DNA from: a virus
Length of the DNA: 59,847 nt
Reading direction: 5' to 3' (one strand)
IMG/VR virus record: IMGVR_UViG_3300047328_000044
Coordinates: 1-59,847 of that record
The translations under genes and the position numbers were made by a program. The notes under the pieces were generated by a model. That model saw only the letters and a list, made by a program, of their open reading frames with translations. It had not been told where the DNA came from and did no database searches. How positions within the stretch are numbered: position 1 is the first letter of the stretch; the number at the start of each line of letters is the position of its first letter. Positions 1 through 59,847 of this stretch are shown in pieces.

Positions 1-209
1 ATCGCCGCGAGGCGCATCCCGAGATGGTGAAGCGCGAACTGCGCAAGAAGCGCGCGGGTTCGTCGCGAGCGCGCTCCGCTGCCCCCCCCCCGGAATCTGA
101 GCATGACGCGGAGACCGAGCTTGTGATCGCGTCGAGTCGCGTCTTCGAAGACGCCGCGCTCGACGTTGGGACCAACGGCCGCGTCCTCGCGTACCTCACC
201 GCTCGCTAC
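1..209. repeat. Terminal direct repeat, left copy
   Basis: These 209 bases are the same as 59640-59847 except that a run of ten C (from about 81) is nine C in the right copy. This is what a circular or terminally redundant genome looks like when the assembly overlap is not trimmed. A true short terminal repeat of the virion is the other explanation. Confidence 0.95.
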
Positions 210-230
210 ACCATCCCGGATTCGGAGTAA
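1..230 (+). CDS. 3' part of a C2H2-like zinc-finger protein that spans the circular join
   Basis: The frame is open from base 3 to the TAA at 228-230 and continues the gene that starts at GTG 59531. Joining 59531-59639 to 1-230 gives 339 nt, exactly 113 codons (112 aa). The ten-C run in this copy therefore keeps the frame and is probably the correct sequence. The N-terminal half, at the far end of the window, has a Cys-x2-Cys...His-x4-His pattern. This half is basic and then acidic, with no recognised domain. Function unknown. Confidence 0.75.
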   Translation, partial: RREAHPEMVKRELRKKRAGSSRARSAAPPPESEHDAETELVIASSRVFEDAALDVGTNGRVLAYLTARYTIPDSE

Positions 231-234
231 CGCC

Positions 235-897
235 ATGCCCAAGCCCGCAGCCCGAAAGAAGTCCGCACCGGCGACAAGGCCGGCGCGCAAGAAGTCGCGA
301 GTGACGGCCATTTCGCGCAACTGCAGCGCGTGCGGCGTCGCGAAGGATCCGCACGTGGCCGGCTGTCCGAATGCAGCATGCGCGACGTGCGGCATGCGCG
401 CCGGCAAGCACAAGGCCGACTGCGCGAACCATCCGTACGCGGCGAACGTGAACCCCATTTTCGACGGAAAGACCGGCAAGATCATCGAGACCGACGTCGA
501 TGGCAAGAGGGCGAAGGTGAAGGTGACGCCGCCGGACGTCGAGCCCGAAGAAAAACCGAAGGGCAAGCCGGACATCACGCGGCTCGCGCCGCCTCTCGTC
601 GACGGCGAACTCTACGTCGGGCTGCAGGGCGCGATCGACGAGAAGGTGATCTTCGGGATTTCGCAGCCGCTCACGACGTCGAGCCCGTGTGAATTCGAGT
701 GGTTCGATCAGCCGAGCGATCAGAGCGTCGGATGTTCGGCGGCGGCCGCGTTCGATTTCGAAGAGCCGCAGACGTGCCCGTCGTGCCAGCATACGAAGCG
801 GATCAAGAAGCTCAAGCTCTGTCTCGCCCACATGGCGCTGCGCGTTGCGGACGAGCTGCCCGATCGTCAGACGGATCTCTTCGAGGGCGCGACGTGA
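235..897 (+). CDS. Hypothetical protein with Cys-rich N-terminal zinc region
   Basis: 220 aa. I chose ATG 235, four bases after the stop of the preceding gene, rather than the in-frame ATG 166 inside that gene. Residues 1-25 are Lys/Arg/Ala-rich. Residues about 31-60 hold two CxxC-type pairs (CSAC, CATC) and further Cys/His, likely a zinc site. A second CPSC pair and His/Cys follow near the C-terminus. It overlaps the next gene by GTGA. It could bind DNA or RNA, but no family is recognised. Confidence 0.7.
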   Translation: MPKPAARKKSAPATRPARKKSRVTAISRNCSACGVAKDPHVAGCPNAACATCGMRAGKHKADCANHPYAANVNPIFDGKTGKIIETDVDGKRAKVKVTPPDVEPEEKPKGKPDITRLAPPLVDGELYVGLQGAIDEKVIFGISQPLTTSSPCEFEWFDQPSDQSVGCSAAAAFDFEEPQTCPSCQHTKRIKKLKLCLAHMALRVADELPDRQTDLFEGAT

Positions 898-1646
898 GTA
901 AGGACACTGGCATCTCGTGGTGCGACCACACGTTCAATGTCGTCTGGGGCTGCTCGAAGATCACCGCGGGCTGCAAGAACTGCTACGCCGAGACGCTCGC
1001 CGCACGTTGGGGATTCAACGTGTGGGGCGTGGACGCCGAGCGCCGCACGTTTGGCGACAGGCACTGGAACGAGCCGCTCAAGTGGCAAAACGACGCGCGC
1101 CATCGCGCGCGCGTGCGGCGCCGCGTGTTCTGCTCGTCGATGGCCGACGTCTTCGAGGATCACCCGACGACACGCGCGCAACTGCCGCGGCTGTGGGCGC
1201 TGATCCGCGCGACGCCTGATCTCGATTGGTTGCTGCTCACGAAGCGCCCCGAACGGATCGCCGCGAGTCTGCCCGACGATTGGGCATTCGGTTATCCGAA
1301 CGTGTGGCTCGGGACGAGCGTCGAGAACGCCGACGTCACCGAGCGCATCCATTCCCTCGCGGCGATTCCCGCGGCCGTCCGCTGGATCTCCGCCGAGCCG
1401 CTCCTCGGATCGCTCGCGAACGCGCCGCTGCCACTGATCGATTGGGTCGTGGCCGGCGGCGAGAGTGGTCCCGACCATCGAGCGATGGATCTCGAATGGC
1501 TCTATGATCTGCGCGATCGTTGCGCGCGCGGCGGCATCGCGTTCTTCGTGAAACAGGACTCCGGCTCGTCGCCCGGCCGCCAAGGTCGCATCGACGACGA
1601 GACGTTCGCGACGAAACAGTTTCCGCTATCGGCAAGCCTCGTATGA
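894..1646 (+). CDS. Phage Gp37/Gp68-family protein (DUF5131)
   Basis: 250 aa, starting at GTG 894 inside the upstream stop. The N-terminus reads GISWCDHTFNVVWGC and then C-x5-GC-x2-CYAE, the signature of the DUF5131 family found in many phages and mobile elements. The three closely spaced Cys suggest a metal or iron-sulfur cluster; a distant link to radical-SAM enzymes is inference only. ISAEPLLG and VVAGGESG blocks later in the protein are also typical. Its position next to a RuvC-like resolvase and an exonuclease fits DNA metabolism, but the biochemical role is not established. Confidence 0.85.
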   Translation: MSKDTGISWCDHTFNVVWGCSKITAGCKNCYAETLAARWGFNVWGVDAERRTFGDRHWNEPLKWQNDARHRARVRRRVFCSSMADVFEDHPTTRAQLPRLWALIRATPDLDWLLLTKRPERIAASLPDDWAFGYPNVWLGTSVENADVTERIHSLAAIPAAVRWISAEPLLGSLANAPLPLIDWVVAGGESGPDHRAMDLEWLYDLRDRCARGGIAFFVKQDSGSSPGRQGRIDDETFATKQFPLSASLV

Positions 1647-2245
1647 GCGACATGCTCGTAATCGGCGTCGACCCTAGCCTCGGCGGGACGGGCCTCTGCG
1701 ACGGCCCGACGACGCACGTGATCCGCACGAAGCCCGGCACGTTCCTCGACGAGCGGATCGACGGCATCGTCGACGAGCTCGACGCGTACGTCTTCCGCGA
1801 TCGCGCGCCGCGGCGAATCTGCTTCGCCGTCGAGGCGCCCCTCACGGCCTCGAGCGGCGTCGCGGGCGGCGGGCATCTCTACGAGATCGGCCACCTCATG
1901 CGCGCGCTCCGGGCCGAGTACGTCGGGGATCTGCGCGCCGCCGGCGTCGAGGTCATCTGGCTCGAGGTGCAGATCGGCACGCTCCGGCATCACACGATCG
2001 GCGCTGGCAACGCGCCGAAAGATTTCCTCGCGTACGCCGTCGAGCGGATCCACGGCTTGACGTTCGCGGACGATCGCGGCGCCGATCGGCTCGTCGCGTG
2101 GTCGGCGCATCGGTACGGGACCGCGGTGCTGGCGGGCGAGATCGAGCACGTCTTTGCCGCGCAGCGCGGATCCGGCGCGCGCAGCCGCACGGCGATTCGG
2201 CGGACGGCGAAGACGCGTGCGCGCACGATGGCTGGTGTGGCGTGA
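1643..2245 (+). CDS. RuvC-like Holliday-junction resolvase (RNase H fold)
   Basis: 200 aa, ATG 1643 overlapping the previous stop. The first strand MLVIGVDPSLGGTGL carries the first catalytic Asp (residue 10). A Glu follows in FAVEAPL (about residue 63), and a C-terminal Asp pair sits in DDRGADRLVAW. This spacing is that of RuvC-type nucleases. Phage members cut branched DNA before packaging or during recombination. Neighbours are a DnaQ-like exonuclease and a HerA-like ATPase. The absence of a second obvious resolvase supports this role. Confidence 0.75.
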   Translation: MSDMLVIGVDPSLGGTGLCDGPTTHVIRTKPGTFLDERIDGIVDELDAYVFRDRAPRRICFAVEAPLTASSGVAGGGHLYEIGHLMRALRAEYVGDLRAAGVEVIWLEVQIGTLRHHTIGAGNAPKDFLAYAVERIHGLTFADDRGADRLVAWSAHRYGTAVLAGEIEHVFAAQRGSGARSRTAIRRTAKTRARTMAGVA

Positions 2246-2409
2246 CGCGCGTCGCGTTCGGATTCGCCCTCGGCGTGGCATCGACGCTCGCCGCGATCGT
2301 CGCGCTTGCGCGTCCGTTCTTCGTCGCCGCGGCCGCGCATTGGGATCAGCACCGCTCCCTCGACGACGCGCAGCGGAAACTCGGCGCGCTGCGCGGGGGT
2401 GCGCGGTGA
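2242..2409 (+). CDS. Small single-pass membrane protein
   Basis: 55 aa, GTG 2242 overlapping the previous stop, ending in a GTGA overlap with the next gene. Residues about 3-27 form one hydrophobic segment, followed by a short polar helix (WDQHRSLDDAQRKLG). It resembles an Rz/spanin-like or inner-membrane accessory peptide in shape only. Function unknown. Confidence 0.55.
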   Translation: MTRVAFGFALGVASTLAAIVALARPFFVAAAAHWDQHRSLDDAQRKLGALRGGAR

Positions 2410-2921
2410 ACTACCTGTACCTCGATACGGAAACCACCGGCCTGCACGACGACTCGCAGGTTTGGAATCTCGCATGGATTCTCGAAACGAACGGCCAGGA
2501 GGTGGGGCGGCGCGACATGCTAATCACGCACCGCGACGCGCCGTCCGTCTGGGTGCTCAAAAACACTCGATACGTCGAGCGTTTCACCGCATTGGACGCG
2601 TATCCCGTACGGCTTAGCTCGGCGATGATGATTCTGGAGGGCTACGTCCGCGTGTGCCCCGGCGATACTTATCTCGTCGGTGCCGTACCGTCGTTCGACG
2701 ACTATCGGCTGCGCCGCATCGGTGCGCCGCCCTGGCACTACCATCTCATCGACGTCGAGACGCTCGTCATGGGGCACTTCGGGCTGCGGTGGCCACCGTC
2801 GCTGCGCGAGATTGCGGAGCGGACCGGCGTCGTCAACGCGCGGCCGCACGACGCGATGAGCGATGCGCAGCACGTGCGCGACATCCACCATTGGCTGCTC
2901 GACGAGTGGTCAAAGCGTTGA
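2406..2921 (+). CDS. DnaQ-like DEDDh 3'-5' exonuclease
   Basis: 171 aa, starting at GTG 2406. Exo I motif YLDTETTGL is at residues 5-13 with catalytic Asp7 and Glu9. A middle Asp occurs in SFDDYRL. The C-terminal HDAMSDAQ gives the His and the last Asp of the DEDDh set. The family degrades single strands or proofreads. The protein stands alone, with no polymerase in the window, so repair or recombination is more likely than proofreading. It lies in a coupled run with the resolvase and the ATPase. Confidence 0.85.
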   Translation: MNYLYLDTETTGLHDDSQVWNLAWILETNGQEVGRRDMLITHRDAPSVWVLKNTRYVERFTALDAYPVRLSSAMMILEGYVRVCPGDTYLVGAVPSFDDYRLRRIGAPPWHYHLIDVETLVMGHFGLRWPPSLREIAERTGVVNARPHDAMSDAQHVRDIHHWLLDEWSKR

Positions 2922-4690
2922 GCGCGCTCCGCATCTCCGACACTCTCGCGCTCCCGATCGAGGCCGCAGTCGCGCGGTTCGTCATCCTCGGTAAATCCGG
3001 CTCGGGTAAGACGACGGCGGGCGCGGTCCTCGCGGAAGAGCTTTACGCGGCGGGCGTTACGCTCGTCGTGCTCGATCGGCTCGGCAATACGCACGGCCTC
3101 CGCGCTGCGGGTACGGGCGCCGGCCTACCGATCGCAATTCTCGGCGGCCTCAACGGCGACGTCCCCATTCGTGCCGATCGCGGTGCCGTCGTGGCGGATC
3201 TCGTCGCAAGCGGCGTCTCGGCCGTGCTCGACCTCTCGCAGATGACCCGCGAGGATGCCCAGCAATTCGCCGCCGACTTCTTCGATCGCATCGTTCCAGC
3301 GATTCGCGAATCGGGCCGTAACGTGCACGTGATCGTCGAGGAGGCCGAGACGTTCGCGCCCGAGCGCGTCACCGGGAAGTTGCACAACACGGTGCGCGCC
3401 GCGGCCACGGTGTTTGCGCGCACGGCTCGGAATTACGGCATCGGCTGGACGTTCTCGACGCAGCGACCGCAGTTACTCGCGAAGGACGTCATCGACTCCT
3501 CGACGGCGTTCCTCGCGATGAAGATGACGGGCGACCTCGCGCAAGAGGCGATCGGTGCCGAGGCGCGCTCGCGCGCGGGCAAAGTGCGCGCCGCCGAGAT
3601 CATCACCGACCTGCCGAATCTGCGCCGCGGTGAAGCGTGGCTCGTCCCCGACCTTGATTGGCTCGGCGACGATTCGGAGTCGGAGCCCGTGAAGTTCCGC
3701 TTTCGGTGGCGGCACACGTTCGATAGTGCCCGTCCGCCGAAGGTGGGAGAGCGGCGCGAGGAGCCGCGCGTTCTCGCCGACGTCGATCTTGAAAGTTTGC
3801 GCGCGGCGATGGCGGCCGAGCCGGCATCCGATTCTCCACAATCCGGTACGAAAGTAGAGTCCGTGCGCGTCGAGCGCGTCGAGGTGCCCATCCTCGACGA
3901 GATCATGGTCATCAATCTCAATCAGCACATCAGCGAGACGCAGGAGTCGCTGCGAAAGCAAGAAGAGGCGATGGCCTCGCTCCGCGTCGACGTCGATCGC
4001 GCGGCAACGCTTTTCGATCGCATCGTCGCCGCGATGGCGAAATACGGGACCGCGCCGGGCGAACCGGCGCAGGGCGTCGCCCCAGACGGCGACTCCGCAA
4101 AGCGTGGTGGAACGCGGAGGCGCCGGGAAAGCGCGCCCACCGGCCGGCCACGCGTTGAGGCTACCGCCCTTCCACGGTCCCCCTCGCCTTCGGGCGCCGG
4201 CGACGTCGGCGGCGGTCCGCGCAAGATCCTTGCCGCCCTCGCTGCGACGAAAGACCGCGCCGCGACGCGTACGCAACTCGCATTCCTCGCCGGGTTCTCC
4301 CACGGCGGTGGCAGCTACGCGCGTTATCTCACGACGCTGCGCGCCGCGCACGCGATCGTCGACCAAGACGGCCGGATCTACATCACGGCCGCCGGCGAGG
4401 CGATCCTCGGACCCGATGCAGTCGCGCCGGCAGCGACGACGCGCGCCGTCCTCGCGATGTTCCGCTCGAAACTCGGTGCCGGACCGACGAAGATGTTCGA
4501 CGCGCTTGTGGGCGTTTGGCCTAGCGGACTGACGCGCGACGCGCTCGCGGCCGCGAGCGGCTACGAAGCGTCCGGCGGATCGTTCGCGCGCTATCTCACG
4601 AGCCTCAGCTCTGCGCAACTGATCGAACGCAAGGGCGGCGTGATCCGCCTCGTCGACGAGCTCTTCCCCACCGGAAAGGTCAAACGATGA
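2918..4690 (+). CDS. HerA/FtsK-type P-loop ATPase with duplicated winged-helix tail
   Basis: 590 aa from TTG 2918 (TTGA overlap); GTG 2906 is an alternative start. Walker A GKSGSGKT is at residues 25-32 and Walker B VIVEEAE at about 137-143, followed by a STQRPQ sensor segment, all typical of HerA-like DNA-pumping ATPases. Residues about 330-420 hold a coiled coil and a Pro/Arg linker. The C-terminus carries two similar winged-helix units, each with a GGSYARYL or GGSFARYL core. HerA normally works with a nuclease, and two nuclease genes sit directly upstream. Role in end processing or segregation is inferred. Confidence 0.75.
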   Translation: MSALRISDTLALPIEAAVARFVILGKSGSGKTTAGAVLAEELYAAGVTLVVLDRLGNTHGLRAAGTGAGLPIAILGGLNGDVPIRADRGAVVADLVASGVSAVLDLSQMTREDAQQFAADFFDRIVPAIRESGRNVHVIVEEAETFAPERVTGKLHNTVRAAATVFARTARNYGIGWTFSTQRPQLLAKDVIDSSTAFLAMKMTGDLAQEAIGAEARSRAGKVRAAEIITDLPNLRRGEAWLVPDLDWLGDDSESEPVKFRFRWRHTFDSARPPKVGERREEPRVLADVDLESLRAAMAAEPASDSPQSGTKVESVRVERVEVPILDEIMVINLNQHISETQESLRKQEEAMASLRVDVDRAATLFDRIVAAMAKYGTAPGEPAQGVAPDGDSAKRGGTRRRRESAPTGRPRVEATALPRSPSPSGAGDVGGGPRKILAALAATKDRAATRTQLAFLAGFSHGGGSYARYLTTLRAAHAIVDQDGRIYITAAGEAILGPDAVAPAATTRAVLAMFRSKLGAGPTKMFDALVGVWPSGLTRDALAAASGYEASGGSFARYLTSLSSAQLIERKGGVIRLVDELFPTGKVKR

Positions 4691-5349
4691 GAGTCGCACC
4701 CGACGCGCGATCGTACGCGCGCACCGTCGCCGCCGGCAAGCCGCACGAGGAACAGATCGCGAAGGCGTTCCACGACGGCATGTTGCACGAGCGCGCGCGA
4801 ATGAAGAAGCTCGCAAACCTCGCGGCGACGAACGCGCCGACGCCTGTCGATCGGCGACGCGCCATGACCGACGCACCCAAGCCCGACACGACGCTCTCGG
4901 CCGAGGATCTGGCGCTGTTTCGCGCTGCCGACAAGGCCGCGAAAGATGGCGTTCTCGGCGAGCGCGTGCGTCAGTTGGTTCGCATCGTCCGCGATCTCGA
5001 CGCACGGCTCGCACTTTCGCTTGCAAACGAACGTGGCGCAGAGTACGAGATTCGCGAGGTGCAAGCCGAGAACGCGGCTCTCACCGAGCGCCTGCGGGTA
5101 GCGGAGGAGCACGCTGCGGCTATCGAGTCGCGCATGGCCGCACTCAATCCGGTCGTCGTCCACGAGAAGGGCACGAACGAGGTCTTGCTCCACCACTTCG
5201 ATGTTATGGTCGCATTCTTCGGCGATAAAGCGAAGCCGCACCGATGGGATGACTTGCGCGGTACCCTCGCGCCTGAATTCGCCGCTCGTGTAAATCGTGA
5301 GAGCGTCGAGCGGTTCGAGAAGAAGAAGGAGGCAACCGATGCCGAGTAA
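4687..5349 (+). CDS. Coiled-coil hypothetical protein
   Basis: 220 aa, ATG 4687 overlapping the ATPase stop. It is charged and helical. A block ENAALTERLRVAEE near residues 127-140 also occurs in the next gene, showing that the two are partial paralogues. It ends ...ATDAE, where the stop overlaps the next start, a junction repeated twice more downstream. Function unknown. Confidence 0.7.
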   Translation: MRVAPDARSYARTVAAGKPHEEQIAKAFHDGMLHERARMKKLANLAATNAPTPVDRRRAMTDAPKPDTTLSAEDLALFRAADKAAKDGVLGERVRQLVRIVRDLDARLALSLANERGAEYEIREVQAENAALTERLRVAEEHAAAIESRMAALNPVVVHEKGTNEVLLHHFDVMVAFFGDKAKPHRWDDLRGTLAPEFAARVNRESVERFEKKKEATDAE

Positions 5350-5800
5350 CCCGACGACGCTCTCGGAACGGGAACGCGAGTGCGTTGCGGCGGCACGGTC
5401 TCGTACCATTTGCGGGTGGCACTTGGCACGCCACGAGTGCGAGGACGCGCACATCGCGGTCATCGGCCGCCTCGACGCGGATCTCGTTGCCCAGCAGAAA
5501 GTCCGCTATCAAAACACGGGGCGAATCATCGACCTCGAACTTAAAAACGCGGCTCTCACCGAGCGCCTACGGGTCGCGGAGGAGCGTATTGCAACGGTGC
5601 GCGGGCTACACACGCATCTCAACGGATGCAGCGGCAAATCCGCCGAGATCGTACATGGCGAGATCGTCATCGCACCCGGTGAGTGCGCGCATTACGAGTG
5701 CGAGCAGGGCTGCGACGGCATTCGGCGTCACGGCGACTTGTGCCCCACGATGCGCGTTCTCGCGCCAACGAACGACGCCGCTCCGAAGGAGGCAACGTGA
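5339..5800 (+). CDS. Hypothetical protein, partial paralogue of its upstream neighbour
   Basis: 153 aa from ATG 5339, overlapping the upstream gene by 11 nt. It begins MPSNPTTL, exactly as the gene at 6129 does, and carries the NAALTERLRVAEE helix of the upstream protein. The C-terminal half has several Cys/His (CAHYECEQGCDG), a possible metal site. Function unknown. Confidence 0.65.
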   Translation: MPSNPTTLSERERECVAAARSRTICGWHLARHECEDAHIAVIGRLDADLVAQQKVRYQNTGRIIDLELKNAALTERLRVAEERIATVRGLHTHLNGCSGKSAEIVHGEIVIAPGECAHYECEQGCDGIRRHGDLCPTMRVLAPTNDAAPKEAT

Positions 5801-5958
5801 TGGCCAAATGTTCGACGCATTATTGCCCGGCGTGTAACCACCCATGCCCGAAATTTAGCACGAAGAGGCGCTTATGCAACGCCGCCGGATGCAAGTGTCG
5901 GTGCGAGCGCTTCATAACCATTGATGGCACCGCAAAGGAGCCCACCGATGTCGAGTAA
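5800..5958 (+). CDS. Cys-rich zinc-binding microprotein
   Basis: 52 aa, ATG 5800 in a TGATG overlap, with a GGAGG-type ribosome site just upstream. Nine Cys fall in C-x4-C-x2-C-x3-C and C-x4-C-x-C-x-C groups, likely binding one or two zinc ions. It ends ...PTDVE with the stop overlapping the next ATG. Function unknown. Confidence 0.6.
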   Translation: MAKCSTHYCPACNHPCPKFSTKRRLCNAAGCKCRCERFITIDGTAKEPTDVE

Positions 5959-6139
5959 CGAGAAGCGTGTGAAGATCGACGCCGCGGCACTTGCGCGGTT
6001 CACGAAGGGTCCTGAGGGCTTCGAGCGCTGCGTTCGCGTCGCTACGGCGCTAGAAGAATTAGCGCCGCAGGGTGACGCATGGGATAAGGCGCAGTTCGTA
6101 TCCGACTTGCTTCGACAGGCTGTGACCGATGCCGAGTAA
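5948..6139 (+). CDS. Small acidic/helical hypothetical protein
   Basis: 63 aa from ATG 5948, overlapping by 11 nt. It starts MSSNEKR and ends VTDAE, continuing the repeated start/stop cassette. No domain is recognised. Confidence 0.6.
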   Translation: MSSNEKRVKIDAAALARFTKGPEGFERCVRVATALEELAPQGDAWDKAQFVSDLLRQAVTDAE

Positions 6140-6479
6140 CCCGACGACGCTTGCGGAGTTGGTGAGCGCGCTAGAGGCGCAGGTTCGGAGCGAACGCGAC
6201 AATGCCGGATGTTGGCGTGACGAAGGCGATGAAGCGCAGGCGAAGCACTTCGACGTTCGCGCCGACCTCATGGATCGCGCGGCGAAGGTGCTGAGGGCGG
6301 TGAATAACGTAACGCGTCGAGACGTTCAGAACGGTCCCGATTGCACGCGATGCGACGAACGCGAGCGCGTCTGCGATTGCGCCAAGCCCGAAGTGGAAAT
6401 ACTTCCCGCCGCGATCATTCACTCGGTTGACCTCGACGCCGCGATCACCCGCGCGCTAGGAGGCAGCGATGGGGAGTGA
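6129..6479 (+). CDS. Hypothetical protein with helical N-terminus and Cys cluster
   Basis: 116 aa. The N-terminus MPSNPTTL copies that of the gene at 5339. Residues 10-60 are a charged helix, and CTRC...CDC at about 76-90 is a possible zinc knuckle. It overlaps both neighbours by about 11 nt. Function unknown. Confidence 0.65.
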   Translation: MPSNPTTLAELVSALEAQVRSERDNAGCWRDEGDEAQAKHFDVRADLMDRAAKVLRAVNNVTRRDVQNGPDCTRCDERERVCDCAKPEVEILPAAIIHSVDLDAAITRALGGSDGE

Positions 6480-6699
6480 TTCGGATGAGGTGCGGCGCCC
6501 GAGCGAATCACATCGCTTCGCCTCCGTCTCTGTGCCGTATGCTGAGCCCGCAACGCTATCGGAGTTGGCGAGGCTTACGATTGGACGATGCGGCCTTCGC
6601 GGTAAGGGCGTGCGCTGTAGCAGACGCGCGTGGCACGAAGGCGAGCATTTCTGTGATTTCGTCGATTCTGCTGGCGTCGAACGAAGGTTTTGGTTATGA
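6469..6699 (+). CDS. Small protein with C-x9-H-type zinc motif
   Basis: 76 aa from ATG 6469. The C-terminal RCSRRAWHEGEHFC resembles the C...GHxGxH knuckle common in small proteins of high-GC phages. The stop overlaps the next ATG (6696). Function unknown. Confidence 0.55.
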   Translation: MGSDSDEVRRPSESHRFASVSVPYAEPATLSELARLTIGRCGLRGKGVRCSRRAWHEGEHFCDFVDSAGVERRFWL

Positions 6700-7343
6700 G
6701 TGACTATGTGCGCTGCCCGGCGTGTGGGCACGAACGCGATGGACACGAGGTTCCGCCTGACGCGCCCGGATGCGCGGGGTCCATCGAGGTTTCGTTCAGC
6801 GTCGAGTTCGACGACTCGATCGATCATGAGTCGCCGTGCCAATGCACCCTCACGCCCACCGAGATCGACGCCGTGCTCGCGATGCGGGCAAGCGATCTTG
6901 CCGTAACGGGCACCGCCGAACGCACGACCATTGCGGCGCGCGATGAAACGGTGCCCGGTCGCCACACCGCCCCGGCCGGTGACGGCAAGAAGCCGGGACC
7001 TTCATGCGAGAATTGCGGGGATACCGGATGGGTATCGACCGACGTTCCCGGGCGCGCGGGACCGTTGACGAACCTCTGCCCGCGGATGTGCCCCGCTGCG
7101 ATGGGCGCCGCGCAGGCTCGCGTCACCGTTACTCAGGTGCCGCCGCATGTTCACGAGTTCCGTTACAGCCACACCGAGCAACGCCCACTCGGCGTGGGCA
7201 CCAATTTCGAAATGGTCGACGTCGCGATCTGCCCGGGATGCGCGGAGGTGCGACGCGGCGGCGGCGTCAGCATCGCGCGCGAGCGACTCGAACGACTCGA
7301 AGCGATCGAGAAGGCCGCGACCTACGATCCGAAGCGTACATGA
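6696..7343 (+). CDS. Multi-zinc-ribbon hypothetical protein
   Basis: 215 aa, ATG 6696 (TTG 6690 is also in frame). Three CxxC pairs are visible: CPAC near residue 6, CENCGDTG near 105 and CPGC near 185, plus CPRMC. This is a zinc-ribbon-type scaffold with a DnaJ-like central CxxCxxxG element. The C-terminus is a charged helix. Function unknown. Confidence 0.65.
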   Translation: MSDYVRCPACGHERDGHEVPPDAPGCAGSIEVSFSVEFDDSIDHESPCQCTLTPTEIDAVLAMRASDLAVTGTAERTTIAARDETVPGRHTAPAGDGKKPGPSCENCGDTGWVSTDVPGRAGPLTNLCPRMCPAAMGAAQARVTVTQVPPHVHEFRYSHTEQRPLGVGTNFEMVDVAICPGCAEVRRGGGVSIARERLERLEAIEKAATYDPKRT

Positions 7344-7450
7344 CGTCACGCCGTCGCCGCGAGCACCGTATGCGCGCAGCACCCCTTCACGGGCCGAATC
7401 CCACTAACCGTAGACGCAAAACTCTAAAATCCGTAACGAAGGAGCTCTCT
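7344..7450. other. Intergenic leader before the helical/RAMP pair
   Basis: 107 nt, one of the few real gaps in this gene block. A frame is open through it from ATG 7340, but the AAGGAG at 7439-7444 sits correctly for GTG 7451. Local AT-rich bases (aaaactctaaaatccg) could be promoter material, but no clear -35/-10 pair is seen. Confidence 0.4.
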
Positions 7451-7873
7451 GTGGCGACCAACATTGAAAGCCTTAACCTCGACCCCGGCCAACGGGAGGC
7501 CGTGGAACTCATGCAGATATTCATCCGCGTCTACGGGCGCGGCGACGGCACCGGACTATTCTGCGGCGTCACGCGGTACGCGGTCCTCGAAGCGCGGACG
7601 CGGCTCGCGGCTACGCAGTCGCGGACGCCGCTCGAGTTCGCATCTCGCCTGATGCGCTCGATGCAGTGGCCCGTGCCGCCGAGCAAGGAGGACGCGGCGA
7701 TTTTCGACGCGCTCTCGACGGAGTGCGCCGCGCCCATGCTCGCGACGCTCATGCGCGACACGGCCGCGATCGTCATGCTCGCGCGTCACACGCTGCGCGA
7801 GGAGCGCGACGATAAGCGGATGCTCGAAATGTTGGAGCAGGGCGAACTGATCTCCAGCGGGGCGGTGCTATGA
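7451..7873 (+). CDS. Small all-helical protein upstream of a Cas7-like gene
   Basis: 140 aa, GTG 7451 chosen because AAGGAG lies 6 nt upstream. The sequence is predicted almost entirely helical, with Met-rich helices at the C-terminus. It overlaps the RAMP-like gene by 4 nt (ATGA), so the two are made together. Small helical proteins encoded beside Cas7 are often Cas11-type small subunits, but I see no specific Cas11 signature here. Unknown; that parallel is only inference. Confidence 0.55.
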   Translation: MATNIESLNLDPGQREAVELMQIFIRVYGRGDGTGLFCGVTRYAVLEARTRLAATQSRTPLEFASRLMRSMQWPVPPSKEDAAIFDALSTECAAPMLATLMRDTAAIVMLARHTLREERDDKRMLEMLEQGELISSGAVL

Positions 7874-8133
7874 TCGCGCGCGCGACCGTGCTCCTCGAAG
7901 CCACGTCGCCGATTGCGCACGGCGACACGCACTCCGGCATCGGAAACGAGACGAATGCGCGCCTCTTCATGCGCAACGCCGTCGCGGTGCGAGGCATGGC
8001 CATGCCGGTCCCGGGCATCTCGGGCAATGCGATGCGCACGACGATGCTGCGCGTGCCGCTCGCCGACCATCTCGTCGAGTCGGCGCGCTTTCCATGTCCC
8101 GATCTTAGCAGGTTGCGAATTAAAACGCAATAG
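7870..8133 (+). CDS. Short Cas7/RAMP-like protein (N-terminal RAMP domain only)
   Basis: 87 aa. A first strand (ARATVLLEATSPIAHG) is followed by a DTHSG...GNETNARLFMR stretch and then VPGISGNAMRTTMLR. That SPIxxG ... GISGNAxR pattern is the N-terminal half of the RRM-fold RAMP domain as in Cas7 backbone subunits, especially the type IV Csf2 kind. Full Cas7 proteins are usually 250-400 aa, so this is either a truncated remnant or a minimal domain. There is no CRISPR array and no Cas10, Cas5 or Cas6 nearby. The next gene's promoter starts inside its 3' end. Confidence 0.55.
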   Translation: MIARATVLLEATSPIAHGDTHSGIGNETNARLFMRNAVAVRGMAMPVPGISGNAMRTTMLRVPLADHLVESARFPCPDLSRLRIKTQ

Positions 8134-8140
8134 GTATAAT
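8113..8140 (+). promoter_or_regulatory. Leaderless sigma70-type promoter with inverted-repeat operator
   Basis: -35 TTGCGA (8113-8118), 16-nt spacer, -10 TATAAT (8135-8140). The ATG of the next gene is only 6 nt after the -10, so the transcript should start at or next to the ATG and have no leader. The arms TTGCG and CGCAA (8113-8117, 8126-8130) form an inverted repeat over the -35 and spacer, a likely autoregulatory operator. Confidence 0.75.
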
Positions 8141-8146
8141 GCGGAT

Positions 8147-8317
8147 ATGGAGAAAAAAGATCGCGGCCGTCCCGCCGTACCCGAGGACGAGAAGCGTCGA
8201 TCGGTGACCGTGATGCTCGCGCCCGAGACGATCGTGCGACTCGCCGAGATCGCGGACGCGTGGGACGTCTCGCGAGGCGTCGCGATCGATCAGCTCGTCG
8301 CGAAAGCGCGGCGCTAG
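8147..8317 (+). CDS. Ribbon-helix-helix (CopG/Arc-like) DNA-binding protein
   Basis: 56 aa from ATG 8147. A basic arm (EKKDRGRPAVPEDEKR) is followed by the strand RSVTVMLAP and two helices (ETIVRLAEIADAW, SRGVAIDQLVAKA), the RHH layout. Such proteins bind as dimers to short palindromes, with the strand in the major groove. Its own promoter carries TTGCG/CGCAA arms, and two more palindromes with the same arms lie at 58301-58333. Likely a small phage repressor. Confidence 0.75.
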   Translation: MEKKDRGRPAVPEDEKRRSVTVMLAPETIVRLAEIADAWDVSRGVAIDQLVAKARR

Positions 8318-8368
8318 GGCCGGACGCACGTCAACTCGTCGCGAAGAAACTCGGACAGGAGAGAGAGC

Positions 8369-8515
8369 ATGATCGAGATCAGCCTGCACGGCAAAACGTC
8401 CGAGGTCATCGACACCGTCGAGCACCCGCGCTACGTCGACTTCCCGGTTCGCGACTCTCGCGAGCGCGTCTCGATCGCCCTCCTTGAGATCGCGGCGTCG
8501 CCCCGAACGTCATGA
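8369..8515 (+). CDS. 48-aa hypothetical protein
   Basis: ATG 8369 with a good ribosome site (ACAGGAGAGAG) just upstream; stop at 8513. It starts MIEISLHGKTSEVIDTVE and has a short predicted beta/alpha pattern. It sits between the RHH regulator and the ParB-like gene. Function unknown. Confidence 0.55.
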   Translation: MIEISLHGKTSEVIDTVEHPRYVDFPVRDSRERVSIALLEIAASPRTS

Positions 8516-8518
8516 CGT

Positions 8519-9742
8519 GTGATCACGGCGGGGACGTCCATGCCACGGGTAGTGCCCGCTTCCTGCGAATCCGGACATGCTTGCGGGGTCGCACCGATAC
8601 GCGAGCATAAACTGTACGCCGTGGGAAGGGCGACGCCGGCTACGCGGACCGTCTCGATCGCGTCTATACGCGTCGGCACCCGCTATCGCAAGGATATGGG
8701 CGATCTCCAGGCGCTTGCCGATTCGCTCGCGGCCGAAGGGCTCATCCAGCCGCTCGCCGTCACCGAATCGCTCGATCTCGTCGCCGGCGAACGCCGCCTC
8801 CGCGCCGCGGAGATGCTCGGCTGGAACGACATCGCCGTGCACGTCGTCAGCGTCTCAAGCATCGTCGCGGGCGAATACGCCGAGAACGTCATCCGCAAAG
8901 ATTTCAGCGTCTCGGAACGCGTGAGCCTCACCGACGCGATCCGCGAAGCGATCGGTAACCGGCAGGGCGCGCGCACCGACGTCGGCGCGAAGAAACGTCC
9001 GGGAGATCACCCGGAAGTGCCACGTGGAACAGAGACGCGCACCTTCGCCGCGAATCTCGCCGGTTTCGATTCCGATCGACAGTACCGCGACGCGCGCGAC
9101 GTCCTCGCGAAAGGCGCACCCGAACTCGTCGCTGCGGTCGACGCCGGCAACGTCCCGATCTCGACCGCGCACGAGCTGCTCAAGCTCGACGCCGACACGC
9201 AGGCGAACGTCGTCAAGGGCGGCCGCCTTCGCGTCCAGGAGGCCGCGCGCGAGCTGCGCCGCAAGACGACGCAAGAACGCGAGCGCGTCGTGCCACGCGT
9301 GCGCATCGTCGCGACGGCCGACGGAAGCTATCCGTGTACGTTCCCCGGGTGCAAGCGCGGGCCCGAAGACCCCTATCTCAATTTCGTTCACCTCGCGAGC
9401 CATCGCACAACCGCGCACGGCATACGCAGCACGAACGTCGAGTCGCTCGCGCGTCAGGCCCGTCGCGATCGCCTCCGTGGCGAACAGGAAGCGGCCAAAG
9501 CCCAGGCGGCCGGCAACGGAGCGCCACTGCGGAACGACGCGCTCGATCGCGGGGAACGCGAGATGCTGCGCAAGCGGATCGATCTTGTCTGCCAGACGTA
9601 CGCACGCGAGATCCGCAAGCCGATCGCGGAAGTCTACCGCGCGCTCCTCGAGCTCGCGGGCGAAGACATGAGCCGTCCGATCGGAACGGCCCGCGTCGGC
9701 GCCGTCAGTCCGGATCGCGCGTTCGCCACGGGCCGCACGTGA
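8519..9742 (+). CDS. ParB/Spo0J-like protein with added zinc-finger-like segment
   Basis: 407 aa from GTG 8519; ATG 8540 is an alternative start. Residues about 45-120 match the ParB N-terminal nuclease/CTPase-like domain, with GLIQPLAV, VAGERRLRAAEMLGW and YAENVIRKDFSVSER. A helical DNA-binding region follows. At about 262-295 a C-x4-C...H-x4-H arrangement (YPCTFPGCKRG ... ASHRTTAHG) looks like an inserted C2H2 finger. Phage ParB-like proteins may act in partition, nicking or gene control. No ParA is present, so classical partition is unlikely unless the host supplies it. Confidence 0.75.
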   Translation: MITAGTSMPRVVPASCESGHACGVAPIREHKLYAVGRATPATRTVSIASIRVGTRYRKDMGDLQALADSLAAEGLIQPLAVTESLDLVAGERRLRAAEMLGWNDIAVHVVSVSSIVAGEYAENVIRKDFSVSERVSLTDAIREAIGNRQGARTDVGAKKRPGDHPEVPRGTETRTFAANLAGFDSDRQYRDARDVLAKGAPELVAAVDAGNVPISTAHELLKLDADTQANVVKGGRLRVQEAARELRRKTTQERERVVPRVRIVATADGSYPCTFPGCKRGPEDPYLNFVHLASHRTTAHGIRSTNVESLARQARRDRLRGEQEAAKAQAAGNGAPLRNDALDRGEREMLRKRIDLVCQTYAREIRKPIAEVYRALLELAGEDMSRPIGTARVGAVSPDRAFATGRT

Positions 9743-10101
9743 GCGATTGGTCCCTCGTCGTCTACTTGGCCGCGTTGGCCGGATTTGTCTGCTACGGTGT
9801 CGCGTACGAGAAGGGCTGCCGCGACGGAGCGAACCGTGCCGCTAAGACGGCGGCCGACGTCGCGCGCGGCCTGCCGCACGTGCGATTCACCGCAATCATG
9901 CGTCTGCTCGCGCGTGAGCTGCGCTCTACGGCGAAACGCGCCGCCCGTCCGGAAGCCGGAGCGCTCCAGGTCGCTGTCGCCGACGCGATCGATAGCGTGG
10001 CGCGCGAGTGCGGGTTTCCGCCCGATACACCCGCCGCGATCATCCGAGACGCCGATTCTGTGGTCGCCGAAGCGAATCGCATCGTCGCCGATTTGCGGTG
10101 A
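9739..10101 (+). CDS. Membrane-anchored hypothetical protein
   Basis: 120 aa, GTG 9739 overlapping the ParB-like stop. Residues 4-22 form one transmembrane helix (LVVYLAALAGFVCYGV). The remainder is soluble and Ala/Arg-rich helical. It lies directly before the terminase genes. Function unknown. Confidence 0.6.
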   Translation: MSDWSLVVYLAALAGFVCYGVAYEKGCRDGANRAAKTAADVARGLPHVRFTAIMRLLARELRSTAKRAARPEAGALQVAVADAIDSVARECGFPPDTPAAIIRDADSVVAEANRIVADLR

Positions 10102-10104
10102 CCG

Positions 10105-10728
10105 GTGGCCGGCCGCACAATCGACCGCGTGGCGGTCAAGGACCGTATCGTCGAGTCGTACGCACGTCACGGCGTCCTCGCGATCGCAGCCGCGGGCGGC
10201 GGCGTCAGCATCGATACGCTCAACGCCTGGGCGAAGGACGATCCCGATTTCCAGGCCCGCCTTACGCGAGCGAAGCTCGAAAAAGCCGATCAGTACCTCC
10301 GCGAACTCGACGTCGAACGTGATCATAAGCAGCGCCGCTGGTGGCTCGCGACCATGCTTCCGGAGCACTTCGCCGCGCGTTCGCGCCTTGAACTGACCGG
10401 CGCGAATGGGGGCCCGATCCAAGTCCAAAGCCTCGCCGCCGTCGTCATCGGCGACGAGCACACTCGAGCAGCCTACGCTACGATCCTCCGAGCTTACGCC
10501 GGCGCAACTGGCGACGGCATCGCCGGCCGGGCTCCTTACGGTGGCGACAAAGGGGAGCCCGACGCCGTGGTTGCCCTACCGGCATCATCTCGCGCTCGAC
10601 AGCGCACTCCTCGACGCGATGAGGCCAAGCAGCAGCCCGGACCCCCGCATCCTGATCAACAGCGTCGCCGTCCAGCACGGAAAAACGTCACTAGCATCCG
10701 TGGGGATGGCGACGTGGTACCTCGGTAA
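10105..10728 (+). CDS. terS: Probable terminase small subunit
   Basis: 207 aa as read from GTG 10105. The N-terminal 100 residues look like a terminase small subunit: a helix-turn-helix (RIVESYARHGVLAIAAAGGGV-SIDTLNAW) that would recognise packaging DNA, a linker helix, and a basic ...KQRRWWLATMLPEHFAARS segment seen in phage small terminases. The last third overlaps the large subunit by 323 nt in another frame and has poor sequence character there. The true functional end could be earlier, but no earlier stop exists. Confidence 0.65.
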   Translation: MAGRTIDRVAVKDRIVESYARHGVLAIAAAGGGVSIDTLNAWAKDDPDFQARLTRAKLEKADQYLRELDVERDHKQRRWWLATMLPEHFAARSRLELTGANGGPIQVQSLAAVVIGDEHTRAAYATILRAYAGATGDGIAGRAPYGGDKGEPDAVVALPASSRARQRTPRRDEAKQQPGPPHPDQQRRRPARKNVTSIRGDGDVVPR

Positions 10729-11980
10729 TTGGCCGGACAATTTCGTCGTCGCACTGTCGCACACGTCGGGATACGCGCGCGATAATATCGGCGCTCCGGC
10801 GCGCGCGCTCTTCGAGCGAGTTGGTCAGGAGTATTTTGGCCAGCGGATCGATCCGCGAAGCGACGCGGGCGATCGTTGGTCGATCCTCGGCCGACGCGGC
10901 GGCTTCGTCTCGGACGGCATTGGCGGATCGATCGAGGGGCGACGGATCGACCTTGTCATTCTCGACGACGTGATCGGTACGCTCGTCGACGCGGAGAGCG
11001 CGCGCTTCCGCGAAATGCAGTGGGCATGGTATCAGGCCCAGCTCTATCCGCGGCTGGCGCCCGGCGCCGTCATTATCCTGACGATGAGCCGGTGGCACCA
11101 AGATGATCTCGCGGGTCGGATGATTGAGGCCGGGCGCACGGGGACGGGCCCAACGCCGACCGTGCTCGACATGCCCGCGATCGCACTGCAGCCGCACGAG
11201 TACGCCGACGGGTGCGATCCACTCGGGCGTCAGCCCGGCGAAGCGCTCTGGCCCGAGGTGCGCCCGATCGAGTTCCTTGAGGCGACGCGCCGATCGGTCG
11301 GCCCACGCGTGTTCGACGCGCGCTTCCAGGGTCGTCCGCGGCCGAGTGAAGGGTCGCTCTTCAAGCGCTCGTGGTTCAGGTATTACGACGTGATCGGCGA
11401 CGGCGTACGGCTGCGCGACGCGCGCGGAGTGCCGACCGTCGCTTACGCGCGCTCATCGATGCGCGTCTTCCAAATGGTCGACCTCGCGGTCACGAGCGGC
11501 TCGGGCGACTACTTTGTCGTCGGGACGTTTGGGCTGTGCCCGCTCGGCGAGCTCGTCGTGCTCGACATTTACCGCGCGCGCGTCGAGGGACCGTCGCAAC
11601 TCGGCATTCTGCGATCGCTGCAGCAGAAATGGGGCGCTGGCCGGATCGGGATCGAGGCCGTGGGGTATCAGGCGGCATTCGTGCAGGCGGCGATCGCCGA
11701 CGGTCTACCGGCGATTCCGATCAAGCGAACGCGGCAGGGCGGCGGCAAGGAGATGCGCGCGCAGGGGATCGCGAGCCGGTACGAAGGCGGCACGGTGTTT
11801 CACCCGCGCACGGCTCCGTGGCTCGACGCGCTCGAGAGCGAGCTCGAGGACTTTCCGACGGGCGCGCACGACGATCAGGTCGACGTACTCAGCGACGCCG
11901 GCGAGGCGGTCATCGGGCGCGTCGTCGCGGGAAGCGAGGCGGGCACGGGCGCGCGCGTCGGCGGGGTGCGGATCGGGTGA
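10406..11980 (+). CDS. terL: Terminase large subunit (ATPase and nuclease)
   Basis: 524 aa from ATG 10406; an in-frame TGA at 10394 leaves little room upstream. TPWLPYRHHLALDSAL is the usual adenine-binding entry. The ATPase core has a variant Walker A NSVAVQHGKTS (about residues 90-100) and Walker B DLVILDD, followed by a TMSRWHQDD coupling segment. The C-terminal nuclease shows MVDLAVT, GIEAVGYQ and HDDQVDVLSDA acidic residues. It drives DNA into the prohead through the portal encoded downstream. Confidence 0.93.
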   Translation: MGARSKSKASPPSSSATSTLEQPTLRSSELTPAQLATASPAGLLTVATKGSPTPWLPYRHHLALDSALLDAMRPSSSPDPRILINSVAVQHGKTSLASVGMATWYLGNWPDNFVVALSHTSGYARDNIGAPARALFERVGQEYFGQRIDPRSDAGDRWSILGRRGGFVSDGIGGSIEGRRIDLVILDDVIGTLVDAESARFREMQWAWYQAQLYPRLAPGAVIILTMSRWHQDDLAGRMIEAGRTGTGPTPTVLDMPAIALQPHEYADGCDPLGRQPGEALWPEVRPIEFLEATRRSVGPRVFDARFQGRPRPSEGSLFKRSWFRYYDVIGDGVRLRDARGVPTVAYARSSMRVFQMVDLAVTSGSGDYFVVGTFGLCPLGELVVLDIYRARVEGPSQLGILRSLQQKWGAGRIGIEAVGYQAAFVQAAIADGLPAIPIKRTRQGGGKEMRAQGIASRYEGGTVFHPRTAPWLDALESELEDFPTGAHDDQVDVLSDAGEAVIGRVVAGSEAGTGARVGGVRIG

Positions 11981-12001
11981 GGCGCGTGATACCATTGCGA
12001 T

Positions 12002-12271
12002 GTGATTCAGATCGAAATCGACGGCTCGACGTTCTTGCATCTAAATCTCGCGCTCGCGCACGCGCGCGACGAGAACGGCAATCTTGTGCTGCTTCGTGGC
12101 GCACGTCTGAACGATCCGTGCAGGTCGCACGGCGAGGGCTGCATTCGTTTGCCGGACGATGTGCACGTCTACAGCTCGGAAGCGACAGGCTCGGTTTTTC
12201 GGCCGTTCACCGTGGTCGGAGAGGACGATTCCAAGCCCGACCGCTCCTTCCAAAAAAACGTCATCATTTGA
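12002..12271 (+). CDS. 89-aa hypothetical protein
   Basis: GTG 12002, after a short gap with the sequence GTGATACCATTGCGAT, similar to one before 17085. Beta-rich, with one Cys pair region and no recognised domain. The stop overlaps the next start. Possibly a minor virion or assembly protein, given its position between terminase and portal. Confidence 0.55.
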   Translation: MIQIEIDGSTFLHLNLALAHARDENGNLVLLRGARLNDPCRSHGEGCIRLPDDVHVYSSEATGSVFRPFTVVGEDDSKPDRSFQKNVII

Positions 12272-12654
12272 GCGACAGCGTGAACCCGCGCGATTACGAC
12301 ATCCATCTCGATCCGGTGCCGCTGGTGCCGATCGCGGAGCGAATCGTTATGGAACAAGATTCGATGTGCGTGCGCGTCTCGTTCACGTTGATGAACCAGC
12401 CTGCGGACGGAAGCACTGGCCGTATCGGCGTCTTCTATCGAGTCGCAGACGCGAAAAGTGCGTGGATTTATCATGGTTCACTTCGCGCGTCACCGCGGCC
12501 TGACTACGCGTTCGAGCTATTTAATCTTAACGAGGGCGTTGCATGCGACGTCGGATTGTGTTACGAGGATGTCCGTGGGCGCGAGTCTTCCGTTGTCGCG
12601 ATCTACGCAGCGGTCGCTCAACCCGCTCAACCCGGACACGACACCATAGCCTAA
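12268..12654 (+). CDS. Stand-alone Fn3-like domain protein
   Basis: 128 aa from TTG 12268 (GTG 12280 also possible). FTLMNQPADGSTGRIGVFYR, then FELFNLNEGVACDVGLCYED, closely matches the repeat unit found eight times in the 3126-aa tail protein (TNQPTDGSLSR...YR, ...NG..YDFG.SYENAQGGE). It is therefore a single secreted-type Ig/Fn3-like module encoded 20 kb away from its relatives. It may decorate the capsid, since it lies next to the portal, or trim the tail fibre. Role inferred only. Confidence 0.65.
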   Translation: MSDSVNPRDYDIHLDPVPLVPIAERIVMEQDSMCVRVSFTLMNQPADGSTGRIGVFYRVADAKSAWIYHGSLRASPRPDYAFELFNLNEGVACDVGLCYEDVRGRESSVVAIYAAVAQPAQPGHDTIA

Positions 12655-12679
12655 CCGCCCGTGCACCGTATGGTGCGGC
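12634..12679 (+). promoter_or_regulatory. GGACAC + hairpin leader upstream of the portal gene
   Basis: GGACAC begins at 12634, 46 nt before the portal ATG, and a perfect hairpin GCACC-GTAT-GGTGC (12662-12675) lies just upstream of the ATG. The same motif at nearly the same distance precedes several other late genes, so it may be a late promoter or RNA leader. Confidence 0.45.
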
Positions 12680-14806
12680 ATGTCGGAAGCGCTCGTCGAG
12701 GGCAGAGACGGTGTCGTCGTGGGATCCGCATCCGACGCGCCCTCGATCTACGCCCGCGTCGCCACCGCCCGCAAGTACGACCCCGACGGCGAAGCGTACG
12801 CGCCGGATCCGAAGAACGACAAATACGCCGAACTGACACGGCTCGTCGAAGCCAGCTCGATCGCGCTCGACGTCACCGTGACGACGCGCGATGGCCTGCG
12901 CGAGACGATCCGGCTCAACGAAGCCGACACGCGCACGTGGCTGCAAGGCAGCGTCGAGGCGCGGTTCGCGATCGGCAACCGCAAGATCCGCGAGCAGCAC
13001 GTCCAGATCGCCGTGACGGCCGCGCGCCGGCATCTCGACGGCCCGATGGTCCTCACGCCGATCGAGGAGTCGTGCCTGCGCGAAGTCGGCGCACTCGAGG
13101 ACGTCAAGGTCTTACGCGAAGGCTCGGGCGGCGGTTACGCGGACGCGGTGCAACTCACGGAGCGCGCGCGCGATCTGGTCGCACACACGCCCGTCGAGAT
13201 GGCGCTCCGCGAGGACTTCTTCGACGAGCCGTTGACCGGCACGGCGGCGTACGGCGCACAAGTCGCGCCGACGCAACGAGAATTCTTGCCGCGCGGCGGA
13301 CCCGCGATGGAGCAGCAGCTCCTCTCTGATTGGTGGAGCACGCTCGCGAAGTGCCGCTACGCGTACGTCCAGGATCCGATCGTTCGGCACGGCTGCCACA
13401 TCCTAGCCGACTTCGTGACGGGTCGCGGCGTCGAGGTAATCGCGAAGCATCCGGCGGTCCAGCGGATCATCGACGAGTTCATGGCGCGCGAGAAGATCAA
13501 CGACGTCATTCACCCGTTCGCCGTCTCTCTCTCGCGCGACGGGAACGTGTTCACGCGCCTCTTCCGCATCGGCAACGGGCGCATGTCGATCGGCGAGCTT
13601 CATCCGGCGACGATCTGGGAGCAGCTCACCGACGCGGAGGACATCCGTAAGATCTATCTGTTCGTGCAGCGTTACCAGACGCGATCGCAGCTCTTCACGT
13701 CGATTCTGAATCTGCCGGTCGTGCGGTGGATCGAGCGCAACATCCCGGCGGACGAGATGATCCACACGAAGGTCAACGCGTCGCCGTGGGACGTGCTCGG
13801 CCATTCGGACATCTATCCCGCGCTCGGGTGGGCGAAGCGCCTTCGCGACTTCCTCGACGCGACGGTGCAGAAAGAGCAGAGCGCGGCTGCGTATCAGTGG
13901 CATTACAAGACCAAGGGCGGAAACGCCGACGTGCAGCGGATCACCGCGGCGATCTCCGGACCGCCGGCGCCGCCGGGATCGTCGTTCGTGACGAACGCGG
14001 GCGTCGACGTCGCCGCGGTCGCGAGCGGTACGAACGCGACCTCGAAAGAGGGCAGCACCTACGAGGCGCTGATCAATCACATCGCGGTCGCGTTCGGGCT
14101 TTCGAAAGACTACTTCGGCGCCGCGAGCCACAACACGCGCGCGAACGCGCTGATCGCGACGGAGCCCGCGGCGAAGCGATTCGAGCAGCGGCAGGGCGTG
14201 ATCACGTCGTACCTCGAGCGGCTGCTCCGCGCGGTGGTCGCGGAGGCAAAAAAATACGGCTTGCTCCGCGCACAAGGGGACGAGGACGCGAATATCGACG
14301 AGACGTTCCGCGTCGTGTTCCCGACGATCATCACGGCGGACTCGGGCACGCGGATCGACTTGCTTCGCAAAGGCGTTGGCATGGGCGCGATTTCGCACAA
14401 GCGGTTCTCGCAAGAGTACGCGGGAGAAATGGAACTCGACGACTACGATTACGACGCCGAGGTCGAGCAGATCGAGGAAGAAATCGGCGTCGACCCCGCG
14501 ACGATGATCATGGACGACGTGGCGCCGGTGAAGCGCGGCATGCCGGACGCGAGCGACGTCGCGTTCGATCCGAAGCTCGTGCCGAATCCCGCGGATGCCG
14601 GCGGTGCCGGCGGTGCGAGCAAGGACGAGAACCCGACCGCCGGCAACGGCGCGACGTACGAGCCCACGAGTTCGGACGGCCGTGCGGCCGCGAAGCGCAA
14701 CCAAGGTCGCGACGATCGACGCGGTATGGAATCGGCGTCGAAAGACGCGCTCGACGCGGCCGCGCGCATCCTCTCGGAGAGCGGCGCACTCGTGATTCGG
14801 CCGTAG
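12680..14806 (+). CDS. Portal protein
   Basis: 708 aa from ATG 12680. Central region features are typical of siphophage portals: a crown/wing segment with DPIVRHGCHILADFVTGRG, a long helical stem region (GWAKRLRDFLDATVQKEQSA), and then SKEGSTYEALINHIAVAFGLSKDYFG...NTRANALIATEP, the usual portal motif. The C-terminus is acidic and then Gly/Ser-rich. It forms the dodecameric DNA channel at the head vertex and docks the terminase. An extended N-terminal 150 aa is unusual for the family. Confidence 0.9.
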   Translation: MSEALVEGRDGVVVGSASDAPSIYARVATARKYDPDGEAYAPDPKNDKYAELTRLVEASSIALDVTVTTRDGLRETIRLNEADTRTWLQGSVEARFAIGNRKIREQHVQIAVTAARRHLDGPMVLTPIEESCLREVGALEDVKVLREGSGGGYADAVQLTERARDLVAHTPVEMALREDFFDEPLTGTAAYGAQVAPTQREFLPRGGPAMEQQLLSDWWSTLAKCRYAYVQDPIVRHGCHILADFVTGRGVEVIAKHPAVQRIIDEFMAREKINDVIHPFAVSLSRDGNVFTRLFRIGNGRMSIGELHPATIWEQLTDAEDIRKIYLFVQRYQTRSQLFTSILNLPVVRWIERNIPADEMIHTKVNASPWDVLGHSDIYPALGWAKRLRDFLDATVQKEQSAAAYQWHYKTKGGNADVQRITAAISGPPAPPGSSFVTNAGVDVAAVASGTNATSKEGSTYEALINHIAVAFGLSKDYFGAASHNTRANALIATEPAAKRFEQRQGVITSYLERLLRAVVAEAKKYGLLRAQGDEDANIDETFRVVFPTIITADSGTRIDLLRKGVGMGAISHKRFSQEYAGEMELDDYDYDAEVEQIEEEIGVDPATMIMDDVAPVKRGMPDASDVAFDPKLVPNPADAGGAGGASKDENPTAGNGATYEPTSSDGRAAAKRNQGRDDRRGMESASKDALDAAARILSESGALVIRP

Positions 14807-14808
14807 CC

Positions 14809-15153
14809 GTGTACTGGGGAAACACCGGCGGCATCGGCCAGAACGTCACGATCACGTTCATGCAACAACAGGTGCCGGCGACGGCGCCGGTCTGCAACGC
14901 ATGCAACGCCATCGCGACGAAGCGCGCTCACGCCGACGGTCGCTTCTGGTGCGATTCGTGCTTCGATGAGCACAATCGGCGCGTCATCATCTCGCAGGCA
15001 GAACAGCGGATCACCGCCTCGTTCATGGCCGTGCCGGTCGGATCGCGCGCGCGTCTGTTCAAGGCGCTCGCGTCGGTCTTTCACCCCGATACGGGCGCGG
15101 ACGCCGCACTGATGATCGCGCTCAATCGCGTTCGCGATCGCTTTCCGAGTTAG
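14809..15153 (+). CDS. Zinc-ribbon/J-domain-like protein
   Basis: 114 aa from GTG 14809. CNAC...CDSC near residues 32-54 is a zinc ribbon. The C-terminus ARLFKALASVFHPDTGADA resembles helix II-III of a DnaJ J-domain including the HPD tripeptide, which triggers DnaK ATPase. It may recruit the host Hsp70 system for head assembly. The J-domain is short, so the match is suggestive. Confidence 0.55.
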   Translation: MYWGNTGGIGQNVTITFMQQQVPATAPVCNACNAIATKRAHADGRFWCDSCFDEHNRRVIISQAEQRITASFMAVPVGSRARLFKALASVFHPDTGADAALMIALNRVRDRFPS

Positions 15154-15162
15154 GAGGTTGTC

Positions 15163-15240
15163 ATGAAGACTCCGGGCCGCCACTGCGCCACGTGTAAGGC
15201 GTGGACGTTCTCGACACCGTGCGCGATGTGCGGTCGATGA
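15163..15240 (+). CDS. 25-aa zinc-ribbon microprotein
   Basis: ATG 15163 with a near-perfect TAGGAGG ribosome site 6-7 nt upstream. The sequence MKTPGRHCATCKAW...CAMCGR has two CxxC pairs, enough for one zinc ion. It ends in an ATGA overlap with the next small gene. Function unknown, but the translation signal is strong. Confidence 0.6.
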   Translation: MKTPGRHCATCKAWTFSTPCAMCGR

Positions 15241-15323
15241 GGCCACGAGTCGCGTTTGGTGATCTCGTGGCGCTGCTTGCAGCCCGCGGCGGCGCGTCGC
15301 CGTTCATCGACGCCATCCGGTGA
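15237..15323 (+). CDS. 28-aa hypothetical peptide
   Basis: ATG 15237 overlaps the previous stop, and its own TGA overlaps the GTG of the next gene. Mostly hydrophobic/Ala-rich. It is supported only by the tight coupling on both sides. Confidence 0.4.
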   Translation: MRPRVAFGDLVALLAARGGASPFIDAIR

Positions 15324-15451
15324 CGACGAACGCCGACGTCCTCACGATCGCATTCATGTCGTTCTGCGCGGGAATCTCGTGTGGCGTGCTCGTTCCGATC
15401 GTATTCGGACTTTTCGCCGGTCGCAAGCGCGCGGACACCCCCGACCGCTAA
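15320..15451 (+). CDS. 43-aa single-pass membrane peptide
   Basis: GTG 15320. Residues about 8-34 are one hydrophobic segment (LTIAFMSFCAGISCGVLV...), ending with a basic/acidic tail. It is translationally coupled to two other microproteins. Function unknown. Confidence 0.5.
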   Translation: MTTNADVLTIAFMSFCAGISCGVLVPIVFGLFAGRKRADTPDR

Positions 15452-15480
15452 CCCGCACGACGCGCGGAACCGAGCGCACC
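15433..15480 (+). promoter_or_regulatory. GGACAC motif 48 nt before a start codon
   Basis: GGACAC begins at 15433 and ATG is at 15481. It overlaps the end of the membrane peptide gene. This is a second copy of the recurrent late-gene motif. Confidence 0.4.
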
Positions 15481-15987
15481 ATGCCGCTGATCGAGATCAT
15501 CGATCCGAACAACGCCAACGCAAACGGACGTGGTTCGGCGAGTCGTGCACTCCGCGCGAAGGGCGTCGCGCAATCCGACGGCGATACGGCGGTTCTGCTC
15601 GTCGCGCTCGTCGACGGCAACTCGAACACCGTCACGAGCCTCAAGACGACCGCCGGCGGACCCGCGGCGGGTCAGTCGGTCAAGAACTATTGCGGGCTCG
15701 TCACGCTCACCGGATCTGCGCAAAACATCGCGATCGAGACCGTGACGACGGGCAAGACGTACTACATCACCGACATCGTGATCACGGGCTCGCCGGCCTC
15801 GGCCATCAACGTGCAGATCCAAGCGGCGGGCGTGGCGATCTTCCAGGGCTATGTGAACGCGACGAAGGGCCTCGAAGCGATCGGCATCGAGACGCAGCCA
15901 TTCGCGCTCGCGGGCCAAGCGGTGACGCTCGTCGTGCCAGCCGGTTCCGGATCGGTCGCGTTCAATATCGGAGGCATCGAACAGTAG
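15481..15987 (+). CDS. Probable virion protein, beta-rich
   Basis: 168 aa from ATG 15481. Low-charge, Gly/Thr/Val-rich beta sequence (TVTTGKTYYITDIVITGSPAS) typical of capsid fibres or decoration proteins. It sits between portal and protease genes. No specific family recognised. Confidence 0.6.
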   Translation: MPLIEIIDPNNANANGRGSASRALRAKGVAQSDGDTAVLLVALVDGNSNTVTSLKTTAGGPAAGQSVKNYCGLVTLTGSAQNIAIETVTTGKTYYITDIVITGSPASAINVQIQAAGVAIFQGYVNATKGLEAIGIETQPFALAGQAVTLVVPAGSGSVAFNIGGIEQ

Positions 15988-16361
15988 TGCCGCTCACCGT
16001 ATCGTATTCGGAAGGCAACGGCGCAGCCGACAATCGCCTCGCGATCTCCGTCTCGCTGCCGGACGGCAACGGTGGGAACGCCGTCGTCGCCGGCATGGTG
16101 CAGGCCGCCGGCGCATCCGCCGAAACGGTCGGCCCGACGACCCTCGCGCTTCCGACGGCGCCGGTGTCCGGCTCGATCTATTTCAACATCCAGGTCGACG
16201 TGACGAGCGGCGCTGCGACGTTGCAGCAAAGCACGAGCGCGCCGCCCGCGCCCATCAACGGGAACAACGTGATCGTTTACAATCAAGTGCTCACCTCAAG
16301 CACGACGGATCCGGCCGAAGACGACGGATCGACGCCCGATTCCACAACGGGGCAGCCATGA
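15987..16361 (+). CDS. Hypothetical structural protein
   Basis: 124 aa, GTG 15987 in a TAGTG overlap. Beta-rich and low-charge, ending in an acidic Ser/Thr tail. It may pair with the preceding protein. No family recognised. Confidence 0.55.
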   Translation: MPLTVSYSEGNGAADNRLAISVSLPDGNGGNAVVAGMVQAAGASAETVGPTTLALPTAPVSGSIYFNIQVDVTSGAATLQQSTSAPPAPINGNNVIVYNQVLTSSTTDPAEDDGSTPDSTTGQP

Positions 16362-16636
16362 AGATCGTCCGCACATTCACGCTCGCGGGCGCCGCGAAGA
16401 CCCCGGCGTCCCGTTTCGGCATCCTTCCGTCCCAGGCCGAAGGCGAAGCGCCCGTCACGCCGGATCCGTTGCGTACACTGATCCTTCACGCCGAGACGAA
16501 CGCGAAGGAGAAATTCCTCAACGGCACGCCGTCCGGCGAGCTGCACATCGTCGTCGCGCCCGAAGACGGAGCGCTCGATCCGGCCGATCTCGTCATCGAT
16601 GGCGAATGGACCGTGACGATCGAACGCACGAAGTGA
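16358..16636 (+). CDS. 92-aa hypothetical protein
   Basis: ATG 16358 overlapping the previous stop. It starts MKIVRTFTLAGAAKTP. Mixed alpha/beta, no domain recognised. Coupled to the next microprotein by GTGA. Confidence 0.55.
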   Translation: MKIVRTFTLAGAAKTPASRFGILPSQAEGEAPVTPDPLRTLILHAETNAKEKFLNGTPSGELHIVVAPEDGALDPADLVIDGEWTVTIERTK

Positions 16637-16746
16637 AGCGCTGGACCTGCGCGATCGGGCACGTGATCTACGCGCCGTCGAAGCCGAGCGCGTGCAACGT
16701 GCGCTTCTGCAAGGCGCCGATCGTCGGCGAGTTGTTGCGTGGCTGA
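16633..16746 (+). CDS. 37-aa Cys-containing microprotein
   Basis: GTG 16633, overlapping both neighbours. Three Cys and one His (WTCAIGHVIYAPSK..., CNVRFCKAP) could bind a metal. Function unknown. Confidence 0.45.
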   Translation: MKRWTCAIGHVIYAPSKPSACNVRFCKAPIVGELLRG

Positions 16747-17059
16747 GGTTGCCGACCCGGTAGCCGCCTCGCAGGGCGCCACGAACCTACCCGACGAGCA
16801 GACCATTCCTGAGCACCAAGCCGCCGAGTCGACGCCGATCCACAGCGTTGCGGGCGCGATCCTGCGGCGTTCGATGCGGCTCGTCGACGTCTTCGAGCAA
16901 GACGAAAACCTCGACGCGCTGATCTATCTCATGCAGGGCGTCAACGCGTTCGCTACCGTGACGAAATCGGAAGCGAAGGACATCGAGATCGACGTCTCGG
17001 CCGTCATGCCGCTTGAGGGCGGGAACGCGTACATCGTCACGACGTTACGTCGGAAATAG
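16739..17059 (+). CDS. 106-aa hypothetical protein
   Basis: GTG 16739. An acidic N-terminus is followed by a helical region (RRSMRLVDVFEQDENLDALIY). Lies in the head gene block. No family recognised. Confidence 0.55.
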   Translation: MAEVADPVAASQGATNLPDEQTIPEHQAAESTPIHSVAGAILRRSMRLVDVFEQDENLDALIYLMQGVNAFATVTKSEAKDIEIDVSAVMPLEGGNAYIVTTLRRK

Positions 17060-17084
17060 GCGCGTGCGCCGGCCGCGTGACACC

Positions 17085-17249
17085 ATGAACGACGTGCAGC
17101 ACGAGCCCACGATCACGGTCGTTTCGGTCGGTCGCGCGTTCGTCTACGTCACGCGTCTCTGGTGCGACGTCGCGGTTTCCCGCGACGCGAACGAGCTGCA
17201 GATCGACCTCTCCGTCAAGCGATCCGATCAGAAAGTCTCGCTGCAGTAG
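17085..17249 (+). CDS. 54-aa hypothetical protein
   Basis: ATG 17085, preceded by CGCGTGACACC, similar to the sequence before 12002. Beta-rich, no domain recognised. Followed by a GGACTC leader motif. Confidence 0.5.
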   Translation: MNDVQHEPTITVVSVGRAFVYVTRLWCDVAVSRDANELQIDLSVKRSDQKVSLQ

Positions 17250-17250
17250 C

Positions 17251-17297
17251 GGACTCGCACCCGTGACGAATAGCCGCGCGCGTCGCAAGAACGCGGC
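17251..17297 (+). promoter_or_regulatory. GGACTC + hairpin leader before the protease/scaffold gene
   Basis: GGACTC (one mismatch to GGACAC) begins 47 nt before the ATG, and GCCGCG...CGCGGC forms a hairpin that ends at the ATG. Third copy of the recurrent arrangement. Confidence 0.45.
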
Positions 17298-18941
17298 ATG
17301 ATCCTCTCGGAAGCGGGCGTCAAGGCCGCGTTTCGGAAGAAATACGGCATTCCGCCGAAGGGGGCGGGCCCGCACGCCGCGTCCTCGTACGGCTTGCCGC
17401 TTCCGCCCGCGTCGCATCCCGCCGCGATCCCGTTCGCGCGCGCCGTCATTCGCCGCGCCGGGCAGGCGACGAATTTCGATCCGGACGACGTGCGCAAGCA
17501 GGTGCGTAAGGCCAAAGACATCCTGCGCGGCAAACGGCGCGAGGCGATCGGCAACCTCGCCGCGTTGACGTTCGCCCGGTCGATGAGCGGCAACGTCCCG
17601 AAGACGCCGCCGCCGAAGCCGAAGATGCTCGAGGGGGCGAAAACGCATCCGCTCGTCGTAACGGAACACGCGTTCACGTTCCGCGAAGATGCCGGCGCAG
17701 AGGGCAACGTCCAAAAGGGCGTGCTGCTCATCCGATCGGGAACGGGCAACCGCGCCGATCGGAATTACTACACGGACGCCGCGCTCGAGAAAGCGCGCAT
17801 GGACGAGATCTTCGAGGGCGCGCGCAGCTTCCTCGATCATCCGACGCCGAATGAAGAGGAGCAGCAGCCAGGGCGTTCGGTGCGCGCGCTCGCCGGTTGG
17901 TATTCGAATGTCACGACGGCGCCGTACACGGATCCCGAGACCGGCGATTCGTGCGTCGGCCTCTTCGCCGATTTCTATCCGCAGCTCGGTCGCGACGACG
18001 TGATCGGCATGATTCGGACGTGCGCCGAGTATGCAAAACGCTACCCGCGCAAATCGTACGTCGGCCTGTCGATCTCGGCGCACGGTATCGGACAACCGGA
18101 CGAGATCGGCGGAGAGCAATGGAATCGCATCGATCAAATCACGGGCGTCGAGTCGGTCGACATCGTGACGCGAGCGGGAGCCGGCGGAAGTTTCACACCG
18201 CTACGGGAGTCGTACATGAGCGCAACGGCCAAGACGAAACCGAAAGACGGCATCGCCGTGACGCTGGATCGCGCGAAGCTCGAAGAGGGCGCGAAGGCGT
18301 TGCGCGAGTCGCTCAAAGCGAGTCAGGTCGCGCTCATCGAGTCGATCACCGGTGCCAAAGTGACGCCCGAACAGGACGCCGCGATCGATAAGAACCTCGG
18401 CGTCGTCGACGGCGGCAAGATCGACCAACTGCTCGATGCCGCGACCGGCGTCGATCCCGACGATACGGATGACGCCGACGAAATGACGGAGGACGACGAC
18501 ATGGCAGAGGGTGGCTCGCCGCAACCGGACGCGGCGGATCCGTTCCGCAAGAACTTCAAAGACGCGACGGAAGCGGATTGGAACGCCGGCAAAGCCGCGA
18601 TGGCTGCCATGAAGAAAAAGTCCGCCGCCGCAATGAAAGAGGCGGCCGACGCGAAGAAGGACGCCGAGGGCGCGCGTAAGCTCGCCGAAAGCGCCGCGAG
18701 CGCGACGCGCGAACGCGACGTCGACGCGGTGCTCGCGGAGATCAACCCGCCCGAGTCGTTCCGGCCGCGGTTGCGTCGCGAGCTGCTCGAGTCGAGCGCG
18801 AAGACGCGCGACGAGTTCAAGGAGCGCGCGACGGAGTTCGACGCGGCGTACATTCGCCCGCTCATGGAGCGCGGCGTCGTTGCGGTCGCGCACGGCGGCG
18901 GCACCGCCAAGATGACGTTCGACTACGGAAAGGCGGTCTAA
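17298..18941 (+). CDS. Prohead protease fused to scaffold domain
   Basis: 547 aa from ATG 17298. The region at about 125-300 has the features of phage capsid-maturation proteases (VLLIRSGTGNRADRNYYTD, ARSFLDHP, RSYVGLSISAHG, GVESVDIVTRAGAGG). The C-terminal half is acidic followed by a long Lys/Ala coiled coil (residues about 390-500), as expected for a scaffold. A fused protease-scaffold directly before decoration and capsid genes matches many siphophages. The exact peptidase family is not certain. Confidence 0.7.
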   Translation: MILSEAGVKAAFRKKYGIPPKGAGPHAASSYGLPLPPASHPAAIPFARAVIRRAGQATNFDPDDVRKQVRKAKDILRGKRREAIGNLAALTFARSMSGNVPKTPPPKPKMLEGAKTHPLVVTEHAFTFREDAGAEGNVQKGVLLIRSGTGNRADRNYYTDAALEKARMDEIFEGARSFLDHPTPNEEEQQPGRSVRALAGWYSNVTTAPYTDPETGDSCVGLFADFYPQLGRDDVIGMIRTCAEYAKRYPRKSYVGLSISAHGIGQPDEIGGEQWNRIDQITGVESVDIVTRAGAGGSFTPLRESYMSATAKTKPKDGIAVTLDRAKLEEGAKALRESLKASQVALIESITGAKVTPEQDAAIDKNLGVVDGGKIDQLLDAATGVDPDDTDDADEMTEDDDMAEGGSPQPDAADPFRKNFKDATEADWNAGKAAMAAMKKKSAAAMKEAADAKKDAEGARKLAESAASATRERDVDAVLAEINPPESFRPRLRRELLESSAKTRDEFKERATEFDAAYIRPLMERGVVAVAHGGGTAKMTFDYGKAV

Positions 18942-18944
18942 CCC

Positions 18945-19496
18945 ATGCCGATGCTTCTTGCCAACGCGTCCGCGCCGCGGCGTCAGTGCCGCACCTCGAT
19001 CGCGGTCATCGTCGACCTCACCGTCACGCCGCCCTATACGGGCGCCGTCGCGGGCGGCATCCTCTCGGGCGAAATGCTCTATCGGACGGCGAACTATCAA
19101 GCCGCGTCGCTCGCGACGCCCGGTGCGTCGAACGCGAATGCCGCGTCGTTCATCGGCATCGCCGAAGATCAGTATCCGCAGCTCATCGCCGCCGGTATCT
19201 ACGATTCACCGGTCTTCGGCGATCCGAACGTGCCGATGGTTTCCGTCTACGAAGACGGCGACCATCTGATGAACGCGACGGCGGGCGACGTGTACCAACC
19301 GTACATGCCGGTCTACGTCGGCGCGGACGGTCGCACGATCCAGCTCACCGCGAGCGGTACGTCGATCGGCTACGTCTCGCCGGATCAGCGCGCGGTCACC
19401 GCGCTGCCGAATCCGGCGCGCGGGCTGACGTTCGGTACCGCCGCGACGGCCGGGCAGCAGATCTACATCCACATCGTCCCGGTCTTGGCGAAGTAG
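18945..19496 (+). CDS. Head decoration/stabilising protein
   Basis: 183 aa from ATG 18945. A neutral, Gly/Ala/Thr-rich beta protein. Its position between protease/scaffold and major capsid gene is the usual slot for a lambda gpD-like decoration protein. No motif proves it. Confidence 0.55.
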   Translation: MPMLLANASAPRRQCRTSIAVIVDLTVTPPYTGAVAGGILSGEMLYRTANYQAASLATPGASNANAASFIGIAEDQYPQLIAAGIYDSPVFGDPNVPMVSVYEDGDHLMNATAGDVYQPYMPVYVGADGRTIQLTASGTSIGYVSPDQRAVTALPNPARGLTFGTAATAGQQIYIHIVPVLAK

Positions 19497-19509
19497 GAGG
19501 CGTCCGACC

Positions 19510-20676
19510 ATGCCGATCGCACAGAAACTCCAAGAGCGTCTCGACAAAAACGAGAAGCGATTCCTCAAAGAGTCCGGCATGGCCGACGCGACGGAGCGCG
19601 CGCGCGCCGACTTCGAGAAGAAGCACGGTTACGATCCGCGCGCGTGCGTCGAATCGTATGGGTTCACGCTGCCCCGGCACAAGCGGATCCTCGAATCGCA
19701 GTACAAGCTTTCCGAAGCCGTCGTGGAGACGCAGCTCTTCTCGCTGACGTCGTTCATGGTGAACGATGCGGTCAACGCATCGTACCAAGCGGTGCCGGTG
19801 ATCTATCGCTCGATCGCCGACATCGCGCAAGCGAAGACGTCGGAAGTCTCGTACGTCGTGCTGCAAGGCGGCGACGTGCCGCACGCGGCCAACGAGACCG
19901 AAGAGTTCACCGAAGTCCGGGCGTCCGGTTATCTCGTGCGCGCGCGCATCTACCGGTTCGGTAAGGTCGTGGCGTACTCCGACGTGCTCGAGGAAGACGA
20001 TCAGACGGGCGAGATCAAGCGGTGGGCGGAGTATCAGGGCGATCTCATGCCGTACGCCGAGGAACGGCAGTGGGTCGTCACGCTCTTCTCCGCGTATCAG
20101 GCGGCGAACGTGCGCGCGTCGGGCATCAACGGCGGCATCATTCCGCCGATGAACATCGCGGGGCAAGCGCCGTCCGGGTACGGCGGCCCGACGCTCACGG
20201 CATCGGCGCCGACGCAAGCCGCGCTCGAGGGGCTCTACGAGGCGGTTCCGTACGTGACGGACGCGTCGGGGAATTTGTCGCTCGTGAAGGTCGACACGAT
20301 CGTGTGCGCCGAGGGCGCGGACGAAATCACGTTCGAGAAGATCCTCCAGTCGTTCTACAACACGACGGCGCCGAGCTCGTCGGGCGGACCGCTCGCCGGC
20401 ATCCTGATGAAGAACGTCATGGAAGGTAAGCTCGGGATCGCGGCCACGCGGTTCGTGCAGTATGCGCGCGCCGGCCTCGCGGGCGGCGGCTCGAATCCGT
20501 GGGGCGTCGGGCAAGCCGGCCGGATCGGCACGTTCATCAACCGTACGCCGCTATCGGTCGTGACCGAGGCGAGCAACGCGGGCCGTTCGTTCGATACCGC
20601 GTCGACGCGCATCCGCCTGATGCGCCGCTTCGGCGCAACGGTTCGCATGCCCGAGTTCTTCCTGGCCGGAAACTAG
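19510..20676 (+). CDS. Major capsid protein, HK97-like
   Basis: 388 aa, ATG 19510 behind TAGGAGG. A charged N-terminal helix (delta-like) is followed by TLPRHKRILESQYKLSE, a long spine-helix region with PYAEERQWVVTLFSAYQ, and a C-terminal ...TRIRLMRRFGATVRMPEF strand typical of phage capsids. The strong ribosome site fits a highly expressed protein. Family assignment rests on position and overall pattern. Confidence 0.8.
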   Translation: MPIAQKLQERLDKNEKRFLKESGMADATERARADFEKKHGYDPRACVESYGFTLPRHKRILESQYKLSEAVVETQLFSLTSFMVNDAVNASYQAVPVIYRSIADIAQAKTSEVSYVVLQGGDVPHAANETEEFTEVRASGYLVRARIYRFGKVVAYSDVLEEDDQTGEIKRWAEYQGDLMPYAEERQWVVTLFSAYQAANVRASGINGGIIPPMNIAGQAPSGYGGPTLTASAPTQAALEGLYEAVPYVTDASGNLSLVKVDTIVCAEGADEITFEKILQSFYNTTAPSSSGGPLAGILMKNVMEGKLGIAATRFVQYARAGLAGGGSNPWGVGQAGRIGTFINRTPLSVVTEASNAGRSFDTASTRIRLMRRFGATVRMPEFFLAGN

Positions 20677-21707
20677 TGTCCAAGCGCAGAGGCGCAGCGA
20701 CGGCGGCTCCGCGGACGAGAACTCCGCGAGCCGCTTCGTCGTCTGCGGAGTCGGACTCGTTCGGTATCAAGCGCGCGAGCGCGCGCGGTTCGGCCGCGGC
20801 AGATGCGGTTGCGCTGGCGATCGAGCCGGACGGCAACACGCGCGAACGTGAAGACGGCGGCGATCTCTTCATGGCGCCTGATGGCGCGTCTGCCGCGGCG
20901 CCGATCGTCGACTTCGGCGAGAGCGACGGCATGAACGGCGTCACGGAAGAGGGCGGCGGATTCCCCGCGTGGAGCGTCCCCGATGCCGTGCCGACACTGC
21001 GCCGCACGGTCGACGCGTCGTACGAAGGCGAACGGCCGCAGCCGGTCTTCGAAACGGTCGACGATGCGCCGCCCGCGATGGAACTGCGCGCGTCGCCGCG
21101 CGTTGTCGCGATCCGCAAAAAGAGCGGCGAGACGATCACGATCGAGCCGATCGCGCAGACGGCGGTCGTCAACAACGCGGCACAGGCGCTCGATGCGAAT
21201 GCCGTGCGAACGACCGGTGTCGTCACGACGCCGGAAGGCGCCGCGTACATGCGGCCGCGCGTGCCGGCGGGCGACGCCGAAGACCGCGATCGCGCCGTCT
21301 CGATGCGGCGGCCGCTCGACGGGCTCGATCCGCTCACGCAACGCATCGGCACGCGCTGGTTCGCCGACGCGGCGCGCTTCGATTGGTGTCGCGAAGGACC
21401 GTTCAACCTCAATCCGCCGGGCGAACTCGACTCGCGTCCGCGCCACACGTTCACGCGTTGGTACCAGATGGACCGGCTGCTCGTCGACGTGATGCCGCGC
21501 GACAGCGAGCGCGTGCGCAAGGAGATCGCGGAGAAGGCCAAGGCGATTCGCGAGCGGTCGGCCTACGAGGGCATCCCGTGGGGCTATCTGCCGATCGTGC
21601 GCGGCGCGTTCGTTCCGGACGAAGCGATCGCGCGCGCGAAGGCGGGCGAGATCGTCGAACTGCAAGTCGAAGCCGTGCGACGCGACGTCGTGGCGGCTTT
21701 CGGCTAG
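20676..21707 (+). CDS. Hypothetical virion-associated protein
   Basis: 343 aa, GTG 20676 in a TAGTG overlap with the capsid gene. The N-terminal 100 aa are low-complexity, and the C-terminal 150 aa are well folded in appearance (TQRIGTRWFADAARFDWC...). No family recognised. Located between capsid and connector genes. Confidence 0.6.
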   Translation: MSKRRGAATAAPRTRTPRAASSSAESDSFGIKRASARGSAAADAVALAIEPDGNTREREDGGDLFMAPDGASAAAPIVDFGESDGMNGVTEEGGGFPAWSVPDAVPTLRRTVDASYEGERPQPVFETVDDAPPAMELRASPRVVAIRKKSGETITIEPIAQTAVVNNAAQALDANAVRTTGVVTTPEGAAYMRPRVPAGDAEDRDRAVSMRRPLDGLDPLTQRIGTRWFADAARFDWCREGPFNLNPPGELDSRPRHTFTRWYQMDRLLVDVMPRDSERVRKEIAEKAKAIRERSAYEGIPWGYLPIVRGAFVPDEAIARAKAGEIVELQVEAVRRDVVAAFG

Positions 21708-22342
21708 TGGTCACGCTCGCACAAGTTCGTTCGCAGATCGCCGATCGACCGCAGATCTATCCGCCGGCGAGCGGAGATCCGGAGATCATCGGCTTCGGCG
21801 ACGGCACTGCGACGATTTTCGGACTGAGCTTCGAGAATTTCATTTCCGGCACGCTGACGGTGTTCTTCGGAACGCCGGGTGCGCCGGGTGTCGCGATGAC
21901 GTTTGCCGCCGTGTCGTCGACGCTCTACACGGTCGGTACGCCGTCGCCCGGAGCCGCGACGGCCGCGACGAACCAGATCATCACGTTCGCAGCCCCTCCC
22001 GCCACCGGAACGATCGTCGCGGCTCGGTATCAGGCGACCGCGTTTTCCGACACCGAGCTGCAAGAGTACCTCACCAACGCGCAGCTCCTCTACACGGACG
22101 ATCGCACGGTGCTCAAGGGCGTGACGTTCGATCTCATCGACGTCATTCTGATGGATCAGCGCCGTCTCGAGATGCTCGCGCAGGGCGATTACAAGCGCGA
22201 CGCCGCGGCGTACGCGGCCGGATTGATCAAGCTCAAGGAGTCGCTCCGAAAGGATCTCACGGGCGATCCGCTGCCCGGCAAGAGCATTCCGCAGATCGCG
22301 TTCGCGACGAACGCGGCAAACCGGTACGCTCCGCGCGTGTGA
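21707..22342 (+). CDS. Probable head-tail connector/adaptor
   Basis: 211 aa from GTG 21707. The C-terminal 120 aa are helical (TAFSDTELQEYLTNAQLLY, DLIDVILMDQRRLEMLA), similar in shape to gp6/gp15-type adaptor rings. Positioned directly after the capsid block. Assigned by context. Confidence 0.5.
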   Translation: MVTLAQVRSQIADRPQIYPPASGDPEIIGFGDGTATIFGLSFENFISGTLTVFFGTPGAPGVAMTFAAVSSTLYTVGTPSPGAATAATNQIITFAAPPATGTIVAARYQATAFSDTELQEYLTNAQLLYTDDRTVLKGVTFDLIDVILMDQRRLEMLAQGDYKRDAAAYAAGLIKLKESLRKDLTGDPLPGKSIPQIAFATNAANRYAPRV

Positions 22343-22539
22343 TGCTCACCGTCCACGACCGATTCGAGCGCGCGGCGCGCTTGCTGCACCGTATCCTGGA
22401 CAACTTTTCGACGTCGCCCACCACGCGTTTTCTGCTCTGCTCGTGCGGCTGGTTCGCAAAGGGCACGAGCCTCGATCCCGAGGCAGCGTACGACGATCAT
22501 CTCGCGCGCGAAGTCCAGAAGCTCGAGGCGTGCGCGTGA
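22342..22539 (+). CDS. 65-aa protein with Cys/His motif
   Basis: ATG 22342 overlapping the previous stop. FLLCSCGWFAKG...DDHLAREV suggests a small zinc site. Function unknown. Confidence 0.5.
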   Translation: MLTVHDRFERAARLLHRILDNFSTSPTTRFLLCSCGWFAKGTSLDPEAAYDDHLAREVQKLEACA

Positions 22540-22676
22540 AGCCGCGCTTCGTCGTCGCCTTCGTCGTGTGGTTCGCCATCGGACTCATTTCGCTCGTACC
22601 GGGCGTCACGTGGCTGCTCGCCGGTCTCGCGGCCATGACGGGTCGGATCCACGATGAGTCCGGAGATGCACCATGA
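22536..22676 (+). CDS. 46-aa membrane peptide
   Basis: GTG 22536. Almost wholly hydrophobic (VVAFVVWFAIGLISLV, TWLLAGLAAMTG) with a turn at Pro-Gly, possibly two short membrane segments. Tightly overlapped with neighbours. Function unknown. Confidence 0.5.
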   Translation: MKPRFVVAFVVWFAIGLISLVPGVTWLLAGLAAMTGRIHDESGDAP

Positions 22677-23539
22677 TCGTAGAACTCGGTGGTCGGCCGA
22701 TCGCGGAGGCGCGCGTGCTGGCGCATCGGTTCCTCGAATCGACGCAGCCGCAGCTCGGCGCGCGCAGCCCCCGGGAAGCGCGTCTCGAAGCGTCCAGGAT
22801 GCGCGAGAAGGTCGCCGGGACGAAGAAGATGCGCGCCGCACTGCTCGACGCGCTCCAGCGCCTCCACGCGCCCGTTCTCGGGGCACTCGGACTGCGCGAG
22901 GACGGTGAAGGCGCAAGTGACGCCGCGAACGTCGATGTGGCGATTGAGGCCGCGGCCGCATGGCCGGACGACCTCTTCGCCGGCGCGATCGACGAGATCG
23001 TGCGCGAGATGTTCGACCAGGGGGGCGCATCAGCGGCGGCCGAGGTCAAGACGTCGTGGAAGCTTGAGCCGACGAACGCGCTCGACGCGATCCTCAAAGA
23101 CGAACTCGCGTTCTCGCGCACGTGGGTGCAACGCGAACGCACAGCACTCAAATCAATGATCGTCCAAGCGATCGACGAAGGGACGCCAGTCCGCGAACTC
23201 GGCCAGAACATCGCGGACTTCTTCGCGAACGGCGTGCACTACGTCGACGATGACGGCGCGATGGGGCACACGCTGCCGTCGGATGCGTGGGCCGAGATGG
23301 TCGCGCGCACCGAAGTCTCGCGCGCGTACAACGCCGGCCACGTCGCAGCGTATCAGGCGGCCGGGATCAAGCGCCTGCGCTGGCTCACGGCGGCGGACGA
23401 ACGTGTGTGCCCGGTGTGCGCTGCGCTCGATCGCAAGACGGCCGCGGTTGGCGACAACTTCGAAGACATCGACGTCGACCAACCGCCGGCGCATCCGTCG
23501 TGCCGGTGTACGACGATTTCCGTCTTCGGTGACGACTGA
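22673..23539 (+). CDS. Mu F/SPP1 gp7-like minor head protein
   Basis: 288 aa from ATG 22673. The C-terminal domain is diagnostic: ARTEVSRAYNAGHVAAYQAAG, LRWLTAADERVCPVCAALDRK and QPPAHPSCRCTTI form the Phage_Mu_F Cys/His domain. It usually enters the prohead near the portal and is ejected or helps maturation. In most phages the gene follows the portal directly; here it is separated by about 8 kb. Confidence 0.88.
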   Translation: MIVELGGRPIAEARVLAHRFLESTQPQLGARSPREARLEASRMREKVAGTKKMRAALLDALQRLHAPVLGALGLREDGEGASDAANVDVAIEAAAAWPDDLFAGAIDEIVREMFDQGGASAAAEVKTSWKLEPTNALDAILKDELAFSRTWVQRERTALKSMIVQAIDEGTPVRELGQNIADFFANGVHYVDDDGAMGHTLPSDAWAEMVARTEVSRAYNAGHVAAYQAAGIKRLRWLTAADERVCPVCAALDRKTAAVGDNFEDIDVDQPPAHPSCRCTTISVFGDD

Positions 23540-23877
23540 TGCCCCTGCCGCCTGGCTCGTCATCGTTCCCGCCGTCGATCCCGCATTCGCTTCGCCGATC
23601 GGTCTACGTCGATGTGCCGAACGTTGCGGCGACGGGATCCGTTCGATGGGGACCGTACAGCGCGTCGATCATCCCGATCCTCGGCGGCCAACAGGTCGAG
23701 CGCGAAGGTACCGTCACGCTCGCGTCCGATCGCGTCTATCTGCCGCCGTACGCGCAGTGCTCCGCCGGCACGATCATCACGGACGTGCTCACCGGTAAAT
23801 CATACGAGGCGCAATTCGTGCAACAGTGGCCGTCGACGATCGAAGTGCTGGTCAAGCGCGAGGGTGCATCGCTGTGA
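23539..23877 (+). CDS. Probable head-closure (stopper) protein
   Basis: 112 aa, ATG 23539. Beta-rich, with size and order (after F-like protein, before Mu gpG/HK97 gp10-like protein) matching stopper proteins. No sequence motif. Assigned by context. Confidence 0.5.
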   Translation: MPLPPGSSSFPPSIPHSLRRSVYVDVPNVAATGSVRWGPYSASIIPILGGQQVEREGTVTLASDRVYLPPYAQCSAGTIITDVLTGKSYEAQFVQQWPSTIEVLVKREGASL

Positions 23878-24383
23878 TCGAATCGAACATCGACGCCGTG
23901 ATCGACCGGCTCAAGGCGAAGGCGGCCGCGCTCCAAGATCAGTCGGTTCCGGTCGCGCAGGCAACGGAGTACGTCCGCGGATCGATCGTCGAGCGGTTCA
24001 CGGGCGAGAACGGGTGGGCGCCCAACTCGCCGTACACGATCGCGCAAAAGGGATCGTCGCGGCCTGGCATCGATACGGGCGCGCTGCGCAACTCGATCAC
24101 CGCGTCGGTGAACGGCAACAGCGGTCAGGTGGGCACGAATCTGCGCTACGCGAAGTGGTTCAACGACGGCACCGGGATTTTTGCCGGCCACACGGAGTGG
24201 ACGATCAAGCCGCGCAAGGGCAAGATGCTGCGCTTCCGCGGGCCGGACGGCTTCGTCTTCGCGCGGCAAGTCGTGATGCGTGGGCAGCCGGCACGGCCGT
24301 TCATGGTCATCACGGATACCGCTCGCGAACGCGTGCAGAAGATCTTCCGATCGTGGGCGGCCGCGATCCTCGAGGCCGCGTAA
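23874..24383 (+). CDS. Tail completion protein (HK97 gp10 / Mu gpG-like)
   Basis: 169 aa from GTG 23874. RPGIDTGALRNSITASV followed by RYAKWFNDGTG is the pattern of the virion-morphogenesis/tail-completion family, and the C-terminal basic helix also fits. It forms part of the neck that joins head and tail. Confidence 0.7.
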   Translation: MIESNIDAVIDRLKAKAAALQDQSVPVAQATEYVRGSIVERFTGENGWAPNSPYTIAQKGSSRPGIDTGALRNSITASVNGNSGQVGTNLRYAKWFNDGTGIFAGHTEWTIKPRKGKMLRFRGPDGFVFARQVVMRGQPARPFMVITDTARERVQKIFRSWAAAILEAA

Positions 24384-24384
24384 C

Positions 24385-24888
24385 ATGCTGAGTTTCGCCG
24401 ACGTCAATTACGCGCTCGAGGACGCGCTCGTGGCGCTCATCACGTCGGCCACCACGGGCGGCGGCGCACTCAACGCCGTTTCGCAATACGCGCCGATCAA
24501 GGTGGTCGAGCGAGTCGCGCCGCCCGAACAGCGCCTCTTTCCCAACGTCGGCGTGCAGTTCCGGCGCTACGAAGAGGTTGCGACGGCGACCCACCAATCG
24601 CAGATCTCCGCGACGTACGATCTCGCGATCGCGGTGAGTGCGGAATACACTGCGGGTCAGACGTCGACGCTTGCGATCGGGCGCGCGCGGCTGCGGCCGT
24701 TCGTCAACGACGGCGCCGGCAACGGCCTCGTGCCGCTCTTGCGATCGCAACCGACGCTCGGCAATCTGTGCCGCCGATCGAAGGTCGTCTCTGTCGAGGA
24801 AGCGTCGCTCGTGACCGCGAGCGCGACGTCGGGATCCGTCGTCGCGGCGCTCATCGTGTTCGTCATGGAATACCCCGTCTCGTTCTGA
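24385..24888 (+). CDS. Probable tail terminator protein
   Basis: 167 aa, ATG 24385. Mixed alpha/beta, following the tail-completion gene, the usual slot for the ring that caps the tail tube. No specific motif. Confidence 0.5.
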   Translation: MLSFADVNYALEDALVALITSATTGGGALNAVSQYAPIKVVERVAPPEQRLFPNVGVQFRRYEEVATATHQSQISATYDLAIAVSAEYTAGQTSTLAIGRARLRPFVNDGAGNGLVPLLRSQPTLGNLCRRSKVVSVEEASLVTASATSGSVVAALIVFVMEYPVSF

Positions 24889-24893
24889 GCGGC

Positions 24894-24957
24894 GGACACC
24901 CTCGACCGTAAGACCGCGCCGTTCGCGTAACCTCCCGCTCCGTATGGGAGGCGCGCG
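24894..24957 (+). promoter_or_regulatory. GGACAC + hairpin leader before the tail operon
   Basis: GGACAC at 24894-24899 lies 64 nt before ATG 24958, and CTCCC-N9-GGGAG (24932-24950) precedes the start. The core GCGGACACC.TCGACCGTAA closely matches the copy at 15431. It is the longest gap in the head-tail block. Confidence 0.45.
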
Positions 24958-25500
24958 ATGAGAGTTCGGTACCAAGGGCCTGCGCTCGAAGTCGAGATCC
25001 GCGATCTGCGCGGACATCGCCACGGCGTGTGGCGCGCCGGCGAAGAGCAAGAGATCGGCCCGGACGAAAAGACGCAATTCCGTCAGTCCGACGGCACGAT
25101 CGTCGTGCGATCGCTGCTCGACTCGCTCTTCTCGTGCGGTCCGGACTTCGTCGACGCCGCGAGCGGAACGAATCCGCTTCACACATGCAATGCGTGCAAG
25201 CAGCCCGCGATGGACGAGTTCTTCGTTGATCCCGGAACGCTCGAACCGATCTACCTTCGCGAAGATCCGCACGACGAGGCGAGTCCGAAGCTCTGCCTCA
25301 CCGACTTCCTCGCGCTCCATCCGGAGTACGAGCGGCTACAGATTGCCGCGGGCGTGCCGGTCGAGATCGTGACGGAAGCGCGCAAGCGGCGAAAGACGCC
25401 GGCGCCCCCGGAGGCGATACCGATGGTGCCTGCGGCCCACTTCGGCGGCGTCGAGCAAGAGCTCGTGCCCGCGTCGCATTCCGATGAGGAGCACGAATAA
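24958..25500 (+). CDS. Hypothetical protein with central CxxC
   Basis: 180 aa from ATG 24958. HTCNACKQPAMDEFFVD in the middle suggests a zinc-binding site; C-terminal 60 aa low complexity. Lies before the tail tube gene. Function unknown. Confidence 0.6.
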   Translation: MRVRYQGPALEVEIRDLRGHRHGVWRAGEEQEIGPDEKTQFRQSDGTIVVRSLLDSLFSCGPDFVDAASGTNPLHTCNACKQPAMDEFFVDPGTLEPIYLREDPHDEASPKLCLTDFLALHPEYERLQIAAGVPVEIVTEARKRRKTPAPPEAIPMVPAAHFGGVEQELVPASHSDEEHE

Positions 25501-26732
25501 TGCCGCTTGCACCAAGTGGGGAACTCACCTCCATCGGCTTCGGCCGCGAGACGACGCCCGGCACGGCCGCGACGCCGACCGTATGGATCCCCGCGGACAA
25601 CGTGTCGTTCGACGGCACGAACGCGTTCAACGAAAAACCGGGCGCGCGCAAGCGCATCGGCCGCACGCGGATGAACACCGGCATGTATTCGGGCAAAGGC
25701 TCGATGGACGCCGAGTGCGATCCCGACAGCATCGGCGCGCTGCTTGCGCTGTTGATGGGCAGCGAAACCGTCACGTCGAATGCGGCAAATCCGTCGGCGC
25801 AAGCCGTCACGACGACCTCCGCGGCTGCGATCCCGATCGGATTCCAAACCGTCACGCCCGTCGCCATGACGAACATCGTCGTCGGGCAATCGCTCACGGT
25901 CGACACGGCGGGCAACCTCGAAGTCGTGCGCGTGCGCGCCGTGTCGACCACGACGTTCTCGGCATATTTCAAGTTCGCGCACGCTGCCGGCGTCACGATC
26001 ACGAACGCCGCGGTCGTCACGGCGTACAACCACACGTTCAACCTCGCGTCCCCGCGACCGTTCTTCACCACACAGATCAATCGCGTCACGGATGCGCGGA
26101 ATTGCGTCGGGAACAAGTTCGCTTCGTTCTCGCTCGCCGCATCCGCAAAGGCGATCCTGTCGGCGAAGTGCGCGACGGAGTATCTCACCGAACTCACGAC
26201 GGGCTCCGTCACGACGCCGGTCTACTCGACGCTCGATGCATTCTCGTACGAGTCGCCGCTCAATCAAGGACTCATCAACGGCGTACAGTCCGACGCGACG
26301 ATTCAATCGTGGCAGGTGGACGTCAACACCGGCCTCGTGACCGACTTCCCGAAGTTCGGCGGCGGTCGCACGCGCGGACAGATGCCCGAAACCGTCACGA
26401 AGGTCTCGGGCAGCGCGGTCCTCGCGTACGAGACCGAGACGATGATGAACGCCTTCTGGGGCAACGTCGGGGGCGCCACCGGCCCGCAGACGATCGTGCT
26501 GCCGTTGAGCCTGTCGTTTCTCTTCTCGGCCGTCGATTGGGTCAACACGGCGGTCCCCTTCTCGCTCACGGTTTCGCTCGGGACCTGTTTGATCACGGCC
26601 AATACGGTGCCGATCAAAGCGGCGAACTATCTCACGCAACAGGTGAAGTGGGAGAATGCCGAGTCGATCAACGGTGCGCAAGACGACGTGATTTTCGTCC
26701 TCACGAACGCCGCCTCGGGCGCGTCGATCTAG
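25500..26732 (+). CDS. Major tail (tube) protein
   Basis: 410 aa from ATG 25500. The opening GELTSIGFGRETTPGTAATP is characteristic of siphophage tube proteins, and the rest is Thr/Ala/Val-rich beta with duplicated tube-like halves. It is followed directly by the tail chaperone pair and tape measure, which confirms the assignment. The size allows extra Ig-like or N/C-terminal domains. Confidence 0.85.
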   Translation: MPLAPSGELTSIGFGRETTPGTAATPTVWIPADNVSFDGTNAFNEKPGARKRIGRTRMNTGMYSGKGSMDAECDPDSIGALLALLMGSETVTSNAANPSAQAVTTTSAAAIPIGFQTVTPVAMTNIVVGQSLTVDTAGNLEVVRVRAVSTTTFSAYFKFAHAAGVTITNAAVVTAYNHTFNLASPRPFFTTQINRVTDARNCVGNKFASFSLAASAKAILSAKCATEYLTELTTGSVTTPVYSTLDAFSYESPLNQGLINGVQSDATIQSWQVDVNTGLVTDFPKFGGGRTRGQMPETVTKVSGSAVLAYETETMMNAFWGNVGGATGPQTIVLPLSLSFLFSAVDWVNTAVPFSLTVSLGTCLITANTVPIKAANYLTQQVKWENAESINGAQDDVIFVLTNAASGASI

Positions 26733-27331
26733 TGCCGAGCGCACGCACACGCGCGCGCGCCGCCGGCGTCGCCGTCGCGATCGAGGCGACCGAACAGCAC
26801 GATCTCGAACGCCCCGACAAGCAGCTCGAAGTCATCGCGCCGCGGAAGCTCGCGTACGTGCTGACGTTCCCGCCGCGAGAGGTTGTGCTCGAGCGCATCG
26901 AAGGCGGCAAGCGTACGCGCGAAACCGTCATGGAAGTCGTCGAACGGCCGATCGAGATCGCGACCGAGGTGACGGTCGGCCAGATGCTGCGACGCGACAT
27001 CATCGACGATCTCGAAGCGTTCTTCCGCCTCATCATCGTCGAGGTCGGCCGCATCGCCCCCGGGCTCGATCCACGGATCGACAGCCGCGCGTACGTCGCA
27101 ACCGCACTCATGCGGGGAAAGCCGCGCATGATGCTGCGCGAGATCGTCGCCCAGATGGCGCGCTACACCGATGTCGAGCCGGACGAGAACGGCCGCGTGA
27201 AGCTGGAACGGCCAACGGTCGAAGCGCTCGAAGTCGGTATGGCGTCGGGCGACCTCTCCGCGATCGGCATGAAATTCTTCATGGACGAACTGGAGAAGCG
27301 CGCCGAAAAAAAAGCGCCGGCGGAGGACTAG
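26732..27331 (+). CDS. Tail assembly chaperone, first (gpG-like) product
   Basis: 199 aa, GTG 26732 in a TAGTG overlap. A soluble, mostly helical protein between tube and tape-measure genes, the conserved slot for gpG. It ends with a run of eight A at 27306-27313, which gives the slippery heptamer A-AAA-AAA in the reading phase needed for a -1 shift. Expected to bind and hold the tape measure during assembly. Confidence 0.8.
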   Translation: MPSARTRARAAGVAVAIEATEQHDLERPDKQLEVIAPRKLAYVLTFPPREVVLERIEGGKRTRETVMEVVERPIEIATEVTVGQMLRRDIIDDLEAFFRLIIVEVGRIAPGLDPRIDSRAYVATALMRGKPRMMLREIVAQMARYTDVEPDENGRVKLERPTVEALEVGMASGDLSAIGMKFFMDELEKRAEKKAPAED

Positions 27332-27519
27332 GGATTGCGACCGCGATTGCGGTCCTCCGAGAAGCCGGCTGGTCGCTGCATGAGATCCACGACATGACGA
27401 TGGCGCAGGTCGATCTCTATCTGCATCTCGCGTCGCGCGGCGAGGATCGACGCGCGGAGCTCATCGGCTATCACGTAACGCACCGCGTCCTCGCGGGCCT
27501 GGGGCTACTCGGTGGCTGA
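27313..27519 (+). CDS. -1 frameshift extension of tail chaperone (gpGT-like)
   Basis: After a -1 slip on A-AAA-AAA (27307-27313) the reading continues through ...GIATAIAVLREAGWSLHEI... to TGA 27517-27519, adding about 68 aa. No start codon with a ribosome site is needed. An 8-bp stem CGGAGGAC/GTCCTCCG (27321-27328, 27352-27359) lies 7 nt after the slippery site. This is the usual way siphophages make the G-T fusion. A base missing in the A-run is the alternative. Confidence 0.8.
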   Translation, partial: SAGGGLGIATAIAVLREAGWSLHEIHDMTMAQVDLYLHLASRGEDRRAELIGYHVTHRVLAGLGLLGG

Positions 27520-30500
27520 CGACAATCTCAACATCAACATCAACGCGTTCGGCGACGACGCCGCGCGCGAGATCCTCGACGTCGTGGCGCGTTTCGAGAA
27601 GCTTCGCGACGCGATGAACGCCGCGGCCGACGCCGGTACGCAGAGTACGTCGAAGATCGTCGAAGGCGCGGGTGAAGTCGCGGAAGCCGTCGGCGCGACG
27701 GCAAGCGCCCAGGCCACCGCGGCGGACCAGATGGTCGGATCGATCCGAAGCGTGTCGGCCGCGCAACAGCAGCAACTCGACGATCTGCACGCGCGGTTCG
27801 CCGCAGAACTGCAAGCGCAAACGGATCTCACGAATCAAGAGATTGCGCTCCGGATCCGGTGGCTCGACAACGAACGCCAGATGGGCCGCATGTCGCTCGA
27901 GGACGAGCAGTCGCGCCTCTCGGAGCTCCTGTCGTCGACCGAGGCGAATTCCGCAGCGCGGATCGCGGCCGAACGCGCGGTGCAGCTCGTCAACGCGGAA
28001 CTTGTGCAGCAGTCGATCGCGGAGTATCGCGCTGAGGCGGAAGCCGGCGTCATTTCCAGCGAGCAGCAAATCAAAGCGCTTCAATCGATTGCGGCCGAAG
28101 CGGAGTATTCGCTCAAGACGCGCATGCTTGCGAGCGACGAGATCGCGCGGATCGAAAAGGTGAACGCGGCCGAGGCGGCTGCAGCCGTGACTGCGGCGGA
28201 GCGTGAGAAGCGGGCCGAAGTGGCGGCGACCGCCGCTGAGATGAAAGAAGAGGCGTACGTCGCGATGGACGTCGGCTATGCCCTTTCCTCGATCGGCGTG
28301 AAGGGCGGCAAGACGCTCGCCGATCTGTCGTATCTCGCGCGCGACTTCTCGGCCGCCGGTGCCGGCATGGTGCTCCAGATGGCGGGCATCGGGCTTGCCG
28401 TCGCGGCCGTCACCGAGACGATCGGGTTTCTCGGCAAGGGGATCAAAGACGCCGAGGCCGAGGAGTCGCAGATGGCGACGATTCGCGCGGCGGTCGAAGC
28501 CGAAGGCGCGTCGTGGGAAGATGCGCGCCGGTCGATCGAGGATTACACGACGTCGCTGCAGGCGAACTCGACGTACTCCAAAGGCGAAGCGCTCGACGCG
28601 ATCAATCAACTCATCCAACGCGGCCTCACGTATCAGCAATCGGAAGAGGCCGTGAGCGCCGCGGCCGACCTCGCCGCCGCGGAGCACCTCAAGCTCAGCG
28701 AGGCGGTCAAGCTCCTCACATCGGCTGAGGGATCGCGCGCGGCCGCGCTCGAGCGATACGATCCGCAGCTCAAGGCGCTGATCGATCGCCATGCGTCGTT
28801 GCATGACATCGTGCTCCAGGTCTCGCGCGACTTCGACGGCGATATGGTCGACGCGCTCAACACGACCGAAGGAACCAGCGAACACCTCGGTCACCAGATG
28901 GACGAACTCGGCGTACACTTCGGCAATCTCGTCAACGGGCCGCTCGCCGATCTGATCGGCGGTCTCGACGCCGTCGTGCAAGGGCTCAACAACGCGATCG
29001 ACGCGACGCAGCGCTTCTTCTCGGCGCAAGCCGACGCGTCGACGATCGCGGGCGTCGGGCTCGACCTCGACGGCGGCAAGAAGGGCGCGGGGCCGTCCGA
29101 CGGAGGCGGCTTCGGCGAGGACGCGGGCGACGATATGTTCGCGCGCTATTCCCATACGAAATCATCGCCCTACGACAATCCGACGGGTCGGCAGTCGGCG
29201 TCGAACGATTCGCACGACATCAGCGAGCGAATCTCGATGGTGTCGGAACTCTACCGTACGAACCGCATGACGTACGACGAGGCGCTGCGCCAAGAAGAAG
29301 AGCTGCGCACCCGCTACAAACTTACGAACGAGCAAGTCAACGAACTCACGATGGCGGAGCTGCGCCTTCAAGACGAACGTGCATCGAAAGAGAAAGCCGG
29401 CGCGCGCGCGGGCGAGGCGGCATATAAGCAGCGGCCGGTCGACGTGCAGCTCATCGGCGACCCGGCTTCGAAGACCGATTCCGTCGTCGCGGGGCAGAAG
29501 ATCCTCGACTCGAACCTCAAGGACCTCACGGCGTCCGAGGATTCGTATCGGCTCGCCGTCGATCTCGCGACGACGTCGGAACAGAAGGCGACGGCCGAGG
29601 CGCAACTCCGTGCGAAACAACAGAACGACGCGCGCGTCGCCGAGTTCGAGCTCACGGCCCAGATCGCGGCGGAGATCGCGCGTCGTAACGAACTGAGCGG
29701 GCAAGAGCGTGAAGCGACGGCGAACGCGACGCGACTTGCCGCCGAACACGATGCGCTGGCCCAGGCGCTCAACACGACGCAGGATCGCTCGGGCGCGCTT
29801 GCGGCTCGCGTCGCCGATCTGCAGAAGCAATACACGACGGCGAATTCGACGTCGACGTCGCTCCGTTCGACGATCGACACGCTCACGACCCAGATCGACG
29901 CGAACACCGACTCGCTCAAAAAGCATCAGCTCGCGTCGGCCGCAGACGAGATCGCCGCCGCGAAGCTCACGCTCGCGTACAACGATGCCCGTGACAAAGC
30001 CGCCGAGAGCCTCTCGGAAGAAGAAGGCACGTTCGGCGTATCGCTCGAGCGCGAGCAAACATATTGGACCGCGCGCATCGCGGCACTCGATCGCGGGTCC
30101 ACGGATTATCTTGCGAAGCTCGCCGATTTCGAAGCGAAGCTCGAAGGTGTCGGCGAGAAGATCCGCGAGCGCGACGTCACGGGCGCGCAAAAATACGGCG
30201 CCGACGCGCAATCGCTCGCCGACGACGAGGCGACCTACGATCGTTCCCTGCAGCAGCAGCTCGCGTACTACGCCGCGCGCTATCAGCAAGAAGTCGCCGC
30301 GAACGGCCAATACAGCGAGCAGGCCGAGGAACTCGCGAAGAAGATCCTCTCGATCGAAGAGGACGAATACAAGCAACGGATCGACGCGCAAAAGCAATTC
30401 ACGCAAGAATTGCAGACGGGCGAAGAGACGCTCGTCGGCGACATCATCGGCAAGCACGAGACGTTGCGCAATACGCTCCATTCGATCTGGACCGATATGG

Positions 30501-31951
30501 TGAATGACTTCACCAAGCAGATCGAAACGATGGTGGTCAAGGGCGCGCTGCTGAGTTCGCTCAACAACGAGATCGCGAAGATGCTCGGCATCGGCGGCAG
30601 CGGTGCTGCGGGTGCTGCGCAGTCGGGCGCGACGAGCGGCGGGCTCTTCGGGTCGTTCTTCGGCTCGTCGGGCGCGACGCAGATCGCAAGCTCGCTACCG
30701 ACCACGGGCGGCGTCACGGGGTTGCTCTTCGGCCCCGGCGCCGTTACGGCGTCCGGTGCTCAGGGCGGCTACACCGGCGCGGGCTCGGGATCGCTCACGG
30801 CGTCTCAACTCGATGCGTATTCGAGCGCGACGGCCGCGCCCGGAAGCGCTTTCGGTTCGGGTGGCGGGGTATCGGTCGGCGGCGGATCGCGCGCCCTTGG
30901 ATCAATCCTCGGCGGCGCCGGATACGGCGGTCTCGCGGCGGGCCTCGACGGCGGGAATGAAACCGGCGGCATGCTCGGCGGGGCGCTCGGCGGGGCACTC
31001 GGCCTCGCGCTTAACGCAAACCCGCTCATCGGTGCCGGTATCGATCTTGCGGCCGGGCTGATCGGCTCGCTTTTCGGCTCGCACACAAACCCGTCAAATA
31101 ACCCGGACGACTACGAATCGCAAACCGGCTACGGCCAGGACGTCGCGGATCTGCAGTTCGGGCAGTCGGGCGCGAACGGATCGTACTACTATCCCGATGC
31201 GTCCGTTGCGAAGTTCGTGGCGCAGATGAACGTCGCGAACGGCTCGATCACGGGCGGCGCGAATCAAGGCATGCAGAGCGTCAATTCGAACGGCACGATC
31301 GCGTCGTCCGGCGGCATCGACGCGGCCGAAATGTGGCTCAGCCAAAATCAAAACGACACGGCGGCGCAACTCGAACAGATGGGCGTGAGCCCGGCGCAGT
31401 TCGCCAACTGGGTGAAGCTCTTCGGAGAGTCGGCGACCGGCAGCGGCCAGTACTCGCACATCGCGGGCGATCCGAACATCGGCGACATCGAGGTCACCGG
31501 CGCGACGACGGGCGGCAACACGAAGACGAATTACTCGTCGCTCGCGACCGCGCTGCAAGCGATCATCTCGGCGAGCAGCAACGGTACGGGCGCCGTTCCG
31601 ACGTTCTCCGTGACGCGCTCATACAACGATCCGTCGATCGTTACGGGGGTCGAATCCACCGGCACGTACACCCCGACCCCGACCAATCTTCTCGGCGTTC
31701 CGGCCGCAGGCTCTTCGACGTCGACCGCGGCTGGAACCAACACCGCCGGTACGAGCACCGCGGGAACGAACGCCGTCGCGGAGGCGCCCGCGGTGAGCGT
31801 GAATATCTACGGCAACGTCGTCGGCCCGAGCGGCATGGACTCGATCGCGCAAGAGATCGGCATCGCGCTCGGCCGGTTCCAAGGCGGCCTCGTTCCCGGA
31901 GCGGGCAGCGGTGCCGGCGGCCGCATGCAACGCTTCACCGGCGGATCGTAA
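27512..31951 (+). CDS. Tape measure protein
   Basis: 1479 aa from GTG 27512. Long Ala/Glu/Gln coiled coils (residues about 20-250 and 560-1010), a hydrophobic patch at about 285-310 (MVLQMAGIGLAVAAV) and a Gly/Ser-rich hydrophobic C-terminal region. It sets tail length; at roughly 1.5 angstrom per residue the tail would be near 200-220 nm. No lysozyme or peptidase motif was recognised. Placed after the chaperones as expected. Confidence 0.92.
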   Translation: MADDNLNININAFGDDAAREILDVVARFEKLRDAMNAAADAGTQSTSKIVEGAGEVAEAVGATASAQATAADQMVGSIRSVSAAQQQQLDDLHARFAAELQAQTDLTNQEIALRIRWLDNERQMGRMSLEDEQSRLSELLSSTEANSAARIAAERAVQLVNAELVQQSIAEYRAEAEAGVISSEQQIKALQSIAAEAEYSLKTRMLASDEIARIEKVNAAEAAAAVTAAEREKRAEVAATAAEMKEEAYVAMDVGYALSSIGVKGGKTLADLSYLARDFSAAGAGMVLQMAGIGLAVAAVTETIGFLGKGIKDAEAEESQMATIRAAVEAEGASWEDARRSIEDYTTSLQANSTYSKGEALDAINQLIQRGLTYQQSEEAVSAAADLAAAEHLKLSEAVKLLTSAEGSRAAALERYDPQLKALIDRHASLHDIVLQVSRDFDGDMVDALNTTEGTSEHLGHQMDELGVHFGNLVNGPLADLIGGLDAVVQGLNNAIDATQRFFSAQADASTIAGVGLDLDGGKKGAGPSDGGGFGEDAGDDMFARYSHTKSSPYDNPTGRQSASNDSHDISERISMVSELYRTNRMTYDEALRQEEELRTRYKLTNEQVNELTMAELRLQDERASKEKAGARAGEAAYKQRPVDVQLIGDPASKTDSVVAGQKILDSNLKDLTASEDSYRLAVDLATTSEQKATAEAQLRAKQQNDARVAEFELTAQIAAEIARRNELSGQEREATANATRLAAEHDALAQALNTTQDRSGALAARVADLQKQYTTANSTSTSLRSTIDTLTTQIDANTDSLKKHQLASAADEIAAAKLTLAYNDARDKAAESLSEEEGTFGVSLEREQTYWTARIAALDRGSTDYLAKLADFEAKLEGVGEKIRERDVTGAQKYGADAQSLADDEATYDRSLQQQLAYYAARYQQEVAANGQYSEQAEELAKKILSIEEDEYKQRIDAQKQFTQELQTGEETLVGDIIGKHETLRNTLHSIWTDMVNDFTKQIETMVVKGALLSSLNNEIAKMLGIGGSGAAGAAQSGATSGGLFGSFFGSSGATQIASSLPTTGGVTGLLFGPGAVTASGAQGGYTGAGSGSLTASQLDAYSSATAAPGSAFGSGGGVSVGGGSRALGSILGGAGYGGLAAGLDGGNETGGMLGGALGGALGLALNANPLIGAGIDLAAGLIGSLFGSHTNPSNNPDDYESQTGYGQDVADLQFGQSGANGSYYYPDASVAKFVAQMNVANGSITGGANQGMQSVNSNGTIASSGGIDAAEMWLSQNQNDTAAQLEQMGVSPAQFANWVKLFGESATGSGQYSHIAGDPNIGDIEVTGATTGGNTKTNYSSLATALQAIISASSNGTGAVPTFSVTRSYNDPSIVTGVESTGTYTPTPTNLLGVPAAGSSTSTAAGTNTAGTSTAGTNAVAEAPAVSVNIYGNVVGPSGMDSIAQEIGIALGRFQGGLVPGAGSGAGGRMQRFTGGS

Positions 31952-34900
31952 GTGGCGGCCGTCGACTTCCGCATTTCGGTCTTTTCGCCGAACGCGCAAA
32001 CGCTCGAAGCGAACGACATTTCCGGCGACGTCATCGCGCTTACCTACGAAGACACGCCGACCGGATGCGGCGCGGGAAAGCTGACGCTCGGGATCTATCT
32101 CGAGGACGTCGACTCCGACGGGTATTATGAGCCGTTCAATCTCGTCGAGATCTCGTCGGGCGACATGCGGCTCGCGACCGCTTGCGCTGCGGGTGCGACG
32201 AAGGTCTATCTCGACACGACAGAGCCACTCGATCGGACCAAGGGCGAAGACGTCCAGCAGCTCTATTTCTACGACGGCACGAACCTCACGATGCGCGTTC
32301 CGGTCGTGTCGATCGGGACCGACGGCGGGGGCGTATACGCGAATATCGGCGCGCCCGACGGGCATCTCGGTAACCCCTCGACGCTCCCGGCGTACGGCGT
32401 GGGAACGATCGTCGGGCGCCGCCGCTACGTCGGACGGGTTGCGCTCGTCTCGTCGCAAGAGACGCGCGATCCCAACGTCACCGTCACGCTCGTCGGCCTT
32501 ACGGTCGCGTGGACGCAAGCCTCCGGATCCGTGACGGCCACGACGTCGGCCAACGTCGACGTCGGAACGGCGCTCTACGACGTGCTCGTGCAGTTCGCGA
32601 CGTCGCACTGGCCGTTCTTCGCGTTCTCGCAAGCGAATTTTCCGACGGTCGGCTACACGTACGCCGATACCCTCACGACCGTCACGATGGACCGCTTCAT
32701 CGCCGACGCGCTCGGCGCGATCCCGACGGCCGATTTCTGGGTCGTGCGCGTCGGCCACGATCGCATTCCGCGTCTCGTGCAAGCGTATATCGCGTCGTCG
32801 AACACGTACGTGTACAACCGCACGCTCCAGCAGGGCGTGACGAACTTCGAGGCCCAACAGGTCCAGATCGACGGCGACGCGATCGCGAACGTGTACAACG
32901 CCGTCACCGTCACGGGATCGAGTAGTGGCCCGAGCGGTCAGCCCATCACGGTCCAGGTGACGGATCCGGCGTCCATTACGGCGCTCGGATTTCAGATCGA
33001 CGGACCGCCGGCATCGAACACCGCGATCACGACCACGGCTGCGGCGTCGACCTACGGCGCGGGCCTGCTCGCGCAGAATTCGCTCGCGAGCGCGACGCTC
33101 AAACTCTTGGTGTGGACGAACGACGACGCACCGGTTGCGCTCTACACAGGCGGACCAATTCGCGGCGACGTGCTGCGCGCGCTCGCGTGCATCACCGTCA
33201 CGAATTTCGACAAGACCGGGATCGTGACGAATTCCGCGCCCGACTCCGTGATCCAATACGGCACGGGCGTCGGCGCGCTCTGGACGAACACGGGCGGTCT
33301 TACGGTGATCGCCGGCGGCGCACCCGACGGGCAGAACGCGTGGAGCATTCCGGCGGGAGCCGGCGGCGGCTTTGCCTTCGGCCCGACGTTTGCGTGCGTG
33401 CCGGGTCAGGTGTGGACCTTCGCGGGCTACATCGATGCGTCGGGCGTCTCGGGCGGCGGCGCTTACAGTAATTACGCGTGGGCGATCGGCGGCTATACGG
33501 CTGGATCGACGACGCCGGTCAATCTCGCCTATTCCGACGCGACCACCGCAACGGGCACGAGCCCGGCGACGACCTTTACCGTACCGGCGGGTTATGTCGG
33601 CCTCTGCATCTACCCGGTGGTCGTCGCTCACTCCGGCGCGACCGGCAACGTCAAATTCTCGCAGCCGAACGTGTGCCGCGGCTCGTTCCTTCGCCCGTAC
33701 GTGCAGAACGCCGCGGCCCCGAACGTCTACGGCCTTCCGACGTCGATCGTCACGACCATCGACGTGAAAACCCAGACGACGAAGCAAGAAGCGCAGTTCG
33801 CTGCGATCGAGCCGGATTGGTCGTCGTATCAGCGCCTTCAGCAGAACCAAGCCGTCACGGCGCTGCTCGCGAACCGCTCGACGCCGCTATCGATCGATCA
33901 ATATTGCGTCTCGGCGAACCTGCGGAATTACACGACGAGCACGTCCACTCTAGGCGTAACGGTACCCGCGTTTCTCGCGCAATTCGCATCGGGGACGCCG
34001 CTCGTCTCGGTCCCCGCGCAGAGCCTAATCTTTCAACCGTCGCAGACCAATTACGTCTTCCTCGAGGCGAGCGGCTCGTCGTACGCGTTTGTCGTCCAGC
34101 AGTCGCCGACGACGATCCCGAACGCGATTGCGATCGGCTATTTCACGACGAGCGCGACTGGTGTCATCGGGTCGTTCTTCACCGCGCCGGTTGGCGTCTT
34201 CCAGGTCGGCTTCGGCAACGTCAATTCCACGACGACGCTGCCCGCGCCGACCTGGAGCGGCACGCCGTCGGTGACGAACGGCGCCGCGATCACGGGACTC
34301 GCGACGGCGGTCGACGCGTCGGTCGCGCTCAACAACGTGCCGACGAACGGATCGGCAGCGCAGATCCTCTGGCTCTATCGGCAGAGCGCGAGCGCGGGCG
34401 GATCGGGCGCGTGGATTCCGTACGAGGCGCAGAACCTCACGCTCGCGACGGGCTCGGTCTACCCGGCGGCCTCGCAGACGCAGACGTTCGAATACGATCT
34501 CAACAACGGCTCGACGTACGACATCGCCATCGCGTACGTCGGGCTCGCGGGCTACGGGCCGCTCTCGATCGTGCAGTCGGGCTTCGTGGTCAGCGCGATC
34601 GGCATTCCGAACGCATACATGCTGGCCGGATCGGGATCGGCACCGGCGGTCACCGGAACGGCGACGCCCACGGGCTCCAATGGCCTGACGGCCGCGATGG
34701 CGCTCGCGTTCACCCCGACGAATCAGCCGACGGACGGATCGCTTTCGCGCATCTCGATCTGGTACACCACGACCGCGATCTCCGGCACGTGGACGTACGT
34801 CGGGTCGTTCCCGGCCTACGGGGTCGGGTCGGCCTCTCCCCCGGCCTCGCACCCGTACACCTTCACTGTCGATTCGCTTGCGAACGGCACGACGTACGGC

Positions 34901-37900
34901 TTCGGCATCTCGTACGAAAACGCGCAAGGCGGCGAGACGGCCATCACGCAGTTCGCGACCGCCACGGCTCAGGCGATCGCGATCACCGTCCCGTACCTCA
35001 TCGCGGGCACGAAGCCGACGCCGACCTTCAGTGCCGCCTCAACCATCTCGAGCGCCCCCGCGCTCGCCGGCGTCGCGCTGCGCGTCGTTCTCGGCTGGAC
35101 GATCAATAATCAGCCCACGGACGGATCGCTCTCGCAGATCGCGGTCTATTACCGCATCCACGGCTCGGGTAACTGGTCGCAGGCGTTCGCGATCCCGGCC
35201 GCCGGCCTGCCGAACCCGACGAACCCGCAGAGCTACGCGAACGTCGAGATCCCCGCCATGACGGCGGGCGTTGCGTACGACTTCGGCATCGCGTACGAGA
35301 ACGCGCAAGGCGGCCAGGGGAATATCGCGGCTCCGGCCGCGTGGTCGAACTACACGCCCGCGCCGATCGCAATCGCGAACCCGTACATGCTCACGACGCT
35401 CTGGACGCCGACGATCTCGGCGGTCACGATCACCGCGGCCCCGACGGTCACGGGCGGCGCGGGAACGGTCGGGTCGCTCTCCGCGACGGCGTCCCTCGCA
35501 TTCACGACCACGCAGCCGACGGACGGCAGCCTGTCGCGCATCTCGATCTACGTTGCGATCGCGGGCTCCGGAAACTACGGCTATGTCGGGTCGATCGTCG
35601 CACAAGGCGCGTCGACGTCGTCGCCGCCGGCATCGGCGTCCTATTCGGGAATCCAGGTGCCGAACCTCACGAACGGCACGGCGTACGACTTCGCGATCGC
35701 GATGGAAAACGTCGCGGGCGGCGAGGGAGCGATCACGTACGTCGGCACGTCGACGGCGCAAGCCATCGCCGTCACCACGCAGTACCTCGCCGGCGGGACG
35801 CCCGTGTCTCCGACGAATACGAGCGTCACGATTGCGAGCGTCCCGACGCTGCCGGGCGTCGTCGGCCGCGTGCAACTCTCGACGACGATCACGAACCAGC
35901 CCGTCGACGGAACCTTCAAGGGCGTCGTGTTCTTCCAGCGGCAGCACGGCGCCGGTACGGGCGCGTGGTCCGTCGCGTTCATCGTGCCGACGACCTCCCC
36001 CGCGACGCCGGCCGCATCGGGAACGTACTCCGTCGAGCTACCGGAGGTGAGTGCGGGCGTCGCGTTCGACTTCGGCGTCGCATTCGAAAACGTCCAGGGC
36101 GCGCGCGGCGCAATCGTCTCGCCCGCCGCGTGGCAGAACTACACGCCGCAAGCGATTCAGATCGAGACGGCGTACCTACTCGGCACGATCGCGACGCCCG
36201 CCGTGCAATCGTCGCCCGGACCATTCACCGCGTCGGTCGGCACGAGTAACGGCCTCACGGCCGCCGTCTATGTCGCGTTCACGCTGACGAACCAGCCGCA
36301 GGACGGCTCGCTCTCGCGCATCGGCATGTGGCAGCGCGTGACCGCGGGCGGCTCGAATCCGTGGGTCTACGTCGGCTCGTTCCCATCGAACGGCGTGAAC
36401 TCGACGTCGCCGCCGGCCAGCGGGACGTACACGTTTCAATTCGACAATCTTACGAACGGCCAGGGCTACGATTTCGGCTGCAGCTACGAGAACGCGCAGG
36501 GCGGCGAAGGCACGACGGTCTTCATCGCTTCGGCGACGGCCGTAGCGATCGCGGTCAGCACGCCGTATCTGCTCAAAAATACCAATCCGGCGACGGCGCC
36601 GACGATCTCCGGAACGCCGACGGTCGCGAGCGTTTCGACGCTTCCGGGGTTTGCGGCGCGAGCCGGCGTCACGTTCACCGTCTCCAATCAGCCGACGGAC
36701 GGATCGCTTTCGCAGATCGGCTGCTACTATCGGAATACGGGCACGAATTGGTCCAAGGCGTTCGCCATTCCGGCGAGCCCGATCGTTCCGCCCTACTCGG
36801 CGTCGCAGACCTACTACTTCGAGATCGCGGACATTTCGGCTGGCGTGGCGATCGACTTCGGTTGCACGTACGAGGACGCGCAGGGGAACGAAACGCCGGT
36901 CGGCACGATCGCGACGAATTATACGCCCCTCGCGATCGGCATCGCGTCGCAATACATGCTCGCGGGCTCGACGCTCACGCCGGTCGTCTCGGGCCCGAGC
37001 GCCACAAACGGCACGTCCGCCGACGGCGTGAACGCGGACGTCATCGTGACGTTCTCGCTCACCAATCAGCCGACGGACGGATCTCTGTCGCGCGTGCAGA
37101 TCTGGGTGCGCCAGAGCTCCCGCGGCGGCTCGAACGTCCAGGGGAACTCCACGTTCTATTGGTCGCCGTACGGATCGCAGCAAGCCTACGGCGTCGGGTC
37201 GTCCTCTCCGCCCGCGAGCGGCCCATACCGATTCGATCTGGCCGACATGACGAACGGCCAGACGATCGACATTGGGGTCAGCTACGAGAACGCGCAGGGC
37301 GGCGAGTCGACGCTTGCCGTCGTCGTCTCGTCGTTCACGACGGCCGCGCTCAACCTGCCGGCGAGCGGCACGGCGTTCCAGAATCTCCTCACCGATCAAT
37401 TCATCGGCCTTGCGGTCAACTCGACGAACGGATTCCTCGCGATGCCCGTGGGCAGCGGCATCGCCATCTATCCGTCCACGCAATCGGACTACCTCGGGCC
37501 GTACGTGGGCGCGCCCGTGGACCAAGCCGCGATCGCATCGTACGCGACGTTCGTCATGCGCTTCCAGCTCACGAGCACGAGCGCGTCGGGCTTCATCACC
37601 GCTTCCATGTTCACGAGCGCGACCGCGCCTGCCGGCACGTTCACGAGCGGCTATTACATCACGTATACGCCGGGCTCGCCGCCCACGCTCACGATCAACA
37701 AGCTCGTCGCCGGAGCGCTCTACTCGATCGTTTCACGCAGCGCCGCGATCGCCGCGTCAGGCTTCTATGCCGCGGTCCCCGCCCTGCCGAACTCCGACCT
37801 CGCGTTCCACGAGCTGCGCGTCGTCATCATCCCCGGAAGCGGGCTCATCGTTCCCGCGCCGGGGATCACGATCGAGATCTACCTCGACTCGGTGCTCGTG

Positions 37901-40900
37901 CTGTCGTTCGCAGAAAGCACCACGACCGCCGCCGTCACGACCGGGCCGAGCTACTTCTCGTTCGGCGGGAACATCGGCGGCGTCGCGCCCTACACGTCGG
38001 GGACGTGCGGACCGGGGAGCAACGGGTACTCCGCGGTCTATCTCGATCCGCAAGACCTCGTAATGACCGGCACTCAGGGCGGTCGGCGATACGAGCAGCA
38101 GCAGGCGTCGCTCGTGAAATCTCAGGCGAAGCAAGCCGCGACGGGCTCGACGACGCCGCTTGAAACCGCCGTCGTGCAACGCGAGAGCAACGCCGGCACG
38201 ACCGGGCACGGCATCAACCTGCTCTTCAACCCGAGCGCAGCGCGCGGCTCGAACGGGTGGGCGACGTACGATTCGTCGGGAGGCGTGGCGTCGCTCTACA
38301 CCGATCAAAGCTCGGGCGGCCGGTTCCTCATCAACCTGCCCGCGCACGCGTACGGCGCCGCGAACAAAGTCGCCGAGTGGCTCCAAAATCTCAACACGAA
38401 CGCGTACAACACGCTCCTCGCCTCGTCGACGTACACGATCTCGGGCTTCCTCGAAGTGGCGTCGCTGCCGACGGGCGCGTACGCGCAGATCTCGCTCACG
38501 GGCCTGCCGACCGGATCGACGAGCGTCGGCCTCACGCAGTTCGCGTCTCCGGGCGTGTACTTTTTCTCGATCCAGGTCACGACGGGTAGCGGCGCTTTCT
38601 CCTCGCCCGCCCTGACGCTCGCCGTCAACACCGGCACGTCCGCGACGACGACCGTGGCCGCGTTCGTCGCGTTCCACACGCTCATGCTCGAGTCGGGCAC
38701 CGTCGCGACGCACTACGACGACTCGCAAGCGCACGCGCTCGTCGCGAACACGCACACCGCAACCGCCGGCGCCGAGGGGAGCTATCTCGCAGGCGGGTTG
38801 GTCAGCGCGCGGCACCTCTACGGTGGGAACGCCGCCGACGCGGGCGCGATGGTCGACTCGACCTCGAAGTTGCTCTTTGCGCGCCATCACGCCGCCGTGC
38901 AAGCCGCGCTCACGTCGACCGCAGGCGCCGATGCATCATACCTCGCGTCAGGTCAGATTTCGCGTCGTCACGTCAACCCCGCCGGCAGCGCGAACACGAT
39001 CAAGAACCCGCGTTTCCAGAACGGCCTCGCGGGATGGTCGTTCTACTCCACCGCCTCCGCCGGCTTGATCGGCGCGTACGCTACGAGCGCCTACTTTGGC
39101 GGATCCGCATCGATCGTGTCGGGAGCGAGTCGGGGCGCAACCGCCTACCTCGACGAGATCTATCAGGCCGTCAACGCGAACTCGTTCGGCTACCTCAGCG
39201 GCGCTGCCGTCGTCGCGGCCGTGTGTGTGTACATTCCCGTGCTCTACGCAGGCGCGAGCGTCTCGCTTGCGTGGTCCGACTCGTCGGGCGGCAGCGGCAC
39301 CCTCGCGACCTCGACCGCAACTGGCACCGTATTGCTCAGCGGCACGTTCACGCCGACCGCGGGCGCCACGACGGTCAACCTCCTGTTCCAGCTCACCTCC
39401 GCGGGAAACGCGGCGTCGCAGGTCATTTTTTACGATCCCAAACTTGAACTTGGCAGCGTCGCGACGCCCTTCCGCGACGACAACGCCACGTCGCTGCTCG
39501 CGCTCACGCACGAGGTCGAACTTGGCTCGACGGGCTCGTTCCGATCGCAGACCGTTCAAGATCGCCACATCGCCGCGAGCGTGCCGCGGAAGAACCTCAT
39601 CGTCAACGGAAATAATTGCGCGGGCACCGGCGACACGGCTCCATCTACGTTCGGCTGGAAGGGCGCGTACAACACGACGGCCGCGCCGTTCTCCGGTGGA
39701 AATTACGGGCCGTTTCTTTCGATCGGCTTCACGAAAACCTCGACTGCGAGCGCGCAGGGTTACTACCAAGACGTGCCGGTCACCCCGGGCCAGACGTACA
39801 CGTTCCAGGGCCTAATCTACGACGTCTCGGGAAGCTGCTCTCCGACGATCTGGATCGGTAAGTCCGACTACTCGACGCAATACAACGCTTCGCCGACCAC
39901 GCCCGTCAACGTAGCAACGATCCCCGCGTTCTACTCCGGCGCCGCCACGCACGCGAACGCGAACAGCACGACGAGCACCGCCGGTTGGGCGCATCTGTAC
40001 GGCACGTTCGCCGTACCGTCGGGCGTCTCGAGCGTACGCGTGCTCATCTACGACAGCGGCTCCGTCGCCTCGCTGTCGTTCTACGCTCAGGGCATCATGC
40101 TCACCGAGGGTTCGCGCCTCCAAGATTATATCGACCACGAAGGCAACGCGGGCTCGATCGCAAATCGACACCTCAGCAACGCGACCCAGGATGGCCTCGC
40201 GAACGGCACCTACACGCGGTCCGTGTGGAACCTGCCGCATCAGGGCGCGAACCTCGTGGAGAATCCGTACTTCGCCGTCACGGCGCAATCGCCGACGACG
40301 GAGGTCGCCGCGAATTGGGCGGGCCTGCCGACCGCCAATATCGCGTATAACGGCGGATCCGGCTGGACGATGAGCCAGGAGACGACGACGGGCGGCAGCG
40401 CGCTGATCGGCAGCAACGACGTCCTCTGCCGCTACAACACGGGGGTCACGATCCCCGCGTCGACCACGTACTCGAACCGCATCACGACGGAACGCGTCTT
40501 CGCGGCATTGCCGGGCGACTCGTTCGTGCTCAACGTCCACTATTCGATCGCGTCGCTCGCGTCGCTGCCCGCCGGCGTCCAACTGAATCTGCACTTCGGC
40601 TTCTACCGCTATTTTTCCGACGGCACGAACGACGTCGGCGCCGGCGCCGTCGGGCTCGTGAATCTGCCGAACGTCAGCACGGCCACCGCGGGCTACGCCA
40701 CCGCCTCGACGACGTACACCGTGCCGCAGCCGGTCTCGAAATCGGTCGTCGGGCTCACCGTCACGCTCGAAATCGAAATCCAGAATACGACGGGCTCTTC
40801 GTACACGACGACTAACCTCGTGGCCGACGTGCGCTTCGGGTACGTGCAGTGCTATCGCTTGACGAATCTCGCCTCCGAAGTCACGGGGCAACTGCCGTAC

Positions 40901-41332
40901 GCGAACGACAGCACCGCGACGCAGGCGGCGATCAGCTCGGCGGGCGCGCTGCAGGGCGTCAACACCGCGATGATCGGCCCGTACGGCACGACGCCCGGCT
41001 TCTCGACGATCAATTCGTCGCAGACGTTCACGCCGTCCCTGACGATTACGATCCCGTCGTACGGCTCCTGGTTCGTCGAGATCGAATGGACCGCGCGATG
41101 CACGTACACGTCGCTTGCGATCGCGGCGACGAGCACCGGCACGATGGGCACGCCTTCGTCGATCAACGCGCCGAACACGACGACCGTCCCGACGACCGGC
41201 GTCGCGAAGTATATCGTGACCGCGACGGGTGCCCAGACGATCACCGCGACGTTGACCGCGACGACCGGAAACTTCACCGGTGCCGCATGCGCGACCGGCC
41301 TCTATATCACGCGCCTCTGGCGCTACGCCTAA
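31952..41332 (+). CDS. Giant tail tip/receptor-binding protein with Fn3-like repeats and CBM-like modules
   Basis: 3126 aa from GTG 31952. Residues 1-450 resemble a tail hub/Dit-Tal-like region (MDRFIADALGAIPTADFW). Residues about 757-1810 carry eight Fn3-like domains, most with QPTDGSLS and YENAQGG signatures. After that comes a lectin-like segment and at least four modules opening with N-x-P/NG motifs (LLFNPSAARGSNGW, IKNPRFQNGLAGW, LIVNGNN, LVENPYF), similar to CBM4/9-type carbohydrate-binding domains. Linkers contain RHL/RHV/RHI. It probably replaces the separate Dit, Tal and fibre genes and binds surface glycans. Confidence 0.8.
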   Translation: MAAVDFRISVFSPNAQTLEANDISGDVIALTYEDTPTGCGAGKLTLGIYLEDVDSDGYYEPFNLVEISSGDMRLATACAAGATKVYLDTTEPLDRTKGEDVQQLYFYDGTNLTMRVPVVSIGTDGGGVYANIGAPDGHLGNPSTLPAYGVGTIVGRRRYVGRVALVSSQETRDPNVTVTLVGLTVAWTQASGSVTATTSANVDVGTALYDVLVQFATSHWPFFAFSQANFPTVGYTYADTLTTVTMDRFIADALGAIPTADFWVVRVGHDRIPRLVQAYIASSNTYVYNRTLQQGVTNFEAQQVQIDGDAIANVYNAVTVTGSSSGPSGQPITVQVTDPASITALGFQIDGPPASNTAITTTAAASTYGAGLLAQNSLASATLKLLVWTNDDAPVALYTGGPIRGDVLRALACITVTNFDKTGIVTNSAPDSVIQYGTGVGALWTNTGGLTVIAGGAPDGQNAWSIPAGAGGGFAFGPTFACVPGQVWTFAGYIDASGVSGGGAYSNYAWAIGGYTAGSTTPVNLAYSDATTATGTSPATTFTVPAGYVGLCIYPVVVAHSGATGNVKFSQPNVCRGSFLRPYVQNAAAPNVYGLPTSIVTTIDVKTQTTKQEAQFAAIEPDWSSYQRLQQNQAVTALLANRSTPLSIDQYCVSANLRNYTTSTSTLGVTVPAFLAQFASGTPLVSVPAQSLIFQPSQTNYVFLEASGSSYAFVVQQSPTTIPNAIAIGYFTTSATGVIGSFFTAPVGVFQVGFGNVNSTTTLPAPTWSGTPSVTNGAAITGLATAVDASVALNNVPTNGSAAQILWLYRQSASAGGSGAWIPYEAQNLTLATGSVYPAASQTQTFEYDLNNGSTYDIAIAYVGLAGYGPLSIVQSGFVVSAIGIPNAYMLAGSGSAPAVTGTATPTGSNGLTAAMALAFTPTNQPTDGSLSRISIWYTTTAISGTWTYVGSFPAYGVGSASPPASHPYTFTVDSLANGTTYGFGISYENAQGGETAITQFATATAQAIAITVPYLIAGTKPTPTFSAASTISSAPALAGVALRVVLGWTINNQPTDGSLSQIAVYYRIHGSGNWSQAFAIPAAGLPNPTNPQSYANVEIPAMTAGVAYDFGIAYENAQGGQGNIAAPAAWSNYTPAPIAIANPYMLTTLWTPTISAVTITAAPTVTGGAGTVGSLSATASLAFTTTQPTDGSLSRISIYVAIAGSGNYGYVGSIVAQGASTSSPPASASYSGIQVPNLTNGTAYDFAIAMENVAGGEGAITYVGTSTAQAIAVTTQYLAGGTPVSPTNTSVTIASVPTLPGVVGRVQLSTTITNQPVDGTFKGVVFFQRQHGAGTGAWSVAFIVPTTSPATPAASGTYSVELPEVSAGVAFDFGVAFENVQGARGAIVSPAAWQNYTPQAIQIETAYLLGTIATPAVQSSPGPFTASVGTSNGLTAAVYVAFTLTNQPQDGSLSRIGMWQRVTAGGSNPWVYVGSFPSNGVNSTSPPASGTYTFQFDNLTNGQGYDFGCSYENAQGGEGTTVFIASATAVAIAVSTPYLLKNTNPATAPTISGTPTVASVSTLPGFAARAGVTFTVSNQPTDGSLSQIGCYYRNTGTNWSKAFAIPASPIVPPYSASQTYYFEIADISAGVAIDFGCTYEDAQGNETPVGTIATNYTPLAIGIASQYMLAGSTLTPVVSGPSATNGTSADGVNADVIVTFSLTNQPTDGSLSRVQIWVRQSSRGGSNVQGNSTFYWSPYGSQQAYGVGSSSPPASGPYRFDLADMTNGQTIDIGVSYENAQGGESTLAVVVSSFTTAALNLPASGTAFQNLLTDQFIGLAVNSTNGFLAMPVGSGIAIYPSTQSDYLGPYVGAPVDQAAIASYATFVMRFQLTSTSASGFITASMFTSATAPAGTFTSGYYITYTPGSPPTLTINKLVAGALYSIVSRSAAIAASGFYAAVPALPNSDLAFHELRVVIIPGSGLIVPAPGITIEIYLDSVLVLSFAESTTTAAVTTGPSYFSFGGNIGGVAPYTSGTCGPGSNGYSAVYLDPQDLVMTGTQGGRRYEQQQASLVKSQAKQAATGSTTPLETAVVQRESNAGTTGHGINLLFNPSAARGSNGWATYDSSGGVASLYTDQSSGGRFLINLPAHAYGAANKVAEWLQNLNTNAYNTLLASSTYTISGFLEVASLPTGAYAQISLTGLPTGSTSVGLTQFASPGVYFFSIQVTTGSGAFSSPALTLAVNTGTSATTTVAAFVAFHTLMLESGTVATHYDDSQAHALVANTHTATAGAEGSYLAGGLVSARHLYGGNAADAGAMVDSTSKLLFARHHAAVQAALTSTAGADASYLASGQISRRHVNPAGSANTIKNPRFQNGLAGWSFYSTASAGLIGAYATSAYFGGSASIVSGASRGATAYLDEIYQAVNANSFGYLSGAAVVAAVCVYIPVLYAGASVSLAWSDSSGGSGTLATSTATGTVLLSGTFTPTAGATTVNLLFQLTSAGNAASQVIFYDPKLELGSVATPFRDDNATSLLALTHEVELGSTGSFRSQTVQDRHIAASVPRKNLIVNGNNCAGTGDTAPSTFGWKGAYNTTAAPFSGGNYGPFLSIGFTKTSTASAQGYYQDVPVTPGQTYTFQGLIYDVSGSCSPTIWIGKSDYSTQYNASPTTPVNVATIPAFYSGAATHANANSTTSTAGWAHLYGTFAVPSGVSSVRVLIYDSGSVASLSFYAQGIMLTEGSRLQDYIDHEGNAGSIANRHLSNATQDGLANGTYTRSVWNLPHQGANLVENPYFAVTAQSPTTEVAANWAGLPTANIAYNGGSGWTMSQETTTGGSALIGSNDVLCRYNTGVTIPASTTYSNRITTERVFAALPGDSFVLNVHYSIASLASLPAGVQLNLHFGFYRYFSDGTNDVGAGAVGLVNLPNVSTATAGYATASTTYTVPQPVSKSVVGLTVTLEIEIQNTTGSSYTTTNLVADVRFGYVQCYRLTNLASEVTGQLPYANDSTATQAAISSAGALQGVNTAMIGPYGTTPGFSTINSSQTFTPSLTITIPSYGSWFVEIEWTARCTYTSLAIAATSTGTMGTPSSINAPNTTTVPTTGVAKYIVTATGAQTITATLTATTGNFTGAACATGLYITRLWRYA
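34618..37375 (+). repeat. Tandem Fn3-like coding repeats, alternating A and B types
   Basis: Seven units of about 390 nt, preceded by a divergent eighth at about 34220. A-type units have SLSRI, a TNG turn and YENAQGGE; B-type units have SLSQI, WS-AFAIP, AGVAxDFG and NYTP. They run A-B-A-B-A-B-A, so the array grew by duplication of a two-domain block. Confidence 0.75.
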
Positions 41333-41385
41333 TCACCGCGCATTACTCAAACGTGCTACCGTGGACGCAAAAAGGAGAACTCCCC

Positions 41386-42321
41386 ATGCGCACGATGATC
41401 CTCGTCCTCACTGTTTTCGCACTCGCGGCGTGCAGCTCGCCCGGCGCGCGCGTGATCCCGACCGCCACGCCGCAGCCGACAGCCTCGCCCACGATCGCTC
41501 CCACGGCGACGCCGACTACTGCTCCGACCTCCGCGCACGTACGCATCGGAGTCGGCGCGTGGGTCAATCCGTCCCCAGCGGACGGCGGTCCGACGACGAT
41601 CGACGCGCTCGAAGCCGCGATCGGCCGTACCCTGGACTACGCGCTCCACTACGGCTCGTTCGCCTCGGCGTTCCCCTCGCCGCCGGAAAAGGACGACCTC
41701 GCGCACGGGCGTATCCCGATCCTCTCGATCACCTGCGGTAACCCGACGACGCTCCTCGGCGGTGGATACGATTCGGAAATCGACACCCTCGCGACGTCGA
41801 TCGACTCGTTCGGCGAGACGGTCGAGATGCGGTATTGCGACGAGATGAATCTGCCGCACAACAACCTGACGCCATCGCAATTCATTCCGATGTGGCAGTA
41901 CGTCCACGATCGCTTCGTTGCCGACGGCGTGGCGAACGTGCGGTGGTTCTGGTGCCCGAGCAACGAGAACGCCGATCCGTCGTCAGGCGTGGCGTACTAC
42001 CCCGGCGATGCGTACGTCGACGACGCCGGGTACGACGCCTACGACGACAACTCGGTCGGCTTCGAAGTACTCATGGATACGATCTATCCATCGTACGCGC
42101 CGATCGGCAAGCCGATGATCGTCGGCGAGACGGGCGCTATGCGCTCGACGAACCAAGGCACGTATCTCGGTGACGATGCCGCATCGCTGATTCGCTCGCG
42201 CTATCCGCTGATCCATGCGCTCGTGTACTTCGACGCGGACCCGCCGGGCGCAATCGGAGATTGGGATCTCTCGCAAGCGGGACTCGCATCGTTTCGGCTC
42301 TTCGCGCAAGCCGCGGAATAA
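41386..42321 (+). CDS. GH26-like glycoside hydrolase lipoprotein
   Basis: 311 aa, ATG 41386 with AAAGGAG 8 nt upstream. Residues 1-16 form a lipoprotein signal peptide ending in the lipobox LAAC (Cys near 17). A Pro/Thr spacer follows (residues 25-50), then a beta/alpha-barrel domain. MRYCDEMNLP (general-acid Glu), WFWCPSNE and MIVGETGA (nucleophile Glu) match the GH26 beta-mannanase/xylanase pattern. The enzyme would be anchored outside the membrane and cut a beta-glycan of the cell surface. It sits between the receptor-binding protein and the lysis genes. Confidence 0.7.
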   Translation: MRTMILVLTVFALAACSSPGARVIPTATPQPTASPTIAPTATPTTAPTSAHVRIGVGAWVNPSPADGGPTTIDALEAAIGRTLDYALHYGSFASAFPSPPEKDDLAHGRIPILSITCGNPTTLLGGGYDSEIDTLATSIDSFGETVEMRYCDEMNLPHNNLTPSQFIPMWQYVHDRFVADGVANVRWFWCPSNENADPSSGVAYYPGDAYVDDAGYDAYDDNSVGFEVLMDTIYPSYAPIGKPMIVGETGAMRSTNQGTYLGDDAASLIRSRYPLIHALVYFDADPPGAIGDWDLSQAGLASFRLFAQAAE

Positions 42322-42330
42322 TCGTAACCC

Positions 42331-42410
42331 GGACACCCCACGCCCTCGGCCGCGCGTCCGGATGGAATAGGACGCGACGGAATACCCCGGTTCCGTGGAG
42401 AGGGCAAGCA
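42331..42410 (+). promoter_or_regulatory. GGACAC + 7-bp hairpin leader before lysis-region genes
   Basis: GGACAC at 42331-42336 and a perfect stem CGCGTCC/GGACGCG (42353-42359, 42370-42376). The next start, TTG 42411, is 80 nt after the motif. Fits the recurrent late-gene leader, with longer spacing. Confidence 0.4.
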
Positions 42411-42857
42411 TTGAATGCAGAGTGGCTGCAGGGTCTCGGAGCGTTCTTCGGCGGCACGGTGTCGTTCTTCGGCTTGCTCGCCGTCGCGCTACGGTGGACG
42501 CGCATCCACGCCCTCTTCACCGACCGATTCGCGCTCGTCGAGGCCGCTACGGACGGCGAGAAACGCGCCGCGGCGGCAGAGCGGCTCGCGAAGGACTACG
42601 CCGGCTCCGTCACGGCCATGCGCGTCACGGTCGCCGAAATCGATCGACGCGTCAAGCGACTTGAGGAGATCGAGGAAAAGTTCAAAGAGCTTGTCGGATG
42701 GGTCGCCAAGATCTTCGACTACATCGTGTACCTCGAGCGCGAAGCGCTGAAGGGCGGCGTCGACATCAGCGCGCGCGCCATGCCACCGATTCCGGATTCC
42801 CTGGTCGACCATATCGATCTGCCAAACGAGCTCCGGTCTCAGGAGCGCACGGCCTAG
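42411..42857 (+). CDS. Membrane-anchored coiled-coil protein
   Basis: 148 aa from TTG 42411, with GGAGAGGG just upstream. Residues 3-26 form a membrane helix, followed by a charged coiled coil (AVAEIDRRVKRLEEIEEKFKEL). Holin-like or spanin-like in layout, in the lysis block. Function not proven. Confidence 0.5.
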   Translation: MNAEWLQGLGAFFGGTVSFFGLLAVALRWTRIHALFTDRFALVEAATDGEKRAAAAERLAKDYAGSVTAMRVTVAEIDRRVKRLEEIEEKFKELVGWVAKIFDYIVYLEREALKGGVDISARAMPPIPDSLVDHIDLPNELRSQERTA

Positions 42858-42858
42858 T

Positions 42859-43359
42859 ATGGAGGAGATGCACTCGACAGTCCAAGCTCGCGGCCGAGCA
42901 CGCGCGACGCTACTCCTCATCCTCGTCGGCGCAACCGTCCTCTTCGTTTCTGCCGGGTTCTTCGCGTACGGGACGATCGTGACGGGGCGAGAGCGCGATC
43001 AACGGCAGAACGCCATCGTAAAAAAGGTGATTGTCGCACAAGTCATCGCGAAGAAAGCGGTCGAGGCGGAGAGTCGCGATCACGCGATCATCTTCGCCGT
43101 CTGCCAGGCGTTCAATCGCCGCGATCGCGCCGAAGCGTACTATGATGCCGTCGTACTCGGAGTCGCAAGGAAATACGCCTCGACGACAAATGAGTACGCG
43201 GAGCACGTGCGGCCGGTGTTTCTGGAGCGCGCACGCGTCATGCAGGTCCTCGCTTCGTCCGACTGTCAGCACCTCATGGAGCGCGCCGAGGCCGATTCGA
43301 AACTGCCGATCAGCAAAAGACCGACGCCGACGCCGATCATGTCGGGGCTGCCGTTCTAA
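42859..43359 (+). CDS. Single-pass membrane protein, possible i-spanin-like
   Basis: 166 aa, ATG 42859 (or 42868). A transmembrane helix at residues about 17-41 (TLLLILVGATVLFVSAGFFA) is followed by a helical periplasmic domain of about 120 aa with two Cys. The type II membrane layout next to lysis enzymes fits a spanin-like partner, but no family match is seen. Confidence 0.5.
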   Translation: MEEMHSTVQARGRARATLLLILVGATVLFVSAGFFAYGTIVTGRERDQRQNAIVKKVIVAQVIAKKAVEAESRDHAIIFAVCQAFNRRDRAEAYYDAVVLGVARKYASTTNEYAEHVRPVFLERARVMQVLASSDCQHLMERAEADSKLPISKRPTPTPIMSGLPF

Positions 43360-43362
43360 CGC

Positions 43363-43409
43363 GGACACGCCTGACATAGCCCGACGCGCGCGTTCGGAAG
43401 TCGCGACGC
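43363..43409 (+). promoter_or_regulatory. GGACAC leader 47 nt before a start codon
   Basis: GGACAC at 43363-43368, ATG at 43410. GC-rich complementary arms (GCGCG...CGCG) lie just upstream of the ATG. Fourth copy with 46-48-nt spacing. Confidence 0.4.
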
Positions 43410-43637
43410 ATGTACACCGATACCGTGACCGTAACGGGCGTCAACGCAGCTCCGCAGATGCCCATCGCGATGAACGCGCAGCCGATGCCTGCGATGATCA
43501 CGATCAGCGTGCGCTCGACCACGACCGGCCTGTCATTCTCGTTCCAGGACGTCGAGGCGAATGCGGCCGACTACGTGTTCGGCGCGACGTTGACAGTCAC
43601 GATCGGCGCGGCGGCCGCGAAGGCGTCCTCGTCGTGA
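43410..43637 (+). CDS. 75-aa hypothetical beta-rich protein
   Basis: ATG 43410. Thr/Val/Ala-rich, possibly a small virion or lysis accessory protein. It ends in a GTGA overlap with the amidase-like gene. Function unknown. Confidence 0.5.
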   Translation: MYTDTVTVTGVNAAPQMPIAMNAQPMPAMITISVRSTTTGLSFSFQDVEANAADYVFGATLTVTIGAAAAKASSS

Positions 43638-44314
43638 CGTTCGATCCGCTCGGACATTTCAATCTGAACGCGCCCGTCGATCCCAAGATACTTGCGAAAG
43701 CGAAAGCGCTCTTCGAATCGCTTCCGGAGATTCCGTCCGGACTGATCGCGCGCTGCTATCTGCATTGGACCGTCGGGCCGCTCGGCATGTGCTTCGCCGA
43801 CTACAACGCCGAGGCGCTTTACACGGGAAGCGACTGGGCGCTCAAGATCACGCATGATCCGCGCGACAACGCGCCCGGCCTCAACGGCAATGCGGAAGCG
43901 TCGCACACCTACATGCGCAACACGGGCGCGGTCGGGATCGCGATCACCGGCATGGACGGCGCGGATCCGAACGACTTCGGCCCCGACGGCGTCACGGTCA
44001 CCGGCCTCACGCACCTCTGCGCGGCCGGCGCGGCGTTCGCGAAGAAGTACGGCATCGACACGCTCGGCCTCTCAAGCGGATCGCCATACGGTGGCGAGCC
44101 GAACATCCTCACGCACGCCGAGGCCGCGAACCGGTGCGGCAACCCGTTTCAGTATTCCGCCTACGGGCCCGCGCCGATCGGGGACGTCGAACGCTGGGAC
44201 CTATCGATCTTCCAGCCGTTGCCCGAGGGCGTCGCGCTCACGAACGATATGGCGAACACGTGCGGCAACGCGCTGCGCCAAATGACACACGCGTACAAGG
44301 TCGCGCTCGGGTGA
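43634..44314 (+). CDS. Putative endolysin, N-acetylmuramoyl-L-alanine amidase-like
   Basis: 226 aa from GTG 43634. CYLHWTVGP near residue 40, FADYNAEAL, a second His in EASHTYMRNTGAVGIAITGM, and a late ERWDLS segment resemble the Amidase_2/PGRP fold, where two His and an Asp/Cys hold zinc. It would cut the bond between MurNAc and the stem peptide. No signal peptide, so it needs a holin for export. The match is by pattern only. Confidence 0.6.
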   Translation: MTFDPLGHFNLNAPVDPKILAKAKALFESLPEIPSGLIARCYLHWTVGPLGMCFADYNAEALYTGSDWALKITHDPRDNAPGLNGNAEASHTYMRNTGAVGIAITGMDGADPNDFGPDGVTVTGLTHLCAAGAAFAKKYGIDTLGLSSGSPYGGEPNILTHAEAANRCGNPFQYSAYGPAPIGDVERWDLSIFQPLPEGVALTNDMANTCGNALRQMTHAYKVALG

Positions 44315-44676
44315 AGGTTTACCCTGCGAAGTTCGTCGGCGAGACGACGTATCCGGCGGTCTACGACGCGATGCGCGACGGCGCAATCGGCGACGTCATG
44401 TTTGTCGCGCGCACCGACTACAACGGCAATGGCTCCGATCACGGCCCGTATGCCGCGATTCGCTGCGGGTGTGGCGTGGTCGACCTTATCGCGCTCGCTC
44501 CATACAAATTCGAGAACGGCGCGTCCTGGCAAATGACGAGCCGCGAACCGGTGCACATCGATCCGTCGATTCTGCGGATCATCGGATACGGCGACAAAGG
44601 CTCGACGCGCTGCCATTACTTTGTTCATGCCGGGCAACTTCAGATGCTCGACGACACGACGGCGCCGCTCAAGTGA
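44311..44676 (+). CDS. 121-aa hypothetical protein in the lysis block
   Basis: GTG 44311 overlapping the amidase stop. Mixed alpha/beta with several Cys (RCGCGVVDL) and His. No family recognised. Coupled to two cell-wall enzymes. Confidence 0.5.
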   Translation: MKVYPAKFVGETTYPAVYDAMRDGAIGDVMFVARTDYNGNGSDHGPYAAIRCGCGVVDLIALAPYKFENGASWQMTSREPVHIDPSILRIIGYGDKGSTRCHYFVHAGQLQMLDDTTAPLK

Positions 44677-45389
44677 ACGAGATCCTCGCGCTCCTCGCCT
44701 CGCTACCCGCGACGATCGCGGCATGGCTCTCGCGGGCGCCCGCGCCGACGAAGCCGCTCGCCGATCCGGCAGCCACGCTCGTCGCATACCTGGAGAGTCA
44801 GAGCATCTCGATCGGACCGATGCTCCGAACCGGCGGCGTCATCCACGCCCTGACGCCGAGCACCGCTACCGCAGACGCGGCCGCGATCCTCAAATACGCG
44901 GCGCAGTACGCCCTCAAGGTTTCCCTCGTGACGTCGTACGTCGAGCAGGAGAGCCGCGGCGACGTTCGTGCGATCGATCCGAACGATCAAGACGCGAAGC
45001 CCGGCGAGACGCCGGCGCAGGCATTCGCGCACGCGGATCTCGGCATCGCGCAGCTCGACGGCGCGACGCTCGAAGCGATGCCGGAATTCGAAGGCGCAAC
45101 CATTCCGGCGATCGAGGCGAAGGCGTACGATTCGGACTGGGCGATCAACCAGCTCTGTCGCATCGTGGCCGCGAACCAGCGCGAGCTGATCGCGGACTTC
45201 GTCGCGGATCCTTCGCTCGTGAAGGCGATCCCGAACGGCGACGTGCGGATCGCGTATGCGAACGCCTACAACGCTGGGGTGCGCGGCACGACCCTGACGC
45301 TGCGATCGGCGACTCCGAATCTCGCATACGGCCAGCAGGTCGTCGCACGGGCCGATAAGCTCGCGCCGCTGCTCGACGGTCCGGCATGA
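44673..45389 (+). CDS. Lytic transglycosylase-like (SLT) protein
   Basis: 238 aa from GTG 44673. TSYVEQESRGDVRAIDPN (candidate catalytic Glu in QES), ADLGIAQLDGAT and AYANAYNAG-type blocks follow the SLT/goose-lysozyme pattern (ES...GxxQ...YN.G). The N-terminus is a short hydrophobic helix that could associate with the membrane. It likely cleaves glycan strands. With the amidase-like gene, it gives two cell-wall activities. Confidence 0.65.
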   Translation: MNEILALLASLPATIAAWLSRAPAPTKPLADPAATLVAYLESQSISIGPMLRTGGVIHALTPSTATADAAAILKYAAQYALKVSLVTSYVEQESRGDVRAIDPNDQDAKPGETPAQAFAHADLGIAQLDGATLEAMPEFEGATIPAIEAKAYDSDWAINQLCRIVAANQRELIADFVADPSLVKAIPNGDVRIAYANAYNAGVRGTTLTLRSATPNLAYGQQVVARADKLAPLLDGPA

Positions 45390-45637
45390 CCCCACCTCCG
45401 CCGCCGGCGCAGCCGTTGCTCGAGCAGCTCGACGCGACGGTCACGCGCGCGAACACGAAAACGACCGGCTACCTCGGGCTCGCGCTCGTGCTTGCGTCAT
45501 ACGTCGTCCCCGCGATCGCGCCCGACGTCGACGCGTGGCTACTCTCCAAACATCTTCCACCGATCGTCGTTCACGGCGCGGTTGCGCTCGTCGGCGGCAT
45601 CGTGGCGCTGATCGGGCGCTGGAAGAACTTCTCGTAG
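45386..45637 (+). CDS. Holin candidate, two membrane segments
   Basis: 83 aa from ATG 45386. A Pro-rich start, then hydrophobic segments at about 29-46 (YLGLALVLASYVVPAI) and 60-76 (VVHGAVALVGGIVALIG), ending in a basic tail GRWKNFS. Typical size and layout of a class II holin, directly after the transglycosylase-like gene. Confidence 0.65.
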   Translation: MTPPPPPAQPLLEQLDATVTRANTKTTGYLGLALVLASYVVPAIAPDVDAWLLSKHLPPIVVHGAVALVGGIVALIGRWKNFS

Positions 45638-45638
45638 C

Positions 45639-45800
45639 GTGTGGGGCTGGCCGTGCTCGCGGTGCGGCGAGCGAATCGGGAACGAAGGCGCACACGCGTC
45701 ACGATGCTCCGGCGATCGGAGCGAAACAGAAAAACTCGCGAAGGCGAGGCTCGCGCCGTTCTTCGACGGGCTGCCCGAGTTCCTCAATCGACAGACATAG
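45639..45800 (+). CDS. 53-aa Cys-containing protein
   Basis: GTG 45639, two bases after the holin stop. WPCSRCGERIGNEGAHASRC looks like a zinc knuckle, followed by a helix. Supported by position and motif only. Confidence 0.45.
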   Translation: MWGWPCSRCGERIGNEGAHASRCSGDRSETEKLAKARLAPFFDGLPEFLNRQT

Positions 45801-45809
45801 GAGATTCGC

Positions 45810-46055
45810 ATGAAGATCAACTGGGCCGCCGTTGCGGTCGCCGCGTTCTCGACACTCTTCACGCATACGCTTTCGGTGCGCCTGGGCAACGGATCGCTCT
45901 CGGCATCGGTGGGCGGCACGCCCGTGCACCTCACGGTCAACACCGTTCTCGCTGCGGCCGCAATGGCATTCGAAGGCTTGCCGGCCTCGATCGAGAGCGG
46001 CGCCATGACCCTGACGTACACGCCGGACACGAACCCGGGCGTCACGTCGGCCTGA
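45810..46055 (+). CDS. 81-aa secreted or membrane-associated hypothetical protein
   Basis: ATG 45810 with AGGAG upstream. A hydrophobic N-terminus (WAAVAVAAFSTLFTHTL) could be a signal anchor. The rest is beta-rich. Function unknown. Confidence 0.55.
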   Translation: MKINWAAVAVAAFSTLFTHTLSVRLGNGSLSASVGGTPVHLTVNTVLAAAAMAFEGLPASIESGAMTLTYTPDTNPGVTSA

Positions 46056-46107
46056 CCCGCATCCTTCGGGCGTTGCAACCGCCGGAATCCCCGGCAAGGA
46101 GATCTCC

Positions 46108-46542
46108 ATGAGCACCTACGATCCGACGACGGCCTCAGCGCCCACCGAAACTTCCGCCGCGTCGACGACGGCCGATGCGCCCGCCGCGACGGGCAACGTG
46201 GTGAACGACGCAAAGACCGACGCGAGCAATCTGATCGCCGACGCACGCGCCGCGGCGAAGGCCGAGGTCGACGCGGCCACGAGCGCGATCGACAAGCTCC
46301 TCGCCACGGCGGCTGGCGACGTCGCGCCGCTGCTCACCGAAGCCGAGGGCGCGGCCGTGCCGCTCGTCCTTTCGAAGATCCCGTCGCCGCTCGCGAGCGT
46401 CGTGGGATCGTTCGTCCAGGCCGCGCTCGCCGGCACGGAATCGACGCTCAACGGCACGGCAAACGCGGATGCAGCGAAGGGGCTCGCGTACGCCGAGGCC
46501 GAAGTGAAAAGCCTCCAGACCCACCTCGAAAGCGTACTCTAG
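46108..46542 (+). CDS. Ala-rich helical protein at the end of the late region
   Basis: 144 aa, ATG 46108 behind AAGGAG. Ala/Asp/Glu-rich amphipathic helices over the whole length. It stops at the left flank of the attachment site. Function unknown. Confidence 0.55.
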   Translation: MSTYDPTTASAPTETSAASTTADAPAATGNVVNDAKTDASNLIADARAAAKAEVDAATSAIDKLLATAAGDVAPLLTEAEGAAVPLVLSKIPSPLASVVGSFVQAALAGTESTLNGTANADAAKGLAYAEAEVKSLQTHLESVL

Positions 46543-46558
46543 GGCGCAGAACGGGCGC
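46542..46558 (+). repeat. Left arm-type repeat of attP
   Basis: GGGCGCAGAACGGGCGC; repeats with one change at 46801-46817. The pair flanks the tRNA-derived core, as integrase arm-binding sites do. Confidence 0.5.
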
Positions 46559-46562
46559 AAAT

Positions 46563-46627
46563 GAGAGCGGGTGATCTGCCGAAAAGTCATGCAGCGTAGG
46601 GCTTTTCGGCGATTATCACCCGCTCTC
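46563..46627. repeat. Long imperfect inverted repeat beside the attP core
   Basis: The arms 46563-46586 (GAGAGCGGGTGAT...CCGAAAAG) and 46602-46627 are nearly complementary around a 15-nt loop. No T-run follows, so it is not a plain terminator. It could be an integrase or accessory-protein site, or a cruciform. Confidence 0.55.
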
Positions 46628-46671
46628 TGTTAATCAGCGGGTCGTTGGTTCGAGTCCAACTTCGGGAGCCA
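46627..46671 (+). other. attP core: 3' half of a tRNA-Asn (GTT) gene
   Basis: CTGTTAA is a tRNA-Asn anticodon loop, then come the variable loop, a perfect T-arm (GTTGG-TTCGAGT-CCAAC) and the acceptor strand ending GCCA. The 5' half is missing, so this is not a working tRNA gene. It is the identity block that would rebuild the host tRNA after integration. The integrase gene lies 147 nt downstream. Confidence 0.85.
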
Positions 46672-46680
46672 GCTTCTAAG

Positions 46681-46703
46681 AGCCCGTAACAACGGGCTTT
46701 TTC
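46681..46703 (+). terminator. Intrinsic terminator behind the tRNA fragment
   Basis: A 7-bp stem AGCCCGT/ACGGGCT with a 4-nt loop is followed by five T. It probably came from the host tRNA gene together with the att core. Confidence 0.75.
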
Positions 46704-46800
46704 TTTGTCTACAAGCATTTTCGGGATCGGAAACGAGGTGATGTTCGCCACCGTCTGAAACCGGCAAAATCGGCACATTCGGCAGGTTGCGCCCGAACTT

Positions 46801-46817
46801 GGGCGCAAAACGGGCGC
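46801..46817 (+). repeat. Right arm-type repeat of attP
   Basis: GGGCGCAAAACGGGCGC, 16 of 17 bases as in 46542-46558. An inverted GCGCCC-GAACTT-GGGCGC (46789-46806) overlaps it, just before the integrase start. Confidence 0.5.
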
Positions 46818-47975
46818 GTGAAAAAGATGCCGTGGGGGTCGGGATCGATCTCCGGGCCAGGGTCCGACGGGCGCTACGAAGTGCGCGTTTCGCTCGGTTC
46901 GGTGGATGGAAAACGACGTCGCGTGAATGCTCGCGCCGACTCGATGTCCGAGGCGCGAGCGAAGCTCGCGGAACTGCAGGCACGTTACGGCAAGACGCGC
47001 GGCATGGGAGCGACGCCGAAGCTCGCGGACTATGTCCAGGGATGGACGACTCGGCGCGCCCGTAGCCTCGAGGCGAAGACGATCCGAAACTATCGCTACG
47101 GGCTGGCGCTGCTCGATCCGGCGCTCGGCCACGTACGGCTCGACGCGCTTACGCACGAACAGATCGCGACCGCCATCGACGGCCTTCGCAGGGACGGAAA
47201 GGGCGAGCCGGCCTGTCGGGTGGCGTACGATGCGCTGCGCGCTGCGCTGAACTGGGCCGTGAAGCGCGACCGCATCCTCACCGCGTCGCCGATCGCGTCG
47301 GTCGACCGGCCGAAGGAGACGCGCTCGATCGATTTCTTGACGCGAGAGGAGGCGAAGAAATTCCTTGAAGCGGTCGCGGATGATCGCTACCGGGCGGTGT
47401 TCCACCTCGCCATCTCGACCGGCATGCGCCTCGGCGAGATCGCGGGGCTCCATTGGCGCGAGGTCGACCTCGAGAACGGCACGCTGCTGATTTCACGCGC
47501 GCTCAAAGAATCTCGCGATTTCGGAAAACCCAAGAGCAAGACATCGCAGCGCACGATCGATATGTCACCTTCGATCGTCGCTGAGCTACGCGAGCACAAG
47601 CATCGATGGAGGCGGCTCGCGCGAACGACAGATCTCGTGTTCGCGACCAACGCGGGCACACCGCTGCGGGCGTCGAATTTCGAACGGCGCAGCTTCTTCC
47701 CGGCGCTTGAGCGCGCTGGTATTCGCCGCGTACGATTCCATGATCTGCGGCACACGTGCGCCACGCTCTTACTCGGCGCCGGCGTCAATCCGAAAGTCGT
47801 CCAGGAACTTCTCGGTCATTCGAGCGTGCGCGTCACGCTCGATATGTACGGCCACACGTCGCCGGGCATGGGCAAGGCAGCGGCGGCTCAGATGGGCGAG
47901 ATGCTCGGAACGTATCGGAGCGCGAAGCCGAAGGCACGTAAAGCCTCGCGCCAAAAGCGCTCCGCGACGGACTAG
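46818..47975 (+). CDS. int: Tyrosine-family integrase
   Basis: 385 aa, GTG 46818. An N-terminal arm-binding domain (SGSISGPGSDGRYEVRVSLG), a SAM-like core-binding domain (about 70-150), then the catalytic domain: Arg in STGMRLGEIAGL (about 203), HDLRHTCATLLL (about 308-319), LGHSSVRVTLDMYGH with His and the Tyr nucleophile (about 333-345). Full-length and intact, so the phage should be able to integrate at tRNA-Asn. It is read away from the attP core. Confidence 0.95.
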   Translation: MKKMPWGSGSISGPGSDGRYEVRVSLGSVDGKRRRVNARADSMSEARAKLAELQARYGKTRGMGATPKLADYVQGWTTRRARSLEAKTIRNYRYGLALLDPALGHVRLDALTHEQIATAIDGLRRDGKGEPACRVAYDALRAALNWAVKRDRILTASPIASVDRPKETRSIDFLTREEAKKFLEAVADDRYRAVFHLAISTGMRLGEIAGLHWREVDLENGTLLISRALKESRDFGKPKSKTSQRTIDMSPSIVAELREHKHRWRRLARTTDLVFATNAGTPLRASNFERRSFFPALERAGIRRVRFHDLRHTCATLLLGAGVNPKVVQELLGHSSVRVTLDMYGHTSPGMGKAAAAQMGEMLGTYRSAKPKARKASRQKRSATD

Positions 47976-48024
47976 GATCGCGCGCAGTCGCTCTGGCAAT
48001 GCGTTCTCCGCTTGTCACGGTACG

Positions 48025-48375
48025 CTATGCATGTAACACTGCGTCGGCTGGAAGGTCCCGCTGGCAATACCGGCAGACCGATGCGGTGGCCGGAACTTCC
48101 GAGATACACGACGGACAGACGCGCGTTGTCGGCGACGTTACGGGCGCGAGCGCGACCACGCGCTTCGGATCGTCCGTAAGTGCCCACACGAGTGCCCAAA
48201 CCCATCCGACGACGGTCCAGCCGAGAAAAAAATTTAGCGCGAAGATCGCGCCGAGTGAAGACCGTCCGCGCGATTGCGCGACGGCCGTTGGAATGAAATT
48301 TACGCAGATCAACAGCCCGAGGATTAGTAACCCCGCGATCGGATCGGGTTGCTCCACGTCCGCAAGAACGATCAC
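48025..48375 (-). CDS. Superinfection-immunity membrane protein with zinc ribbon
   Basis: 116 aa, read leftward from GTG 48375 overlapping the regulator's stop. IAGLLILGLLICVNFIPTAVAQSRG and IFALNFFLGWTVVGWVWALVW match the Imm/superinfection-immunity family (T4 Imm-like), two membrane helices that block entry of related phage DNA. A C-terminal ribbon CPSC...CRYC is added. It shares a strand with the repressors, so it would be made in the lysogen. Confidence 0.8.
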   Translation of the reverse strand: MIVLADVEQPDPIAGLLILGLLICVNFIPTAVAQSRGRSSLGAIFALNFFLGWTVVGWVWALVWALTDDPKRVVALAPVTSPTTRVCPSCISEVPATASVCRYCQRDLPADAVLHA

Positions 48376-48602
48376 GTGTTTTCCGATTCGCCGGCGAGAT
48401 AGTATGGCGAAACGCGGAGACGCTTCGCGAGTCGCAGAAGTCCGACAATCTTCATCGAGCCGAGATCGCCGCGCCGGGCCTTGTAGTACGAGCTGTCGGA
48501 CTTCCATCCAACGATCTGGCAGACTTCGTGCACTGATAATCCGGCCTCGTCGACGAGTCGTCCGAATCGCTCGCCGAACGTTTCTTTCTCTGGGTCCGCC
48601 AT
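48372..48602 (-). CDS. Small XRE-like helix-turn-helix regulator
   Basis: 76 aa from ATG 48602 (an upstream in-frame start at 48707 would give 111 aa). VHEVCQIVGWKSDSSYYKARRGD is the helix-turn-helix core, and SMKIVGLLRLAKRLRVSPYYLAG the usual XRE tail. It overlaps the immunity gene. Direct repeats CCTGTC (48628-48633, 48640-48645) just upstream could be its operator. Confidence 0.7.
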   Translation of the reverse strand: MADPEKETFGERFGRLVDEAGLSVHEVCQIVGWKSDSSYYKARRGDLGSMKIVGLLRLAKRLRVSPYYLAGESENT

Positions 48603-48707
48603 CACGCCCGAAGATAGCAAGAAACGCCTGTCTAGCGGGCCTGTCCTAAAAGACGCCTCGATCACCTCGTCGATCGCCTGCGGATCGTCACGCGAAGTAC
48701 CTCCCAT

Positions 48708-48916
48708 GCCTCGAGCCTACATGGGCGCGTGCGCGTGTGCCTATTCTTTATGAAGACGCGGATGCGCGATCCAGCAATGCCGATCGGGATCACGTTTGAG
48801 CGTCCCGGGCCCGCAGGTTCGGCCAATGTTCGCCCGAACGTGCGTTCCCCATCTTCAGCCGTGACGTAGGTCATAAATCTCGGTTATCGGGTAAAAAGCC
48901 GAGGGACGAGGTAGCG
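48708..48916. other. Non-coding stretch in the immunity region
   Basis: No convincing gene. It contains a perfect palindrome GTTCG-CC-CGAAC (48828-48839) and a CTCGG...CCGAG inverted repeat (from about 48881) before ATG 48917. These may be repressor sites. A 70-aa minus-strand frame here looks like chance. Confidence 0.4.
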
Positions 48917-49138
48917 ATGGCGAGTGGAAACGAAAAAGTCACGTCAATTACGGACGATCCGTTCGTCATTGCGCGAGCACTTCTCGAAGACGGTCGCGAA
49001 GAGTTTCGGGCAACGCTTCGGTACTTAGAAGAATTTGAAGCGCGTCGTCTAGCCGGCCAACGCGTCTCGCAACGACGAGATGCCTCGCCCCCTGACCTTC
49101 GAGTGCTGAGAGGCGGGCGCCGAGAGTCAGTGGCGTAA
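48917..49138 (+). CDS. 73-aa hypothetical protein, antisense to the repressor's 3' end
   Basis: ATG 48917 with GACGAGG upstream. The N-terminal half (TDDPFVIARALLEDGREEFRA) looks protein-like. The last 173 nt run antisense to the repressor gene. It may be real or may be chance; I favour real but weakly. Confidence 0.4.
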   Translation: MASGNEKVTSITDDPFVIARALLEDGREEFRATLRYLEEFEARRLAGQRVSQRRDASPPDLRVLRGGRRESVA

Positions 49139-49478
49139 CGGTCCGATCTTCATCGCTCTCAACCTGCTGAAGCGGCGCGAAGAATTCGTTTCCGGGAACC
49201 GCTTTTAGCTGACTTTCTGGAGCATGCTCGCCAGCGAGATCCCACGGCGAAACGCCGAGGGCACGCGCGATCTTCAGACCATTGAAATACTCCGGCTCAG
49301 AGGCCGGGTTCGATTCGTATTTCTGGATCGCCTGAGAGCTCAGACCGCTTCGCGCTGCTAGATCGGCGTACGACCACCCCCGGTACTCCCGCATCACGCG
49401 GAGACGTGCTCCGAACGAAAGCCCGTCGATTCCGATCTTCGGCACCTTCGGTTCGCGCTTGCGCGTCCTTTGAGGCAT
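48966..49478 (-). CDS. cI-like XRE repressor
   Basis: 170 aa, read leftward from ATG 49478. RLRVMREYRGWSYADLAARSGLSSQAIQKYE is a clear XRE helix-turn-helix at residues 24-55, followed by SPWDLAG. The C-terminal 80 aa would dimerise; no S24 protease Ser/Lys pair is visible, so induction may not use RecA self-cleavage. Its promoter overlaps the rightward cro-like promoter. Likely the master lysogeny repressor. Confidence 0.8.
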   Translation of the reverse strand: MPQRTRKREPKVPKIGIDGLSFGARLRVMREYRGWSYADLAARSGLSSQAIQKYESNPASEPEYFNGLKIARALGVSPWDLAGEHAPESQLKAVPGNEFFAPLQQVESDEDRTVTPLTLGARLSALEGQGARHLVVARRVGRLDDALQILLSTEALPETLRDRLREVLAQ

Positions 49479-49503
49479 CCCCAAAGCCTAGCCCACCACG
49501 TTA

Positions 49504-49531
49504 TCTATAGTGGTTGACATAGTAATATCCA
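49504..49531 (-). promoter_or_regulatory. Leftward repressor promoter
   Basis: Read on the minus strand: -35 TGGATA (49531-49526), 16-nt spacer, -10 TATAGA (49509-49504), about 19 nt of leader before ATG 49478. It occupies the same DNA as the rightward promoter. Confidence 0.6.
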
Positions 49532-49542
49532 CCGTATATGAT
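49514..49542 (+). promoter_or_regulatory. Rightward early promoter, leaderless
   Basis: Perfect -35 TTGACA (49514-49519), 17-nt spacer, -10 TATGAT (49537-49542). ATG 49550 is 7 nt after the -10, so translation should begin at the RNA 5' end. GTGG...CCAC arms (49511-49532) frame the -35 and may be the operator. Confidence 0.8.
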
Positions 49543-49549
49543 GCGATAC

Positions 49550-49771
49550 ATGAACGAGGATGAAGAGATCGCGAAGGCGATTTCCGACCTGGCCAAAGAG
49601 ATGAAATGGCCGGAGACGCGCGTCGCGTACGAGGCGGGCGTTTCGCAGAACGCCGTGCGCAAATGGGGCGAGGGTGGCCGCCTTCAGGCTTCCTCGCTGC
49701 TCCGGCTCATGCGGAACATGCCAGGGCTGCGCGAGCGCCTTCTCAGTCAGTCCGATGCTGCGGTCGCGTAA
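49550..49771 (+). CDS. Cro-like helix-turn-helix protein
   Basis: 73 aa from ATG 49550 (in-frame ATGs at 49538 and 49541 lie within the promoter). EMKWPETRVAYEAGVSQNAVRKWGEGG is the helix-turn-helix. First gene of the rightward early transcript, opposite the repressor, which is the Cro position. Confidence 0.75.
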   Translation: MNEDEEIAKAISDLAKEMKWPETRVAYEAGVSQNAVRKWGEGGRLQASSLLRLMRNMPGLRERLLSQSDAAVA

Positions 49772-49772
49772 C

Positions 49773-50096
49773 ATGGCGACGCCCAACGTAGCCGACAACT
49801 CTGGCGAGCGCCTACAGCCGCCTACTCCTCGAACGATCGACCCCGCGGTCACCGTGGCGGAGTCGCTGATGGAGGCGCTCGCGCTCGTGCGCTACGATCG
49901 CGCACTTCTCGCCGACGTCATGCGGACGACACGCGACCTGCACAATCGGTGCGCCGAGCGCGACGTGCAACTGCGCGCCGCTCAGTACGAGATCGAGCGC
50001 GGCGCGATCGCGATCGAGAAAGTCGTCGAGCTACGCGGCCGCGGAACGGCCGGCGTCGGGCGACGCCGCTTGCGCGCCGATCGGATCGCGGCATAA
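49773..50096 (+). CDS. 107-aa hypothetical protein
   Basis: ATG 49773. Pro/Thr start, then a helical body (SLMEALALVRYDRALLADVM) and a basic tail. The stop overlaps the next ATG. Early gene of unknown function. Confidence 0.55.
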   Translation: MATPNVADNSGERLQPPTPRTIDPAVTVAESLMEALALVRYDRALLADVMRTTRDLHNRCAERDVQLRAAQYEIERGAIAIEKVVELRGRGTAGVGRRRLRADRIAA

Positions 50097-50299
50097 TGCC
50101 GGGCTCGACGATGCGCATGAAGGCGTTGCACGAGCAGCCGCTTCTCACGAAGTCGGAGATCGAGCGAAAGTACCACGTCTCGGCGCGCACCGTCACGCGC
50201 CTCATCGAGAGCGGCGCGCTCACCCCCGTGCGCGTCGGCAAGACCGATCGCGTCGCCGAGGCCGATTGGCTGCGGCATCTCTCCGGCCAGCGCGCCTAA
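50096..50299 (+). CDS. Excisionase/MerR-like helix-turn-helix protein
   Basis: 67 aa from ATG 50096. LLTKSEIERKYHVSARTVTRLIESGALTPVRVG is the HTH_17 form used by excisionases. Basic. In the early operon, so likely the recombination directionality factor, or a small regulator. Confidence 0.65.
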   Translation: MPGSTMRMKALHEQPLLTKSEIERKYHVSARTVTRLIESGALTPVRVGKTDRVAEADWLRHLSGQRA

Positions 50300-50339
50300 T
50301 TTCGCGCCCCCTTTGCTACTCGCGAAAGGACCACGTTCG

Positions 50340-50474
50340 ATGGACCGCCGCCTGCGACTCGCCACCGTGCGCGAGGAGCTGCATACCCGCTACTACGTGA
50401 TCGGGAGCCTCATCGTGCTGCGCGATCCGCGCGACACGCCTCCGGCTCCCGCGACGATCGCGCACGCCGCTTAA
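50340..50474 (+). CDS. 44-aa hypothetical protein
   Basis: ATG 50340 with GAAAGGA upstream. Short basic helix, a strand, Pro-rich end. No domain. Supported by its ribosome site. Confidence 0.5.
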   Translation: MDRRLRLATVREELHTRYYVIGSLIVLRDPRDTPPAPATIAHAA

Positions 50475-50488
50475 TTTCTAAATCGAAA

Positions 50489-50512
50489 AGCCCGGCGCGC
50501 GAACGCCGGGCT
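50489..50512. promoter_or_regulatory. GC-rich hairpin ahead of an AGGAGG site
   Basis: A perfect 9-bp stem AGCCCGGCG/CGCCGGGCT directly precedes CAGGAGGG and TTG 50526. There is no T-run on the plus side; on the minus side the stem is followed by TTTT. It could limit access to the ribosome site or act as a leftward terminator. Confidence 0.55.
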
Positions 50513-50525
50513 CAGGAGGGCTACC

Positions 50526-50756
50526 TTGCAGACTCAGGTTACCACGGAATCCCCGTCCCCGTCAAAGCCGACCGTGTGGCATCACGTCGTCGGCACCGTT
50601 CATCGCCGTAAGCACGTGGAGACGTCGCGCACGACGGGCGCCGCCGGCACCTACGTCGGGTTCGCGTGCGGCCTGACGTACAGCGTCGCGGCCTTGACCG
50701 CGCCGTTCCGCGCCGACCGCCCTTGCGCCACGTGCGCGCGGGTGACCGCGCGATGA
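50526..50756 (+). CDS. 76-aa hypothetical protein with C-terminal CxxC
   Basis: TTG 50526, 7 nt behind AGGAGG. HHVVGTVHRRKH and a final CATC suggest a metal site. Function unknown. Confidence 0.55.
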   Translation: MQTQVTTESPSPSKPTVWHHVVGTVHRRKHVETSRTTGAAGTYVGFACGLTYSVAALTAPFRADRPCATCARVTAR

Positions 50757-51010
50757 CGACGTTCGAACTCGACGTCGAGCCCGGGCGCGTCGACCTGCCG
50801 ACCCCGATCCTGCGCTTCGCGGACGGCGACGTGCAGACGGCCCCGATCGCATCTCTCGACGACGCCACGGCGGACGGGATGCGGATCGCGCTCGACCGGC
50901 TGCGGGACGACTACGAACGCGCCACCCTTGCGCTTCTCACCGAACTCGATATGCGCGACGCGCGCTATTGGATGGACCCGCTCTTCCCGGAACTTGAGGA
51001 GGCCGCATGA
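50753..51010 (+). CDS. 85-aa acidic hypothetical protein
   Basis: ATG 50753 overlapping the previous stop. Helical, acidic; coupled to the pentapeptide protein. Function unknown. Confidence 0.55.
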
Positions 51011-51675
51011 TCGCGACCGATCTTAAAAAGGTTCTCGATGCGCACCTCGCGTGGCGCCGAGGCGAAGCCGATGGCGCGCGCGCGTATCTGTCGGGCGCGT
51101 ATCTGTCGAACGCGGATCTGTCGGGCGCGTATCTGTCGGGCGCGTATCTGTCGCGCGCGGATCTGTCGGGCGCGAATCTGTCGGGCGCGGATCTGTCGGG
51201 CGCGTATCTGTCGCGCGCGGATCTGTCGCGCGCGTATCTGTCGGGCGCGTATCTGTCGGGCGCGGATCTGTCGGGCGCGGATCTGTCGGGCGCGGATCTG
51301 TCGGGCGCGGATCTGTCGGGCGCCGGCCACGACGCCGAGACGTCGTGGCCGGCGTTCTACGTGTGCCCGGATTTTGGGAGCTTCACCGGCTGGAAGAAGC
51401 TACGAAACCAGATCGTCGCGCAGCTCGAGATCCCCGCGGAGGCGAAGCGCGTCTCGTCGGTGGTCGGCCGGAAATGCCGGGCAGAGTTCGTGCGCGTTGT
51501 CGCGCTGTACGGTGCGGGCGATCCGACTGAAGGCTTCGACGGCCATACCGGCAAGACGCGCTACGCCGTCGGTGAGATCGTACGGCCGGATGCATTCGAC
51601 GACAATTTCCTCATCGAGTGCACGAACGGAATCCACTTTTTCGTCACGCGTCGCGAAGCCGAGGGGTACGCGTAA
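51007..51675 (+). CDS. Pentapeptide-repeat protein with DUF5758-like tail
   Basis: 222 aa from ATG 51007. Residues about 26-106 are sixteen A(Y/D)LSG/R/N pentapeptides, which form a right-handed four-sided beta helix. The C-terminal 110 aa ([20 protein letters not shown]) is a globular domain also found fused to pentapeptides in phages. Some pentapeptide proteins mimic DNA and inhibit gyrase, but this array is too short to say so here. Confidence 0.85.
51083..51322 (+). repeat. 15-bp tandem repeat array coding pentapeptides
   Basis: Sixteen near-identical 15-mers (TATCTGTCGGGCGCG or GATCTGTCGGGCGCG). Very uniform, so recent or gene-converted. Because the unit lacks stops, all three forward frames and one reverse frame stay open. 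Confidence 0.9.
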
Positions 51676-51863
51676 TGGCGCTCTACATCGCTCAGGACGG
51701 CTTCGCGCTGCACGTCCCGGCCCGCGAGCCCCGCGATCCGCGCTGCACGTACTGCGGCTTCGAGATCACGCCGCGCAACGATTATCGCACCGTGGTCGAG
51801 GCCGGTCGAACGGGATACGCCCACCGATATTGTGGCTCGGTTGGCGAGGCGCCCCGTGGCTGA
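51675..51863 (+). CDS. 62-aa zinc-ribbon protein
   Basis: ATG 51675. RCTYCGFEITPRNDYR...HRYCGS gives CxxC plus His/Cys. Function unknown. Confidence 0.6.
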   Translation: MALYIAQDGFALHVPAREPRDPRCTYCGFEITPRNDYRTVVEAGRTGYAHRYCGSVGEAPRG

Positions 51864-52386
51864 CGTCCAGACGACCACGAAGGTCGGCTCCATCGACCTC
51901 GCCGAGTGCTCCCCGCAGTATCTCGGCATCCTGCGGACGCAGTACGACGATCTGATTGCGGAGCGCGAGGCGGAGATCGCTCCGCTCAAGCAACGCCGCT
52001 ACGCGATCGAGATCGAGATGCAGCGCCGCATGGACGCAGAGAACGCCTCGATCCTCAAATTCGGCGACGTCGTGTGCCGCTACGATACGGTGAACGCGAA
52101 GCCGGTCGTGCGCGAGACGGTACTCTCCGAACCGGGCGTGATCGACGAACTTCGCTCGCTCTTGCCACTCGAAGTGTTCGAGAAGGCCGTCGCGGTGCGC
52201 GAGATTCCCGCGCGTACCGAAATCAAGACGCACCTTACCTACCTCAAGGCACTCGAAAAGTGCGGCGATGCGGGACGCGCGCTCTTCACGCGGATCGTCG
52301 ACCGCGGCTTGCCGGGCCGGAAATTCGTGATCGAGCGCGAGCAAACGCGCGTCGCGCCGACGCCGATCAAGGGCGTGACGCCATGA
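51856..52386 (+). CDS. Coiled-coil early protein
   Basis: 176 aa from GTG 51856. A central charged coil (YDDLIAEREAEIAPLKQRR), C-terminal alpha/beta part. Upstream of Bet. Could be a recombination accessory, but no exonuclease motif is seen. Confidence 0.55.
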   Translation: MADVQTTTKVGSIDLAECSPQYLGILRTQYDDLIAEREAEIAPLKQRRYAIEIEMQRRMDAENASILKFGDVVCRYDTVNAKPVVRETVLSEPGVIDELRSLLPLEVFEKAVAVREIPARTEIKTHLTYLKALEKCGDAGRALFTRIVDRGLPGRKFVIEREQTRVAPTPIKGVTP

Positions 52387-52661
52387 CGCGCGAGCCGGTC
52401 ACGTCATCGCACATCCGCGCGATCGGGCACGACCCCGAAAGCCGTATCCTCTCCGTCGAATTCGCGACGAATCGCCTCGGCGGCCGACCCGTGTGGGAAT
52501 ACCACGGCGTCGATGCCGCGACGTTCGATGCGCTCAAGAGCGCGCCGTCGATCGGCCGGGCCTTCGCGGCGCTGATCCGCAATTCGCATCTCGGCATGCT
52601 CGTCGCGATGATCGACGATGCGACCGGCGTCGAGACGCCCGTGGATGCGGTGCTGCGATGA
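52383..52661 (+). CDS. KTSC-domain protein
   Basis: 92 aa from ATG 52383. SSHIRAIGHDPESRILSVEF, VWEYHGVDAATFDALKSA and PSIGRAFAALIRN fit the KTSC family (usually ending S-G-xx-F...IR). The family is linked to nucleic-acid enzymes such as lysyl-tRNA synthetases and phage recombination genes. Exact role unknown. Confidence 0.7.
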   Translation: MTREPVTSSHIRAIGHDPESRILSVEFATNRLGGRPVWEYHGVDAATFDALKSAPSIGRAFAALIRNSHLGMLVAMIDDATGVETPVDAVLR

Positions 52662-52873
52662 CCGGCACATCCGAAGCCGACCTTCTCGCCTACCGCAAAG
52701 AGCACGTCCACACGGCCCGCGCGTTCGCGGAGAAGCGCAGCGGTTGGTGCTGCGCCGTCTCGCCCGAATACCGTCTCTGCACGCGGCCGGCCGGACATCC
52801 GCTCGATCGTCACATCGCGGAAAGCGCACCGGGCGTCGTCGTCGAGACGTGGACCGGCGGTGACGACGCATGA
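52658..52873 (+). CDS. 71-aa protein with C...GHxxxxH knuckle
   Basis: ATG 52658. GWCCAVSPEYRLCTRPAGHPLDRH is the small zinc motif seen in many high-GC phage proteins. Function unknown. Confidence 0.55.
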   Translation: MTGTSEADLLAYRKEHVHTARAFAEKRSGWCCAVSPEYRLCTRPAGHPLDRHIAESAPGVVVETWTGGDDA

Positions 52874-53163
52874 GCGAGCCCGTCATCGACCGCCTCGAAA
52901 TCTCCGTGCGCGCGATCGCGCCGACCGATCCGGATCGCGTCGCCTGCGGCGAGCATTTCTGCATTCGCGCGGCCGAGTTCGAGATGCGGCGTAAGTACAT
53001 TTATCCGGACGTGTCGCTTCCGAAGGTCGCGCGGATGTTCTACTGCTCGCCGCACCTCGACGTCGCGCTTCGTAACACCGCGACGTTCTTCGCAAACGAC
53101 GTGCACGTGCTGCGCCGCGAACGTGCGGAGCGCGCGATCGTCGACGTCGAGGCCGCATCGTGA
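52870..53163 (+). CDS. 97-aa hypothetical protein
   Basis: ATG 52870. Helical, with a Cys pair around residues 26-31 (ACGEHFC). Its last codons overlap the disrupted zinc gene downstream. Confidence 0.55.
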   Translation: MSEPVIDRLEISVRAIAPTDPDRVACGEHFCIRAAEFEMRRKYIYPDVSLPKVARMFYCSPHLDVALRNTATFFANDVHVLRRERAERAIVDVEAAS

Positions 53164-53290
53164 TCGGGGGGGGCAAACGACTCCGCCGATCGTCAAGAAA
53201 GTCTGCCCGTTCTGCGGCCGGAAGTGGACGAGCCTCGATTGGATCGACCCGCAGAAGCAAATCCGCGAGCATCGGTGTTCGCCATGCTGA
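53160..53290 (+). pseudogene. Zinc-ribbon gene split by a G-run length
   Basis: GTG 53160 overlaps the previous stop, but the frame is wrong after a run of eight G (53166-53173). One more G would give a 43-aa protein ending ...KKVCPFCGRKWTS...REHRCSPC (CxxC...HxxCxxC), which continues to TGA 53288-53290, overlapping the next ATG. Probably a sequencing error in a real gene, as at the contig ends. Confidence 0.6.
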
Positions 53291-53451
53291 CTGATCGCGA
53301 CGATTACATCGAGCGCCTCGAAAAGATCGCGCTCAACGATGACGGCCACCGCTGCGAGACGTGCGGCGAGGTGTGGGACGTCGCGGACATCGCGCGCTAT
53401 TGGACGCCGAGTGATCCGCGCCCGACGATCTGTAAGCGGTGCGCAGCGTGA
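53284..53451 (+). CDS. 55-aa zinc-ribbon protein
   Basis: ATG 53284. HRCETCGEVWDVADIARYW...ICKRCAA has two CxxC pairs. Function unknown. Confidence 0.6.
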   Translation: MLTDRDDYIERLEKIALNDDGHRCETCGEVWDVADIARYWTPSDPRPTICKRCAA

Positions 53452-53594
53452 TCGACGTGACCATTCAGATTAACGGCTACCACGTCAGTCTGCAGACGCA
53501 CATGGTCCAGTTTTCGTGGAAGCCGATCTTTCAGCGGCAGACGCGGATGCTGTGGTGGCTCGGCCTAAAGATGTATTGTGAGCGACGACTGTAA
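53448..53594 (+). CDS. 48-aa hypothetical protein
   Basis: GTG 53448, overlapped at both ends (GTGA, TAATG). Starts VIDVTIQINGYHVSLQ and ends with an aromatic/basic helix. Function unknown. Confidence 0.5.
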   Translation: MIDVTIQINGYHVSLQTHMVQFSWKPIFQRQTRMLWWLGLKMYCERRL

Positions 53595-54247
53595 TGCGCG
53601 GCCGCAATCCGTACGCCCGCCGGCTCCCGTCCGATCGCCCTCCGCTCCTCGACCGCATCCTGTGGACGCGCGAGGAGCACCCGATCGCAGAGCGCGTCCT
53701 CATCGCGATCATCGTCGCGCTGTTCGCCGTCGAGGGCAGCTATCAAATTTGGCTCGCGATCGCGCGCGCCGTCGCATATCACGCCCCGATCGTGGGCCGT
53801 AGGAGAACGCATGGCAACCACATCCGCACTCGTCGTTCGCGACGCAAGCGCCTCGGCGATTATCGCCGCCTCCGGCTTCGATCGCGCGCAAGTCGAACTC
53901 GTCAAAAGCACGGTCGCCGTCGGTGCGACCGACATGGAGCTCGCGCTTTTCTTGCAGACCGCCAAGCACCGTGGCCTCGACGTCTTCGCGCGGCAGCTCC
54001 ACTTCGTCAAGCGCAAACAACGGCGGCAAGATCCGACGACCGGCGTCTGGGGCGAAGTCATGGTCGGAACGATGCAGACCGGCATCGACGGCTTCCGTCT
54101 CATCGCCGATCGCACCGGAAAATACGACGGCCAAGACGAGCCGGAGTACGAATACGAGCCAGACGGCAAAACGCTGCGGCGTGCGTCCGTGCGAATTTTT
54201 CGCAAGGACATCCCGCGACCGTTCGTTGGCACCGCGTACTGGCGTGA
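53594..54247 (+). CDS. Small membrane protein; 3' part overlaps Bet out of frame
   Basis: ATG 53594. Residues 33-55 are a membrane helix (ERVLIAIIVALFAVEGSYQIW). The first about 70 aa look real. The remaining about 145 aa run through the Bet gene in another frame, are Arg-rich and look like chance. A one-base error upstream would end the protein at a TAG just before the Bet ribosome site (about 53800). Confidence 0.45.
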   Translation: MRGRNPYARRLPSDRPPLLDRILWTREEHPIAERVLIAIIVALFAVEGSYQIWLAIARAVAYHAPIVGRRRTHGNHIRTRRSRRKRLGDYRRLRLRSRASRTRQKHGRRRCDRHGARAFLADRQAPWPRRLRAAAPLRQAQTTAARSDDRRLGRSHGRNDADRHRRLPSHRRSHRKIRRPRRAGVRIRARRQNAAACVRANFSQGHPATVRWHRVLA

Positions 54248-55043
54248 ATACGCCGACTTCGACAACGACGGGCGGCCGCGCGCGATGTGGAAGCGCATGC
54301 CGCATGTGATGCTCGCGAAGTGTGCCGAGGCGCTCGCGCTGCGCAAGGCGTTCCCGGAGAATCTCTCGGGGCTTTACACCGACGACGAGATGCCGGCGAT
54401 CGAGGCCGAGGCGATCGTTCACGAGACGCCTGCGGCTCAGTCGACCGGCACCGTGACGCGCATCGACCGCGCCGCCCCGCCCGCCAGCGAGCCCGTCAGT
54501 ACGGGCGAAGAGATCCCGCCGGCCGACGCCGACGGATCGACGCTGCGCGTGTGGCTCGGCAAACGTCTCGGTTTTCGAACGAACGCGTGGAAGGCCGAGC
54601 ACATGGCGAACGCGTGCGGCGAGGTGGCGCGCGCGCTCGGGCTCGCCGAGGGCACGGTGACGCCGAAAACGCTTGGCGAGCATCTGCCGAAATACCGCGA
54701 CGAGATCGCCCGCCTCGAGGCCGCGAAATCGGGCCGTCAGGACGCGTCGCCGGACGAATCCGGTACGACAGTCGCGGCAATCCCCGAAACGACGCCAGCG
54801 GTCGATTCTGCCCCTGCGGCGACTGCTTTGGACGCGCCGACGGCCGTGCAGCAAGAGATGATCGATCTCCTCACCGAGCACGGCCTCGCGAACGACGATC
54901 CGGCGGTGCGCCACGTGTGTCACGTCGCGACCCAAAACTCGCCCGCCGGCCCGCAAACCGATTGGCACGAGTTGCTCGACGACGAGCTGCGCGTCGTGAT
55001 CACACACCTGCGCGACGCGCTCTCCGTCGATCCGTCACGCTAG
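53811..55043 (+). CDS. bet: Bet/RecT-type single-strand annealing protein
   Basis: 410 aa from ATG 53811 with TAGGAG upstream. The Bet core is at residues 25-185: TDMELALFLQTAKHRGLDVFARQLHFVKR, MQTGIDGFRLIADRTGKYDGQDEP and MPHVMLAKCAEALALRKAFPE. It anneals complementary strands during phage recombination. The C-terminal 200 aa are a variable, linker-rich tail. The usual partner exonuclease is not visible beside it. Confidence 0.93.
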   Translation: MATTSALVVRDASASAIIAASGFDRAQVELVKSTVAVGATDMELALFLQTAKHRGLDVFARQLHFVKRKQRRQDPTTGVWGEVMVGTMQTGIDGFRLIADRTGKYDGQDEPEYEYEPDGKTLRRASVRIFRKDIPRPFVGTAYWREYADFDNDGRPRAMWKRMPHVMLAKCAEALALRKAFPENLSGLYTDDEMPAIEAEAIVHETPAAQSTGTVTRIDRAAPPASEPVSTGEEIPPADADGSTLRVWLGKRLGFRTNAWKAEHMANACGEVARALGLAEGTVTPKTLGEHLPKYRDEIARLEAAKSGRQDASPDESGTTVAAIPETTPAVDSAPAATALDAPTAVQQEMIDLLTEHGLANDDPAVRHVCHVATQNSPAGPQTDWHELLDDELRVVITHLRDALSVDPSR

Positions 55044-55047
55044 GGTC

Positions 55048-55866
55048 TTGAGTGAGATTGCCATCGTGCGCGCTGCCGTCTACCTCGCTCAAGCCGCCGG
55101 ATCAAAGCCGAGTGTTCGCATGATCTGCGGCCTCATCGCGTCGGCCAGTCCGCGCGGCCGCGGCATGCAGACGAAGCGCGTCATGGCGCTCATGCGCGAG
55201 GTCCTTGGGACCGGAGCCGAAGTACCCACGGGAAACGATTCTGAGCACGTCGGGAAACAAAATGACGTCGGGAAACATCGGGAAACAGAGCCGTGTTTCC
55301 CGGCCCTCGTAAAAACGTTTCCGGGAAACGCTCGGGAAACATCGGGAAACGCGGACCAGATAATAGAAATAGAGAGAGATACGGATGAAGAGGTCGCTAA
55401 CGCTCCCTCTTCATCGCCGCAGCTTGCGCTCGGAACCTCTCCGGCCCCGGCCGCCGAACAGGCCAAACGGAAGCCCCGGCAGATGCCGCTTCCCGATGCG
55501 ACGGAAGCTCGCGCACGCGACATCCTCGCGGTTATCTGGCCCCTCGTTGCCCATGCCGTTCGTGGTGCTATGACCCGCCGGGAGTGGGCGGCCAAGTACA
55601 AGCGCGTCGCGCTCGATCTTGCCCGCGTCGACCGAGGCAACGACGACATCATCGCTGCGCACGCGTCGATTTGCGCTCGCCGTGGGACGACGGTCTACTC
55701 GCTCAGCCTCGTTCGCGACGAGCTGTTGCGGCTCGACAACCCGCGAACGAACGCGCCGGCAGGCTCCGGCGACGCCGCGATCGGGAACGGGAACGTGCCC
55801 TGGTCGGACGACGCCGACGCGCTTCCCGACCTCACCGGCACCTTCCCGATCGAGGCCGAATCGTGA
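55048..55866 (+). CDS. Replication initiator (O-like) carrying the origin
   Basis: 272 aa from TTG 55048. The N-terminal 55 aa is helix-turn-helix-like, a low-complexity middle (residues about 60-135) covers an iteron array in the DNA, and the C-terminal half is helical. An initiator with iterons inside its own gene followed by a DnaB-like helicase is the lambda O-P/ori plan. The protein itself has no recognised family, so the role rests on DNA structure and order. Confidence 0.6.
   Translation: MSEIAIVRAAVYLAQAAGSKPSVRMICGLIASASPRGRGMQTKRVMALMREVLGTGAEVPTGNDSEHVGKQNDVGKHRETEPCFPALVKTFPGNARETSGNADQIIEIERDTDEEVANAPSSSPQLALGTSPAPAAEQAKRKPRQMPLPDATEARARDILAVIWPLVAHAVRGAMTRREWAAKYKRVALDLARVDRGNDDIIAAHASICARRGTTVYSLSLVRDELLRLDNPRTNAPAGSGDAAIGNGNVPWSDDADALPDLTGTFPIEAES
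55229..55395. other. Candidate replication origin: CGGGAAAC iterons plus AT-rich DNA
   Basis: CGGGAAAC occurs directly at 55229, 55251, 55269, 55279, 55322, 55333 and 55343 and inverted at 55295. Several lie 10-11 bp apart, one helical turn. A 15-bp palindrome CGTTTCCGGGAAACG covers one copy. The array is followed by an AT-rich run (55358-55395), a likely melting site in an otherwise GC-rich genome. Confidence 0.75.
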
Positions 55867-56723
55867 TCGGCGGCGAGGGCGCGAAGCTCCGCGAGTACTT
55901 CGCGCGACCGATCCCGGAGAAGTTCGCGCTCGGCTTCCGCGAACTCGACGCCTCCCTCGACGGCGGCGTGCGCGCTGGCGAATCCACGATGGTCGGCGGC
56001 TTCTCGAGCCACGCGAAGTCAGCGTTTGCCGAGCAGGTCGCGCTCTACGTGAGCACGTCGACGCCGACGCTCTACGTGCCGCTCGAACTCGGCGCGGATC
56101 TCCAACGCCTTCGCATGGCGGCGAAGCTCGCGCGCTGCTCGCTCGGCGTCATGCAGCGCACCGGGTGCGACCCGATCACCGCCGCGGAACTGACGTCTCG
56201 GCAACTGACGATCTACGCGCCGAAGCGACGGACGATTGGCGAGATCGAGAAGCTCGTCGCACGGCAGGCTCACAAGCTCGTCATCATCGACGACTGCCGC
56301 AACATCGACGGCGTGATCTACTCGGGCGGGCGATCCGAGGCGCACGCGATCGCGGCGCGCATCACCGAGATCGCGCAGTATTACGGCGTCCACCTCCTCG
56401 CGCTCCAGCAGCTCGACGCGAAGACGTTTCGGAACGGGCCGAGCGAATGGCGGTTCGCGGACTCGAGCGTCTTCGAGCAGCGCGCGTACAACATGCTGAC
56501 GATCTTCCGGCCGTATCGGCAGCGCGGCGCGCGCGAGGACGTCGTCGCGGAGATCCGCATCCGGAAGAATCGGTGGGGACCGGCCGGCAAGCTGCACTAT
56601 CGCTGGCAAGGCGACTCGATGAGCTTTTGGGAGTTCTCGGAGCACGAACTCGACAACCTCGAGTGCTGCGCGACGATGAAAGCCCGTAAGCGCGAAGCGC
56701 TCAAGAGGGACGGCCGCGCATGA
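55863..56723 (+). CDS. DnaB-like helicase domain protein
   Basis: 286 aa from GTG 55863. GFRELDASLDGGVRAGE and then GGFSSHAKSAF is a DnaB-type P-loop in which the usual Gly before Lys is Ala. Walker B KLVIIDDC, sensor LLALQQLD and RIRKNRWGPAG (arginine-finger loop) follow. It lacks the DnaB N-terminal domain, so it may be a helicase needing a partner, or a loader-like ATPase. Follows the initiator directly. Confidence 0.8.
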   Translation: MIGGEGAKLREYFARPIPEKFALGFRELDASLDGGVRAGESTMVGGFSSHAKSAFAEQVALYVSTSTPTLYVPLELGADLQRLRMAAKLARCSLGVMQRTGCDPITAAELTSRQLTIYAPKRRTIGEIEKLVARQAHKLVIIDDCRNIDGVIYSGGRSEAHAIAARITEIAQYYGVHLLALQQLDAKTFRNGPSEWRFADSSVFEQRAYNMLTIFRPYRQRGAREDVVAEIRIRKNRWGPAGKLHYRWQGDSMSFWEFSEHELDNLECCATMKARKREALKRDGRA

Positions 56724-57289
56724 TGACGGCGATACAGCTTCGCGACATGCAGACGACGGATTTGCCCGCGTATCTCCGCGAGTGCGATCGTCGGCTCACC
56801 GTCCTCGACGCGGTACTCGCGACGACGAAGCGTGAGGTCGATTTCGAAATCGACGCATGGATTGGCCGGTTCGATTACCACGCCGACTTCCGCGCGCGCG
56901 TCGAGGCCGACGTGGTTCCGGCGTTGCGGGCACTCGGGCTTCCGGATGCAGCGCGCGCGTGGCGTGCGGGCGTGATCGCGACCCGCGTTTGGCTGCTCGA
57001 ACTCGCGAGCCCGCCGGAGGTTCGAGATCTGCCGATGGGGCTTGAGCGGCTCCGAATTCCGGGCTGGCACGGGCCGTCGATGACGGAGCCGGAGTCGCCG
57101 TTCGGCGAGTGGCTACTCTACGCGTTCGTGCTCGCGATCGCGGAGGGCGTGCGCGACGAGCGCCGCAAGCGGAAGTTCGGACCGGCCGCGATGACGGCGG
57201 CCGACATCGACGTCGCACGGCTGCAGTGCCTCATCTCGAACGAGCGGTGGACGCAGATGCGCGAGACGGCGCGTTGGGTGCTCCGATGA
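56720..57289 (+). CDS. 189-aa hypothetical protein
   Basis: ATG 56720. Helical; a central Trp-rich part (GWHGPSMTEPESPFGEWLLYAF). In the replication block. No family recognised. Confidence 0.55.
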   Translation: MMTAIQLRDMQTTDLPAYLRECDRRLTVLDAVLATTKREVDFEIDAWIGRFDYHADFRARVEADVVPALRALGLPDAARAWRAGVIATRVWLLELASPPEVRDLPMGLERLRIPGWHGPSMTEPESPFGEWLLYAFVLAIAEGVRDERRKRKFGPAAMTAADIDVARLQCLISNERWTQMRETARWVLR

Positions 57290-57420
57290 ATACGCGAGCG
57301 ATGCGTGAGGCTGCGAAGCAGCTCGCCGCCACGACGCGCGCGCACCGATGCGATCCGGACTGCGCGCGCTGCCGCCACACGATCGCGATGGCGCGTGCGA
57401 TCGCGCGAGGTGACCGATGA
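57286..57420 (+). CDS. 44-aa Cys-rich microprotein
   Basis: ATG 57286 overlapping the previous stop. HRCDPDCARCRH is a compact zinc-binding knot within basic helices. Function unknown. Confidence 0.5.
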   Translation: MNTRAMREAAKQLAATTRAHRCDPDCARCRHTIAMARAIARGDR

Positions 57421-57578
57421 GCGACCGATTCTCGGACATCGGCCGCACGTTCGCAACCGTGATCGTCGGGCGCACGGAGAAGCCGGCGTCCGGAGCGCCG
57501 CGCGAGCAATGCGTCCCGGAGTTCCTGCGCGACGTCATCCCGGATCCGTCGCTGCCGCCGATCGAGGATCGCGCGTGA
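57417..57578 (+). CDS. 53-aa hypothetical protein
   Basis: ATG 57417 (ATGA overlap), ending in GTGA. No domain. Supported by coupling on both sides. Confidence 0.45.
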   Translation: MSDRFSDIGRTFATVIVGRTEKPASGAPREQCVPEFLRDVIPDPSLPPIEDRA

Positions 57579-58078
57579 ACGCCGTCCGTTATCCCGACGT
57601 CACGTGTGCTGTCGGCCGAGACTTTCTCGATCGCCCGAACGTCGATGGCGTGTGCCGTGGATGCGGCAAGACGCCGCTGCCGCCGCGACGGACGGTGTGG
57701 TGCTCGGACAAATGCGTGCGGGATGTTCGCCTCGCGTTTCTGCGCAATCACGATTGGCACGATGCGCGGCGTGCCGCCTTGAAGCGCGACAAGTACCGGT
57801 GCGTGAAGTGCGGCTCGGACGGCCAACCGCCGGCGAGCGAAGTCGCGATCTGGGAGTGTCTGCCGTTCTCGACGCCGCGCGAACGCGCGATCCGGAACAA
57901 AGTCTCGGACGCGCTGACGAAGCGGTATCAGCTCGAGGTGAACCACATCGATCCGCGGCGCGGCCGCGGCTACGCGATGGGGTGCCATCACCATCTGGAC
58001 CGTCTCGAGACCGTCTGCCATCCGTGCCACGTCGAGATCACGCACGCGCAGCGCCGCGATCGCGTCGGTGTCGCGTGA
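57575..58078 (+). CDS. HNH endonuclease with zinc fingers
   Basis: 167 aa from GTG 57575. VCRGCGK and WCSDKCVRD, then YRCVKCGSDGQ, and the HNH core LEVNHIDPRRG...LETVCHPCHVEIT. A free-standing HNH enzyme; these often cut DNA near packaging or replication sites. Here it lies in the early region, far from the terminase. Complete by sequence. Confidence 0.8.
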   Translation: MNAVRYPDVTCAVGRDFLDRPNVDGVCRGCGKTPLPPRRTVWCSDKCVRDVRLAFLRNHDWHDARRAALKRDKYRCVKCGSDGQPPASEVAIWECLPFSTPRERAIRNKVSDALTKRYQLEVNHIDPRRGRGYAMGCHHHLDRLETVCHPCHVEITHAQRRDRVGVA

Positions 58079-58272
58079 AGGCCCATACGTGCGCCGGCGC
58101 CGTTCGCGGCTCGTACGATTGTGCCGGATGCGAGACTTACGCGCGACGACGCGGTAACGCGCGCGGCCCGGCGTACGCGCCGATCGCGAAGCCGGTCTTC
58201 AAGGAGTACGCGCCTGGATACGTCGACGGCCTGACGGGCGTCGCCGATGCGGAGCGCTTGATCGATGGCTGA
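58075..58272 (+). CDS. 65-aa Cys-containing protein
   Basis: GTG 58075. CAGAVRGSYDCAGCETYARR suggests a small zinc site at the N-terminus. Function unknown. Confidence 0.5.
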   Translation: MKAHTCAGAVRGSYDCAGCETYARRRGNARGPAYAPIAKPVFKEYAPGYVDGLTGVADAERLIDG

Positions 58273-58480
58273 GCCGACGCTCTTCGACGCCGCCGAAAAG
58301 TTGCGAAATGTCGCAAGTTGCGAAAAATCGCAAACGGTCGATGCGTCGCACCTCGGCCCGATCCGTAGCGTGGTACTCACCAATCTTGGCGCCGAGCTGA
58401 TCTGTGAGCACGGCACGCTGATGCTCTCGGTCGAGCAGTGGTTCGAATTTGTCCGTTTTCGCAAGGTCGCGCCCGTATGA
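58265..58480 (+). CDS. 71-aa protein whose gene holds two palindromes
   Basis: ATG 58265. MAEPTLFDAAEKLRNVAS, then a beta-rich C-terminus. Codons 13-23 are AT-rich and unlike the rest because they fall on the two TTGCG/CGCAA palindromes. Function unknown. Confidence 0.55.
   Translation: MAEPTLFDAAEKLRNVASCEKSQTVDASHLGPIRSVVLTNLGAELICEHGTLMLSVEQWFEFVRFRKVAPV
58301..58333. promoter_or_regulatory. Pair of TTGCG-N6-CGCAA palindromes
   Basis: TTGCGAAATGTCGCAA (58301-58316) and TTGCGAAAAATCGCAA (58318-58333), centres 17 bp apart. The arms are the same as in the RHH gene's promoter (8113-8130). Likely a second binding site of that regulator or of the ParB-like protein. Confidence 0.6.
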
Positions 58481-58731
58481 TCTGTGAGATGACGTCGAAG
58501 GCGAGCCGCCGTTCGCACCTGATGGGCGAGCAGAGCGTCGAAGCCGGCACCATACGGCCGTGCGAGTCCGTCGCGGCGCGCCGCTGCCCGAACTGCGGGC
58601 GCGTTCTCTGCAACAACCACTCGCGCACGCTCTCGACGATGGACGGGAATCTCGCGAATGGCCGCAAGCATCGGTGCGCCGGCTGTGGCACCATCGCCGA
58701 TCGGGACGAGTGGCTTGGAGTGTCGCGCTAA
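58477..58731 (+). CDS. 84-aa zinc-binding protein
   Basis: ATG 58477. RRCPNCGRVLCNNHSRTL...HRCAGCGTIAD gives two CxxC pairs with His, a B-box or treble-clef-like pattern. Function unknown. Confidence 0.6.
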   Translation: MICEMTSKASRRSHLMGEQSVEAGTIRPCESVAARRCPNCGRVLCNNHSRTLSTMDGNLANGRKHRCAGCGTIADRDEWLGVSR

Positions 58732-59534
58732 TGCCGAATTTCGTTTCGCCCGAGATCGCTGCGACGAAGTACGAGCATGGGTCGTACGCCCGCTATTCGC
58801 TCGCAAAGTGCCGGTGTTTTCCGTGCAAAGTTGCGAACGCGGATTACGTTCACAATATCGCCGAGCCGCGTCGCTTGCCGTACCGCGTTCGATTCGCTCG
58901 CATGACGCGCGAGTTCTGGGTGCAGCGTCTCGCCGACGGCGCGTGCGTTCTCAAGACTCCCGATCGTGCGGCCGCGTATCGGCGCCGAGACCAGCTCAAC
59001 GGGCCGTTCAAGAATCGTGACGATCGGGAGCGCGTGCCCGCGGCGAAGGCGAGGCGCCATATCCTCAAACTGAAAAAGACGGTCGGCACGCGCGTCATCG
59101 CGGCGCGCGCCGGCGTCTCGCGGAGCTGCATACAGCATATCCTTTCCGGCGAGTTCGCGACGCTTCGACGCGCGACGTCAGACGCGATCCTCGGCGTCGT
59201 CGCCGATACGGTTCCCGGGTCTTACGTCGATGCCAGTCCGACATGGAAGCTGATCGCGGAGATACTCGCGACCGGCAAGTCGCAGGCGTGGATCGCGCAG
59301 CAGCTCGGCGCGAAAAGCCGCGCGTTGCAGATCCGCAAGGGCGCTTGCCGTCGAAGCACGGCCAATCGCGTCCGCGAGCTGCACGCGCGTATCTTCGCGC
59401 CCCCGCCGGCGCCGCCGACACCGCCGACACCGCAGCGTAAACTTGCCGACGCGCTTCGGCGGATGGACGTCGACGAGTTTGCGACGCGTCTTTCGCGTCT
59501 CGGCGATCTTCGTCGCGACGGCTCGTCTCAGTGA
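58731..59534 (+). CDS. Helix-turn-helix protein with CRCxxC head
   Basis: 267 aa from ATG 58731. ARYSLAKCRCFPCKVANADY at the N-terminus is a Cys cluster known in high-GC phage proteins. GTRVIAARAGVSRSCIQHILSG is a helix-turn-helix at about 125-145, and SQAWIAQQLGAKSRALQIRKG a second. The C-terminus is Pro-rich then helical. Likely a regulator. Confidence 0.65.
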   Translation: MPNFVSPEIAATKYEHGSYARYSLAKCRCFPCKVANADYVHNIAEPRRLPYRVRFARMTREFWVQRLADGACVLKTPDRAAAYRRRDQLNGPFKNRDDRERVPAAKARRHILKLKKTVGTRVIAARAGVSRSCIQHILSGEFATLRRATSDAILGVVADTVPGSYVDASPTWKLIAEILATGKSQAWIAQQLGAKSRALQIRKGACRRSTANRVRELHARIFAPPPAPPTPPTPQRKLADALRRMDVDEFATRLSRLGDLRRDGSSQ

Positions 59535-59764
59535 ACGAACAGTCCACCATTCACTCGCTAATCGAAAGGCATCGTGAAAACATGAAATGCAAAGCGTGCG
59601 GCGCCGGGCCGTTCAACGGACCCTATCGAGTCGGCGAGCATCGCCGCGAGGCGCATCCCGAGATGGTGAAGCGCGAACTGCGCAAGAAGCGCGCGGGTTC
59701 GTCGCGAGCGCGCTCCGCTGCCCCCCCCCGGAATCTGAGCATGACGCGGAGACCGAGCTTGTGA
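59531..59764 (+). CDS. 5' part of the join-spanning zinc-finger protein (frame broken by nine-C run)
   Basis: GTG 59531 overlaps the previous stop. MKCKACGAGPFNGPYRVGE followed by HRREAH is a C2H2-like finger. In this copy nine C shift the frame and end it at 59764; in the left copy ten C keep it open to base 230. The real product is probably 112 aa. Confidence 0.65.
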   Translation: MNEQSTIHSLIERHRENMKCKACGAGPFNGPYRVGEHRREAHPEMVKRELRKKRAGSSRARSAAPPRNLSMTRRPSL

Positions 59765-59847
59765 TCGCGTCGAGTCGCGTCTTCGAAGACGCCGCGCTCG
59801 ACGTTGGGACCAACGGCCGCGTCCTCGCGTACCTCACCGCTCGCTAC
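59640..59847. repeat. Terminal direct repeat, right copy
   Basis: 208 bases equal to 1-209 apart from one missing C. See the left copy. Confidence 0.95.

Follow-up and report, generated by a model that had tools for sequence, protein, structure and literature searches.

Two overlapping genes of a temperate tailed phage encode an intact Cas11 and the N-terminal quarter of a Cas7 (Csf2), both of type IV; the pair is probably what remains of a type IV-B (csf) operon carried by the phage. The evidence for this reading comes from the homology of both products, the absence of the usual operon partners, and an abrupt break within cas7 that coincides with a change in base composition.

The virus record consists of one stretch of 59,847 bases with a GC content of 66%, all of which was analyzed and is referred to here as the window. 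It carries terminase, portal, integrase, RecT, DnaB, and endolysin genes, a set consistent with a temperate tailed phage. The two ORFs are found on the + strand at 7451-7873 (140 aa) and 7870-8133 (87 aa), as given in the first-pass annotation. They belong to a same-strand run directly upstream of parB and terminase, flanked by small genes on one side and the parB/terminase block on the other. The ORFs overlap as ATGA, with the ATG of the second placed over the stop of the first, which suggests that the cas7 fragment is translationally coupled to cas11. Elsewhere in the window, a RuvC-like resolvase, a DEDDh exonuclease, and a HerA-like ATPase are encoded by neighbouring genes that precede the terminase block (1643-4690), a single 3126-aa ORF follows the probable tape-measure gene (31952-41332), and a gene at 51007-51675 contains 16 copies of a 15-bp tandem repeat (51080-51323) encoding pentapeptide-type repeats (ADLSG).

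The upstream gene encodes a complete type IV Cas11

The cas11-like gene (7451..7873, + strand) has a GTG start and an AAGGAG ribosome site, and encodes a complete helical bundle of 140 aa. PADLOC assigned the product to typeIV_Cas11 with an E value of 0.0027, a weaker match than that of the 87-aa product to typeIV_Cas7. Its nearest relatives are helical domains inserted within the Cas7 proteins of about 14 uncultivated phage/MAG contigs. An HMM built from the inserts of 12 of these chimaeras, with the window protein left out, scored the 140-aa protein at 65 bits (E=2.9e-19), while shuffled sequences reached at most 10.5 bits (4,000 shuffled controls in total, 2,000 per window protein). Searching the PDB with a profile of the inserts and the window protein returned the Csf Cas11 7jhy_h at E=3.1e-4.

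The AlphaFold (AF2) model of the protein has six helices (pLDDT 82), bearing out the earlier description of a helical product. Foldseek ranked a Cas11 subunit from 7JHY, a type IV-B complex, first (7jhy_g; probability 0.98, TM 0.55), with an E value of only 0.33. All 11 residues that are invariant in the family are kept, and the third-position GC content (GC3) of the gene is 0.87. Both the sequence profile and the predicted α-helical bundle are those of the Csf small subunit, and we conclude that the 140-aa protein belongs to type IV Cas11 and that its gene is intact.

The downstream ORF is the N-terminal quarter of Cas7

The 87-aa product had been noted for an SPIxxG...GISGNAxR pattern typical of Cas7 backbone proteins, and it does contain the motif SPIAHG...VPGISGNAMR. 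This truncated cas7/csf2 ORF (7870..8133, + strand) is matched by the PADLOC typeIV_Cas7 profile PDLC01572 (E=6.6e-10), with residues 5-73 aligning to profile positions 8-70 of 280, and by our phage Cas7 HMM (E=7.3e-13, 44 bits; shuffled controls at most 10 bits). A single-sequence search of the PDB gave Csf2 of 7JHY at E=0.034, and the fragment also matches PHROG 22746, a 304-aa family of unknown function. A degenerate DNA pattern for VPxISGNAxR has a single match in the window and no match in 100 shuffled versions; it also retrieved approximately 20 phage contigs bearing full-length Cas7, from which the phage Cas7 HMM was built. Searches for related loci with each window protein singly found no relatives, and tblastn against phages returned no match to the 87-aa protein and only noise for the 140-aa protein. 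A match to a 1213-aa Streptomyces plasmid protein was rejected as chance because the alignment lacks the Cas7 motif.

Alignment and HMM both limit the homology to aa 1-71 of ~300 (7870..8082, + strand; GC3 0.90). Mapping of this part on the AF2 model of the chimaeric Cas7 L120 revealed that it comprises β1, β2, β3, and α1 of the modelled fold, equivalent to strands 13-21, 42-49, and 227-234 and helix 237-256. The N-terminal strand and the ISGNxxR helix motif of the RAMP/RRM backbone are thus present. The complete palm and thumb are not, as nothing in the fragment matches the model beyond residue 256, where strands 324-330, 357-365, 373-381, 386-393, and 429-436 lie. This agrees with the earlier observation that the rest of the fold is missing. 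No remaining piece of cas7 was found in six frames across the whole window, and a frameshift can be ruled out as the cause of truncation since the Cas7 C-terminus is absent from every frame. The homologues are Cas7 proteins longer than the window ORF, rather than members of an unrelated family. We identify the 87-aa product as the first quarter of a type IV Cas7/Csf2, and the likeness to a Cas11 and Cas7 pair that had been suggested holds for type IV by profile, HMM, and Cas11 structure match.

Cas7 homology ends where an AT-rich island begins

The homology to Cas7 stops at residue ~71 (nt ~8082). Across this position GC3 drops from 0.90 to 0.44, and an AT-rich, promoter-like stretch begins where homology and codon bias end; the segment 8096-8160 has a GC content of 40%, in the 0.05th percentile of the window. 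Together these features indicate that the last 16 residues of the ORF (8083..8133, + strand), a tail without homology, are the result of read-through into non-coding-like sequence up to a stop and are not part of Cas7. A consensus scan located one sigma-70-like promoter past the truncation point, TTGCGA-16-TATAAT (8113..8140, + strand; 10 of 12 matches), where 0.4 sites were expected. The site stops six bases 5' of the ATG at 8147 of a small gene (8147..8317, + strand), an ORF read directly that encodes 56 aa with a weak match to transcriptional regulators in PHROG (E=0.046). Its product is probably an RHH-like DNA-binding protein, probably expressed leaderless from this putative promoter.

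The window lacks the partners found in related operons

HMMs of the relatives' csf1, cas5, cysH (two groups), and IbrB-like ParB gave nothing below an E value of 0.04 in six frames of the whole window, and no CRISPR-like repeat array was found there, in agreement with the first-pass annotation, which had seen neither an array nor a further cas gene. Two candidates were discarded: the gene at 6696-7343 was considered as a hidden csf1 and had no match by PADLOC or HMM, and the window ParB (8519-9742) was considered as the IbrB-like ParB of IV-B operons and had no match by HMM.

The search for related Cas7 loci returned 46, of which 39 are uncut; in all 39 the Cas7 is 275-598 aa, and where enough flank is present cas5 lies beside Cas7 in 32 of 33 uncut relatives and cysH near it in 25 of 25, although these counts are not fully independent since some contigs are near-duplicates. 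Looking for longer homologues in related phages thus yielded at least 275 aa in every uncut case, and the window is alone among the related loci seen in having a truncated Cas7. No Cas11-only locus was present among them. In the reference operon L011, PADLOC identified csf1, cas7, cas11, and cas5; in L114 it identified csf1, cas7, and cas5.

Type IV-B (csf) systems such as that of Mycobacterium sp. JS623 (7JHY) resemble the window in having cas11 directly 5' of cas7, a homologous Cas7 N-terminus, the Cas11 fold, and no array, but the window lacks csf1, csf3/cas5, and cysH, as well as all but a quarter of csf2. The order cas11-cas7 is also that of type IV-B operons with a separate cas11 (L011, L013, and those of Fuxiviridae; PMC10848311), and 'APLARHLVES' in the L011 Cas7 resembles 'VPLADHLVES' in the window. 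These operons are complete with a full-length Cas7, whereas that of the window is truncated. Type IV-B has already been described in viruses (PMC10848311), and the window locus is a broken version of this known operon.

Origin and possible activity of the gene pair

The first-pass annotation had offered three options: a decayed type IV-like piece, a dominant-negative inhibitor of host CRISPR complexes, or a new RNA-binding module. The first is the best supported, by the homology, the missing partners, and the truncation point. The ancestor would have carried csf1-cas11-cas7-cas5-cysH, presumably in this order. We know of no agreed function for type IV-B. Proposed roles include guide-RNA sponging (PMC8175902). 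In the complete complex six Cas7 subunits bind ~55-60-nt heterogeneous RNA and five Cas11 subunits sit on the Cas7-Cas7 interfaces (PMC7937560); the ancestral operon would likewise have formed a Cas7 filament and a parallel Cas11 row on small RNAs. A deletion or recombination may then have taken cas7 from codon 71 on, cas5, and cysH, as well as the upstream csf1, and thereby joined the stump to the AT-rich promoter and small regulator gene. What remained would be one complete Cas11 and a coupled β1-β2-β3-α1 fragment of Cas7. As it has neither the thumb nor the other parts of the palm, this fragment is not expected to form a Csf filament by itself, and any present-day activity is most likely that of the intact Cas11 alone, or none.

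In trees with their relatives, both window proteins have unusually long branches, at 2.96 and 3.49 changes per column where the medians are 0.72 and 1.05; relaxed or altered constraint would be expected to produce such lengths. A point against a relic is the lack of visible erosion: cas11 keeps its invariant residues and high GC3, and the cas7 reading frame is preserved, its start coupled to cas11. This would fit a fresh relic and equally a maintained gene pair. The terminase neighbours of the phage share at most 41% identity with it and were rejected as too distant to give a view of the ancestral locus; with no near relative found, deletion and selection are not directly visible.

A maintained pair might work as a Cas-mimic anti-CRISPR, in which Cas11, the Cas7 fragment, or both would join a host class 1 filament and block either its elongation or its binding to targets. 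Both ORFs are open, coupled, and codon-biased, Cas11 is complete at all 11 invariant positions, and the fragment retains the conserved strand and ISGNxxR helix region; the small regulator-like gene directly 3' would also be in keeping with many acr loci. PMC13131331, citing Katz et al. 2024, provides a precedent in AcrIB3, which mimics Cas5 and takes the place of the native subunit, and in AcrIB4, which matches just the C-terminal domain of Cas8b. Like the window pair, these are cas homologues that stand alone or are incomplete and reside in mobile elements, but they belong to other Cas families and have been tested experimentally. Considering that the truncated form occurs in no other phage among those searched, that the fragment ends in a non-coding-like tail, and that both proteins have long branches, we regard an anti-CRISPR role as unlikely. 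A more specific version is still more doubtful: a two-gene module whittled down by the phage, in which Cas11 and a filament-capping Cas7 N-terminus would poison host class 1 CRISPR complexes. Anti-CRISPRs have been shown to arise from viral cas genes that stand alone or are incomplete, so the stump is an inexpensive candidate for testing; if it were active, a partial-Cas anti-CRISPR would derive from the type IV backbone.

We give little credence to a reduced working module, in which Cas11 alone would bind nucleic acid or a phage partner in the packaging/ParB region and the Cas7 piece would be a by-product. The gene is complete, clearly coding, and part of the same-strand run just 5' of parB and terminase, but the relatives offer no Cas11-only locus and a search of the window for a partner gene identified none. 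The new RNA-binding module is not supported either, since the Cas7 palm is mostly absent and nearly all well-flanked relatives reside in fuller type IV-B operons. An assembly artefact that joined two molecules within cas7 would account for an abrupt break coinciding with a composition change in a metagenome contig; it is very improbable given that both flanks lie on one strand and read as a single temperate phage, with no sequence gap (0 N). Only the shortness of the 87-aa ORF speaks for a chance resemblance of two genes unrelated to cas, a reading refuted by the shuffled controls and rendered scarcely credible by three separate lines of evidence (profile, structure, and synteny) that bear on the two genes jointly. 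Phage copies of type IV-B operons, and the parts kept after loss, are clues to which subunit matters.

Related phage operons carry Cas11 inside Cas7

A further outcome of the search was a set of phage operons whose Cas7 contains Cas11. The full-length Cas7 proteins of contigs L010 (486-aa ORF) and L026 (513-aa ORF) matched both window proteins, and each contains, after the second strand and before the third, a ~170-aa helical insert that bears the motif G[DE]GxGLFxGxxRY and is homologous to the window 140-aa protein. Further Cas7(Cas11) chimaeras were recovered by similarity and motif, and the loci are L010, L026, L109-L115, L119-L121, L124, L128, and L130. The chimaeric Cas7 genes include L010:3978-5396, L109:6968-8389, L110:6983-8407, L113:6938-8410, L114:6971-8407, L115:3480-4889, L119:5490-6866, L120:2488-3915, L121:4719-6152, L124:6460-7833, and L128:4168-5568. 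Their products are ~470-490 aa with the Cas11 domain between strands 2 and 3, and they sit in csf1-cas7-cas5-cysH (type IV-B) operons, some of which continue with a second CysH-like and a ParB-like gene. By relationship, the window Cas11 stands nearest to this insert, and the Cas7 segments on either side of the insert match the window's Cas7 fragment. The chimaeras hold Cas11 inside Cas7, at β2/β3, whereas the window encodes Cas11 in its own gene, upstream of a Cas7 piece that is truncated but free of any insertion.

The Cas11-insert HMM also matched, weakly (E 6e-4 to 1), separate genes immediately 5' of uninterrupted Cas7s in L022, L009, L019, L082, L012, and L003, which would be expected had the insert arisen by capture of a Cas11. 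The model of the whole L120 chimaera (pLDDT 77, pTM 0.64) matches Cas7 of type IV-A, IV-B, and III complexes. Using two chimaeras as tblastn queries, we found no chimaera in cultured phages and only ordinary Cas7 matches in plasmids. The consulted portion of the 2025 classification lists III-E and III-I Cas7-11 fusions and makes no mention of Cas11 within a type IV-B Cas7; the arrangement may be unreported, a lead that reflects a partial body of literature. In filaments of such chimaeras, Cas7 and Cas11 would naturally be present at a 1:1 ratio, a parallel to the III-E/III-I fusions, from which the chimaeras are nonetheless distinct. Two other phage type IV Cas7 ORFs are unusually long: L008:737-2275 (513 aa) carries ~200 additional residues N-terminal to the Cas7 motif, with no cas5 match nearby, and L148:4551-5927 encodes 459 aa.
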